From: Simmondsia chinensis
Lineage: Eukaryota > Streptophyta > Magnoliopsida > Caryophyllales > Simmondsiaceae
DNA length: 64,000 bases
NCBI GenBank assembly: GCA_018398585.1
Contig: JAGTTD010000025.1
Coordinates: 17,303,578-17,367,577, forward strand
Direction of reading: 5' to 3'
The position numbers and the translations under genes are program-made. Numbering within the stretch: position 1 is the first letter of the stretch; the number at the start of each line of letters is the position of its first letter. The notes beneath the pieces were generated by a model. It did no database searches and was not told the DNA's origin. It worked only from the letters and a program-made list of their open reading frames with translations. Positions 1 to 64,000 of the stretch are shown here, in pieces.

Positions 1-191
1 AAATGTTATTTTATGTCAAAAGAGCATATAATTAGCTGATGTATATGGTATTATTGGTGATGACAGGCTGAGACACTTCTGGGTTATTTGAGACAATCAA
101 GGCAGGATGCTTCATCTTCTTCTGGTCCTTGAACATCCAGTCACAAGCAATGCTGCCTTTTTTGTTCAAGTAATTTCATTCTCCATTTATG
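1..191. other. No gene recognised at the left edge
   Basis: No open frame of convincing length or motif is visible. The stretch could be the tail or 3' UTR of a gene lying outside the window, but nothing here proves that. Confidence 0.3.
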
Positions 192-209
192 CTGTATATA
201 AAAATGGGG

Positions 210-354
210 CTGCTTAGAGTTGAGGACCCTTTGGAAACAACCTTTCTTCAGGGTAACACCTTGTAGGGGTAAGACTGCGTACATCTTACTCTCCCTAGAC
301 CTGCCTTGGTAGGAGCCTCTTTGAGGCACCGGGCTTGTTGTTATTATTGTTGTG
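210..354 (+). mobile_element. 5'-truncated SINE (tail module only)
   Basis: The 145-bp insertion is bounded by a 24-bp target-site duplication with one mismatch (186-209 and 355-378, sharing ctgtatataaaaatgggg). It carries the same 3' module as the 5S-headed SINEs: an ggaaacaacctttcttcaggg-like block, then gactgcgtacatc, then gagcctctttgaggcaccggg, and a (TTG/TTA)n tail. The 5S rRNA head is missing. The tail resembles the TS/Au class of plant SINE tails. The long duplication shows that this is a LINE-mobilised insertion. Confidence 0.75.
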
Positions 355-378
355 TTTATACTGTATATAAAAATGGGG

Positions 379-718
379 TTGGGGTTTCATTCATGGCATC
401 CGCGCGCACGCACGCACGTGTATAGTTGTTTGTACAGTGTGCTAGGGAGATGGGAGATATCTTGCCCAAGCACGAAAAGTAGTCTTGTGAAATTGAAGTT
501 GATATAGAAATTTGGGTGGTGTTTGTTGAACTAAAATGAGAGGAAGTGGATATTTGTCATTTTGTTTGGTTAGTAAGAAATTGGCGAAACTTGGAGTTGG
601 AAGTTTCTGGGAACTTTCAATTCCTTTGTTACATAGGAATTAGTTTTGCCAAGGAAGGGCCATGTAGGTTCTAATTCTTGGAAATTTCTATTTTTTTTTT
701 CTGACAATTAAATACAAA
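379..718. other. Intergenic, nothing recognised
   Basis: It contains a short CA/CG-rich run near 400-420 (gcgcgcacgcacgcacg) and otherwise AT-rich sequence with no motif I recognise. Confidence 0.4.
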
Positions 719-737
719 TACCTACTTTCCTTCAATT

Positions 738-972
738 AACCAAAGAGGGTACCAACACGCTGTCATCGGATACCATTAGAACTCCGAAGTTAAGCGTGCT
801 TGGGCGAGAGCAATACCAGAATGGGTGACCTTCTGGGAAGTCCTTACCCTCAGGTTGGGGACACTCGGAAACTGCCTTTCTTCTGGGGTAATACTCTGAA
901 GGGGAAAAGCTACTTACACCCCCCGACCCTACTTAGGCGGGAGCCTTTGGGGCACTGGGTATATTGATTTTA
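738..972 (+). mobile_element. 5S rRNA-derived SINE, copy A
   Basis: This is a 235-bp element between 19-bp target-site duplications (719-737 and 973-991, tacctaMtttccttcaatt, one mismatch). Its first ~105 bp matches plant 5S rRNA, including ctccgaagttaagcgtgctt, the gggcgagag block and gggtgacc..ctgggaagtcct. These correspond to the internal control region (A-box, intermediate element, C-box) used by RNA polymerase III. From about 850 it continues into a TS/Au-like tail ending gggcactgggtatattg. The long duplication and single-unit structure separate it from Cassandra TRIM elements, which carry 5S sequence inside LTRs and make 5-bp duplications. Confidence 0.88.
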
Positions 973-991
973 TACCTAATTTCCTTCAATT

Positions 992-2348
992 TGATACATG
1001 AATTAAATTATTGAAAAATACATCCTATAAGAATTTAATTCTTGTGTTAACCAAATAAGGCCTGTAAAAGCCCTCTTTGTATTTTCTCTTCAGCTTGGTT
1101 TTTTTTTTTTCTCTTTTTTTTTTTTAAAATTTTAAACTTTGTATCTTTGGAGCCACATATTTGGAGAAGGCAAAGCTTTCTTAGGTGGCATTCATGTTGG
1201 CTTTGGTCCGATTAGTGGGAGCCAAAATTTTGTATGTGGAGTTATTTTTGGGCGTCATTTTGCAGAAAATGAACTTTAAATTTAAGATATCGTGTTTGGG
1301 TGTGGGCAGTCTAACACCTACATCGAACTTAATAGTTCAGTTTTTCTATGTATTTGGCCAATGTGTAATAACATTTTCATTGAAATGGGTTATTTATTCT
1401 GTTGGTCCCTAATATTTTGTTTAAATTGATTTCTTGTCGTTTTTTGTTTAAAATATTTCTTCATATTATGTTTTATAACAAAATTCGTTCCTCATATTCT
1501 AATTTTTATCTAGTATTGTTCACTAGATTGTGAATCAATTGGGTTATAAAATAAAATACAAAAAATTATTTTAAATATAAAAATGACGGAACATGAACGA
1601 ATTGAGTGAATAACTCTAAGATGAAACTGTATTTCAACTTTTAGAGAGTATAAATTTTTTTTTTCCTTGATAAATAAAAAGCTTTTTAAGACAAAAATAG
1701 TCTCAATCATAGTTTAAAAGATGTGTTTATTACTTAAAACTGTCTACATTTTAAGTGTGATTTTAGAAAATTATCTAATTTTTCAAAATTTTCAAAGTCA
1801 AATCTAAATTTTAAAAAAAAATTTTAATGTTACACCTAATGTTGATATTGTTAACTTTCTATTAAAATAAATATGAATTTACCAAATTGTTCTTAATAAA
1901 ACTTATTTTTTATCAATAAATTATAAATAATTTTACAAATAAAAAATACTTTTAAAATTTCTGGTGGCAAAAAGCTGTAGTAGTGTGCCAAACCTTAATA
2001 CTTCTACAAATTCAGTGGTAAAGGGTAATTTTATTATTTGTAAAATATATTATTTAATATAATTTAATTAAATTAAGTTAAACTTGGTGTTTTGATGCAT
2101 TTGCACCCTGTGGCATTTCATTTGAAGAAAAGTTAACGGTATCAGTACTAAGTGTTACATTAAAAATGTTTAGGCGTGATTTTAAAAAATTAAAAAAGTT
2201 AGGTACTTTTGTAAAGTTGTGCCTTAAAGTTAGGAATTCATTGTGAAAAGGTGATATTGAACGAAAGATTAAGCTGGCGAAGTTGTGTTTTGAGCAAGGA
2301 AAGTGCTTTGTATATAATTTAAGTATTCATATGACTATTTCAAGAGGT
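992..2348. other. AT-rich intergenic DNA
   Basis: There are poly-T/poly-A tracts (about 1101-1130, 1801-1825). A 75-codon open frame at 1185-1412 has no recognisable domain and is probably fortuitous. No RNA gene or clear repeat terminus was seen. Confidence 0.45.
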
Positions 2349-2367
2349 AAATATAGGAGATAGAACT

Positions 2368-2497
2368 ACAACAACAAACCCAGTGTCTGCAAAGGGCTTC
2401 AGCAAAAGCAGGGTTTGGGTGGTAGATGTACACAGCCTTCCCCCTTCAGGGGTATCCTGAAGAGAGGCTGTTTCCGAGGACCTCCAACCTGATAGAT
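2368..2497 (-). mobile_element. 5'-truncated SINE (tail module only)
   Basis: The 130-bp minus-strand insertion is flanked by a 19-bp target-site duplication (2349-2367 and 2498-2516, aaatataRgagatagaact, one mismatch). On the minus strand it reads caggttggaggtcctcgg, a block about the Cttcagg motif, and an end of actgggtttgttgttgtag. It starts at nearly the same internal point as the copy at 210-354, so it lacks the 5S head. Confidence 0.75.
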
Positions 2498-2614
2498 AAA
2501 TATAAGAGATAGAACTCTTATTATTTAATAGTAATAATTTCATATGTATTAGGCAATTGAATTGCTGCATAGCAAGTCCATTTATGACGTTCTCTCTTTT
2601 AGATGATTTATCAT

Positions 2615-2843
2615 AGAGGGTACCAATACACAAGTATCGGATCCCTTTAGAACTCCGAAGTTAAGCGTGCTTGGGCAATAGTAGTACCAGGATGGGTGAC
2701 ATTTTGGGAAGTCCTCACTCCTTAGGTTGGGGGTACTCGGAAACATCTTCTCTTCAGGGTAGCAACCTGAAGGGGGAATCTTGCGTACATTCACCCCCCA
2801 AACCTTACTTAGGTGGGAGCCCTTGGAGCACTAGGTATGTTGT
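2615..2843 (+). mobile_element. 5S rRNA-derived SINE, copy B
   Basis: The head (about 2615-2720) is 5S rRNA-like, with actccgaagttaagcgtgc, a cttgggcaatagtagtacc block and gatgggtgac. The tail runs through ggttgggggtactcgg, cttgcgtacatt, taggtgggagccc and an end of ctaggtatgttg. Boundaries are approximate. A short flanking similarity (tctttta..tttatc on both sides) may be a decayed target-site duplication with an internal indel. Confidence 0.8.
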
Positions 2844-3500
2844 AATATCTTTTATTTATCGTGAAAATGTGTATTCTCCCTTGATTAATTCGAGCGATTG
2901 CAAGATTAAGGATGATTCCGACTGTAATCTACTTACTATTATTAGTAATATGTATTTTCCAAAGAGCTCTTAAACGGTTGGCATACTGGCACTTTGCACC
3001 AGTAGTGGCTTTGGTTCATTGGTTATTTGCGTGGCAAAAAATTATTTATTGCTAAATTAATTATGTGTGTTATAGTGAATAATAGTCATAAGTTTTCATA
3101 AAATTGTTTCAGCATTATTTTTGCTATGACAATAACATTATCGTCCTTCAAGACCATAATCCATCCTCATGGTGAAATACCTATGGGAATTAAATAGGAT
3201 CTAAAACGTAGGTGTATTAATTGGTTATATACACAAAGGCAACATTTTGTTGACTTGTAAAAGTAAAAAATAAAATTAGTCAGAATAATAGTTACAGAAA
3301 CATATCAAGTAGTATATGATATAGTACAATTAATAATTTAAGAGCTAAAATGATAAATTTAGCAAAATATATAATATCAATATCTAATTTAGTTTTAGGT
3401 TTTGATTATTTTTAATTATTATTTATTTTTTACATGAGAATACATGTTATAATAAGAGTACTATGCATATAACATTAAAAACAAATATTTTATCCTATTA
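2844..3500. other. Intergenic, nothing recognised
   Basis: The sequence is AT-rich between two SINE copies, with no gene or repeat terminus recognised. Confidence 0.4.
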
Positions 3501-3519
3501 TTGATAATGATAAGTAAAC

Positions 3520-3762
3520 AGTAATATTTTCAGTGCCCCAAGGGCTCTCGCTTAAGTAGGGTCGGGGGGGGGGGGGGGGGGGGGGATGGATGTAGCACCC
3601 TGAAGGGAGGCTGTTTCCGAGAATCTTCCAACCTGAGGGGTGCAACACGAGGACTTCCCAGGAGATAACCATCTTGGTACTTCTCTCGCCCAAGAACGCT
3701 TAATTTTGGAGTTCTAATGAGATCCGGTGCTTGCGTGTTGTTACCCTCTTAGGTCATGCATC
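3520..3762 (-). mobile_element. 5S rRNA-derived SINE, copy C, with a G22 run
   Basis: The minus-strand element is bounded by a perfect 19-bp target-site duplication (3501-3519 and 3763-3781, ttgataatgataagtaaac). The 5S head lies at the right end (about 3650-3750), and the tail runs left to the agtgccccaagggctctcg block. A 22-base G run (3564-3585) replaces the short C run found at this point of the tail in other copies, apparently by homopolymer expansion. Confidence 0.88.
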
Positions 3763-3781
3763 TTGATAATGATAAGTAAAC

Positions 3782-5048
3782 GTGCTTATTAAACGAAATA
3801 GTATAGATATGCATCCAAAATATATATTATAAGCGAATTTTGCTAACAAAGAATCCATCTAGTAGAGCAGTTCCAAATTTATGTTCCCTGTTTTTGTTGG
3901 AAATATTTGTTTTATTTATCATACAAAATATATATTAAACAAACAATACATATTAACATATCTCAAATTTGAGACTAACATCAAAAGTTAGATACTTATA
4001 CGAAGAAAAAATATAATACAACACCAATTAAACACTGTCAAATTCAAGACCAATAATACTTATAAATAACAACAAGAATGTTTAGGCAAATTAAACAAAG
4101 AACGGAGTTTAGGAAAACATATCTTTGGGTTGAGGCACGTGAGAAAGCTATCCTTAGAAAGGAAATGTCGCTCCTGCACGAGTATTGCTTTTAGGCTTAA
4201 ACGCGCTCCTTTCCCAAGATTCAACAACCCGCCAGACCTCTATCAGTGCAGCAATGAAAGATCCCCGAACTACAACTACCAAGCTCACTATTTTTTTCAA
4301 GAATATATGGGATTGAATGAATAAAATATTATATGTTGTATATTATTTTCCACCATGCTCATATGCTTATATAGATAAAAAATAAATACTTAATTTTTTT
4401 CTCTTTCCATCCATAATATCCGGTCAATGCAATGAATTGCAAGTTAAACAATTTTGAGTTTATTGCTCCCTTGCCAACGGTAACAATATTATTGACCCAA
4501 TATGAGTGCTCATAATTTCATGCCTTCAATTGCACATTAGTGTTGAAATTTAACATTTTCAAACAAATAAATAAATAAAATATTTTTTAAATCAATAAAT
4601 ACATAATTTTTCCAATAGTTTTACCCTAGAATCGAAAATGTTCTCTTGATGAGCGATAATGATCAACATTTACTACTTTGCATGTAAATTACTTAGCTCA
4701 GTTATGTTCAATTCGTCCTTCTTAGGCCGTATACACAAAAATTGTTATATGGGAGGGCCGCATATAAATTCAATTGATATTTCTTCATAAAATCAATTGA
4801 CGTTAAGTGGATTAGTCGAGTGATATTTCTTGATGAGCAGATGCATACTAGCTGACGTTAAAGATGGAGTATGGAATTCTCATGCCCGAGTGACTTTTTC
4901 TTTTGTTTAATATCATCTCACAATCGAGGGCACCTCGAAATTGTTCAGGTATACATTTACTTATGAGTAAATTGCAAAAGACATACATTTTTTTTTTTAA
5001 AATTCTAGAGAATGGGTGAATCAAAGCATTTTCTTTGTGAAGTAAGAA
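3782..5048. other. Intergenic DNA downstream of the INT4-like gene
   Basis: It is AT-rich and holds the 3' flank of the minus-strand INT gene. A more GC-balanced stretch at about 4110-4290 stands out in composition, but I recognise no protein or RNA in it. Confidence 0.4.
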
Positions 5049-7724
5049 CTACGCTTGAACACCTTTGTTGTTCTTGGTATTACTGCTCCCAAGCCTGCTT
5101 GGTGTGAAACCTTGATCTAGCATCTGCTCTATCTCCTCAATAGGCATACCTTTGGTCTCAGGCACCAACAAGTATATGAAGATTAGGCTCACAGTTGATA
5201 TGCCGGCAAATAATAGGAAAGTGCTGGAGGATCCGAGGGCTTTTGTCAATGTCAAGAACGTCTCACTCACTATGAGATTTGCTGTCCAGTTAGCCACGGC
5301 TGCTATCCCTCCCCCAACACCCCTAAATCTCAAGGGGTAGATCTCTGAGTTGATGATCCATGGCACGGTTCCCATTCCTGGAGAGTAGGAGATGATGTAC
5401 GCTGCAAGGAACGCGATTGCCAAGAACCCAAATTTGCTTGGGCAACCCTCGGTGAAATACTCTCTTTTCTCCTCATGGCATGTTGCTTTCGTCATGCCCG
5501 TTTTAGCGATACAAGCTCCTGGATTAATCTGATATTACCCAAGTATTAGTATATTACAACTTTTTTAGTTAATGGTTCTCGACTAATTCTCGGATTGTAC
5601 TTACGGCCATTAGCAGTTCTCCGATGTGCAATAGGGCAAGTTGAGGACCCCTACAAAGTGGATGGCTCCATTAATAATGGTTTATACTAATTGATAAGAT
5701 TCATGTCCTAGGCTTAATACTTCTTGAGGTGCTAGGTTTGAATGTTGTACCACTTTTTAACTAATCCTTTGGGGTTATGTGTATGTGGCTAGGTCTATAT
5801 ATTGTCCGAGTTCTTTCTTTGGAGTAATAGATGTGACTTACCTCGTGATCTCCTTTATCGGCACAAAAAGCACAACCAACATTTTTCAAGCAAGTGGTGC
5901 AGCTCCAGAGCCCTGGTTTTGAGGCGGATGCATAGGCTGGGCAAGTGGCATTGGCTCCAAAGTGGAGAGATTCATCGTAGCCGATCTTAGGAGCATGAAC
6001 TGCAGCTTGGTTGAACACGATGGCCAAGACCACAAGACAAGTGATGATCCCAACCATAGAGATAATCATCAGCTTTCTCCTCCCTTGTCTGTCTACAAAC
6101 ATCATGCTAATAATGGATCCCACGGCATTGAGACCAGAAGTGATGAGAGAGAGAGCAAGGGCAGTGCTATTGGATGCAATGCCAGCCAGCTGAACTATGG
6201 TGGGACTATAGTACATAACCGTGTTGATTCCTACAAACTGTTGTGCTACTTGGACTGTAATCCCTGCATATAAACCCCTCCGGACAACCTTGTTGCCAAA
6301 GGCCATCTTGACTTTGGTCAGTATGCTTGCTTCTGCCATATCTCCTTCAAGTGCCATTTCGTTGTCAACTGATTGCTTCAGTGCCATCATCTCTTCTTGT
6401 ACTTCTTCTTCTGGATAAATCTTTGCTAATATTTCTTCTGCCTCTGAATGTCTCTCCTGATCATTTCACAAAGGGGGACAAAAGGTTTAAAGCTGATTCC
6501 TTGAACCCTACGAACCATATTTTGGAAACACGAAGAAAAGATCAAAGATGATATATTTATTTGAGTCAAACAGAGTATATTTTTCTAGTTAAAGGCGGTA
6601 CCTTTCGAAAAAGCCATCTAGGAGACTCTGGAAGAGATAACATTAGAATAAACTGTACAAGTGCTGGTAATGCAGCCACCCCAAGCATCCAACGCCACGT
6701 CCCCTTCACCTGAAACACAACAAAACGAGGTGAAAACCATATGCAACGAAGACCTAATTTCTAGTGGAAAGTGGAGGTTGGCATTTCAAAGTCCAAGGGA
6801 AACTCGTACCTCAGTGAAGCCAAGGTTGATAAGGTAGGATAAGAACTGTCCTCCTGTAATGAGCAAGCCATTGGTGCTGACAAGAGCCCCTCTAATCCTA
6901 GTTGGAGATGTCTCTGATATGTATAAAGGGGATGTCATGGATGCCATCCCGACCCCTAAACCCACGAATACCCGACCCACAATAATAACCCAAGGTGTTG
7001 GAGCAAGAGCCATGATAAGAGCTCCGATGAAGAAGAGTATGTCTGCGATTAAAATGGTCAGTCTTCTCCCAAGCTTGTCATTAAGCCAACCACCAATCCC
7101 CGCACCAATGATGGCTCCTGCAACAGCCATTGCCACAATGGTTTCCTACACATTTTATATGATGCTGTTGAATTTCATATACGGAGTAGGCGTGCACGCT
7201 GAACATGCAAGTCTTACTTATGTTCCACCCTAAAACTGATTGGTATTAGGTAGGATAGTCTAATAAAGTGATATGATCTCTTCTTTGTCATAAGACCGAT
7301 GCATGATGACTTTATAATCATACTCACATGCGTACTTTGAGTAGAAAAGTGTGCAATTAAAGAAAGAAAACTTGTAGAGAGGCAAAGAATGTCAACATAC
7401 CTGTAGCCATGTCTTTTGTTCAACCTCTTTAAAGTCTTCCTTAATGTAAAGAAGTGCTCCCGAGATCACACCTAGTATCCGATGATAAAAACCCATCAAC
7501 CAATGAGAATGTATTATAGAGGAAATTAATTTGGGTGTTAAATTTTGATAGGATATAAATAATAAAATTGAAAACATGTAAGATATACCGGTGTCATAGC
7601 CAAAGAGGAAGCCTCCAATGCCAGCGGAGAGGGCTAGCCTCATGATGTAGGGTGTCCTTCCGATTGTCCTAAAGCATTCTGTAAACTCTGTCTTGTCTGC
7701 TTTTACTGCTCCTCCTTCTACCAT
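5049..7724 (-). CDS. Inositol transporter, INT4-like, intact six-exon gene
   Basis: A major facilitator superfamily (sugar porter) protein expected to co-transport H+ and myo-inositol at the plasma membrane. Exons read from the start: 7589-7724, 7401-7471, 6810-7145, 6602-6709, 5842-6456 and 5049-5528. Every junction is GT-AG and the frame closes to 581 aa, close to Arabidopsis INT4. The N-terminus [20 protein letters not shown] matches INT4 more than INT2. Visible motifs are [13 protein letters not shown] (TM1), GRR in the first cytoplasmic loop, PESPRWL after TM6, [14 protein letters not shown] (TM7), and PETKG near the C-terminus. A Cys-rich PSI-like extracellular loop ([22 protein letters not shown]) precedes the TM10 region; INT2-4 have it. 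No frameshift or stop was found. The INT4 assignment is by similarity; transport was not tested. Confidence 0.93.
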
Positions 7725-9163
7725 TTCTGCCCTAGAGAGGAGAAAAAATATACTTTAAGGGACTTTTTCCCCTAACAAGAAGAATAGTTTAACGCTTTTT
7801 TCTCGTTTAATGAGTTGGCAACATGAAAAAAAGTATGTCATTGCATTTTATCATTAATCGATCCATTAAGCAACCATTGATAGTAATGAAAGAAAAAGAG
7901 CCACCATTGATGGTGATTTCCTTGCACTCGAGTAGTTCTAGTACATTTGCGTTTCACTTTTTTTGTTTGGTGTTTTGATATGATTGTAGGAGAGAGCTCT
8001 CCGCTCTTCATCAAGGGTCTATGAGGCCCGCTGTCCTTAATTATTAAAAATAAAGAAAACAGAACACAAAAATGAAAAAACAATTACTCACTTGTAAGCT
8101 ACGATATCTTCTATGGATCAAGCATTGAACTCGGAAATTAATTAAGTACAATATTGCCCCACTCTTTTCTTTTGTCTGAAATTCCTCTCAGTTTGAGTTT
8201 CGATGAATATCTTATATCCAAAAAGTTATACTTTTCGGGTGAGAATAATAATAATAATAAAAAACAAACATGGAAAAACAAAAACAGAAAACAAACATTT
8301 TATAGGGAAGGAAGAGAAATAAAAATGTTATTTTTGGTAAGGAGTCAGGTAATAGACAACCAAGAAGAGCAGTGAAGAGAAACAAAAGAAAATCTAAAGC
8401 AATTACAAGGCTCGGTTAAGTTTCATCCACATCCTCATTTTGCCTAATCAAACTGTCCCACTTGTTTTGCCTAAATATTTGCTGCTTTTTTTTTTTTTTT
8501 TATAATTTTCTATTGTCTAAATTTGGATAAAGACTACTAGGTTTTTTTTTTTTTTCTTTTTGGAATGATAAAAGGAACACTAAGAAGTCTATTAACAAAT
8601 AGATCTTATTAATATTTCTTCATGAACGAGCTTACTTGATTTTTCATTTTAAGTTTCCAAGAAAATAAACGTTGGATTTTTAGGAGAAAATTTAGAAACA
8701 AAAATAACAGAAATGAAAATGAACCAAATAAGTCTTTCAATTATGTTTGACAAAAGGATTAAGAAATATTAAAAAAAAAAAAAAAAAAAAAAGAAAAGGT
8801 AATCTTTTGATACTTTATACTCATATCCTCTTGTTGACTTTTTAAAAACCGTAACTCTTATATGTCATGTAATTCTTTTTTAAGATAATTAAATGCTCTT
8901 TAATTATAGTTTTTAACCACATGAAAAGCAGTGGCTCAGCTTCTTCCACTTAGGAGTCATTTGGGCTTGATTAAACTTGTTAGTCATTTAGGCCTTTGTT
9001 TCAACTTAGGAGTCGTTTGGACTTGGATTTGGATGTCATATTTTTGGACGTGGACATGGAAGTCTCTTAGTAATGTTTGCTAATTGAAATGAAGAGACCA
9101 AATTCTCGCTGGTCAAAAAGAAGAGAAATGTAATTTGATTCATGGTTCCATAGTTGTGTAAGG
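7725..9163 (-). other. Upstream (promoter) region of the INT4-like gene
   Basis: This is about 1.4 kb of AT-rich DNA upstream of the minus-strand start codon, ending at the Copia-1 insertion. It has poly-A/T tracts (8486-8502, 8770-8793). I see no definite promoter element. Short open frames here have no recognisable domain. Confidence 0.4.
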
Positions 9164-9168
9164 CTCTA

Positions 9169-10428
9169 TGTTAGAATTTAGTTCTTATATAGTCTAAACT
9201 ATATCCCAAAATAAGGTATGAGATCTAAGTTATTAACGTTATAACTTGTGTTTTGTTAAAAATGATTTAAACTGATTTTTTAAATTAAGGGAAAAATAAA
9301 TTAAATTTTATATGTTAAAATTTAAACTTATTACTATTATTATTTTAAAAAATATATATATAAAATTGGTGGGGTACAGCTGTACCCCACCCAGTTTAGC
9401 TTCTCAAGCAAGACTTCTACCCATTGCATTTTTCCCGCCCAAGCTTGGACACTTGTTGTGCCTTGATTCGCTGCTTCTGGAGGCTTATTCTCAATCGTTG
9501 ATCTGGGCGGCAGATCTGATGGCTGTGGGGTGGGACACGTGTCCCCATCCGGTCCCCCTTCTTTGTGCTTTCTCTTAGTGATTTTGGACCGTTGGATCTG
9601 GCTTGATCAACGGCTCACATTAGAGGCACATAGATTGCCCTTTTTCTATACAAAGGGGTATTCAGGAGAGAGAAAAAGCAAGATTTCATTTTTGGGTTTG
9701 ATTTTTGGGGGTCCTCCAACCGGTTCACTCTCCTCCTTTCTCTCTCCCAAAACCGGTCCTCCTCCTCCCCCCTTTAAGGTGTTTATTAGGGTTTACTTAG
9801 GCGATTTCAGTGCCAAACCCGTGTCGGTAAGAAGAGGACTCGCTAGGAGCTGGAAACCACGAAGGCTGGTCCAAAGGTGGGACCTGAGATTGTGAGACTC
9901 GCGGCCACTAGCTTGGAGTCGGTATAACTTCTTACTCCTTTCTCTTACTTTACTGTTTTGATTTGTAAAGTTGGTTTGAGAAAGGGTTGTAACTTAATAG
10001 CTTAGGTTATTCTGGAAAGCGCCTTGTAATATTACGTGATTTGTAATATGGTTTGTAATAATTAATAATATAGATCTCTCTAGTGGTAGGGGGACCGTGG
10101 AGTAGGTCATTTAGGACCGAACCACATTAAAAATCGTGTGTACTCTATTTTTTTGTTTATGTCTTCTATCGTCGTTTGTAATCTCAACTCAAATCTTAGA
10201 GCCACAGGTTAAAAACCACCATTTTCACCGATCCTTTTATAAACTAAGTTAGTGTTGAAGATAAAAGTGGATTTAATAAAGATAACCTAATATCAGTAAA
10301 GTTAAAACAACCCTTTTTGAACTTAGGTTGATAATAGGTTCGGTTTTCTCTAAGATCAACATTAACGGAAGTGTTTTGAGAACTTTAACCAGATTAAAAT
10401 CTTTTTTCTGAACCCTCAAATCACAACA
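9169..10428 (+). repeat. Copia-1 5' LTR
   Basis: 1,260 bp, exactly the length of the 3' LTR, with scattered (mostly transition) differences. A perfect 24-bp palindrome centred on acagctgt occupies 9368-9391. A TATA-like ctatacaaagg lies near 9646. Open frames inside the LTR are not genes. Confidence 0.95.
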
Positions 10429-10430
10429 AG

Positions 10431-10443
10431 TGGTATCAGAGCC
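10431..10443 (+). other. Copia-1 primer binding site
   Basis: tggtatcagagcc is complementary to the 3' end of initiator methionine tRNA, the usual primer of plant copia reverse transcription. It begins 2 nt after the LTR end. Confidence 0.9.
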
Positions 10444-10581
10444 TTAAGGCTTGTGAAAAACACGGACGTGGTTCTTTAACTAAGCAAGAAAAACGTGTTT
10501 TAAAATAGACCCGTGTTTTTTCTTGTCAAAAACCGAAAACCGTTTTTTTGTTACTGTTTTTTGAAAACCGTTTAAAGGAAA

Positions 10582-11380
10582 ATGGCTGCTAAGTTTGAGA
10601 TTGAGAAATTTGACTGAAAGAACGATTATACTCTTTGGAAGATGCATACCAAGGCTCTCCTGATATCTCAGGGTGTTGGATACGTGCTACTGGAGCCAGA
10701 CAAACAGCCTTCTCATCTGAATGAGAAGGGTAAGGTAGACATAGAACAGCGAGCGTATGGTACTCTTATTATGTGTTTGGATAAAAATATTCTTCCCTTA
10801 GTTGCTGCTGAAACCACTGTATCTAAGATATGGGTTAAGTTAGAAGAAATATATAAAGCTGAATCCTTAAGTAATAGGATACTTTATATGAAAATTTTCT
10901 TCACTTACAGAATGTCAAAACATAAACCTCTAGAGGATTCATTAGATGAATTCAACAGAATTTTACAAGACCTAAAAAAACATAGATGCTGGAATTAAGG
11001 ATGAGCTTCAAGCTATAGTCTTACTGTGTGCTTTACCTAAGTATCTCAGGGCCTTTAAAGACACACTAAGATATGGTAGAACAAAAATCACTTTAGATGA
11101 AGTGATGCAAGCACTTAGGAGTAAAATTCTAGAATTAAAAAGGGAGGAAAAATATGGACTCAGTGGTGAGGGATTAGTAATGAAGGGAAGAACAAATGAT
11201 AGACAATCCAATAATAACAAGAAAAGATCCAAGAGTAAGTATCGTTCTAAGTCTATAGATAGAAAAGACATGACAAAAATGAAATGTTATGGGTGCAATA
11301 TATTAGGACATATGAAAAAAAATTGCCCTGATAGGAACAAAACACCAGGAATAGTAGATAATATGGTTTCATTTGAATCT
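10582..11380 (+). pseudogene. Copia-1 gag (broken)
   Basis: The frame opens at ATG 10582 and hits a TGA about 12 codons in. It then continues as a copia capsid (YTLWKMHTKALL, then the EEIYKAESLSNRILYM region). A frameshift at an A7 run near 10975 shifts the rest to another frame. The nucleocapsid zinc knuckle CYGCNILGHMKKNC (CX2CX4HX4C) is intact at about 11286-11327, preceded by a Lys/Arg/Ser-rich stretch. Confidence 0.85.
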
Positions 11381-11412
11381 GGAAATGCTGAGTTCTTACT
11401 GTTTCGGTTGAT

Positions 11413-14400
11413 TTGTGTGATTCAAATACCAATTGTGAACTGCCTGAACATGCTATGTCTGACTATAGTACTTCTGATCATGTTAATGTTTTGTCTCATA
11501 CATTAGAACATGAATGGGTGTTAGACTCAGGGTGTAGTTTTCATATGACTACCACTAGATCAAATTTCATTAATTACAAACCTGTTAATGGGGGAAGGGT
11601 GCTATTAGGAGATAACCGGGGATGCAAAATAGTTGGAGTTGAGTCTGTCAAGATAAAATTAACTAGTGGGACTGCATACATACTTAAGGATGTAAGACAT
11701 GTTCCCGACCTACGTAGGAAGCTGATTTCCCTAGGTCAATTGGACCTAAAGGGAATGTCATTTAGGGCCATGAACTCAGAACTGAGGATCATGAAAGGAT
11801 CCTTGGTAGTTCTAAAAGGTGAGCTGAAAAATGGGTTATACATACTAAAGGGTAGGATAATGTCGGGAGAGTCTAATGCAATAGTTAATATCTACCCAAC
11901 AGAACTATGGCATTAGAGGTTAGGTCATGTGTCGGAGAGAGGTTTGAAAGAGTTGGCCAAACGAGGCCTGTTAGGTGGAGATAATATCTCAAAACTAAGT
12001 TTTTGTTAATCTTGTATCTTTGGTAAAGATCACAGGCTGATGTTCAATGTAGGTAAACACATAACTCATGGGCCATTAGATTACATTCATTCGGATTTAT
12101 GGGGGCCTACTAGGGTGTCGACTTTAGGTGGAGCGTTATATTTTCTTTCCATTGTTGATGATTTCTCACACAAAGTTTGGACTTTTTTGCTGAAAAATAA
12201 GGATGATTGCTTTCCCACATTTAATAGGTGGAAAACTCAGATAGAAAATATAACCGGACGAAAAGTGAAATACCTAAGAACTGACAATGGGCTTGAATAC
12301 ATAAATAGTGAATTTGATGAGTTATGTGCGAAAAACGGAATCATACATCATAATACTGTTAGAGGAACACCCCAACAGAATGGTGTTGCGGAGCGTATGA
12401 ACCGAGCCCTATTGGATAGAGTTCGGTGTATGCTGTTCGCATCAGGCCTGGGTAAACAATTTTGGGGGGAGGCTATTAAAACATCCAGCTATTTAGTGAA
12501 TAGGACGCCCTCATCTGGTATTGGCCTAAAAACAACAGAAGAAATGTGGACGGGAAAACTGGCAGACTACTCATTATTGAGAGTCTTTGGCTGTGTAGCC
12601 TATGCCCACCAGTCGGAGGGCAAGCTGGAACCAAGAGCCGTCAAAGGCGTGTTCCTCGGTTACCCTGAAGGGGTAAAGGGATACATAAGAGGAGTTAAGG
12701 ATGGAAACAAAACGAAAATTATCATAAGTAGAGATGTGAAGTTTAATGAACATGAAATGCCCTACTTAAATAAGAACTTAACTCCTAAAAAGCGTATATT
12801 TGAGCCAGAACACTACGAATTTGAGATGAACCCACCTGAACCAAATTACCAAAGTGAAACAAGAATAGAACCTGAGCCTGAACCAGAACCAGACGACGTA
12901 GAACCCGAACAAATGTTAGAAACCCAGATAGATCAATCTCAGGATATAGGTGGTGCTGAAAGAGGCACCGAACCAGAAACCGTGATGGAAACCGAGACCA
13001 TATCTGAAAACGAGCTAGGTGACTATTTACTGTCAAGAGATAGGGCAAGGAGGGACATGAGACCCCCAAAGAGGTTAGGATTTGCGGATTGCATAGCCTA
13101 CGCCCTAAATACAGCATTAGAATATATTGAGTCAGAACCTTTAAGCTTTAAGGAGGCTATTAACAGCCAGTATTTAGCAGAATGGCTGGATGCTATGAAG
13201 GCAGAAATGGACTCCTTGGTAAAGAATAGGACTTGGTCACTAGTGCCCAAACCAGCGGGCAAGAAGTTAGTGGGATCTAAGTGGATGTTCAAGATTGAGG
13301 AACCTTGTTTACCTTCTGGAAAACCTAGGTTTAAGGCCAGGCTTGTAGCTAAAGGTTTTACGCAGCGAGAAGGAGTGGATTATAACGAAATATTTTCGCA
13401 AGTAGTAAAACACACCACCATTAGGGTGCTGATGGCTTTGACAGCCAAGTTTGACCTAGAATTGGAACAGTTAGACGTGACAACCGCTTTCTTACATGGG
13501 GAGCTCGATGAGGAGATCTACATGGCTTAGCCCGAGGGTTTTGTGAAGCCCAAGAATGCTGGCCTTGTATGTAGACTTAGGAAGTCCTTGTATAGACTAA
13601 AACAGTCCCCGAGGCAATGGTACAAGCGGTTCCACCACTTTATGACTGAAGTTGGGTTCTCTAGGTTAATACATGATGTGTGTTTCTATGCGAAAGATTT
13701 AAATTATTATTCTGCTGTATATTTATTGATTTATGTGGATGACATGTTGATAGCTGGCCGTCATCTTATTGAGATTGAGAAATTGAAATACATGTTAAAC
13801 TGGAACTTTGAAATGAAAGACCTAGGTCCAGTTAAGAAAATCTTAGGGATGGAAATAAGTAGGGATCATACTAAACATACGATAAACTTATGCCAAACCT
13901 CATACTTAGAAAAGGTCATTCATAGGTTTAACATAAAAAATGCTAAAATTGTTAGAGTTCCCATTGCCGCATATCACAAATTTTCAGTAACACAATGTTC
14001 AGGAAATGAACAGAAAGTGGATGAAATGATTAATGTTCCTTATGCTAATGCAATAGGTTCAATTATGTACGCCATGACATGCACTAGGCCTGATTTAGCT
14101 TATCCCGTTAGTGTGCTCTCTAGATTCATGATGAATCCAGGGAAAGAGTACTGGAATGGGGTTAAGTAGCTCTTGAGATATATCAAGGGTACCACGAAGC
14201 TAGGACTTACGTTTGGACAAACAAATACAGACCTAAGACTTTTTAGGATACACTGAGAGTGATTTCAGTGGAGACCTTGACAAACATAAGTCCACGAGCT
14301 CCTACATCTTCTCTTTAAATAGCGGAGCTGTTAGTTGGAAATCTAAGCTCCAGTCATTGACGGCATTGTCAATGGCTGAAGCCGAGCTCTTGGCACTAAC

Positions 14401-14716
14401 GGATGCCATTAAAGAGGCGATATGGCTAAGTGGACTTCTAGATGAATTAAACTTAGGCCTAGGGGTACCAACGATATATACGAATAGCCAATCGGCCCTA
14501 GCGTTAAGTAAGAGCCCTGTATTTCATGATAGGAGTAAGCATTTTGCTATCAGGCGACATTTTGTTACTGAACAGATAGAGTCAATAAAGGTGGACCTCC
14601 AGAAAAGTTGTACAAACGATAATTTGGCAGATATGGGAAACAAGGCCGTACCCTTGGACAAGTTAATAAAGTGTATTAACTTAGTTCAGGACTCCTGGGA
14701 TCCAGGAGGCGACTGA
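11413..14716 (+). pseudogene. Copia-1 pol: protease, integrase, RT, RNase H (broken)
   Basis: The order is protease with active-site LDSG (about 11521), then GAG-pre-integrase (ELWH, stop at 11914), integrase core (HSDLWGP, RTDNGLEY, QQNGVAERMN) at 12040-12700, and an acidic Pro/Glu linker (12830-13010). RT follows with QLDVTTAFLHGEL and YVDDMLIAG, and RNase H with SMAEAELLAL and a terminal NLADM..KAVP block. Stops include TAG at 13528-13530 (aligned family residue Gln) and TAG at 14167-14169 (aligned Trp). A frameshift lies near 14240. Catalytic motifs persist, so decay is recent to moderate. Confidence 0.9.
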
Positions 14717-14799
14717 TGGACCAAAACCAAAATTGTTTTGCCCCCCCTATTACTAGAGTGAACCCAGTAATTAGATCATATAGGAACTAGGTGGAGAAT

Positions 14800-16059
14800 T
14801 GTTAGAATTTGGTTCCTATAAATTCTAAACTATGTCCCGAAACAAGGCATGAGATCTAAGTTATTAACATTACAACTTGTGTTTTGTTAAAAATAATTTA
14901 AACTGGTTTTTTAAATTAAGGGAAAAGTAAATTAAATTTTATATGTTAAAATTTAAACTTAATACTGTTATTATTTAAAAAAATATATATATAAAATTGA
15001 TGGGGTACAGCTGTACCCCACTCGGTTTAGCTTCTCAAGCAAGCCTCCTACCCGTTGCATTTTTCCCGCCCAAGCTTGGACACTTGTCGTGCCCTGATTC
15101 GCTGCTTTTGGAGGCTTATTCTCAACCATTGATCTGGGCGGCAGACCTGATGGCTGTGGGGTGGGACACGTGTTCCCATCCGGTCCCCCTTCTTTATGCT
15201 TTCTCTTGGTGATTTTGGACTGTTGGATCTAGCTTGATCAACGGCTCACATTAGAGGCACATGGATTGCCCTTTTTCTATATAAAGGGGCATTCAGGAGA
15301 GAGAAAAAGCAAGATTTTATTTTTGGGTTTGATTTTTGGGGGTCCTCCAACCGGTTCACTCTCCTCCTTTCTCTCTCCCAAAACCGGTCCTCCTCCTCCA
15401 CCCTTTAAGGTGTTTTTTAGGGTTTACTTAGGCGATTTCAGTGCCAAACCCGTGTCGGTAAGAAGAGGACTCGCTAGGAGCTGGAAACCACGAAGGCTGG
15501 TCCAAAGGTGGGACCTGAGATCGTGAGACTCACGGCCACTAGCTTGGAGTCGGTATAACTTCTTACTCCTTTCTCTTACTTTACTATTTTGATTTGTAAA
15601 GTTGGTTTGAGAAAGGGTTGTAACTTAATAGCTTAGGTTATTCTGGAAAGCGCCTTGTAATATTACGTGATTTGTAATATGGTTTGTAATAATTAATAAT
15701 ATAGATCTCTCTAGTGGTAGGGGGACCGTGGAGTAGGTCATTTATGACCGAACCATGTTAAAAATCGTGTGTACTCTTTATTTTTGTTTATGTCTTCTAT
15801 CGTTATTTGTAATCTCAACTCAAATCTTAGAGCCACAGTTTAAAAATCACCCTTTTCACCGATCTTTTTATAAACTAAGTTAGTGTTGAAGATAAAACTG
15901 GATTTAATAAAGATAAACTAAAATCAGTAAAGTTAAAACAACTGTTTTTGAACTTAGGTTGATAATAGGTTCGGTTTTCTCTACGATCAACATTAACGGA
16001 AGTGTTTTGAGAACTTTAACCAGATTAAACTCTGTTTTCTGAACCCTCAAATCACAACA
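14800..16059 (+). repeat. Copia-1 3' LTR
   Basis: 1,260 bp, TGTTAG..AACA. It retains a perfect 20-bp core of the LTR palindrome at 15001-15020. It is preceded by a purine-rich primer tract. Confidence 0.95.
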
Positions 16060-16121
16060 CTCTATAACTAATTAAATTTGTTAATTTCATTTTTTTTTTT
16101 GATAATTAATTGGCGGGGAAT

Positions 16122-16241
16122 TGTTAAAATATAAAATTAATTTTGGGCATTCATCCATCAGCTATGATACCGTATGGAACCAACTATCTCAAAAGCTTAA
16201 ACTGATAAGTGAATATTTAAGATTGGTTTTATATTCTAACA
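16122..16241. mobile_element. Short element with terminal inverted repeats, tgttaaaatat..atattctaaca
   Basis: The first and last ~24 bp are imperfect inverted repeats of each other (tgttaaaatataaaattaat against the complement of attggttttatattctaaca). The interior includes ctcaaaagcttaaactgat. Related partial copies occur at 30855-30914 and 30997-31092, so it is a dispersed family, either MITE-like or a small LTR. Family identity is uncertain. Confidence 0.5.
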
Positions 16242-16756
16242 TGTCCCCACATGCAAATGTCCATTACGTTTGAAGTGTGAATATTGGCCTACTTTAGACC
16301 TTGTGTTTAACTTACATTAATATTGAAAATGAGATTTATTGGGATTCAAGCTCATGACCTCTTGTTAACAATAGTTTGTTAGGCCAATTAGTATATCTGT
16401 AAATTTATATTATTAACAATAGTTTTTTAGGCTGATTGGTATTCTCTGTAATTTATTATTATCTTGTTATAACCATAGTTTGTTAGGCTAATTAGTATTT
16501 TATTAGTTTGTTAAGATTTATATCAAAGAATGAATATGAATAGCACTCTTTGTTTTCCAGAAACTTTCTTGCTCTTTCTCCTTCCTAATTTGCTTCTGAT
16601 TTTCATGTTTCTAGCTTCAATTGAATGAAGTTCTAATACACTAATTAGTTTTTAATGGGTACGAATATGTACAATGTCTCCTGTAGTTGGGAGAGACTAC
16701 TGTGACCTAACTATCAATTTTGGCGTGGCTTTACACCTAATCAACCATTATCATAA

Positions 16757-17155
16757 TGTCATGATTGTAATATGGTAGGTAAGTATGTTAATTCATTAGT
16801 TAGCCAATTAGTATATTTAATTAGTAGTAATAGTTCTTTAGTATTAGTCAATTAGTGTAGTAGCTATATTCTTGTATGTTAGTTAGTGTATTAGCTATAT
16901 TCTTGTATGTTAGTTAGTTAGGGAAGGTTGGTTATAGCATTAGATATTTTGATTGTTAGTTGTGTCATTAGCCTAGTTTAAATAGCTTAATCATCATTTG
17001 TAATGGGCATTCAGTGACAATATACAATTTCAAATCTCCTTACTTCCTTTTATTCTCTCTACTCTCCCTCTAATTCTCTTCTCTTTCTCAATTCTTTCTT
17101 TCTCAAACTCTCTTTCATTCTAAATCATAACCCTAGCCCACCTCGGGTCATGACA
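16757..17155. mobile_element. Solo LTR with perfect 5-bp duplication
   Basis: The 399-bp segment starts TGTCATGA and ends TCATGACA (8-bp inverted ends). It is flanked by the perfect duplication cataa (16752-16756 and 17156-17160). The 3' half is pyrimidine rich. A 28-bp tandem duplication (tagctatattcttgtatg repeated) lies around 16861-16915. No internal domain remains, so this is an LTR-LTR recombination product. Confidence 0.85.
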
Positions 17156-17160
17156 CATAA

Positions 17161-18298
17161 TTTACTCTTATCTATTATTATTAGTATGTCTATATTTATT
17201 AAGTTCTTTTTGTATTTTAATAAATAAGTTCTTTTTTAAAATTATATCAAAATACTTTATTATGTTAAAAAAAATCTTTTTATGCCACATAATCGAAAAA
17301 CTAATTGTAAAAAGATACATATTTTAAATAATACACCTTGTCAAAATAGATAAGTTAAAAAAATAAAAAATAAAAAACTGAAATAAAATGAAACAAATGC
17401 ACCCTTAGGCTTGTTAAGTTATTTTTCCATCCAGAAATATTTCTCCCAAGAAACTTTTTAACTAATAATAACTTTTCCTTTAAGATTTTATTGTGTTTAA
17501 ACTTAAAAATAGATTTTTGATACAGACAAATCTAATCCCTTATTGGTGAGTTAGTCAATAGAATGCCATTTTATACATTAAAGAGTTACTCCACACATTG
17601 TCAATTAATTTAAGAATGAAACCTAGACCTGTTAATAAAAATATTTTACCATCGAATATTTCACTAGATATGAGATTTTTTTATAATGCCTTTATGCCCG
17701 CCAAGAAACAAGTATGGGCTTAGAGTTATTTTTCTCTACTTATTTTTTTGAATTATTTACACAAAACATTCATATATTTTTCTCATTATGTTAATGTAAT
17801 TTTTATATTTTTAATTTTGTCAATTCTCTATAATTCATATTGTGTCTATTATTAAATTCAAGTTAAGTTATTCACTTAATTTTTATCAGTACAATCATGT
17901 TAGATGCCGATTACCCACTAAAATTCCACCGACTGACTCAATTTAACCCTATTCATAGTCGAACCATTAAAAATTTTCATTAAAACTTAACATATATTTT
18001 ACTCTAAATATCAAATTGACACAATATCAATTATATATGAAAATGACACAATCAAAAGTTTAATGCCTAAATCGACACAATGGCAAAGTACAAAAAATTT
18101 TGGTTTAAATAAATCTATTATTTAAGTTACTATTAACAAAAAAAAAAAAATAAAAATAAAGAAGATGATTTTCACCCAAGATTGTTAAAGTCAGGATTCT
18201 ACTTTTAATCGGTAGGGGCTTTTGGAATTGGAATCATAGAATCGAATTAAGAATCGTAAGATTCTGTTAAATGTAAATTATAATTGTTTTTTGTATTA
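17161..18298. other. Intergenic; right part is an INT 5' flank module
   Basis: The left part is AT-rich with no gene. From about 17900 the sequence parallels 40690-40960 (ttaccca.., an atatcaatt run, tgacacaatcaaaag, then aagaagat..tt.acccaag). This is the distal part of the flank that resumes after Copia-2 at about 23660. Confidence 0.5.
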
Positions 18299-18303
18299 AT
18301 ATC

Positions 18304-18784
18304 TGTGCGGAAATAAACAATATACTCGGATCTCAATTGAATCAAATACCACGACAATAACGAGAAACAATCGGACTAAAAGAGAAACGAAATAATAGAC
18401 ACAGCGATTTACGTGGAAACCCCTTTACAATCGAAAGGGGAGAAAACCACGGGCGAAGATCGGAGCTTTTATTATTGAACAAAAGAAGAAGACGAATTAC
18501 AATAATTCTCTCACACACTCAATATTCTTGGTTGCGGCGCCGCAAAGGGAAAGCCTCTGGTATGACTTTGGATAAATTCTGACGTACCCTACGTCCGTAT
18601 TTATAGATGCGCGATAACCCTGATTCCCGATCGATCGGTTCCTCACCGATCGATCGGCCGCCTCTCTGCAAGCATCCCTGTTTTACGTAACATTCCCAAT
18701 CGATCAAGCTCCACCCGATCGATCGGGCTCTTCACGGCCCTTCTTCTTAATGCGCAAAGTAATTTTGAGACATAAAACCTAACA
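18304..18784 (-). repeat. Copia-2 3' LTR
   Basis: 481 bp. It contains a cluster of cgatcgatcgg palindromes at about 18627-18732 (ccgatcgatcgg repeated around ttcctca). It is 33 bp shorter than the 5' LTR because of fewer palindrome-spacer units. Confidence 0.92.
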
Positions 18785-18873
18785 AATCTCCATCTTAGCT
18801 CAAAATCAACATCAACAATAAACACAACTCCACCTTTTCCACAAAATGCCCCCTCAACCGGGGCTAACATATA

Positions 18874-21800
18874 TCAAACTGAAAGACCCACTAAATTCGA
18901 GCAATGCTCGAACTTGCTACCTGGTAGAACTTTTGTGAACATGTCAGCTAGGTTATCTTCAGTCCCAGTCTTCCTCAACTCCACCTTTCGCTCATCAATT
19001 AGATCTCTGATAAAGTGATGCTTCACATCAATATGTTTCGTTCGGTCATGATGAGTCATGTGATCTTTTGCTAGGTGGATAGCGGATTGGCTATCACAGT
19101 AAACTTTAACTGTCCCCTGCTCAACACTGATTTCACTGATCAATCCTCTCAACCAGACGGCTTCTTTGAACGCTTCTGTTACTGCCATGTACTCGGCCTC
19201 GGTAGTAGACTATGCTGTAACAGGCTGCAAACACACTCTCCAACTGATAGCTGTGTCACCTAAACAAAACACATACCCTGAAGTGGACTTCCTCCTATCA
19301 AGGTCTCCACCATAGTCAGAATCTACATACCCAACTAAACAGCACTTACATTTCCCATATTCCAAACACAAATCAGAGGTTCTAAGAAGATACTTGAGAA
19401 TCCACTTTACTGCATGCCAATGTTCTCTGCCCAGATTCGCCATGTACCTACTAACTCTGCTCACAACAAAAGCAATATCTGGACGCGTGCAAACCATCGC
19501 ATACATAATACTGCGCACTGCACTAGAATAAGGAATCTGAGACATGTACCTGATGTCCTCCTCAGTCTGAGGCGAATCTAACGCTGAGAGTCTGAAATGA
19601 GCTGCCAAGGGCGTGCTAACCGGGTTAGCATCCTTCATATGAAACCTGTCTAGAACCTTCTCAATATACTTCTCCTGAGACAAGTATAATTTTCCAGCTT
19701 CTCGGTCTCTATGAATTTCCATGCATAATATCTTCTTAGCTGCTCCAAGATCCTCAATCTCAAATTCACTCTTCAGCATTGATTTCAAGTCATCGACATC
19801 TTTCATATCTCGTGCTGCAATTAACATATCATCAACGTACAAAAGCAAGTAAACAAAACCTGAATATGTCTTTTTGAAGTACACACAACTGTCTTACTTA
19901 CTCCTGATGTAATCATGACTTGTCATGAACTGATCAAATCTCCTATACCACTGTCTAGGAGATTGCTTTAAACCATATAAAGACCTTCTAAGCAAACACA
20001 CATGGCCTTCTTTTCCTTCAACAACAAAACCCTCGGACTGATGCATAAAGATACTCTCTTCTAGTTCACCATGCAAGAATGCGGTTTTGACATCCAATTG
20101 TTCAAGTTCAAAATCATGCATGGCAACCAAAGACAATAATGCACGAATCGAAGTGTGTCTAACTATAGGTGAGAAAATATCATGAAAATCAACACCTTGT
20201 ACCTGACTGTAGCCTTTAGCTACCAAATGTGCCTTGTATCTCGCATCTTCTACTCCAGGAATGCCCTCTTTTATCTTGAAGACCCATTTGCATCCAACCA
20301 GTATTTTCCCTGTAGGAGGCTTCACCAGTTCCCAAGTCTGATTCTTATGAAGAGACAGCATCTCTCCATTCATAGGAACGAGCCACTTCTCAGCATCTGA
20401 TCTCGATACAGCCTCTGTATACGAAGTCGACTCACTATCATCTAACGTTTCAGCAGTAGAGAGGGCATAGGCAGTCATCTCCTCATGCTCATATCTCTCA
20501 GGAGGCCTGATCTGTCGCCTCGGTCTACCACCAGCTATAGTAATATTCTCCACCTGCTGACCTGTTTTTGCATTATCAGTAACAATATCAAAAACCCGTA
20601 CCTGAGGTGTTGGAATACTCTCAAGCTGAACAATCTGCTGATCTGACTGTATCCTTGTATCATCAGGTGTCTCAACCTGAACTGTATCTTTGTCAATGGA
20701 GGGTGTGTGTGGCGGATTAAGTAGAGCAGACTCATCGAAAGTAACATCTCTACTAGTCAGAAACTTCTGAACACATGGATCCCACAATCTATATCCCTTC
20801 ACACCTGACGTATAACCAAGAAAGATGCATTTCTTGGCCCTAGGCTCCAGCTTTCCATCATTAACATATGCATATGCAGGATAACCAAAAACTTTGATCT
20901 GAGAATAATCAGAAGTTGAACAAGACCATACCTCTTCAGAAGTCTTCATCTGTAATGAAGAATGCGGTGTCTTGTTCACAAGGTAGCAAGCCATGCTAAC
21001 TGCTTTTCCCCACCATTCTCTCTTTAAACCTGCATTTGAAAGCATACAACGAGCCTTCTCAAGTAACGTCTTGTTTAACCTTTCAGCCACTCCATTCTGC
21101 TGAGGTCGATCTGTCATGTCCTGTGTCTGATTATGCCCTGATCTTCACAGAATTTAGTGAAGTCCCCTTCGACAAACTCAAGACCATTATTAGTCCTCAA
21201 CCTCTTGATCGGCTTCCCTATCTATTTTTTAAGCAGAACTTTCCACTTCTTGAAGATATCATACACTTCATTTTTTTGCTTAAGAAAATAGACCCAAACT
21301 TTACGTGAGTAGTCATCAGTGAATGTTAGAAGATACCTGGACCCACCTTTAAAAGCCACTCAAGAAGGTCCGCACAGATCAGAATGTATGTAGTCTAATG
21401 TTCCTTTGGTCTGATGCACGGCTGCCTTGAAGCTGACTCTCTTTTGCTTCCAATAAATACAGTGCTCACAGAATTCCATCAGTCCTATTGACTGACCACA
21501 AAGAAGTCCCCTCTTACTCAGCTTAGACAATGCTTTGTCACCAATATGACCCATTCTCATGTGCCATAGTCTTGTGATCTCTGCATCTGTCATAGCAGAT
21601 GTGGAAACAGCAGCTGCACCTGTCACGGTTGTACTTGCAAGCTCATACAAAGTACTAACCCTATTTCCTTTCATCACAATTAACGCACCCTTACTGACCC
21701 GCATGACTCCACCTTCAGTAGTGTACTTGTACCCATTAGACTCAAGGGTACCTAGAGAAATCAAGTTCTTTTTCAAATCCGGGACGTGACGAACATCACT

Positions 21801-21980
21801 TAAGGTTCTAATAGTTCCATCATACATTCTCACACGGACTATTCCAACACCCACTACCTTACAAGCAGCATCATTACCCATCAAGACAACCCCACCTTGT
21901 ATAGACTTATACGTGGAGAACCAGTCTCTGTTTGGAGTAACATGAAACGAATAACCCGAATCCATGACCCACTTATCTAT
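18874..21980 (-). pseudogene. Copia-2 pol: protease, integrase, RT, RNase H (broken)
   Basis: Minus-strand reading order: protease VMDSGYSFHVT (about 21960), GAG-pre-integrase (LWHMRMGHIGDKAL), integrase start (DYIHSDLCGPS, then stops near 21358, 21225 and 21120), and integrase end (QQNGVAERLNKTLLEKARCM). RT follows with KWVFKIKEG, QLDVKTAFLHGELEE and, after a break near 19890, LLLYVDDMLIAARD. RNase H ends KHIDVKHHFIRDLIDE and NLADMFTKVLPG. The integrase second Asp region reads RTNNG where the family has an Asp, a missing catalytic residue. It groups with Copia-1 (Tork-like) by motif. Confidence 0.9.
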
Positions 21981-22839
21981 GGACTTGGACTGAGAATCAG
22001 CAACTAATAGAAATTCTCCTTCACTATCCTCCTCTACAACACTAGCCTCAGCGGACTTGTCTTTACCCTGGTCACCCCTGTTACCCTCTTTTGATTTATT
22101 CTTATATCTGTAACAGTCTTTCTTTATGTGCCCCTTTTTGTGACAATAGCGACACGACATGTTCTTATGTCTAGATTTGGACCTCGACTTATTCCCACCA
22201 TTGGTTCCCCTATGTTCTGATCGACCTCTCACATGTAAGCCACTACCCGAGTCATTCACCGAGTCAGATAATTCCTTATCTACCCGTTTTTTACTCACTA
22301 GGTTTCTTTTTACCTCATCAACAGTAATAGTTGGCCTACCCCAGTATATCATGCTTTCTACGAAGCCCTTATTCGCATTAGAGAGCGAACACAGTAATAT
22401 CATAGCTTGATCCTCCCTTAGGACATCATCCAAAGCCTTTAATTCATGAATAATTGAGGTAAATTCGCTAAGATGGTTTTTAAGATATGTACCTTTTGAC
22501 ATACAAAAAGTATACAACGGCCGTTTCACTACGAGTTTGTTGGAGACTGACTTGTGGCAAAACATGTCTAACAAATTTCTCCCATAACTCCTGTGCGGTT
22601 TTAATCTTCAATACCACTGACAAAACATCGTCAGCCAAACACATCTGTATAGCCGTGAGAGCCTTCTCATCCAACTCTTCCCATTGTGCCTCAGTCAACG
22701 TTTCTGATTTCTTCTCTTTCCCCTCCAGTGCTTTCTTCAAGTCGTTCTGAGTCAGGAGTCCTTTCACACGAACTGGCCATAAGCTAAAGCTTCCCTGACC
22801 ATTAAATTTCTCAACCTCAGTTTTGATACCTAATGCCAT
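21981..22839 (-). pseudogene. Copia-2 gag (broken)
   Basis: ATG at 22839 (MALGIKTEVEKFNGQGSFSL) opens the capsid. A frameshift near 22560 moves the rest to the frame of the pol segment. An intact CCHC knuckle, CRYCHKKGHIKKDC, lies at about 22113-22154 behind an Arg/Ser-rich stretch. The start is chosen because MALGIK begins 22 nt inside the primer site and fits copia gag starts. Confidence 0.85.
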
Positions 22840-22860
22840 TGTATCAATTCGAAGAACCAA

Positions 22861-22872
22861 GCTCTGATACCA
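22861..22872 (-). other. Copia-2 primer binding site
   Basis: The minus strand reads tggtatcagagc, complementary to initiator Met tRNA. Confidence 0.88.
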
Positions 22873-22875
22873 ATT

Positions 22876-23389
22876 TGTGCGGAAATAAACAATATACTCG
22901 GATCTCAATCGAATCAAATACCACGACAATAACGAGAAACAATCGGACTAAAAGAGAAACAAAACAATAGACACAACGATTTACGTGGAAACCCCTTTAC
23001 AATCGAAAGGGGAGAAAACCACGGGCGAAGATCGGAGCTTTTATTATTGAGCAAAAGAAGAAAACGAATTACAATGATTCTCTCACACACTCAATATTCT
23101 TGGTTGCGGCGCCGCAAAGGGAAAGCCTTTCGTATGACTTTGGATAAATTCTGACGTACCCTACGTCCGTATTTATAGATGCGCGATAACCCTGATTCCC
23201 GATTGATCGGGGGGTCCCGATCGATCGGTTCCTCACCGATCGGTTCCTCACCGATCGATCGGCTGCCTCTCTGTAAGCGTCCCTGTTTTACGTAACATTC
23301 CTAATCGATTGAGCTCTACCAGATCGATCGGGCTCTTCACGGCCCTTCTTCTTAATGCACCAAGTAATTTTGAGACATAAAACCTAACA
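22876..23389 (-). repeat. Copia-2 5' LTR
   Basis: 514 bp. It has the same ends as the 3' LTR and extra gatcgg/ttcctcacc units at about 23198-23262. Confidence 0.92.
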
Positions 23390-23394
23390 ATATC

Positions 23395-23839
23395 AATTAT
23401 ATAATTCAAAAAAATATAATCAAATATGTCAAATTATTATCGTGAAACATAGATGTATCAGTTTATGTTACAATAATCTTGAGAGCTTGATGATAAATGC
23501 TACTAATAAAACTTTATATTAACGTTAAAACATAAAACTAAACATAGTTTAAATTTTTGAAAATACATAACGTTTAATTAACTTTCTTTTATTTCAAAGT
23601 AATAAAGTAAGTTTGTTTATATATATGTGCTTGATTTTTTTATATTTTAACTTTTTACTTGTATACTTTGGTAAAATCGAGGTTGGATCAGTAGAATTGT
23701 AAAATTGTATTATGATTCTATCTGTTAATTTTATATAATATTCTAAAAAATTAAGATTCTACTTATAATTCTGTTCGATCAACAATTATGAAATCGCACA
23801 ATCATAAGATTCGAATAGGGACACCCAAGTAAAATTTAC

Positions 23840-23872
<33 letters not shown>

Positions 23873-24693
23873 GGAAAGGAAAAGGAAACGATGTGATTCG
23901 GTGGACCAATGTCAGCGTCGTTATACAGCATGGGAATGTCGACTTCAAGGAGTGATCTGTTATAGTGAATATCTTAAATTTAAAATATTTAATCTATCTA
24001 TTTAATAATATGATAATAAGCTATTAAATCATAAAACAATATTGAAGTATTTGTTTTTTCATAAATACTTATTATATATATTATATATGTTTGATACATA
24101 TTTACGTATTTATAAATTTCTCTTGTTACTATTTGCTAAGCTATTTTTTTTCTGTATATAATATTTGCTGAGCTTTTTATTTATTTATTTTTTATAACTA
24201 GCAAAATAAAAGTTGGCGTTTAAAAAAAGAGACCCAAATAGAATACAAAAAAATAGGAAAAATAATAAGAAAATCTGCAAAAATAAAATAAACATGCCCA
24301 ATTCCCAAAAGCAGTCCCTAACGGCCAAAAGATAATAATATCTAGATAAAATAATTTAATTTCTTGTGGATTACTTTGGATATCATTAACCTTGAAGAGT
24401 TTTCTATTCCCTATATAATGAGATATTGATATATTGAATTATGTGTTAAATTTACATGTCAAATATCAAATATATATATTAGAAATAATAAATCAAAGAA
24501 CAAACGTAGCATTGTTAATTTGTTGCGCAAAGATATTTTAAATTAAATTTTTAAATAAAGATAAAGAACGATATTAAATAGTTAATGCATATCTATAACA
24601 TAGTGGATGAATATCCTCAACGTAGTTAGTTGTTTATCAGATAGGGTAAATACCTGAATAGTTTTTAAATTCTAAAATAATAAAATATACGAA

Positions 24694-24728
<35 letters not shown>

Positions 24729-24803
24729 AGCACACAAGTTATCTCATCGAAAACTAAGTGCAATTAAAAGAAGTTTCGGTTAATTGGAGAACCATTGAAA
24801 ATA
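23395..24803 (+). promoter_or_regulatory. INT pseudogene 5' flank (repeat module, alpha copy)
   Basis: From about 23660 the stretch resembles 40920-41490 and 51240-52000: poly-A then ggaaaaggaaa..tgattc.gt.gacca, a cttaaatttaaaatat run, and gagttttctattccctatat. It is followed by a CT/TA microsatellite (24696-24728) about 80 bp before the pseudogene ATG. It is inferred to be promoter-proximal DNA copied with the INT genes. Confidence 0.6.
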
Positions 24804-25848
24804 ATGGCACAAGTGAAGGCTAGATGCTTCGGCACCGTGTTTAAGACTTCGTATGTATTGCGGTGGCCTTCCTTGCCGGTATTGGAGGGTTTCTTTTTGG
24901 CTATAACACTGGTAAATTATTCTAATTATTTTTCATTTTTGAGAAATTAATTAAAAGTTATGTTCCCCTATATTTTTGATCTTTTATGTGCAATGTAATT
25001 AGCTTATAGTTTTGATCCCATAAGAGTTAGTACGATTCATTTGATTAGTTATACTCATCCGAATTGATTGTGGGGTGTAGGTGTTATATCGGGCGCTCTT
25101 CTTTATATTAAATATGGGGTTGAAGAGGTTAAAAAGGAAAGATGGTTTCAGGTACACCTTCTCGTAACATTTACTTTTAATCTATATCTTCGTATTAGTA
25201 TCGTCGACTATGGTTAATCTTGTTGTTTTATTGATTTGATCATCAGGAAATGATAGTAGCAATGACGTTGTCTTGGGCATCCCTAGGGGCAAGCATTGGT
25301 GAATTCCGGAATGACACGGTAGGAACAAAGCAGTCCATGCTCATGGCTGACATCCTCTTCCTCAGTGGAGCCATCGTCATGGCCATCTCCCCTGCACTTT
25401 GGATGATCATCTTTGGAAGAATTTTACTCAGTTTAGGGGTTGGGATGGGTTTAGTGGCAGCACACCATTATATTTCAAAGACGTCTCCTGCTAGGATAAG
25501 AGGTGCCCTCGGTGCCACCAACAATGTCGTTATGACTGATGGTAAATTCTTATCTTACCTCATTGATCTTGGTTTCACAAATGTATGTATGACATATAAA
25601 AATTTGTTAATTTATGTTTGAGACAAATTAACATTTTTCTTCTAATAGTAGCTTCTTCTTCTTTTTCAACTTTTACCATTAAAATCCTTGGTTTATAACT
25701 CATTTATTCGTACAAAATTATGTTACAACTGCAGGTTAAGGGAGCATGGCATTGGATGTTTGAAGTTGCAGCCCTTTCGATTGCAGTACAAGTTATATTG
25801 AACGAGTCGTATAACAAAAGCATTCTGCCTCCTCAACCTTCTGTTTGA
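24804..25848 (+). pseudogene. Inositol transporter (INT) pseudogene, exons 1-4 only
   Basis: The exons match the downstream intact gene: 24804-24911, 25081-25151 (71 nt), 25247-25582 (336 nt) and 25735 onward. Exon 1 is shortened at the N-terminus and has a 1-bp deletion in the TM1 codons (near 24862), shifting the frame. The conserved GYDTG reads GYNTG. Exon 3 keeps an open frame (EMIVAMTLSWASLGASIGEF..) but the loop GRR/GRK motif is GTK. Exon 4 (VKGAWHWMFEVAALS) degenerates after IQV-like VQVIL and ends at a TGA (25846-25848). Exons 5 and 6 are absent. Splice sites remain GT-AG, so the break is recent relative to the duplication. Confidence 0.9.
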
Positions 25849-26843
25849 CACTACTTTTTTTTTTTCTCGTTTGTTGATGGAAAACTTTTACTACAATGTT
25901 TTGGATATGGTGCTACAGTTTGATAATGCATTGAATTATGTTTAGTCTGAAGATATGTTGAATTGGTCATTAACTTTTGTTGTGAAACAAAAATTTCTAT
26001 GGTATGACCATTTTTTTTTTTTTTTGAGCAAAATATAGTATGACTATTTATATACAATAAATAGTAGTGTTTTATTATTTGTTGTCTTATCTTTTCTGCT
26101 ATTCGTGATGAATTTGCAACGAATGTTTTCCTTGAACTTATATAGAATTGGCAACGGTTTTTATTCATCATAATTTATAAACGAATTTGTAACAAATAAT
26201 TGTGTTCCAATTATTTATGCACTTGGCAATTAAGCTGCTGTATACATTTAGTAGATATGAAAACAGATCTCGAATGATTGACAATGATAAGCATTTGGAA
26301 GGATACATAGACTTAACCACTTGATATATTTGTCATGCTTTTTTTATGGTTTGGAATTTACTCATTAATTCATTAATCGCTTTGTTAAACACTCCACATG
26401 GAAGTCTACTTTAATCACATAATAATAGTTGTCAGAGAGAAAAATCTACTATAATATAGGCTCCTCCACCTAGTGCTAATTGATTTTATAATGGAACCCA
26501 ACTTAGATTTATATATGAATCTCATATATGTCAACTCCGTGGGTTCGGCCTAAACGCCCAGTGAAATTTAACAATCTATGACGGATAACAAATTAAAGCA
26601 AACCAAATTGGTCTGAAAAAGGTATTATCTTGTTTCAAAAGAAAATATTTTTCTTATAAATAATTTTTCTCCTTAGATTATCATATAAGAAATAATTTTT
26701 TAAAAGAAGTAACAAACAGGATTCTTTGTAAAAATAAAAGAAAATCGATAACCTCGTAAAAAAAGAAAAAAAAAATTATATTAATGGGTTGTTGACAAGG
26801 GCGAACATTCTTACTCTTTGATCGCATAACTATAAAAATGTGA
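25849..26843. other. Intergenic, nothing recognised
   Basis: AT-rich, with poly-T runs at 25856-25866 and 26010-26024. No gene, RNA or repeat ends were seen. Confidence 0.4.
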
Positions 26844-26848
26844 CAGGT

Positions 26849-27674
26849 TGTTGATGTATTTTCAAAATATTTGTTGTATAAAATATATATATGTGTGTTA
26901 AATATTGTTTATATGTATATAAGATGTATTTGAGATTGTCTCAATACTTGTATGAGTGATTAGAGCATTATTGGGAGTATGTGTCGACACATGGGTCATA
27001 TGTGTCGACACAAAATCCTATAGAACACAGGGGAGATAGCTGTGTGTCGACACACATGGCTCGTGTGTCGACACACAGCCCATTTCAGGTAAGCACGGAG
27101 GAAATCTGTGCGTCAACACACAGAAATTGTGTGTCGACACACAGGCTTACAGTAAGCCAGTGTGTCGACCTGTGTGTCGACAGTATCGACACACAGGCTT
27201 ACAGAAAGCTGTGTGTCGATACTGTGTGTCGACACTCAACTTCGACACACAGGTCGGTTTTGACGGTTTTCTGCGCGGTTTCTTCCCAGTTCTTTTATAT
27301 GTTGATGCTCTTGGTTTTGGGACATTCTGAAGAGAATAATACCAGATATTCTCCCCTCTCATTAAGAAGAAGAAAACATATGAATTGGTAGTGGAATATC
27401 ACAAGAAAGAAATTTGAAGAACATCTTCTTGGTTCTTGTGTTCTTTGTGAGTTTTTCAAAGGGTGAGTTCTCTAAATCAACCAATCTCTAGACATCTTCA
27501 TCAATCTCTTCCCATACACTTCTTCACTCCATATTTTGGTAGTTGTTGTATCCCCGAGGATATTTCGTATACCGAAATAAACCTTAAGGATAGTGATCAC
27601 ACGCCTCAACACCTGAGATCGTTTGGATACCCGGTTGCAAGGTTTTTGCAAGTATTTTCTGAATTTTTCTAACA
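26849..27674 (+). mobile_element. Solo LTR rich in GTCGAC palindromes
   Basis: The 826-bp segment starts TGTTGATG and ends TTTCTAACA. It is flanked by a near-perfect 5-bp duplication (caggt 26844-26848, taggt 27675-27679). It contains the palindrome cluster described separately and a pyrimidine-rich 3' half. No coding domain was found, and the 60-136 codon open frames are compositional. Confidence 0.72.
26981..27250. repeat. Cluster of tgtgtcgacaca palindromes
   Basis: At least eight GTCGAC cores, most within the longer palindrome tgtgtgtcgacacaca, are spaced about 10-65 bp apart. Two partner sites are decayed (for example cgtcaacaca). Pairs are joined by aggcttacag-type spacers. Confidence 0.9.
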
Positions 27675-27689
27675 TAGGTGATGATTAGG

Positions 27690-27880
27690 GGTGTTTGTGG
27701 GTATGGGTAAATTCATAACCCACCTAACCTACTTAACTTGGGTTAGGTTGGGTCAAGTTCGGGTTGGGTCTTAAATTTAAATGGGTCTTGTTGGGTAAAA
27801 TTGAGTTTACCATGGGTTTTTTGGGTCAACCCACGAAACCCATTTTATCCAGCCCAATCAATGCCAATGCAATTTCATTA
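27690..27880. repeat. Low-complexity gggt/accc repeat, hAT-like start
   Basis: Begins ttaggggtgtttgtggg and continues with gggttaggttgggt-type repeats and complementary aacccac..cccat. Such sequences occur at ends of plant hAT-related short elements. No partner terminus was identified. Confidence 0.35.
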
Positions 27881-28213
27881 GAAATTAGAGCTATTTACAT
27901 TAGGGCTCTTTTAATTTGTCCATTATCTCAATTTAGTCAATGTACTTTAATTGTGCCAATTTAGTCATTGTAAAAACATTATGTCGATTTGATCATTGAG
28001 TAAAATATATCTTAGTTTGGTGATGGAATTTTCAGTGGTCCGGTCACATATTGGTTTTAGTTGCATCAACGGGTGTATTTGTAATAGGTTTCTTGCGTAT
28101 AATATGATTGTGCCGTCTAATTGTACGTCATTAACTTAGTTTCAATTTGATTAAAGGACTGCGTTGGTACAATGTAAATTGTACATGGACTATATTTACA
28201 TAATTAAAAATAA

Positions 28214-28773
28214 GAAAAATTATTAGTTAGGTACCCTAAGATAATCATTTATTACTTAGATATCCTGTTATTTCAATATATACAATGGGGTACCTCGATA
28301 TTTAAATATTTTAATCCTTAGGTACGTTGAAATTTTAAAATTTTATTAATCCAATATCCTTTTGTCGAAATTCGATGAAATTTCTTTGAAAAATGCTAAA
28401 ATTAAACACGATTTCAATAATATATTAGTATCCTCATTAGGATGTGTTGATTTTTTGCCCAAAAATTCTAACATGACACATAATTTGGCAAAGTTTAGGT
28501 AGCTTGCATCAATATTCAATGAATATTTGATGGCAATTCACTAATTTTTTAACGAAAATATTGGCATGACTTATATATATTATCGTCACTATGTATTACA
28601 TCAATATTTTGTGTAAAATATTGGTTATATTCTTATAAAATTCATCAAATTCTGGTACCTAGGTTTTGATAAAATATTCAAACCCCAGGGTACCTCATTG
28701 TGTATATATTAAAATGTTAAGATACCTAGGTGATAAATGTTCAAATCTCAGGGTACCTAAGTGGTAATTCACC
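28214..28773. mobile_element. Non-coding element with ~85-bp terminal inverted repeats
   Basis: The left end (ttaggtaccctaag..atttattacttagatatcc..aatatatacaatggggtacc) and the complement of the right end match over about 85 bp. The ~560-bp element has no coding potential. It abuts a fragment of INT 5' flank at 28774. No clear target-site duplication was seen. It is MITE-like, superfamily unknown. Confidence 0.6.
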
Positions 28774-28880
28774 TTAAAGAGTTTTCTATTCCCTATATAA
28801 TGAGATATTGATATATTTAATTATGTATAAAATTTACATATCAAATATATATATATAAATTAGAATAATAAATATTAGAG
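28774..28880 (+). repeat. INT 5' flank fragment (beta copy)
   Basis: aaagagttttctattccctatataatgag and the following tattgatatatt..aatttacat match 24397-24480 of the INT pseudogene flank. No INT exon follows it. Confidence 0.65.
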
Positions 28881-30130
28881 AGGAAAACCTTTTCTATGGA
28901 TTTGAGAAGGATTTTTACCATCTCTAATCTATCTTCAAATGCAATATGCGACAGATTAAAGACATATTACAAACGACTCTCTCTGTCTATATTTTAATTT
29001 TTTACAGTGGTGTATATATGCGGGTTATATCTATTATGAGGGAAGCGAATTCCCTGATGACATTAATAAGAGTTACGATCCTTCTAAACTAGGAGATGAA
29101 TTGCGAAACACTTTTCTATCCATATAAAATAGAGAAAAAACATGTAGAGATGGAGAGAAAATGAGGAGACCCAAGCAAGAAAAAGGGAAACAGTTTGTGA
29201 GTAAATAGAGGGCAAAAAACTCACATGCAACGCTCACCCAAAAAAAAAAAAAAAAAAAAATTATATTATATCAATTTACCAAAAATAACGAACAAATTCT
29301 CACACAAAAACAGGAGGTATATTTACATGTCTCCCTTCTCTCTCTCTCTCTCTCTCTCTCTTTTCACCTTCCATCACATATTCTCTGTGTTCGTCGTTGT
29401 CGTCGTTGTCATCCTCATCAAATGTGCAGACATCGTACATGTATATTAGTTAGTAAAGAACAAGAACAAGGGGATCTATTAAGAAGGTTTCTTGGGTGTA
29501 TATTGTTGAGGCAGCTCTCGGGGTGAGTTTCTTTACCTTATTTGCTCGTTTTTCTTCATTATTTTTCTTACATATATTCATTTTACGTTTGGTAAACATT
29601 AGGATTTATTGTCGTGAAAATTTGTCCTCTTAAATCTCCTTTTTTTTTTATGGTTTACGGGTGAGGGAGAGAGGTAAACAGCCAAGACGATGATCGAAAC
29701 ATACCAACGTACAAAAAAAAAAATTATAACACCCATGATCCTATTCTGCACATTTAGCCTTAACATTAATCCAATCTCATTGATAGATACTAATTTTACT
29801 TTTCAATTTTCTCCCTGTTGTCACCATCTAGATTTTCTTGCATTGCGTATACATGGGAAAATGGTGAATGAAGATGCAAATGCCCTAACCCTTGATTAGG
29901 CGTTTTTGTATTGGAGTTCGGGTTTCGGGCCGCTTTCGACCTTGGGTGTTCCGATGTTTTTGTTGTTAGTCCGAGACGCGGACTTGCATTGTTGTGCCAG
30001 CTTCCACCCTTTATCATTACATGTCTTTCAAATGGATAATTCTACACGTCACGAGAAAATGGCACAAGAAAATGCACGATGTGACGTCATCACAATAGAG
30101 TTTAATTATTTTATTTATTCTAGCAAATCA
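28881..30130. other. Intergenic; (CT)n microsatellite and unassigned sequence
   Basis: A (TC)n run lies at 29337-29362. The stretch 29300-29530 looks like a pyrimidine-rich leader followed by a gtgagttt donor, but no following coding exon was recognised. An open frame at 29863-30133 (after an in-frame TAG at about 29896) has no recognisable domain. Confidence 0.3.
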
Positions 30131-30205
30131 TAAAGAGGGTTGTAGCTCATGCTGGTGGGTATGTCCCACACGCGAGAGGTATGGGGTTCGAGCCCCCATT
30201 TGTGG
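30131..30205 (+). other. tRNA-like sequence (tRNA pseudogene or tRNA-derived SINE head)
   Basis: tagctcatgctgg resembles RNA polymerase III A-box. ggttcgagccc is a good B-box inside a perfect 5-bp T-arm stem (tgggg/cccca). The anticodon arm and acceptor stem do not fold convincingly, so an active tRNA gene is unlikely. Confidence 0.45.
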
Positions 30206-30839
30206 AATTATTGTATTATATTTTTTGTGGCATAGAGGATTATCCGTTTCAAATATAGTTCAATTTAATGTATTTCCAGTAACTCTAGTTTTAGTACTTA
30301 AGATAAATTGTTGCAAATAAGGACGAAAATAACCTGATCGAGGAGAAAAAGGGAGAAAACGAAGACCGAGATTTGTTGGAATTGTTACCGGGCTAAGGAG
30401 GTTTAGGTCTTTTGCTTAATCTATATTTTATTTATTATAATTTATTTTATTAGATCATTTAAATAAGTTTAGAATTTTGGAGTTATATTAGAATTATATT
30501 AAGTTTAGTCGGAGTTAGAATATGTTTGTTTTTAGAGTTTGATTATATTTACAATTAGGGTTAAAGTTATAAGAGTGTTTATAAATAGGTTAGTAGTTCC
30601 TTATATTCTTAAACTTTGTTTTAATTAATTTTTATATATATATATATTTTTTTGTTTCTTTTCTGTACTTTTTCTAAGTTCCCAACTTGAAATTATTTAC
30701 CAATTTCTAAATATCCTTTACTGTGAACAAAAGATGACATATTTGTTTAATATTGGAATCCCACGGCATCTAGAGTTTGACATAGTCTTAACTTGTGCAA
30801 AGACCAATTTTTTTTAGCAAGTCGAATTTTCGTAAAGGC

Positions 30840-31092
30840 TAATATTAAGAAACTAACTGTCCCAAAAGCTTAAGTTAAAGAGTGAAAGCTCAAGATTAAT
30901 TTTATACTCTAACATGCTCCCTCGTTCCAACTCTCATTGGGCTAGAAGCATGGATATTGTACAGACCCACTACCTTGTGTTTAAATTATGTTAGGCTGTT
31001 GGAATATAGATCTAATATCATATTTAGAAATTAATTTTCTCAAAAGTTTAAGTTAATGGTTGAAGAAATAAGATTGGTTTTATACTCTAATA
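30840..31092. repeat. Two partial copies of the tgttagaatat repeat
   Basis: Segments at 30855-30914 (cccaaaagcttaagttaa.. ending ttatactctaaca) and 30997-31092 (tgttggaatata.. ending ttatactctaata) match the element at 16122-16241. Confidence 0.5.
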
Positions 31093-31321
31093 ATTAAGAT
31101 TATTTATGGAGCGGAATACATTGTCTAGGAGTACTGATGTCATCTAACTTATATATTGAAAATATTTCTCTTATAATAAGATAATTTATGTGGTAAAGTT
31201 AGATTCAATATGCTTTGAAATTTAAGGTATTCATAGTAGTTGGATTTAAATTCGCAAGACACTTTCATATGCCTGCTAATCTGTATTGCTTTATGAGGGA
31301 TTTCGAACAATGTTAATATAG
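31093..31321. other. Intergenic, nothing recognised
   Basis: AT-rich; left flank of Copia-3. Confidence 0.4.
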
Positions 31322-31454
31322 TGTGGGAGTTGAGTTATGGTAACATATCCAACATGGTACTGAGGTATCATAAATATAGAGAAACAAGGAAAGTACAATT
31401 ACAAGAAAACCCTTAGGCTAATAATAATATAAATAACTCTATTATCCTAATACA
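31322..31454 (-). repeat. Copia-3 3' LTR
   Basis: Starts (plus strand) tgtgggagttgagttatgg and ends cctaataca. It matches 33697-33829 closely. Confidence 0.88.
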
Positions 31455-32930
31455 CCCCCTCAATCTGTACTTGAGGGACCAACGTACATATTGGCTTTGT
31501 GGTAGCGGAAGCAAGCAGTAGCCAATCTTTTTGTAAAAATATCAGCAACCTACTTGGTAGTAGGAGTAAATCGAACCTGGATGTCACCCTTGACAATCTT
31601 TTCACAAATATAGTGGAAATCGACATCAACGTGTTTGCTACGATCATTAGAGATAGGATTTGCAGCAAGGTAAGTGGCAGACACGTTGTTACAGTAAATA
31701 AGAATTGGACCAGCGCGCCGCAGACCCAAGTCACGCATCAAGTATCAGATCTAGTCACACTCTGCTACGACTTTTGCAACAACATGATACTCAGACTCAG
31801 TGGTAGACTTCGCAACTGTGGGCTGCTTTTTAGCTCGCCAGGAGATGAGATTAGGACCAAAGAAAAGAGTGAAGCCTGTAGTAGAGCGTCGTGTATTAGG
31901 ACAACCACCCCAATCTGCATTAGCATAAGCGGTGATTAATGAATGTGTAAGACCCAGGAGTAATAGTGAGACAGTGATCAGGAGTGAGCTTGAGGTATCG
32001 TAGGATGCGCTTCACCATTTGCCAATGAGACGTCGTGGGAGCATGCATAAACTGGGACACACGGTTAACCGCAAAGCATATGTCGGGACGGGTCATGGTT
32101 AAGTACTGGAGTGCACCCACTGCACTACGGAACTCGGTGGGATCAGCTAGGAGGTCCCCATCGGTCAGAGAAGGTTGTGCTCAGGCTGGTATCGGTGGGC
32201 CTCAAGCATTTCATGCTTGCGAAGAAGACCCAGGGTATATTTGTGCTGAGAGAGGAAAAGGACACTGCGGGATCGTTTGGCCTCACTACTGAGGAAATAG
32301 TGGAGCAGACCGAGGTCTTTCATAGCGAATTGAGTCTATAGGGAGGCAGTCAGTTGACTAAGAGGCACAGGGTTAAAGCCTATGAGGATGATATCATCAA
32401 CATAGAGCAAAAGGCACACAATACTGGCAGGGGAGTAATGAATAAATAGGAAAGGATCTGCCTTACTGCAGTAGAACCCAAGACTGAAGAGGAACGTGCT
32501 AAATCTGTGAAACCAGGCCAGGGGAGCCTGTTTTAAGCCGTACAGGGCTTTGTGTAGTCCGCATACATGCGTAGGGAAAGTAGGGTGGATGAACCCAGGT
32601 GGCTGACGCATGTACACTTCCTCATTCAAAAAACCATGTAAAAACGCGTTTTTCACATCAAGTTGGGGAATGGACCAGGATTTTGTAACAGCAAGGGCCA
32701 GTATGAACCTAATAGTCGTTGGTTTTACAACAGGGCTAAACGTTTCAGTGTAATCAATACCTTCACGCTGATGAAGGCACCAGTAGGGATTTGAATTTGA
32801 GGAGGAGGGCAAGGTAACGAGCCATCAAGAAAGCCCATTAAGCGATGGGCACGAAGGAGCATGGAGACTTGTTCACGCTAGGCGTGATAATCTGTTGGGG
32901 TATTAAGTTTAACAGTAACCAGGCTTGTGA
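31447..32930 (-). pseudogene. Copia-3 gag N-terminus fused to RT-RNase H (broken)
   Basis: On the minus strand 32930-32795 encodes a gag start (SLVTVKLNTPTDYHA, stop, [20 protein letters not shown]), joined at about 32790 to RT ([20 protein letters not shown]). RT motifs [12 protein letters not shown] and [12 protein letters not shown] are intact to about 32336. A gap and frameshifts follow around 32120-32330. RNase H pieces at 31920-32120 ([16 protein letters not shown]) and 31550-31741 (RSKHVDVDFHYICEKI) are in different frames. Confidence 0.87.
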
Positions 32931-32941
32931 AAGACGATGTT

Positions 32942-32963
32942 GGGGGGGGGGGGGGGGGGGGGG
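32942..32963. repeat. G22 homopolymer in Copia-3
   Basis: 22 consecutive G (poly-C on the coding strand), just 5' of the gag motif. Confidence 0.95.
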
Positions 32964-33612
32964 TGGAGCCGAAGGGAGGGCCAGTTGGTGATACCTAGAG
33001 AAGGGCACGACCAGGGAACCGGGAGGGGTAGGAGATTGGCCAGAGATCGATGATGCATGATCAATACCTAGAGGCATAGAAAATAAACATTGAGAGCTGT
33101 AATTGGGAAGGGACATACCATGGGTGTACCCGGTAGAGGAAGCAGAGGTGACGGCGAGAGGAAGAGAGCCGAGAGTTGGGGGTATGGACGGTCGGCCGGA
33201 GATGGGTTGGGTTGTCGGTGATGGGTTCACCGGGGAAGGGTGGTCGACGGTGGTCGGGGCGGTTGGAGAGGAGGAGGAGGGTGATGGGTTGCTAGCCATA
33301 GATTCACCAATTGAAGAGGAATACACAGACTATGCCTCCTGAGATCGGACGGGAGAAAAGAGGCGACGGTTGGAGGTGAGGAAAGGAGGCAGCAGCGTGG
33401 AGTGAAGGAGGGCGGCGGTGCAGCGCGACGTGAGCAGGGGAGGAGCAGTCGTGTAGAGATGAGGGAGTCGGGAGAACAGCAGGTGGTACGTGCGAGAGAG
33501 GGGCGACAGCAGCACAGCAAGGGAGGGCGGCGGCCGGACGTGCGGCGGCGCGAGGGAGGGGCTCCGTGGAGAGAAGAGGGTTAGGAAGTGACTGCGCGAG
33601 GGAGGGGGCCAT
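32964..33612 (-). pseudogene. Copia-3 Pro/Ser-rich leader open frames
   Basis: The minus strand carries GC-rich open frames (MASNPSPSSSSPTAPTT.. from 33299; another from 33612) between the 5' LTR and gag. Two frames are open at once, which reflects composition. It may be the leader and extreme N-terminus of gag; no domain is visible. Confidence 0.4.
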
Positions 33613-33696
33613 GTGTTTTGGTTAGGGTTAATTGTTCAGCCCCTAATTTCCTTATTTTTTTTTTTTTTTTTTTTAGGGAAGAGGGTATCAAGGGTA

Positions 33697-33829
33697 TGTG
33701 AGAGTTGAGTTATGGCAACATACCCAACAGAGTACTGAGGTATCATATATATAGAGAAATCAAGGAAAGTATAATTACAAGAAAGCCCTTGGACTAATAG
33801 TAATATAAATAACTCTATTATCCTAATAT
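33697..33829 (-). repeat. Copia-3 5' LTR
   Basis: tgtgagagttgagttatgg.. ending cctaata; the terminal CA appears mutated to TA. Confidence 0.85.
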
Positions 33830-33843
33830 ATAGGTATTAAAAT

Positions 33844-33892
33844 GGTTCATTTACCAGGCATTAAGGTACCGAATCCCATTAGAACCCGAAGC
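33844..33892 (+). mobile_element. 5S rRNA-derived SINE, head fragment (copy D)
   Basis: ggttcatttaccaggcatt, then aggtaccgaatcccattag and aacccgaag, match the first ~50 bp of the 5S-headed SINE at 56404 (same ggttcatttaccagg start). The rest is missing, so this is a 3'-truncated relic next to the Copia-3 LTR. Confidence 0.7.
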
Positions 33893-34592
33893 CTATTCTA
33901 AGACACTTTCAATTTCCAAACTCAATATTTACTTTCGTATCTAACGTAAATGATAAAAAAATAAAAAGTTTCAGTTTAATATTATTCTTTTAAAATTCAA
34001 CAATTTGGTATTATTATATTATAAAGTACACAAATTGTGCATGAATCAATACATTTGGCAAAATTTAGCATTTTGCAGCGGTGGAATTTAATTATATCAC
34101 TCAAAGAAACTGATAAACATGGATGCCAAACATGTGATTTTCTTCGTCTTTTTCGAAAATAAATGTAAGGATTAATTTTAAAAAAAAAAATGAAGAGGCA
34201 GAACTTTAATTTTTCACAAGATGAAGATGCACGACCTCTGTACTTTCCACATTGATTTTTAGTTGACAGCAATATAATGAGGAACAATGCTCATAATCAG
34301 CTCATTTATAGGTAACGTATATCAAACGATCCATTAAAACGACAAAGTGTTGGAAAGTTTTGTGATGTGTATATCAATGTTTCAATTGTACCAGAAGTCG
34401 TGATTTTCTAATACAAGTATGTTTGTTAAGCTGCGTATTCAAAGGCAATTCCTTGGATTTTTAGTTGCCAACAACTCTTAAGATTACTAAGAGGAGGTTA
34501 TCTTATATTATTGAGTACAAGTTGGAGTCTTTAATTGGCAGACTCCAAGTTTTTCTATAAAAAGGTTGTTGGCCCCTACTCATGTAAGGCAT
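33893..34592. other. Intergenic, possible truncated LTR at the right end
   Basis: 34500-34592 includes ctataaaaaggttgttgg and cccctactcatgtaaggcat, which look like a core promoter and 3' half of a copia LTR. It is cut by the gypsy LTR at 34593. This is inferred from composition only. Confidence 0.3.
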
Positions 34593-36116
34593 TGATATGT
34601 TTTAAAAGTGTGTTTTAAAACCGTGTACTCGTAAGCGTACAAGATTATCGTAGCTTTATCGGCTATACGGGTCGTATCTACAAGGAATCGGGGTTAAGTC
34701 ACACTTAGTGATTAACGAGCAATTGAAATGGGGTTTTCGTGTGGTTCAAATAGTTTGTTGACTAAATTAATAAAACTAAATATAAACTAAAAGTGTCAAT
34801 TTAATTGAGGTTAGCTTAGAGAGTGAATTTAGGATAGCTCTACACGTATCCCATCATTATATTCGACTTGGGACGATAATTTGAAGGACTTAGGCTACAA
34901 GCTCTAAACCTAGGTTAATATATAAATTAGGATTTAGGGTAATGAGCTAGTCTAAAAGTATAATCTATCTTATTACCCTAATTGTAGCATAGGTTATCTA
35001 ATTAGCACTACTTAATTTCTTTCTTACTCCTAATTCAATATTAACTGCATAAAGGATTGTGTTCAGAGTTGGGCACAACCTCAACCCTGACCACGCATGA
35101 AGACTTGTTATACTATGGTCTAATCTACAAGTATAAGACTAATCGCTAAAAAGTTGGAGATCTAAACATGGCTACAAGCACAAATACAGAAACACCAAAC
35201 AATTATGAATAACTCCCCATAGGGGTGCGAATATAACATAACTAAATTATTGTCTAAAGCACAATATAAATATGTGATACGGACGGCTACCTGCCCTTCA
35301 TCCCTAAACTAAGAACGTCTACTCCTCCATGGGAGTTTTACACATTATAAAATCCAAAAGAGAAAACACTAATGACTAAAACTAAGGATTTGAAGACTCC
35401 CTCAATTGACGTTCATGTTGATCCTTGCGTTTGATCCTTCCAGCACTCCGACCACCTGTGCTTTGGCATTTGAGAACTCCTTAGATCTCGTAATGGCTTC
35501 GGGAAGGAGAGGAGGAGAGGGGGCATGCGGAAAAAGATGTGAAATTAAGCCTCCTCCTTTTTATTTGTATTTGTGGAGTGACCTACTGGTCATGCCACAG
35601 AAGCGGCGCCGATTGATCGATGGTCAAATCGATCGAACAACTCCCCCCGTTGATGGCTTGCGCAGTTAATTTAAAACGAGTGTAACTTTTGATCCGCAAA
35701 GAGTTACGGGCCAAATTATAACCAAATCGAAGCTCTCGAAGAGATCTACGTGAATCAAATGGTTTCATTAGTGGATTGGAAAATTATTGGGTCATAAATA
35801 CTCTTCTTTTAATCTTTTGCTCATTTTAAGCTTGAACAATTGCCCAAAATGCATGGTCAATCGATCCACGCGCCCAAGGAAAGACTATTTTCAATCAGAT
35901 CTTGACCCGATGGGTACTTCTTTTGAACATATGGTCAGATTTCTCAGAGTAGTCTTCAATTATGCCTTGATTATGCTTGATTCTATCACTTTTCAACCAT
36001 TGTTTGCTATTTGCACTCTAAGCCAAAATGTATTTAGATTACAACCAAAACACACATGTAAAATCCAAATATGTCACGGGAATAAAGAATAAAATATATA
36101 AATATAAGGCACATCA
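34593..36116 (-). repeat. Gypsy 3' LTR
   Basis: 1,524 bp. The plus strand starts TGATATGTTTTAAAAG and ends GGCACATCA. It is homologous along its length, in opposite orientation, to the solo LTR at 60672-62255. Confidence 0.88.
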
Positions 36117-36645
36117 AAATCCCCAAACCCGCTCCTTGTTTGTCCTCAAGCAAGATTCAGCTCAAACTAGCTAAAGATGAAAATTTTGGATCAAACATGT
36201 AATAGCAAAAGTTATTTGTGAAAAATGTTATCGGACATACTTGAAAGTGTACCTGAGAATAGAGAATGTTTATGTATCGTTATTATTGCACTGGTTTTAA
36301 CTTAAGTTCTCATGATTCACATCTTTTTACTGGTGCCTGATTAGAATTTCTGTCCCTTTTTCTTATTTCAAAACCCTCCAAATTTAAGAAGAATAGAGAA
36401 AACAATCAAAAGAATCAGTTATCCTAACCATTTACCGCTAATCAATAATGAAATCACAAGACTTCTCTTTTTCCTTTTGTTTTTCCTTTTTTTTTTTCCA
36501 CGGTCAGGCGTGTCTCCCTCAAACCCATGTAGTGACTTTTTGGCCAATGACTCCCCATCCAGATGGCTCAAGGCACTGAGTGAAGAGCACTCCTTGAACC
36601 TAATGGCTCGAGTCAAAGGAATTCACGGCCTAATCCGTTAGCACA

Positions 36646-36690
<45 letters not shown>

Positions 36691-37850
36691 TCTTCTAAGG
36701 TATTAGTTCTTATTACAGTGACCTAAAGTAGTTGATTCTTCTTAAGTTTACCCTGTGGCCCATGTAACGAGCTTTGGACTGGTAGCTCTCAACTAAGTTG
36801 GCTCAAGGTACCAAGTGTTAAGACACTCCTTCGGGCTTACTTGCTCGAGATACAGGGTCTACAAGAACTAACAAGTCACCGCTCTTTTTTTTTTTTTTTT
36901 TGAATCACTCAAGATACAGAGATAGCAAATGGATTTCAACATTATTAGGAGTAAAATGGTGGAATCAAAATTCCTAAAGTTATTTCCCCGCTATTACAAC
37001 CTAAAAAGTAGGATATGTAACAAGATTAAGGATGAAAAGTAGTAATCTCTCTCATGAGTTAAAAGATGAAAATACAGATGCAAAAGCCAGATTCAGAAAT
37101 AATCTCTTTACATAAATATTCCAATCATCATAGTACATCTCAAATTTGAACTTCAATATAAGTCACCATAATTCTATGCTAATTCATGCAAACAACACAG
37201 CTAATTTAAGCCAAAAGATGATAAAAGGACAATCAAAGGTTCACACCATACATTCCATCCCCAAACCTAAACCTTGCATTGTCCTCAATGCAAATCGACA
37301 AAAATAAGCACAAGCAAGGCAAGAAAAGAGACGACCTGAGGTGTGGCATATTCAACGACACGTGGTGAGCAAATCCAAAAACAAAAAGACAGAGGTAGCA
37401 AGCTGCAATCGAAGACACAGAAGACATAATACTAAACAGACTTGTAAGCAGTGTTAGAAATAAAGATCGTACATGTGTTTAGTAAAAGAGAAACAGAGTG
37501 AGCATGGTGGGGATAACAAAAGGATCTGCAATTATAAGATAATTCATGCTGAAAAACAAATTAAAACACGTACAAAATTAAAAGTAAGTTGGGTTGCCTC
37601 CCAAGAGCGCTAAGTTTGACATCTTCAATCGAACGCAATTTAGAGCACATTATCAACCCAAATTCGAGGCAATGTCTGCCATAGGACTCAAGTTGAGCCA
37701 GTAAGTACGATCCCTAAACCCAATAGCGCTCCTGGACCCATGACTATCAAAGAGGAAAACATTACCAGCATCAGGGTCGCGAATCTTTGTTCTACCAGGT
37801 ATAGGTGATGATGCGCATCTATTGACACAGGTAGGGACACGAGTACAATT
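36117..37850 (-). other. Gypsy internal non-coding region
   Basis: Immediately inside the LTR is a purine-rich primer tract (minus strand gcgggtttggggatttt). A C40 homopolymer (36649-36688) and several polypyrimidine tracts follow. No pol domain is readable in any frame. Confidence 0.6.
36649..36688. repeat. C40 homopolymer
   Basis: Forty consecutive C, the longest homopolymer in the window. Confidence 0.95.
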
Positions 37851-37859
37851 AACACTTTT

Positions 37860-38300
37860 AATAGAATCAGGCTTACCCCGACTCTACTAAAGGGTTAATA
37901 TCTTCAACCCTATAGCATTCTAACTCGTTCTTAGTCTCAGGGTGCTGAACAAAATTCGAGACCTTTAATTTTTCCTTGAGGTTTCCAAAAAACACCTCCA
38001 ACACTCCCATCCTATAGTGAATCATAGCGTTGGTTGTTGCTAGGAACGGTCAACCTAGAATAATGGGAGCGTTGTGCTTTTTCCTAGGAATATGGTCTAT
38101 ATCTAAGATAATAATATCAACAGGGAAGATAAACTTGTCACCCTTGACAAGTACACCTTCCACTACTCCACAAAGTACCCGCTCTGTCCTATCAGCTAGC
38201 TGAAATGTAACATTAGTTGGCTTAAGATCTCCTATACTCAATTCCTAAAAGGCTAGGTAAGGGATGAGGTTGACACTCACTCTTAGATCTAGTAAGGCTC
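37860..38300 (-). pseudogene. Gypsy protease (broken)
   Basis: The minus strand reads SIGDLKPTNVTFQLADRTER then GVVEGVLVKGDKFIFPVD and an end of HNAPIILG, the retropepsin segment following the active site. It is interrupted by stops on both sides. Confidence 0.8.
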
Positions 38301-38949
38301 TGCTAGTGTAACGCTTTCCTAAGACACATGGAACTGTAAAAGCCCAGGGGTCACGAAACTTAGGTGGGGCACCAGACGCTATAATGCTGCTCACCTTTCA
38401 ATGAGTCGAACCTTCCTAGGGATGTGAGCTTGTGCTCTCTTCTGTCTAATGCATAAGTCTTTGAGAAACTTAGAGTACATGGGAACATGCTTAATAGCAT
38501 CAATCAATGGAAAGTTGATCTTGACATTTTTAACCAAGTCCAGTAGCTCAGCTCTCTTCAGGTCATCCTTGTCCTTTGGTCCAAGAAGGGCCGTAGGAAG
38601 AGGAACGACAGGCTCAGGTTGGAACTAGCTGCTCTCCTAGGATTAGCAAGAGGTTGGGAGGGTAACCTCCCTTCTTGTCTCCTCTTCATGGCCTAAGCTA
38701 ACTGTCCTAGTTGGTTATCTAACTTAGAAATTGACTGTGAATGAGATTGGACCAACTATTGGTTTTCCTCCATAAAGCGAGCATATGCTCCCAAATTGAG
38801 AAGCGTATCTCCGAGGTTGGGGCAGAGGGTTAGCATTAGTAATTGGAGGGTTAGAAGAAGGGCCATACCTTTGTTCTTCTTGGAAACTGAGAAAGTGTAC
38901 TTTGCATACAACTCCTAGCGCTGGTTGCCTCATGGCTGGGTCTGGATTG

Positions 38950-39800
38950 GTGTTCTACTTCCATGAGAAGCTCGGATGGTTGTGCCACCCGGGATTATAG
39001 GTGTTAGAGTACGGGTTGTTGTTCCTCGAATACTCCTGAGTTGCATAAACTTGGTCTTGCACATACTCGGAGAACTGTGACTCATTTAAGCAACCAAGTA
39101 CAAAGTGATCCTCACCTGAACATATGCCGCATGGAGTAACACCATCAGATGATGATTCAGCTGCGTGAACTGGGTGCACTTTAGTATGGTTTGCATGTAA
39201 ATTCATAATTTTATCCATCTTCCTACTAAGCGTATCTAGTCCCGTGTTGACATCATTGTAAGGTGCTACTTCGTAGACACCGTGTGTGTTCCCTCTAACC
39301 ATCCTTGCAGAAAAGGCTTGGTCGGGGAATGTTTTCTCAGGCGCTCAAATAGTGTCCAAGTCTCGTCCTCATCTTGCTGGTTAAATGCTCCCCTGCACGA
39401 AGCATTAACCATTTGTTTGTTCAAAGCACTAAGACCACTATAAAAGTTTTAAACAAGAGCCCACTTGGGTGACTTATGGAGGGACAGCTTTTAAGAAGTT
39501 CTTTGAATTTGTCTCAATTTTCGTGGAACTGCTCCTGGTCTTTTTGTTCAAAATTATTTATAAGCCGCCTAATAGCCATTGTTCTAATTTTGGATCATTT
39601 CCAAGTGATGATTTCACCCCTAGGTAAGGATTGAAACCATTTTTTAGCTACGTCTTTTAGCAAAAACGGAAAAAGACGTAGTCTAGCTGCATCATTCAAG
39701 ACCCCTTGACAATGGCAGGTTTCAAAAATTTCAAGGAACGTGTTAAGGTGCTATCATGGGCTCTCAATCGGCTACCCATAGAAAGTGGGAAGCATGTTGA
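38950..39800 (-). pseudogene. Gypsy gag (broken)
   Basis: From the minus-strand start the capsid has LNDAARLRLFPFLLKD then AKKWFQSLPRGEIITW and a FKELLKSCPSISHPSG-like end (39700-39430). It then passes to the C-terminal part with a degenerate CX2C zinc-binding site (CGICSGEDHFVLGC) and NPYSNTYNPGW (about 39010). Stops and frameshifts separate the two parts. Just upstream (39831-39917) a ~38-bp unit containing tatctcacgatttcattag is tandemly repeated. Confidence 0.82.
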
Positions 39801-40677
39801 TGATCCCAGGATTAAGTTTGAAGTTAGCATTTTGTTATCTCACGATTTCATTAGTATTTTGAAATTGGGTGCCTTAACCTTTTGTTATCTCACGATTTCA
39901 TTAGTATTTTGAAATTGATAGTAATTTAAAGATTGAGTGAAGAAGAATGTAGAATTGAGGTTTTAAACACTTTAGAAGAGGGGTGAGAACTTCACAAGAC
40001 TATATAAAAGATTAGCTAATTAGTGTTAAACAAATACTAAGAGAAGCCATAAGCATGAGTGTGCTCTTAATGTGTGTGTTTGGTGTAATGGTCTTCTCAT
40101 AGGAGCCCCAAAAATATATCAAAAGGTTTATGAGTCCATTTTTCAATAATTAGCGATACAATCACGATACAAAGCAGACAACTCGAATAAATGAGCTCTG
40201 AGTCAACCCATATATGGGTGGAGATCAAATAGCAAAAAACAGTTCGAATAGGAATACAAGCAAAAACAGGCAAACCCTAAGAGCTTCTAGGGTGGATTCG
40301 GAAAGATGACAAACTGAAAGACAGAAATATAGGACAGGCACGCCCCTAATCTCTCGAAGCAAGTAAGGTGCTCAATTATAAGCAACTCAAAACTGTCAAA
40401 ACTCAGCCCTAGTTTTTTTCTCCATCTCCCACGTGCGCTCCACAGCGAGGAGCGTATCGACATCTTTTACATTATCACCCATTTTTCCCAAATTCCTCCT
40501 TTTCTAGTTGCCAGAGGCTTTCTCAGATCTCTTCACACTATTCTTGGATGACATATCTCTTAGAAAGTCTTATAGCTCCCGCTTAGCCTGCTCTTTCATC
40601 TTGTGCTTTATCGCTATCTTACCTATTTTTGTCGCATCCAACTTAGGGATCTGATAACCTGCCATCACTTCAAATGT

Positions 40678-41497
40678 AGGTTACCCATAAAAATGCATCT
40701 AACAATTCAATTCAACCCAATTAATGGTTGAACGATTTAAAATTTTATTAATAATTTAACTCTAAGAACCAAATTTACATAATATCAATTGTACATTGCC
40801 TAAACTAACACAATCAAAAAGTATAAAGATTAAATTGATATAATGGGCAAATTATAGAAATCTGATGTAAGCAACCCTATTTTTTTAGTGAAAAAATTAA
40901 TAATAAAATAGAGAAGATTACTTTAACCCAAGTAAAATTACAAAAAAAAAAAAAAAGGAAAAGGAAATGATTTGATTCAGTTGACCAAGGACGTCATCGT
41001 AATTCAACAAACGAACGCTGACTTCTACTGTACATCACTTTTAGGAGAAGTTTGTTATAAATATAATGTTTAAAAAAATATATATATATCTTAAATTTAA
41101 AATATTCAACCTAAATGTTTAATAATATAATAATATTTTAAATATTTATTTTATATATAGTTATTATGTATGTTTCATATATAATAGAATATATATTTAT
41201 ATTATTTCTGTTGTTATTATTTGCTTAGTATTTTTTTTTCCTTACATGTTATATTTTTTGAGCTCTTTGACAGTCGTTGAATTAAATATTTAATTTCTTG
41301 TATATTACTTTAGGTATTATTAAGCTTGAAGATTTTTTTTGTTACATAATATATGGAAACATTGATATATTAGATTTATGATTTAATATAAATATCAAAC
41401 ATACAAGATTAGAAAAAAATCAAATTAAAATAGAAAATTTTAGCATTGTTAATTTGTTGTTCAATGATATTTTAAAATTTTTAAATAAAGATAAAAG
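40678..41497 (+). repeat. INT 5' flank module (gamma copy, left part)
   Basis: Parallels 17900-18180 joined to 23830-24620. Landmarks are agagaagatta..acccaagtaaaattac, poly-A, gattcagttgacca, then the cttaaatttaaaatattcaacc block. It is cut by Copia-4 at 41498 and resumes at 49892. Confidence 0.65.
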
Positions 41498-41597
41498 TGT
41501 TGTAAATATTGGATATTTTTCAGGTACAAATTTTAGAGTCGAGTTTAGATATTACTAAATATTATAAAAAATTAAAAATTATATAAAATACCTATTT

Positions 41598-41661
<64 letters not shown>

Positions 41662-41966
41662 GAGCATAGGAGAAAAATATGACAAATGCCACACATGTGC
41701 CAAGGGGGGGTGACTCAACCCCATCTCATATCTTGTATATATATACACACTCAACACACGCAGAAAAAAAGAAGCAAGAAAAAAAAGCAAGGAAAAAGAA
41801 AAAGAAAGAAAAGAAGAGAAAAAAGGAAAAAAACGTAAGAGAGAAAAAAATGGAAATAAAATTATCTCGTTCCGTTATAAAATACTTGCTATTTTTTTCA
41901 ATTATATTTGAGTTTATCTTTTTATTACCTTTTTATAGAGTATAATATCTCTATAGTTTTACAACA
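41498..41966 (+). repeat. Copia-4 left LTR
   Basis: 469 bp, containing a (TA)n microsatellite (about 41601-41658) and a long A/G-rich tract (41760-41850). It matches both halves of the right LTR. Confidence 0.92.
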
Positions 41967-44900
41967 CGTTATCAGCACGAGCCTCTATCCAGACAAAGAT
42001 TATATAAGCTTGAGGTAAGTTTACCTTCCCTAATCTTATTGATTTATAATCTTGATTTTATTGCTCTTAATATATATGGCAAACTTTATTTGCCTTAGAC
42101 CCTTGATTTTGAGACCCGCCTTGATATTGTGAATCTTGGACAGTTAAAAGGGGTAATAGCGCATCCTTGCAGGATTGCGTCAAAAGCAATGATATTTCTC
42201 AGGCATCATATCCCTGAAGGATTGAAAGTTAAGTATATTACAGTAAAGGATCCTTACCTCCTTTGACTGAATTTAAAGGAGAGGTTTGATCACCAAAATA
42301 TGTGATCCCCCTAAAGCTCGCCATAAATGGATTCACCTGCGGTTGCAGGAATTAAAAAACTGTCAGCGAGTATAACTCTGCAGTGTTTAGTATTACCTCC
42401 CGGCTGCAATTATGCGGTAAAAATATTACTGAGGAGGATATGATAGAGAAAATATTCTCTACTTTTCATGTCTCGAATATGCTCCTGTAGTAGCAATATC
42501 GAGAACGAGAATTTAAAAAATACACAGAGTTGATATCTGGCTCCTCGTTGCTGAACAAAGCAATGAATTGTTTTTGAAAAATCATCAGACACGACCAACT
42601 TGATCCAAGCCATTCCCTGAAGTGAATGCTTCAACATACGACCATTAGGGACATGGTTGAGGTCGTATACGTGGTCGTAGTCGTGGATGTGGTCAGGGTC
42701 GTGGACGAGGTTATAGCAGCGGTCATAATAACTGGTACTTGGTACCCAGAATGGACCAAAATTTAATAAGTCCACTAACAACGATGAGGTGAAGGAAAAA
42801 GAAAAACTTTCGTTTTTCGTATTTTCTACTTTGCATATTCATGGCTGGTTAAACCGCCTACTTTTATTACTTATTCATGATTTATATGGTCGGCTATACC
42901 GCCTACTTATTATCAGTTATTTATATGGCTATATTTTTCAGCCAATCTAATTGATATTTAAAGGCTCTAGAAGAGCATATATCATATTTTCCGAAGAAAT
43001 AATATTTAATTTTGATATACCCGTTGGAATAGTTAACCAGAAGTTAACAGACCCAAAAGAGCTTTATTTTACGACATGACTATTTGAGTCATCCGGGTAT
43101 AAATATAGTTAAGAGAATCGTTGAAATTCTCGCACCCATCAAAGAACTAGAAGATTCTTATATCGGGTGTTTTAAATTTTGTTGAAGGCTCCGGAAGAGC
43201 ACATGTTATGTTCCTTGAAGGGACGAAACTAAACATAAGCGATGCTCTGTTTTCCAGCAGATAACAGAGAAACTTGATCAGTTTTCGAGATATTCGCCGC
43301 AATGGTTGTCATATTGAGACAATAAATGAGGACGATAAAGAATATCTTTAGAGTATATCGCTTACTTCAGGAAGAAAGAAAATAATAAAAAAAATTGTCA
43401 ACACTTTCTTCTGGGTTATATTATACTTACATAAACTCGATTGAATCAAATACAATGGTTAACCAGAAGTTAACTAATTGTAAAATGTTCACCCCGTGGC
43501 ATGATCATTTGGGCCATCCAGGTATAACGATGATGAGAAAAATTATTGAAAGTTCTTATGGGCACTCATTAAAGAACTTGAAGATTCTTTCTCCTGTGAG
43601 ATTTCATGTACTGCCTGTACTACTAAAGGCAAAAGTTATTACTATGTCATACTTAATTGAAATTGAGTTTGAGTCACATGTATCTGGAAGAATACTAAAT
43701 GGGACATATGTGGGCCAATCATTTTATCATATGGACCAATTTGGTATGATATTAATAGAAGCCTCTACCCGTTGGTTTCGTGAGTTTGGATAATACACTT
43801 GTGATGTGGCATTTGTGAAACTCCTTGCATAAATAATACGACTACGAGCTCAAGTTATAGATTGTATGATATTACAGGAGAAATTATATCCCAAGAATTT
43901 AATGATTATTGTATGGGATGAATCACCACATAGCCCACGTATAGACATATGATGGTCTTACAGATTTTCTGATTAAACGCCTGCAGCGAATAGCTAGACC
44001 ATTACTATTATTGCCAAATTTTACATGGGTACATGTTATGATACATGTGCAGCACTAATTATAGAACTCCCCAGCATAACTTGTCTCTGACAAGGTCCAG
44101 ATATATAAACCATCTATAAATACTGTATGTCCAAATTATTCCACCTCAATGAGAAAAGATGGGTCTATATAAGGGGACTTATAATTTATCTGGAGAAATT
44201 AACTGGAAACATTTTACAGCACAGTATGCTGATTGTCAATTTGACAAAACAGGGTTTCCAAAATCAGGGGGAGAAATACGAAAATTGGAAAATGAGAATT
44301 TATGTGGAATGCGTCATTGAACCAGAAGTTTGAAGAATTGCTCACTTGTAAATTATTACAAGCCAATTCATAGATGTATTCACTAATGGAAAGACAGTGA
44401 CCAAATAATGTCCCCACTATATATGCTCTTGCTCGAATTAATATCCCAGTCGAGTAATACTCCAATGCATCCACTGCATGCAAGAAGCGTGGTAAATTAT
44501 CGATTCCAAGATTTGAATCTAAAAGGAGCAATAGAAAAGATTGGTCCCTCTATTATGAAGTTCTTGAGGAGAAACACTCTGCAGAGATAATAAGATGTGT
44601 AAATGAAAATCCCTCAAGATTATCAGGTAGCTGAAGCTACCTAAGTCTATTATGATGATAAAGAGATCTCTATGAAATGTGGGATATAATGGAATCTAAA
44701 TTGATCAGACGTTTGTATATATAGTAGCTACTCCCTGATCAAAGAAATTGAAAATCTTAGACTAGTGTTTGCTCAAGAATGCCAATGATTGGCTAAAATA
44801 AAAAGACAATTTTTGGACCTGAAGTCCAAATGCCTAAAACCTATATGCTACATGTGAATGTTAGTGCAGAAAATAATGAGGTGGTGAAAAGCACAATTTG

Positions 44901-46500
44901 TAGCCCAAGGTTTATCATAGAGACCAGAAATTGATGGGACACATGAGAAATGGATGAATTGATCTGGTGGTCTCTGTATGCGTCATATGTATATATTGGT
45001 AATAGCTTATTTGTAAGATGATATTTATATGAAAGTCCCTGAAGGACCAAATATGCCAGAAGCATGTAGTTTAAAACTGCGGTACATATCTACTGAAAGA
45101 AATTTATGTTGATATCATCATAATTCCTGAAGAGCTTAAAGGCTGTTACGCGCTCAAACTGAGAACTCAAGATTGAGGATCTCGGAAAAGGAAATATTTT
45201 GTCTCGACCTGAAGATTGAGCACTAATATGATAGAGTATTACTTTATTGGTCAACTCATACCCGTATGGTAATTGAGTATTTCATCATGTTGTTTAGTGC
45301 CTCAATTTTGACCTATTCTGGTCCTCAATGAGGTAATGAATAAATTCTTGACCCCACCATACTTTGGTTTAAGTGACATATTGATACAGCTATCACACAA
45401 CCAGATACGGCCTCTTTGATCAACTTGTCACTAGTATGTGATATGTGGTTAAATATTTATCTCGATGGATCAGCCAACATACGCTATAATGTTATGTTAA
45501 ACTTGCAATTGATTTTGTATGCAAGTACTGGTTATTTATTTGAACCACACAAGGTAAGTAATGAGTATATGCCATTTTATTATATAGCTATATTGCTATG
45601 TTTTGGCAATCTACTAATAATTGCAGCTATTGTTGAGACACTTGCACTTTATGAGCAAGTAGAGATTGTGTGATATCAATACCCTTGATCCTACATATTT
45701 TAAGCTTCCAACGATAAGGGGGGAGTCCAATAGTACCATATGAAGATAAGTTTGCATTGTTCAAGCAAAAGAGAGTTCATAGAGCGGGTGCACTTCAAAG
45801 AAATTATTTTTACTCTCAAGCTTCTTAAAGAAAGATGAAGTAAATGTTCGCTCAATAACTTAGAAAAGTTATTCAAGAAAGCATCTACTACAAACTTTCA
45901 AGAAATTGGCACAAGATTGGCATTCGCCAACTCCGAAACATCTTTGATCAATGTGCGCCCCTGAAGAGGAGTTAATTACGTACTGCACTCTTTTTCCTCT
46001 GCTATGGTTTTTCCCACCGAGTTTTTTTCCTAGCAAAAGGGTTTTTTAACGAGGCAATTCAAGAAGCGTATATAACTTGGACAATATATATTTTCAAGAG
46101 TGTTATGTCCCGCACATATTTTAAGAAAGGCGACAGAACTAAGCATAGCCCACCGAAGTTCTTCCTTACACACGAGCTTCAGAAGATGGGTGAAATAGAT
46201 ATTCAACAAGTTAGCTTAAGTGAGAACCTAGCAAATCTGTTCACGAAAGCATTACCAACATCAACTTTTGAGAAGTTAGTTCATAAGATTGATATGCGAC
46301 GACTCAGAAACGCCCCTTACTAATATGTTCACATGAGGGAGAGTTAAATATGAGCTGTACTCTTTTCTCCGTCGCTATGATTTTTTCCCACTGGGTTTTC
46401 CCTAGCAAGGTTTTTAATGAGGTAGATGTATTTAGCATGGACGCTATACACTTTCAAAAGTGTTATGTCCCGTTATGATGGAAAATATCCAAAGGGAGAG
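41967..46500 (+). pseudogene. Copia-4 gag-pol relics
   Basis: Recognisable pieces in different frames: an RGG-type gag stretch (42660-42720, GRIRGRSRGCGQGRGRG); the GAG-pre-integrase motif (WHDHLGHPGITMMRKIIESS, about 43495-43555); and integrase traces (MILIEASTRW, about 43745; frame broken after). RT traces follow (DIYMKVPEGPNMPEA, about 45025-45065), then the RNase H end (GEIDIQQVSLSENLANLFTK, about 46190-46245). A 3' leader-type segment (ctgtactctttt..cctctgctatgg) is duplicated on each side of the RNase H piece (about 45980-46050 and 46355-46425). Confidence 0.8.
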
Positions 46501-46637
46501 TATTGTAAATATTGAATATTTTTCGGGTACAAATTTTAGAGTCGAGTTTGGATATTACTAAATATTATAAAAAATTAAAAATTATGTAAAATACTTATTT
46601 ATATATATATATACAAATACATATATATAAATGGATA
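46501..46637 (+). repeat. Copia-4 right LTR, first part
   Basis: Begins tattgtaaatattgaat (the TG has become TA) and stops exactly where the Helitron begins. Confidence 0.9.
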
Positions 46638-49587
46638 CTAGTTTTGTTCCCGTGCGATGCACGGCAGGTATTTACTGGTCAATATATTTTTATACGTGCG
46701 GTTTTTGCGTTGAAAAAATCCTGGCCTTTTTTTCCGCCCTGAACTTGCCATAGTATAGTGAAAAATACAAAATTTTCAAAGTAGGCCAAATCAGTTATGT
46801 AACTTGTTGAGTTAAATCGTTAACTAAGTTTTCTTACCTGGTAGATGCTTTTGTGTTCTTTGTTTCTCAAGTCTTACTTGTGTAGTTAGAGAAGCAGGAG
46901 CTCAAACTGTTAATAGGTCAAATCTCTTAGGTAATGTTGTTGCCTAAAATAGAACTTATCGTGCATTTGTTGATGAGTGCTGTGTTATGTACATATTACT
47001 AATGAATGCCATAAATATGTCATATATGGAATTCACTATTGGATTCTACCTATAAACGATAGAATTGGTAATACACACAAAATATTTAAGTGTAAATATG
47101 GATGTAATTTGCTTATATCCAAACATTTTTTACTAAAGTTTAACATATAACATAATATAAAGTAAACCGGGGTTTTTTGCTAGCCACAAAGTAAACATAA
47201 GGTGGAAGTTGTTACCATTTAGATAATACGTTCAATGCTGAACGGCTTCTCTACTATTGAAGGGGAATGGAATTTTTTGGACTTTCTTGTTAAAGGGTGG
47301 GTGGGAGCTTTAGAGAAATTTTGATAAGCATGAGGAATTTAAAAAGTGGATTAATGCTTCTTTTGAGTTTGGAGGTTTTGGGAATTGAGAGACTTTATTA
47401 TAATGTAAGTAGAGATTTGGATAATATATTTTATGAAGATGTTAATGCCAAAACTAATTTTACTATTATTAAAACATTGAAATTGAAAATGATAAAATTG
47501 TCTTTCTTTAAATGATATTTTCTCATGTAATTTATATAATTTACTAATTACGATAAACATGTAAGAATGTGAGGATTAAAAAAAGGAAAATAAAAAAAAG
47601 GAAAAATCCAAAAATTTAGAATTTGATAAATTTGGGTTTGACTGAAGTATATTAACTATTGTTTAAGTGCGAAAAAAATATTGAATTATATTACTTTTAT
47701 TTGGGTTCAATTAATCTTGGGGGTTGTACATTGTAATGACTGCAATGGTGCTATGCATTAATTATGATACAACCAAGCATTGAATTACATTAAAAATTAG
47801 AAATGTAGAATTTGTGAACTGTATTTTTTTAGTTCAATTCTCGGCATTTTAATTATTAATTCCCAAAAAAGGGTTTTAAAAATCATATGCTTTCAATTGT
47901 GTAATCTGCAAATAAATATAGTTTGAGGTTTTTTATTTTTAGAACCTGTGACTTTTAGTTTGAAGCAAATATTTAAAATTTTAAATAAATATTTTTATAT
48001 ATCTGCACCTGCCTTATACCAGTGTTGGGTACAGAGCCGGTACACCTAACCCATACGCACTACCCGCTCCACTTATAGACACTCACCTGCCAATTCCATA
48101 TTAATTCAGTATCTTTTAAAATCAACCCTTCAAAATTCAACGTTTCATATTCTAATCATTAAAAATATAGTTCAAGCATTAAAAATTCTCTTTAATTTTT
48201 TTATTTTTCTTGGCAAAAGTAAAATAAGCAAAAAAGAAATTAAAAAGATAAGGATAAGTTTGTGAGGATTAAAAAAAAAAAAAATTAAAATGATAAGGAT
48301 AAGTATGCGAGGATGGTAAAAAAGAAAATAAAAAAAAAGAAAAATCTAAAAATTTAGAAAGGTTTATATTATATAATTTTTATGTATTTTCTTCTCGTCC
48401 ATTTTAAGTGAGAAGTCATCATTTACTTTAAATGACATTTTTCAGTTCAAATAAAGAAAATATAAATAAAATATACTCATAATATAATTTGAGCATTTGT
48501 ATTCAATTAATTTTAGAGGGTTGTACATTGTAAGGACTTAGATAAGGATGGATAAGCACGCTTCAAGTTTTAAGTGTCCAATTTGAATACTACTATTATA
48601 AAGATAAAAATTAGTCCCTTGAAATTCTGGTTTAATTGAATTGGATTTATTTATTTTAATAATTAGAGTATAGGTTTTTTCATGCAATTTATATAATTTA
48701 CTAATTACGATATCTTAATATAATATTCATTGTGATACAACCAAGCATTTAATTACATTAAAAATTAGAAATGTAGAATTTGTGGACTGTATTTTTTAGT
48801 TTGAGGCTTTTTATTTTTAGAACCTGTGACTTTTAGTTTGAAGCAAACATTTAAAATTTTAAATAAATATTTTTATATATCCGTACCCGCCTTATACCAG
48901 TGTTGGGTACAGGGCCGGTACACCTAACCCATACGCACTACCCGCTCCACTTATAGACACTCACCTGCCAATTCAGTATCAATTCAGTATCTTTTAAAAT
49001 CAACCCTTCAAAATTTAACTTTTTATATTCTAATCATTAAAAATAGAGTTCAAGCATTAAAAATTCTCTTTAATTTGTTCATTTTTCTTGGCAAAAGTAA
49101 AATAAGGAAAAAAAAATTTAAAAAGATAAGGATAAGTTTGTGAGAATTGAAAAAAAATAAAATTAAAAGGATAAGGATAAGTAAGTGAGGATTGAAAAAG
49201 AGAAAATAAAAAAAAAAATCTAAAAATTTAGAATTTGGGGTGGGAAGGGTTTTTAGGGGGGTGGAACTTCTCTATATATATATATAGTATAGATATATAG
49301 ATAGTTCTACTCTTAATATATGAGATACCGGAGGCATTGTGGGCATTATTATAAAAGAAAATAAGTATAGATAATCATACCTGTTCCATTGTTATTCCTT
49401 TGATACGTTGAGATATAGTTGTACTACTTTTAGATTAATCTACAAATCAATAAAAAAAAGCAAAATAAGAAAAAGAGATTAGGGTTAAGGGAGCATTTAA
49501 AAAAAAGGAAAAATCTAAAAAAAAAGAAATGGACATTTGGATGCTTTTTGAGGAGGGAACAACTTCACAATAAGTATATAGTATAGA
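46638..49587 (-). mobile_element. Non-autonomous Helitron inserted in the Copia-4 LTR
   Basis: On the minus strand it begins TCTATACTATATAC (49587) and ends with a ccgtgcatcgcacgg hairpin, an ~8-nt spacer and CTAG (46638). It lies between host A and T without target duplication. Comparing the two Copia-4 LTRs gives the empty site directly: removal joins aaatggata to taggagaaa, matching aaatgagcataggagaaa. No Rep/helicase gene is present in 2,950 bp. The body contains two ~0.8-kb related units (about 47520-48310 and 48400-49220). Confidence 0.92.
47520..49220 (-). repeat. Tandem ~0.8-kb units inside the Helitron
   Basis: Shared landmarks are tttatataatttactaatta, gggttgtacattgtaa, aacctgtgacttttagtttg and gtgttgggtacagagccgg (in the second unit gtgttgggtacagggccgg). 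The second unit begins about 0.9 kb after the first. Confidence 0.8.
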
Positions 49588-49891
49588 TAGGAGAAAAATG
49601 TGACAAATGTCACACATGTGCCAAAGGGGGGTGACTCACCCCATCTCATATTTTGTATATATATATACACACTCAACACACGCATAAATAAAGAAGCAAG
49701 AAAAAAAAAAAGAAAGGAAAAAGAAAAAGAAAGAAAAGAAGAGAAAAAAGGAAAAAACGAAAGAGAGAAAAAAAAGGAAATAAAATTATCTAGTTCTGTT
49801 ATAAAATATTTACTATTTTTTCTCAATTATATTTGAGTTTGTCTTTTTATTACCTTCTTATAGAGTATAATATCTCTATAATTTTATAACA
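49588..49891 (+). repeat. Copia-4 right LTR, second part
   Basis: taggagaaaaatgtgac.. to ttttataaca, matching 41671-41966. Confidence 0.9.
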
Positions 49892-52756
49892 AAAAGAAAG
49901 ATATTAAGTAGTATTTTTCTTCTTTTTTTATGTATATCTCATCCTAACTTCAGTAATATATTGAGTAACATTATGTTTAAATGTACAATTAATTATATAT
50001 TAAATATCTAAGGCTTTGTCCCAAGAAAGATATAAATAAAATATTTTCACCATACTGTAAAAATAAATTTATTGAGATAGACTCCATGCGGACATGACGT
50101 ACACGTAGGCATATCCACCTAACAATTTTTTCGGTGTATAGGTAAATCATTATAAGGAATACCAGCTTCTTAAACGGTAGTCTTTAAAAGTAACAACTTT
50201 ACGCGGTTAAAGTCAATATTACTTAGACAATAATTTTATAAATATTATCACATTAACTGATGATATACAAATAATTGCTTAAGTACTTGATAAAGTGTGA
50301 ATATATTTAAAAGTTGTTGTAAATATACCTCCACCCTTTTTTAAAGTAGATACTTATTTACCGTCTTTCTAGAATTTCTGAAGTTTTCAACTTCGAATTC
50401 TATGCAACATATTGGAAAATGTGTCAACTATAAAGCACAAAAACTTGGCAACTTAAATAAAAAAAAAAAAAAAAGCAAAAACAAAAACTTTAGAATGAAA
50501 AAATGGCTAATGTTCCTCTTGAAGTGACACGTGTCACTTTTCAAATTATAGTTGAGCAATATCCTCAACCGTAATCGTTGTTTAATGGATAAGATAAATA
50601 TGTAAAATAATTTTTAAAATTATAAAATAAGTAAACCCTATATCTATATATATATATATATATATATAGAGCTGGTCACTAGAAAATCTTGTTTCTATGG
50701 AGCAGATAAAATATACTCATTGAAAATTAAATGCAAAAGGCAAAGGAAGTTCAATTGGTTTCCCTGGACGGGTTATGTTCCAAGTGTGTACCTCATTAAC
50801 GGTATGTAATTGCAAGTTCGGTAATCGTTTGTGTATTTTAATTTTCATATGTGGGTTGACTGATTACATTTGAGTTATAATTTTATTGTGCAGCAGGATA
50901 GTGAACATCACGCTCAATTATTCAAAAAACAAAAACCAAAGAGAAATAAATTAAAGTCAAAAGTCTGATTCGCTCTTATTTGTTTCATATCTTTCTGTAA
51001 ATTGTAATGTATTATGGAAATTTGTTAGCAAATTAACATTTTTATTCTCATCCTTTATTCAATTACAAAGGTAAGTTTTTTTTAAAAAAAAATTTCCTTC
51101 CGTTTTAGTGAAACAATTGTGCATTTAAACCCACATGAAATTTGTAAATACTTAATTAACTTTTTTTTTACTCTGAAAAAAGAAAGTAACTTCTTTGATA
51201 ATATATGCTTTGCTGGTCAACTTTTTATTTACATGTCATGGTAGGATTGGTAGGATCAGTGAAATCGTAAAATCATATTATAATTATATTCATTAGTTTC
51301 TTTTAAACTCAATTGATTGTAAAATTTAACAAAATTAAGATTATACTTTGAATCGGATCGATGGGCAAATGTGGATCACAGGATCATAAGTGTGGTTTGT
51401 TCTAAGGAGTAGTTTGTTATAAGAATAATCTTCAATCTTAAATTTAAAATATATAATCTATTTGTTAATAAATTATTAAATTATAAAATATAACTAGTTA
51501 TTATATATGTCTGATATATAATTAAACATATATTTATGTATATATAGCATTTCTTTTGCAATTATTTAAGCTATCTTTTAATTATTCTTTTTCCTGCATA
51601 TAACATTTGCTGAGTTTTTTTTAACAATTGTTGAATTAAATATTTTAATTTTTTATGGACGGTATCAGGAAGCTTATAGATTTTTTTTCCTTTTTTTGTT
51701 CCGTAATTTTTTTTCTCAATAAATTCGTTCCGTAATATAATTAGACACTGGTATATTTGATTCTGAGTTAAATTTAAAAATCAAATATTTTTATATATGT
51801 GGTGGTGTTCTTATAAGAGCATAGAAGTGTGAGACGAGTGAATCCTATATATATGTTAGAAATTAAATAAATCAAAGAAGAAAATTTAGCATTGTTAATT
51901 TATTGTTTAGCAATATTTAATTTTTGAAAATAAAGAAGAAAAAAAAAAAAAAAGATTTTAAAAGCTTTCAATCCTACTTGTGACCTTTCCTAAAGTAATC
52001 TGCTTCTTACGAGTTATGCTCAAAGTTATAAGTCCACCATTAGTAATACTATTACTGTTTATATTATTGAAGTTAAATTAAAAGAAATGAGTATATGAAA
52101 TGTATCCACAGAAAATTATTTGCCATCTTTCTAACATTCAACTTGAATTTCTATGTAAAATTATAAAATATATAAACTCTCAGTATATACAGCTTAATGG
52201 ATAGGTCAAATAAAAATCTTATTTCAATAGAGCACAAAAAATACTCTCATTAAAAATTAGTTTGAAAAATGCAAAAAGGGAAAAGAAAGTTCAAATATTA
52301 TTCAAATTGGTTTCCTTGGATGTGATATGTTCGGAGTATGTACCTCATCACCGATATGTAATTGCAAGTCGTTAATTTTTATACATTTCAATCTTCACAT
52401 ACTTAGGTTAGGTCTTGTTTCATAACTCCGTATTGAATCTTCCGAATGTATATGGGTTTAGTGGACTATATTTGGCTTATAATTCCAGCTTATAGTGAGC
52501 ATAATGCTCAACTATTCAAATAAAGCAGACCAGAAATAAATTAAAGCCAAATCTATGCTAAATTTTTTTTCCATTAGATTTTAGATAGATGAGACTCCAT
52601 TTTTTATTATCTTTTTACATTTAATTTATATATATATTTGTGTTTATAGAAATGAGATTTCTTACCGAATAATTATTTTAAATGCAGAAGGTGATACGTT
52701 TGAGTATTTCCCAAAAATAAAAGGAGTCTCAGCTAATTCGAGAGCTATTGAAAATA
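49892..52756 (+). promoter_or_regulatory. INT 5' flank: two tandem modules upstream of the intact gene
   Basis: 49892-50940 (gamma, right part) and 51240-52560 (delta) match each other in order. Shared landmarks: aattggtttcc.tggac/t, gtgtacctcatta/atgtacctcatca, atatgtaattgcaag. A gacacgtgtc core sits in a perfect 14-bp palindrome at 50523-50536; G-box or ABRE activity is possible. A tttatatatatatttg TATA-like run lies near 52623, about 130 bp before the ATG. No gene lies in this stretch. Confidence 0.55.
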
Positions 52757-55700
52757 ATGGTGGAAGGAGGAGTTGTGAAGGCTAAAGATGTCCACTTCAA
52801 AGAATGCTTTGGCACCATGTTTAAGACTCCATACGTGTTGAGGCTGGCCTTCTCTGCTGGTATCGGAGGGCTTCTTTTCGGCTATGACACTGGTAAATTC
52901 TCTTGTTAAGTTCCCCTGTATATTTTATTCTTTTATCTTGTATGTGCAATATAATCAGCTTTTATAGTTTTGATCCAATAAGAGTTTAGTTTGATTTATT
53001 TAATTAATTATACTCAACCTAATTGGTTGTGTGGTGTAGGAGTTATATCAGGCGCTCTTCTCTATATTAAAGACGAGTTTGAAGAGGTTGCAAAGAAAAC
53101 ATGGCTTCAGGTATACATTCTCGCGACATTTACTTTTAATATTCTTTTTCATATTAGTATTGCTGACTACAATTAATCTTTTTTTGTTTTCTTTTTGGAT
53201 TTGGTAATCAGGAAACAATAGTAGCAATGGCAGTGGCTGGGGCCATCCTAGGGGCAGGCGTCGGTGGATTCCTGAACGACAAGGTAGGAAGGAAGCCGAC
53301 CATGATCGTGGCTGACATCCTCTTCCTTAGTGGAGCCATCATTATGGCCGTCGCCCCTGCGCCTTGGGTGATCATCTTTGGAAGGATTATAGTCGGTTTA
53401 GGAGTTGGGATGGCTTCCATGACAGCACCCCTTTATATTTCAGAGACCTCCCCTGCTAAGATAAGAGGTGCACTTGGTGCAACCAACAGTGTCCTCATCA
53501 CCGGTGGTCAATTCTTATCTTACCTTATCAATCTTGGTTTCACAAATGTATGTAAGACATATATAAATTCGTTAATTGATGTTTGAAACAAATTGAAACA
53601 TTTTTATTCCAGTAGTAGTTTCTTCTTCTTTTTCAATTTTTACCATCAAAATCATTGGCTCATAAATCATTCATTTGTATGAATTTATTTTTGCAAATAT
53701 AGGTCAACGGACCATGGCGTTGGATGCTTGGAGTTGCAGCCCTTCCGGCTGCTATACAAGTTGTATTAATGGTGTTTCTTCCCGAGTCTCCTAGATGGTT
53801 GTATAGAAAGGTAAATGCTAGTCAAACAATACATCAGATTATCACTCTAAATACATGTGGGAAAGAGTCAAATCAAATATAAAAGTAATTATTTGGTAGT
53901 AAAATTATCTTTTTTATTTTTAGGAATTAGATATTTAATTGGCATTGAGTTAATATATAAAAAGAGTATATGAAGTATTTTAGTTACTGGGTGCAAGAGA
54001 TTTTTTATTTTTTTTTAATATATAAGATGCACCAAATTTAAGCTAGTCTTTTCCCGATGTTTACACTTAAATAATTTTAATTTATTATCCAATGTATGTA
54101 CTTTATTAGTGGTATTTCACTAATTATCGTTTTGATGTAGTGGAAACTTTTTGTCCCAAAAAAAAAAAAATTGTCGGCTATGTTTGGCTGTAACTGTTAG
54201 TTGTTAGCATTTAGCTGTTAGCTGTTAGCGTTTAACATTTAACTGTTAGCTTATTAAGAGCCATTAGCTGTTAGCTGATGGGTAATGTGTTTGGTAAATT
54301 AAGATGAAAAAGAAGGGGCAAAATGATAAATAGAATTTCATTAATAGCGTTCGAAAAGCTAAAAGCTAAATTTTTTAGCTTTTGAAAAGTTACTTTTCGA
54401 AAGCTAAACGCCATAAAAAATGTTAAAAATAAAATTTTTACCAAACAGCACTACTAGCTGTTTGACTAGTTAAAACGTTAAACGCTATGAAAAACACTAC
54501 GAAAAGCTGCTTGCTAAATATAGCCATAGTGGAAACTTGAATGCATGAGAGGAAATTCTACTACCATCCCTCTATAAAAACTTGGATGGAGTTTTGGTGC
54601 ATTTTAAAGAAAGGATAACTGTGTTATAATATATAGAAAATATGCCCATAATTTTCTGCCAAAGGAAGATGTACATACTATAAGTTAAGATTTTCATGTT
54701 TATTTCTTTTTTGATATTTCGCTAAATTAATTGATGGATTATAGAACAAAATCCCAGAAGCAGAGGCGATACTAGAAAAAATCTACTCGCCAGAGGAGGT
54801 GAGGGAAGAAATGGAGGCATTGAAGGTCTCTATAGAGAATGAGATTGCTGAGAAGGGGGACTTAGCGGATGGTGGAATATTTGAGAAGGTGAAAAAGGCA
54901 TGGGGCAACATTGCAGTGAGGAGGGGGCTATATGCAGGGATTGCGACCCTAGTAGCCCAACAGTTTGTTGGGATCAACACAGTTATGTACTACAGTCCCA
55001 CTATTGTCCAAATGGCAGGGTATGCGTCCAATAGTGTGGCCCTCAAGCTCTCCCTGGTCACTTCTGGCCTTAATGCTATTGGATCTACCATAAGCATGTT
55101 CGTGGTGGACCGATTTGGGCGGAGGAGGCTCATGCTCGTCTCCATGGCGGCTCTTATTAGTTGTCTTGTTGTCCTATCTGGTATCTTCTTTGAGGCGGCC
55201 AAGGTTGCCCCTAAGATTGACCATATTGAGACCATGAATTTCGGAGCTAACTCTACCTGCCCTGTGTATGCCTCTGCCCTTGATCCTTCCTCTTGGAACT
55301 GTATGACTTGTCTAAGAGCCTCTAAAGATTGTGCCTTCTGTACCAATGCTGCCGGCGAGGTAATTATCATGCACCTCTGATATTTTTAGTAATCTTTCAC
55401 TATCCAACATTAATATTTGAGTATAGAATAGACATATGAAAACATTATTTCAAATTATCTTCTGGTCAATTATTTTGACCAAATCAATGAGAAATGAGTT
55501 TAAAGATATACTTTAATTAACATAATAAACAAAGTTGATTATGTTTCTCATATTGATAGTTGACTTATGCTTGTTTATACGTGGTCATATGACAAAAGTC
55601 CCTTCCTGGAGCCTGTGTAATGGCAACAAGTACAATAAAGAAACAATGCACTGGGGAGCATCGCACATACTTTACACAAGGGTGCCCTAGCAAGTTCGGG

Positions 55701-56102
55701 TTTTGGCCGGTTTTATTCCTTGGTGCCTACATTATTACATACTCTCCGGGTATGGGAACGGTGCCATGGATCTTAAACTCGGAGCTGTACCCCTTGAGAT
55801 ACAGAGGAGTTTGCGGAGGGATAGGGGCAGTCACCCTATGGTGTGCCAACCTCATCGTTAGTGAGACCTTCTTAACATTGACCGACGCAATTGGTACTGC
55901 TGGAACCTTCTTGCTTTATGCTTGTTTCGCAATTGTGGGTTCCGTCTTCATCTTCTTCCTTGTTCCTGAGACACGAGGGGTTCCTATGGAGGAAATTGAG
56001 CGCGTGCTCGAGAAGGGGTTCCGCCCTAGCTTGTGTGGTGGTAAAAACGACGACCACCGTGACCAAGAACAAAATGATGGATCACATTCGCGCCATGGTT
56101 GA
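52757..56102 (+). CDS. Inositol transporter (INT family), intact six-exon gene
   Basis: A major facilitator (sugar porter) protein expected to co-transport H+ and myo-inositol. Exons: 52757-52892, 53040-53110, 53212-53547, 53703-53810, 54745-55359 and 55599-56102. All junctions are GT-AG, and the first five exons equal the minus-strand INT gene in length. The product is 589 aa. Visible features are [13 protein letters not shown] in TM1, GRK in loop 2-3, [43 protein letters not shown], and [12 protein letters not shown] near the C-terminus. A Cys-rich PSI-like loop ([23 protein letters not shown]) spans the exon 5/6 junction. The N-terminus ([14 protein letters not shown]) is more INT2-like and the rest mixed, so no numbered symbol is assigned. 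Intron 4 carries a MITE. The closest relative in the window is the 24.8-kb pseudogene. No stop or frameshift was seen. Confidence 0.93.
54138..54538. mobile_element. MITE in INT intron 4
   Basis: A ~377-bp insert lies between direct repeats tagtggaaactt (54138-54149 and 54527-54538). The inner ends are imperfect inverted repeats: ggctatgtttggc at 54176 and the complement of gctaaatatagcca at 54513-54526. The interior repeats the octamer-like ttagctg/gttagc units and is mainly self-complementary. It is hAT-like by end sequence, but the 12-bp flank repeat is longer than a standard 8-bp duplication. Confidence 0.65.
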
Positions 56103-56403
56103 ATAATTTATTTTTCTTTTCTTCTTCTTCTTTTTTTTTTTTTTTTTGTTTAAATATCAACGTGATGGCTCATTGTCAGCATTATCTAGCCAGCCTAATT
56201 ATTATTTGTTTAAACTTTCAGCTTTGTAATTATCTTGTTGAACAAGTGTCGGAGATTGTTTTTTTCGGTGTTAACCGCTTTGACATTTGTGTGTCTTCGA
56301 AGATTAGGAAGATGTAATTGCCAACTTACTTTTCTTCAATGCTAGCTTATTATTGTTAATTAATTATATTATCATCATTTTGTATGTTATTGTTCCCTAT
56401 ATC

Positions 56404-56663
56404 AGGGTTCATTTACCAGGTAGTAAAGCACCGGATCCTATTAAAACTCCGAAGTTAAGTATGTTTGGGCGAGAGTAGTACTAGGATGAATGATCTCCCG
56501 GGAAGTCCTCGTGCTGCCAACCCTATAAGATTGGGAGTCCTCGAAAACAGTCTCTCCGCAAGATTACACCCTGAACGGGTAAGACTGCGTATATCTACAC
56601 CTCCCAGACCCCATTTATGCGGGAGCCTTTGAGGCCATGAGTCTGTTGTTGTTGTTGTTGTTG
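56404..56663 (+). mobile_element. 5S rRNA-derived SINE, copy E (longest, best preserved)
   Basis: The 260-bp element has a 16-bp target-site duplication (56388-56403 and 56664-56679, tattgttccYtatatc, one mismatch). Nearly the whole 5S rRNA is present: gcaccggatcctat, aactccgaagttaagtatg, ttgggcgagagtagtacta, then aatgatctcccgggaag and tcctcgtgctgcc. A TS/Au-like tail follows (gtaagactgcgtatatct, gcgggagcctttgagg) ending in (TTG)6. It lies in the 3' flank of the INT gene. Confidence 0.92.
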
Positions 56664-56679
56664 TATTGTTCCCCATATC

Positions 56680-57940
56680 CTTTAATCCCTACTTGGATCG
56701 GTATTTTGCTTATTTGTTAGAACCTTGATTCTATACAAATGTTTACTAAGTGCTTATATATTACATTAGTATTGATATCCTATAAGAATGAAGTGATTTT
56801 GTGCTTTAAAAAATTTTAATATCGAGATTCAGCTATGTATTCAATTTGTAGACTGATACATATACATGCGCGATATTTTGAAATAGCAATGAAAACTAAA
56901 GAAAAGGGTACAATTATGAAGGAACAAGCACACTGATACAGTTGCATGTAATTTTTCCCATTTCCTTGATTTAATTTAATTTAATTAATTAATTAATCTA
57001 ATACGACTAATATATTAATTTATGAGTCACATTTTCATCCATTTCCCTCAGTCAACCAAAGGTCTCATTAAAAAATAAATATTGAAATACATAATTTTTG
57101 AATTATACAAATTTCGTTATCTTATATCCAACAAGATTGATGTTAAAAACTCAATAATCAACTATGAAATTATAGAATTTCTCGGATATGCTAATCTCAT
57201 TACTTAAATCCAATAATTTAACAAAACAACGGTAGTTCTAAAATTATAAGATAAACAAGATATTTAATCCCATAATTTGACAATTTAATGAACCAATTTT
57301 TATTTTTATGTGATAATGGGAAAAAATTAACCTCATGAGTGTTATATGCTAATTTCATAGTTTAACGAACTCAGATTTGCAATTACACGTTAATCATTGC
57401 TAATAAAATTTATAAAAATCAATTATGAAATAACCAAAATACAAGAGAAGTTTTTAAATATTGAAAAAATACTGTTGATATGAATAACAATTATTTTCTT
57501 CTTATAATAAGAAAAGACATACGGTCATTAGTCCAAATACGAGAAACAACTATTTTAAAATATTAGTGGACATTGTCGTCCTTTAAAAAAAGGGAGAAAT
57601 ATAAGGAAATGAATGTGAAAAATATGCCAAGTGATTTCATTGGGCCAGAGAAATACGTTACATTGGACACTCGCTATCAGTAAGACTAATGCATAAGCAT
57701 TTATGAGATTTTGAACTGGCAATGAAAATTAAAGAAAAAGCAACAAAAAAACAAGGCACAAATACAGTGAATATTGGTATATTTGTATTTTTATTTTTCG
57801 ATTATTAGCGAGGATAAACTTGTGATACAAGAGTCTGCGTCTCAAGCAAAAGACCCGAGGAGCATATACAAAGTGTGAAAAAAGAGAGAATAACAAGGAA
57901 ACCTGCAAAAACAAGATATACGTCATGCTTGATTTTAGGA
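56680..57940. other. 3' flank of the INT gene, AT-rich
   Basis: It contains two related ~90-bp segments (about 56860-56950 and 57690-57770, sharing tgaaatagcaatgaaaa-like sequence). No gene seen. Confidence 0.45.
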
Positions 57941-58311
57941 TTTCTTGGATGATCCTATGGAGGAAATAATGGACAAGTTGAAGAAATATTTTTTCCTTTT
58001 CTAAATTTCGTATTGATAGTTAATAATTATCCGCTATCCGAATTGTTATCTATTTGTTTCATTTGAAGTTTTAGCTTCATAACTATCTTATTGAACTGAA
58101 GTATTGGAGATTTTTTTTTCTTTTTTTTTTTTTTTTTTTTGGTGTTAACCTCCTAGACGTTTGTGTGTTGGAAGATTTGGAGAGGTAATTTCCGATTCCT
58201 TTTCACCAATGCTAGCTTATTATTATTATTAGTATCATCATGACTTTATATATTCTTGTTCTCTTTATCATTTTAATTCCTACTTTGAGCTAAAGATGTC
58301 GGAGTTGTAAT
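57941..58311 (+). pseudogene. INT last-exon relic and copied 3' flank
   Basis: gatcctatggaggaaataatg at 57951 corresponds to the PMEEIE codons of the intact gene (tcctatggaggaaattgag at 55982). The following 58020-58310 parallels the intact gene's 3' UTR: attattt/tttgtttca.tt, cttattgaac/cttgttgaac, ggtgttaacc, ccaatgctagcttattatt. This marks a further INT copy whose body is lost. Confidence 0.7.
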
Positions 58312-59598
58312 ATGTTTCTCTTTATCACGGCGGTACTTGATTGGGGAGCTAGGTTCCCCTCGGAATTGGAAGCCGAGTGCCAGGCTTGGTATCTAGATTT
58401 AACGGTATACTACCCACTCTTCATCGGATGCCAAATCATAGAATCAGGCTACGAAGGACTACCCACCGAGATAGAAGAAATAGTTTTCACTTTCTCCTCG
58501 GTGAACAGGGAGCGAAGCAAGGCCATCCTCCACCGTTGAGAAGAAGGACAAATGAGATTGGCAACACGCTTCACTCTCTCTTCCCCCCTCAAATTGCGGC
58601 TGACCGAGAAGGAAGTGAGGTTAGGAACCCATCAGTTCTTGCAAATATCCACGTTATTTCCACTAACATTCCATCTGAGGCACTTGAGAAGGAGATTTCT
58701 CCCTTCTCCATCCCCACGACGATTGATGGCCCAATTGAGCCTCGAGGATGGAAGAGTTTCTACAACAGGTATTCATTAAAATTCGGACCCATAGAGCATT
58801 TGTGTTTTTGATAGCTCTCCAAACTTGTTTAGCCAGGAGGGCCAGGTTGACCTGCAGAAATCCCAAAAACCGAGGCCTTCTTGGAGTTTTGGACAAGAGA
58901 GTTTACCCCAATTGACCAATGAACACCCCTCTCCACAAAAGATCTGCCCTTCCACCAAAACCTTGCAATTGCACCTCCTTTTTTTTTTTTTTTTTGCAAA
59001 ATATATCAGGATTTTGAAGCAACTCATGACATAGGTAGGAATTGCACTAATGACTGACTTTATGAGAATCCCCATGCAAAAGGGGTTTAGACTTCCAGCC
59101 TTGAATTTTGGTTCTAGTGCATTCGAAAAGAAAGTTTAAGGCAGCTTATTTTGAATGGCCACAAAGGACTTGTGCCCCCCAAGTATCTGTCATCTTCCCT
59201 AAGAAGGTCCACTTCAATGATCCCAATGCACTCCTGTCTTATTGGATACGGGGTATTCGATGAGAAAAAAGCGTGGGATTGTGGAAATTGACTTCTTGGC
59301 CCAACGTCCCACAAAACAAGCTAAGGATATACTTGACATGGCTACGCACACGAGGTGAGGCTTGAAAGAAAAGGATGCAATCATCAGCAAGCAGGAGATG
59401 GGTAAGTATAGGACACGAGGGCTTAATGTTAAACCCTATCCAAACTCTTCTTCTAATCACCTCCTCAATGAGACAAGACAGACACTCCATGACAAAAAGG
59501 AAAAGACAGGGTGACAGGGGATCGCCTTGCCTGGGACCCTTAGAGATGTCAAAAGAATCGATTATCTCACCATTAACAAGTGGGCTCACCTTGATGGT
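58312..59598 (-). mobile_element. LINE fragment (L1-type reverse transcriptase)
   Basis: Minus-strand pieces in order: RT core (KGPRQGDPLSPCLFLFVME, then HLLLADDCILFFQA), GILIKSVISAIPTYVMSCFK, the post-RT GGLGFWDFC-like segment, an ILMNTCCRNSSILEAQLGHQ segment and a SMIWHPMKSG..YTVKSRYQA segment. Frames shift between them. The LINE 5' half (endonuclease, RT start) is missing; the fragment ends abruptly against a copia LTR at 59599. Confidence 0.85.
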
Positions 59599-59599
59599 G

Positions 59600-59726
59600 G
59601 AGTCTTAATAGCTTGAAGGGTATTAGTATAATTGTTTTATCTTGTCTTGCCTATATAAAGGCCCCAGTGTATGACCTCATTACCTATTCAATAATATATA
59701 TTTTCTCCCTTCCTTTATATTTCACA
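59600..59726 (+). repeat. Copia-5 left LTR remnant
   Basis: Matches the right LTR from 63938 on; ends ttatatttcaca. Confidence 0.8.
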
Positions 59727-59879
59727 TGGTATTAGAGTCACTCTGATCCAACCTATTGTTTAATTTCTTTTCATTTTCGCTATTGTTATTTCTATTGCAA
59801 GTTGTGTGAATTTCTCTAGGTTTATTTTTTTTTTTTTCGTACTTTCTCTTACAATTTTTTTTTAATTCACTTTTTAGCA

Positions 59880-60395
59880 ATGGTAGCTAACCAAAATTGA
59901 TCTTATGGTAGTGTTGTTTCACATTCCCCCTCCCCTTTACCCCACGCCAGCAACCTGACGCTCCTGGTGTAGGCCAACACTGTTCATACCAGTTCCCCAC
60001 CTGGTGCCGAGGGGGCCACATTGCAGATGGTGGTGGCCGATCACTCCTACGTCAGTTCCACCACCATCGGCACTCATCTCCTTCGGCCAAAGGAGACTGG
60101 TGTCACCATCTCTGGTACTTCACCACCAACTGGGAGGCCAGCAATGAACTTGGGCATCTCTTCTCCTCTCCCCCATCCCTTCTTTCTCCCCTCATTGTCG
60201 AGTGCATTAGTCAGACCAACCTTCACCTATGTTCATATCGGCACTTCTCTCGGCCTCCCACCCTCCCTGCCGTCAACTCTCCCAAGCTTCAGCCACGGGG
60301 TGGGCGTTCTCGTTGACGCTCCCCCCCCCCCCCCCCCCCAAAAAAAAAAATGAACCCTAATCTCTTATATTTAAATTCCGTAAATAATATTACAC

Positions 60396-60429
<34 letters not shown>

Positions 60430-60671
60430 TTCTATTTTTCTTCTTATCACTAATATTACAAGTATTATTACAATAAAACTTGAAACAACAATGGATTATT
60501 CGACTTGGTTGAACCACCATGAACCATCGGGTCTCGGGCCTAGGTCGCCCCAGCCAACGGCCCTCACCTGGTGCAACCGAACCACTAAACCATACGCACA
60601 TAATCCGAGCTCCAGTGTTCTAAGACGGTGCCCTAAGCCCTGGCCCCTTTCCCCATCACTTAATATACACT
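59880..60671 (+). pseudogene. Copia-5 leader and gag N-terminus (broken)
   Basis: A Pro/Ser/Thr-rich open segment with stops precedes a C33 run. The gag motif NITSIITIKLETTMDYSTWL follows at about 60447-60510, and then unrecognised sequence to the solo LTR. The rest of gag, protease and integrase are absent: the next coding after the solo LTR begins at the pre-RT linker (PMKTRLKSGIPK). Confidence 0.7.
60321..60429. repeat. C19 and C33 homopolymers
   Basis: Cytosine runs at 60321-60339 (19) and 60397-60429 (33), the second immediately 5' of the gag motif. Confidence 0.95.
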
Positions 60672-62255
60672 TGATGTGCCTTATTTTTATATATTTTATA
60701 TATTATTCCTATGACATATTCGACGTTTGCATGTGTGTTTCATTGCAATTTAGATACATTGAGGCTTGGAATGCATCAGAGGGTTGAAAAGTGGAGAAAT
60801 CAAGCAAAATTTAGGCATATTTGGAGACTGCATTGAAAAATCCAACCACGTGTAAAAAAAAAGTATCCATCGGGTCAAGATTCGATCAAGAAAAGTCTTT
60901 CCTTTGTGTGCAAATCGATCATCCAAGAATTTTGGTGATCGGTCAAGTTTAAAACGAACAAAAGGATAAAAGAAGAGCCTTCATGACCTAATAATATTCA
61001 ATCCCACTAACAATAACATTGGTATCATGTAGATCTCTTTGAAAGCTTCAATTTGATATATAATTTGGCCTATAACTCTTTACGGATCAAAAGTTATGCA
61101 TATTTTAAATTAATTGTGCTCTCTGCCAAAAAAGACGAGCAAGTGGTCGGAATATGAGGGCATCGAAGACCTAATTTTTCCCACTCTTTGTTCTCCATTC
61201 ACTTCTTCTCCTTCCTTGAGCCACCAACAGAGACCCGATTCTCAGAAAGGCCGAAGCCCAAGTGATTGGAGTATGAGAGAATCGAAGCAAGAGTCAAATC
61301 AACACCGATCAAGAGAGTTTATCAATCCATGAATTTTCTTTCCTTTTTCTCTTTTGAATTAGTAGTTTGTAAATATCATATAGAGGAGTAAATTTGTAGT
61401 TTAGGGGTAAAAGACAGGTAGCTATCCGGATACCGAATTTATGCTTTATTTTTCATAATGATATTTGTTATACTAGTTCCACACTTTTGTGGGGAGTTTT
61501 ATATTTTAAGATTAGTTTTCTCATTATGTGCTTGTAGGCATGCTTTGATTTTTAATTTTATTCGCGTGTTGTCTTATGCTTGTAGCCTAGATTATAGTAT
61601 AACATGTTCTTCATGAGTTGTCAAGGTTAAGATTGCATCTAATTCTGAACACAATCTTTTATACAAATTAATACATAACTAGAAACGATAAAGGAATTTT
61701 TAATGTTATTGAGATAATCCATGCTACACTTAGAGTGATAAGAATGGTTATGTCCCTAGATTAGTTCATTACCCTAAGCCCCTAGTTTAAGTATTAACCT
61801 GGGTTTAAAGTGAAATTAGGTGTGAGAAAGGAATTTAGAAGGGCTATTAAGATAATTCATGCTACATTTGAAGTAATAAGATGGGTTATGCGCCCTTCGA
61901 CTAATTCATTATCCAAAGTCCTAGTTTAATATTAATCTAGGTTTAGAACTTGCAGTTTAAACCTTTAAAGTTATTGCTGTTAAAAAATATAATGAAGGGA
62001 TTCGAGTTAGGCTAACCTAAATTCATACTCTAAGCTAACTTTAATCGATTGACAATTTTAATTTATCTTTTAATTCTTTTAATTTATTTACAAACTCATT
62101 CCTTCAACAAAACTGAATTTCGAATTACTCCATAATCACTGACTTCAACTTTATATTGATTCCTTAAGGATACAACATCAGTATACCTGACGTAGCTACG
62201 ACAAACTCGTACACTTGAGAGTACACGGACTTAAAATACTTTTAAAACCATATCA
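60672..62255 (+). mobile_element. Ty3/gypsy solo LTR inside Copia-5
   Basis: 1,584 bp, TGATGTGCC..CCATATCA, flanked by acact/acacc (60667-60671, 62256-62260). It is homologous in reverse to the LTR at 34593-36116. No internal gypsy sequence remains, so it is an LTR-LTR recombination product. Confidence 0.85.
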
Positions 62256-63862
62256 ACACCCAATGAAAACACGTTTAAAATCTGGAATACCAAAAACCCA
62301 ATATCCCCTCTCCTTATCCTCCATAATTGTGATCTAAGAACCCACATGCTACTCACAGGCAGTCAAAAATTCTCAATGGAAAAAAGTCTTGGCTAATGAA
62401 TTCAATGCCTGGATCCTTAATAACACCTAGGATCTTGTTCCATATAACCCAATAAGAAACCTTGTAGGAAGCACATAGAAATATCGAGTCAAGTATAATG
62501 CGGATGCTCAGTTAAATGGTTTAAAGCTGAACTTGTTGCACAAGGCTTTCACTAATATGAAGGCATTGACTACAAAGAAGCTTTCCGTCATGTTGTAAAA
62601 CCATCTACCATACATTTTATACTTGCGCTCACTATCACATACAACTAGCCCATATGTTAGTTGGATGTCAAAAATGCATTTTTATATGGCATTCTTAAGG
62701 AAGAAGTTCACATAAGGCAACCTCAAGGCTTCATGCATCCCAAATTTCCCAATCATGTATGTCGCCTCCGGAAAGCCTTATATGGTCTAAAACAAGTGCG
62801 GCGAGCCTGGTTCCAATAGTTTAATGCGTTCCTATTGACTCTAGGCTTTGTATGTTGTCGAGTTGACCCATCACTCTTCACTCAAAAGACTCCCACACCC
62901 CTCAATTGTCTTCTCCTCTATGTTGATGACATCATCCTTAATGAAACTGACCCAAACCAACTTCACTACTTGATCGCATCTCTTTCAAACCAATTTGTTG
63001 TGAAAGACCTTGGACCCCTCCACTATATTCTAGGCATTAAGGCCAAACAAGATTACACGAGTCGTTTCCTCTCCCAACACAAGTATACTATTGACCTCCT
63101 AACCAAGCACAACATCCATGATACCAAGCTTGTAAAAACACCTCTCCAATCCCAAGCATATCTTTTTTTTACATGAAGGGGAGCCTCTTGATGACCATAT
63201 CGAGTATAGAAGTGTTGTAGGAGCCTTCTAGTATCTGACAATGATTAGGACTGACATATATGCAGTTAACCTGGTGTACCAATTTATGCATGCCTCTAGG
63301 ACCTCTCATTGGCAGGCCGTTCAACACATTCTCCGATACCTCAAGCACACTCACCATAGACTCATAATCACACCCTCATCCTTGGCCATGATCGTAGCAT
63401 ATGCCGATGCAGATTGGGGCGATGGCCCTAACACACAATGTTCCACTATAGGATACACACTATATTTTGGCCTAAATCTTATTTCTTGGTGAGCAAAGAA
63501 GCAGCCCACAATTTCAAAATCCACAACCGAATCGGAACATCGTCCTGTAGCCCAAGTTGTCGTAGAAAGTGATTGTATGCGATACTTAATGTGCGATCTC
63601 GGACTTCATTATCCAGGACCAATCAAGGTCTACTATGACAATGTCTCTCCTTCCTATTTAGCCGCCAATCCTGTCTCAAAGGAAACATGTAGATGTTGAC
63701 TGCCACTATGTCCGTGAAAAAAGTCCTCAAAGGAAATCTCCAAGTTCACTACACTCCAACCACGAAGCAAATCACCGACATCCTTACAAAAGGACTACTA
63801 GCTAACCGATTTCTCCAACATGAGACCAATTTTTGCGTTACATCACCTCGCTCAGCTTGAGG
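62256..63862 (+). pseudogene. Copia-5 RT-RNase H (broken)
   Basis: Pre-RT PMKTRLKSGIPK then [40 protein letters not shown] and KDLGPLHYILGIK. RNase H follows: MIRTDIYAVNLVYQFMHAS, YADADWGDGPNTQCSTIGY and LTDFSNMRPIFAL near the end. Stops at about 62425, 62475, 62645 and 63175 break the frame. A purine-rich tract (cttgagggggcc) precedes the right LTR. Confidence 0.88.
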
Positions 63863-63867
63863 GGGCC

Positions 63868-64000
63868 TATTAGAGTATATTATTTGTGTTAGAGAATATT
63901 CCTCATGCTAGGGTTTCACCGTCCCATTATACCCCTAGGAGTCTTAATGGCGTGAAGGGCATTAGTGTAATTGCCTTATCTAGCCTTGCCTATATGAAGG
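63868..64000 (+). repeat. Copia-5 right LTR (truncated by window)
   Basis: Starts tattagagtatatt (TG mutated to TA) and continues past the window end. Confidence 0.8.

Follow-up and report, generated by a model that had tools for sequence, protein, structure and literature searches.

SINEs of plants are described as tRNA-derived in PMC9033089, and nearly all as such in PMC10741241. In a window of 64,000 nucleotides from the genome of Simmondsia chinensis (the whole stretch of DNA that was analysed), four copies are found of an element of 234-260 bp in which a 5S rRNA sequence is followed directly, in 4/4 copies, by a common tail. The question raised by this locus is what kind of mobile element unites these two parts. 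Judged from sequence, the elements are very probably 5S-headed SINEs of the SINE3 type, which would be transcribed by Pol III and mobilised by an RTE LINE via target-primed reverse transcription. The copies, their target-site duplications and two insertions formed of the tail only are as follows.

210-360, plus strand: insertion made up of tail alone, probably from a LINE truncated at its 5' end; flanked by duplications at 192-209 and 361-378 (18 bp, exact)
718-737 and 972-991, plus strand: target-site duplication of copy 1, 20 bp with 1 mismatch, read from the sequence
738-971, plus strand: copy 1, subfamily A; 5S part at about 739-856, LINE-derived tail at about 852-971
2368-2496, minus strand: insertion made up of tail alone, derived from either the LINE or the SINE by 5' truncation; flanked by duplications at 2348-2367 and 2497-2516 (20 bp, 1 mismatch)
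About 2606-2853, plus strand: copy 2, a 5S-headed SINE with its best alignment to subfamily A (82.7% to the A consensus)
3501-3519 and 3763-3781, plus strand: target-site duplication of copy 3, 19 bp, exact
3520-3762, minus strand: copy 3, subfamily C; complete 5S 3' end kept (CTCGTGTTGCACCCC then TCAGGTTGG)
56388-56403 and 56664-56679, plus strand: target-site duplication of copy 4, 16 bp with 1 mismatch
56404-56663, plus strand: copy 4, subfamily E; start at 5S +1, near-complete 5S, LINE tail and (TTG)n end

A clean target-site duplication was not found in the flanks of copy 2, which hold a broken one only (TCTTTTAgatgaTTTATC versus TCTTTTATTTATC), and the 5' junction of copy 3 is longer by about 8 bases. 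The original prediction of three copies with duplications of 16-19 bp was right as to the three copies, but the lengths are 20, 19 and 16 bp. The (TTG)n-ended tail that it ascribed to the elements is found in copy 4 only, copies 1 and 3 belonging to subfamilies that end in GTTGCTTTT or a similar sequence. The element profile was built from an alignment that includes the four window copies, so that their re-detection is by construction; the two tail-only copies lie outside that alignment.

The identity of the head is given by the Rfam 5S_rRNA model, for which the cut-off is 38 bits. The four window copies score 52.3-59.2 bits, each over the whole model, which bears out the near-complete 5S rRNA originally predicted for them; SINE copies in general reach 52-78 bits, and 40/40 of the fetched copies that were tested exceed the cut-off. 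A tRNA-type plant SINE, with a tRNA head and boxes A and B, is ruled out by this assignment of the head to 5S rRNA. The best 47 5S matches scored, out of 51,838 candidates, reach 97.6-112.8 bits and are located in two tandem groups on contig C8, plus one on contig C29 (locus L071, C29:34924734-34924852), a strong lone match of 111 bits outside the C8 groups. Heads were also aligned to the genome's 5S genes, as had been proposed at the outset, and consensus A is identical to the 5S gene at 76/80 positions (gene positions 26-105). The promoter boxes of consensuses A and E agree with the 5S gene at 15/15 bases of box A, 6/6 of the IE and 16/18 of box C, the two remaining bases of box C differing from present 5S genes. 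Some of the head positions that differ from present 5S genes may be ancestral, to judge by angiosperm 5S sequences. Box C agrees throughout with the consensus in 9/40 A copies and 10/30 E copies. Conservation among A copies is 0.975 in box A, 0.935 in box C, 0.960 in the rest of the head and 0.935 in the tail, and among E copies it is 0.959, 0.933, 0.942 and 0.938, respectively; as the boxes are hardly better conserved than the remainder of the element in either set, selection on the promoter is not claimed. In the predicted folds, the heads retain a closed shape with three branches (the C head having been assembled by eye). The E consensus lacks four consecutive Ts ahead of the terminal TTG repeats, and hence a terminator of its own.

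Since the 40/40 tested copies and the four window copies pass the Rfam 5S cut-off, these SINEs might enter annotations as 5S rRNA genes scattered through the genome, and they are easily mistaken for real ones. The SINE finder AnnoSINE (PMC8825457, PMC11490119) discards candidates nearly identical to known RNAs (E 1e-15 by default; PMC8825457), a filter that might drop some of the best-preserved copies.

In this genome it is the RTE LINE whose 3' end forms the tail, a finding that goes beyond the original prediction, as do the presence of at least three subfamilies and the limitation of the (TTG)n end to one of them. With a plant RTE protein as the RTE-clade reverse transcriptase query, 11,207 candidates were obtained in the genome, of which 140 were scored as matches, up to 68% identical. 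In 10/10 of the RTE LINEs fetched from among these 140, the tail is present downstream of the reverse transcriptase (L107 being the weakest case), starting about 0.8-1.2 kb past the queried piece; single LINE copies share 72-87% identity with the consensuses of the SINE tail. At the point matching the SINE's 5S end, LINEs L109 and L112 read CTCAGGTTGGG. The tail in all ten LINEs, together with this alignment at the junction, indicates that the element consists of two parts, 5S rRNA and LINE 3' end. Two reverse-transcriptase matches on contig C24 (17743-18222 and 26252-26731) stand in stop-free frames of 5,333 and 4,222 codons, which are oddly long. A further locus (L105) has an RTE LINE whose end is followed, after about 500 bases, by a copy of subfamily E (L105:1457-1713).

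The tail also occurs by itself. In the 139,299 bases flanking 70 copies there are 35 extra matches to the profile, 11 of them with a 5S head (10 near full-length and 1 head fragment) and 24 without, including 3 cut by the end of the locus. Eighteen headless copies were examined: three (L083, L088 and L089) reach far into the LINE 3' region by profile search, others do so by eye only (T-rich sequence upstream), and the remaining ones begin close to the onset of likeness between SINE and LINE, so that truncated SINEs are possible among them. A tRNA-headed sister family sharing the tail was considered but not supported, as no tRNA was found by ARAGORN in the 18 tail-only copies or within up to 200 nt upstream, a search that degenerate heads could escape.

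The genome searched comprises 831 Mb in 35 contigs, about 26 of them being of chromosome size by hand count. From the searches with copies 1, 4 and 3, the numbers of candidates scored were 40 of 9,087, 40 of 9,590 and 40 of 5,355, respectively, and the 80 scored rows obtained with copies 1 and 4 are spread over 25 contigs, with elements of 240-260 bp. The genome search with copy E, as proposed in the original prediction, gave subfamily E copies with duplications and TTG ends. The exact pattern of the head-tail junction has 1,105 matches in the genome (576 + 529) versus 0 for the reversed pattern used as a control. The joining of head and tail is thus non-random, and the chance co-occurrence of 5S and tail, named beforehand as a possible objection, is not borne out at a junction repeated in more than 1,000 places. 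The pattern recovers 25/103 search-picked copies (6/30 in E) and 2/14 unselected ones (1/4 in the window and 1/10 in flanks). As it catches only part of the copies, the true copy number would run to thousands; a very rough estimate, subject to wide error, is 4,500-8,000. In the 70 A and E loci and the window, 84/85 matches to the 5S core are followed by the LINE 3' end on the same strand, a count that allows head and tail profiles to overlap (38/85 if they may not) and is weaker evidence than the genome-wide pattern count, as the 70 loci are mostly search-picked copies; the exception is a head fragment of 38 nt.

How these copies were inserted can be read from their ends. Altogether 104 copies were examined: 40 in subfamily A, 30 and then 20 more in E, and 14 in C, with the copies from the window counted in these three sets. 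Duplications were scored as matches minus twice the mismatches, with a threshold of at least 10 and mismatched flank pairs as the control. This threshold is reached in 77/104 copies versus 46/4,720 mismatched pairs: in A, 29/40 versus 10/1,200 (lengths 13-23 bp); in E, 23/30 versus 5/1,200, and 15/20 versus 8/1,200 for the 20 further copies; and in C, 10/14 versus 23/1,120. In the remaining 27/104 copies no duplication was found at this score. Lengths are variable, mostly 12-23 bp across the A, E and C copies examined. The 5' ends are fixed at one base: in A and E, the commonest base has a fraction of 0.27-0.67 across the 60 upstream bases, climbing to 0.8-1.0 inside the element's first two bases, and the flanks of different copies are unalike. 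Duplications and fixed 5' ends are marks of target-primed reverse transcription rather than of LTR integration.

These observations bear directly on Cassandra-like TRIMs, in which the 5S sequence resides in the LTR of a short LTR retrotransposon, and of which the present copies would be solo LTRs or fragments. Cassandra likewise brings a 5S promoter into a plant retroelement, and 5S sequences in its LTRs are widespread in plants according to passages of PMC10853983 and PMC10886601. It is, though, an LTR element, for which duplications of 5 bp are expected and not the 12-23 bp mostly seen here; the present unit of 240-260 bp ends in a LINE 3' end, different copies have unalike flanks, and no interior region is apparent. 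Paired flanking LTRs, the other objection named beforehand, were not found in the own flanks of 40 A and 30 E copies. In the A copies the 5' and 3' flanks of the same copy resemble each other about as little as mismatched flanks do (maximum score 29 versus 26), and only 4/30 E copies have a flank score above 25, of which L089 (107) and L075 (47) involve diverged local repeats, L087 (31) two tail fragments, and L095 (29) is marginal. The Cassandra or LTR reading is ruled out for the examined copies by duplication length, flanks and LINE tail, and as a general account of the elements it is extremely improbable. The same duplications and flanks, with the joined head and tail, uphold the predicted SINE family, as opposed to a TRIM, its head coming from 5S rRNA and its tail being of the RTE/TS type.

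Three subfamilies or more make up the family; copy 1 represents A, copy 3 represents C and copy 4 represents E. Subfamilies A and C start with ACC(A/T)AAGAGGGTACCAACACG and end near GTTGCTTTT, the motif ACC[A/T]AAGAGGG being common to their copies, and subfamily E starts with AGGGTTCATTTACC (AGGGTT), aligned with position +1 of the 5S gene, and has the (TTG)n end. The 5S 3' end is kept at the junction in C (CTCGTGTTGCACCCC-TCAGGTTGG) and in E (CTCGTGTTGCCAACCC-TATAAGGTTGG), and the junction of A is about 8 bases shorter than that of C. In the C copies (3520-3762 of the window, and others among loci L134-L147), the 5' end GAGGG...CAACACG nearly matches the reverse complement of the sequence made up of the 3' end of 5S and the opening bases of the tail (CGTGTTG...CCCTC); it looks as though the closing helix had been rebuilt in a different register.

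The recurrence of these junctions speaks to another possibility, namely that the copies are one-off retropseudogenes, formed by repeated independent fusions of 5S and LINE ends through template switching, with no replicating SINE lineage. The junction does resemble a template switch, and headless insertions with the same tail are common. Independent fusions should, however, give scattered junctions, and what is found is the same few junctions and diagnostic changes across copies (ACC[A/T]AAGAGGG in A and C, TATAAGGTTGG in E), with the best copies 98% identical to one consensus in both A and E; this explanation is accordingly very unlikely. A refinement of the SINE reading holds that E and A/C captured 5S RNA separately, as they differ at the 5' end, at the junction (TATAAGG versus CTCAGG) and at the tail end. 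On the other hand, the A and E consensuses share departures from the 5S genes (ACCAGG versus ACTAAG in the genes, and CTCCTGG versus CTCTTGG), some of which may simply be the ancestral 5S state, and two separate births appear possible but rather doubtful.

Most likely, the cycle of these 5S-headed SINEs comprises three steps. Pol III would make the SINE RNA from the internal 5S promoter; the RTE LINE protein would recognise the LINE-like 3' end of this RNA; and the same protein would then copy the RNA into the nicked target by target-primed reverse transcription. As for their birth, an RTE reverse transcriptase that had reached the end of its own RNA in copying probably jumped to a mature 5S rRNA, entering this new template at the 3' end and continuing to the 5' end. 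Such a template switch is suggested by the start of E at 5S +1 and by the 5S 3' end kept at the junction in E and C. We would propose only tentatively that this is the first 5S-headed SINE lineage of plants, that it was born by an RTE template switch, and that its RNA may continue to be folded and transported in the manner of 5S rRNA, with TFIIIA or ribosomal protein L5 as its binding partner. If so, such transport would offer a ready route, by the 5S pathway, to the translating ribosome where the LINE protein is made.

SINEs derived from 5S rRNA reportedly form the class SINE3 of Kapitonov and Jurka in 2003. The excerpts covered describe SINE3 elements that, like the present family, have a 5S-derived head with an internal Pol III promoter and a LINE-dependent tail, and are short and non-coding; the hosts named in those excerpts are vertebrates, insects and fungi, whereas the present host is a flowering plant. 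BovB LINEs belong to the RTE clade. A similar layout of 5S head and LINE 3' end, likened here by description, is listed for Ped-1 of the springhare, which has a 5S head and a BovB tail (Table 1, PMC3747384); its host being an animal, a separate origin from the plant family is presumed. Among plants, the same source (PMC3747384) describes a tobacco TS SINE whose tail is common to RTE-1_STu, with about 100 RTE-derived bases and TTG repeats as in subfamily E, a likeness again by description, but whose head is tRNA-related and not 5S. Au-like SINEs end in T tracts in that description (PMC3747384), and a short 3' T stretch is also present in many A and C copies; they are, though, classed as tRNA-type in a table of PMC9033089, in contrast to the 5S head here. 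The latter paper also mentions a 37-bp Angio-domain at the 3' end of plant tRNA-type SINEs (PMC9033089).

No report of a 5S-headed plant SINE was found in the literature searched, outside Repbase, Dfam, SINEBase and most subscription papers. SINE3 sequences are said in a passage of PMC3095306 to occur in eukaryotes 'including plants', the Cassandra paper being cited for plants, and Cassandra has been proposed, in an excerpt of PMC10886601, to stem from a SINE3 inserted in an LTR; PMC11709435 is among the literature cited. The present family implies that plants can have SINE3-type SINEs, and it need not be the ancestor of Cassandra. An abundant 5S-headed lineage, with its LINE partner identified in the same genome, departs from the tRNA-derived picture of plant SINEs.

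A few minor observations concern the distribution and surroundings of the copies. SINE junctions favour the chromosome arms, 59/80 listed matches on contigs C1 and C2 being in the outer 40% of the chromosome. Long runs of G or C are present in the window at 3567-3585 (approximate), 36649-36688 and 60397-60429; one of these, a G run on the plus strand, lies inside the tail of copy 3, and in some tail copies elsewhere in the genome the C-rich spot of the tail has likewise grown into a longer run of C. The window further contains an inositol transporter gene for whose spliced form the closest named relatives, among the best 120 of 7,978 matches, are from Caryophyllales (Silene, 81%; Mesembryanthemum, Nepenthes, Beta, Saponaria and Drosera, 77-79%). 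Inositol transporter genes or gene pieces are located at 5112-7721 (minus strand), 25071-25609 (plus strand, a match to part of the gene only) and 52760-56015 (plus strand), and are apparently diverged duplicates.
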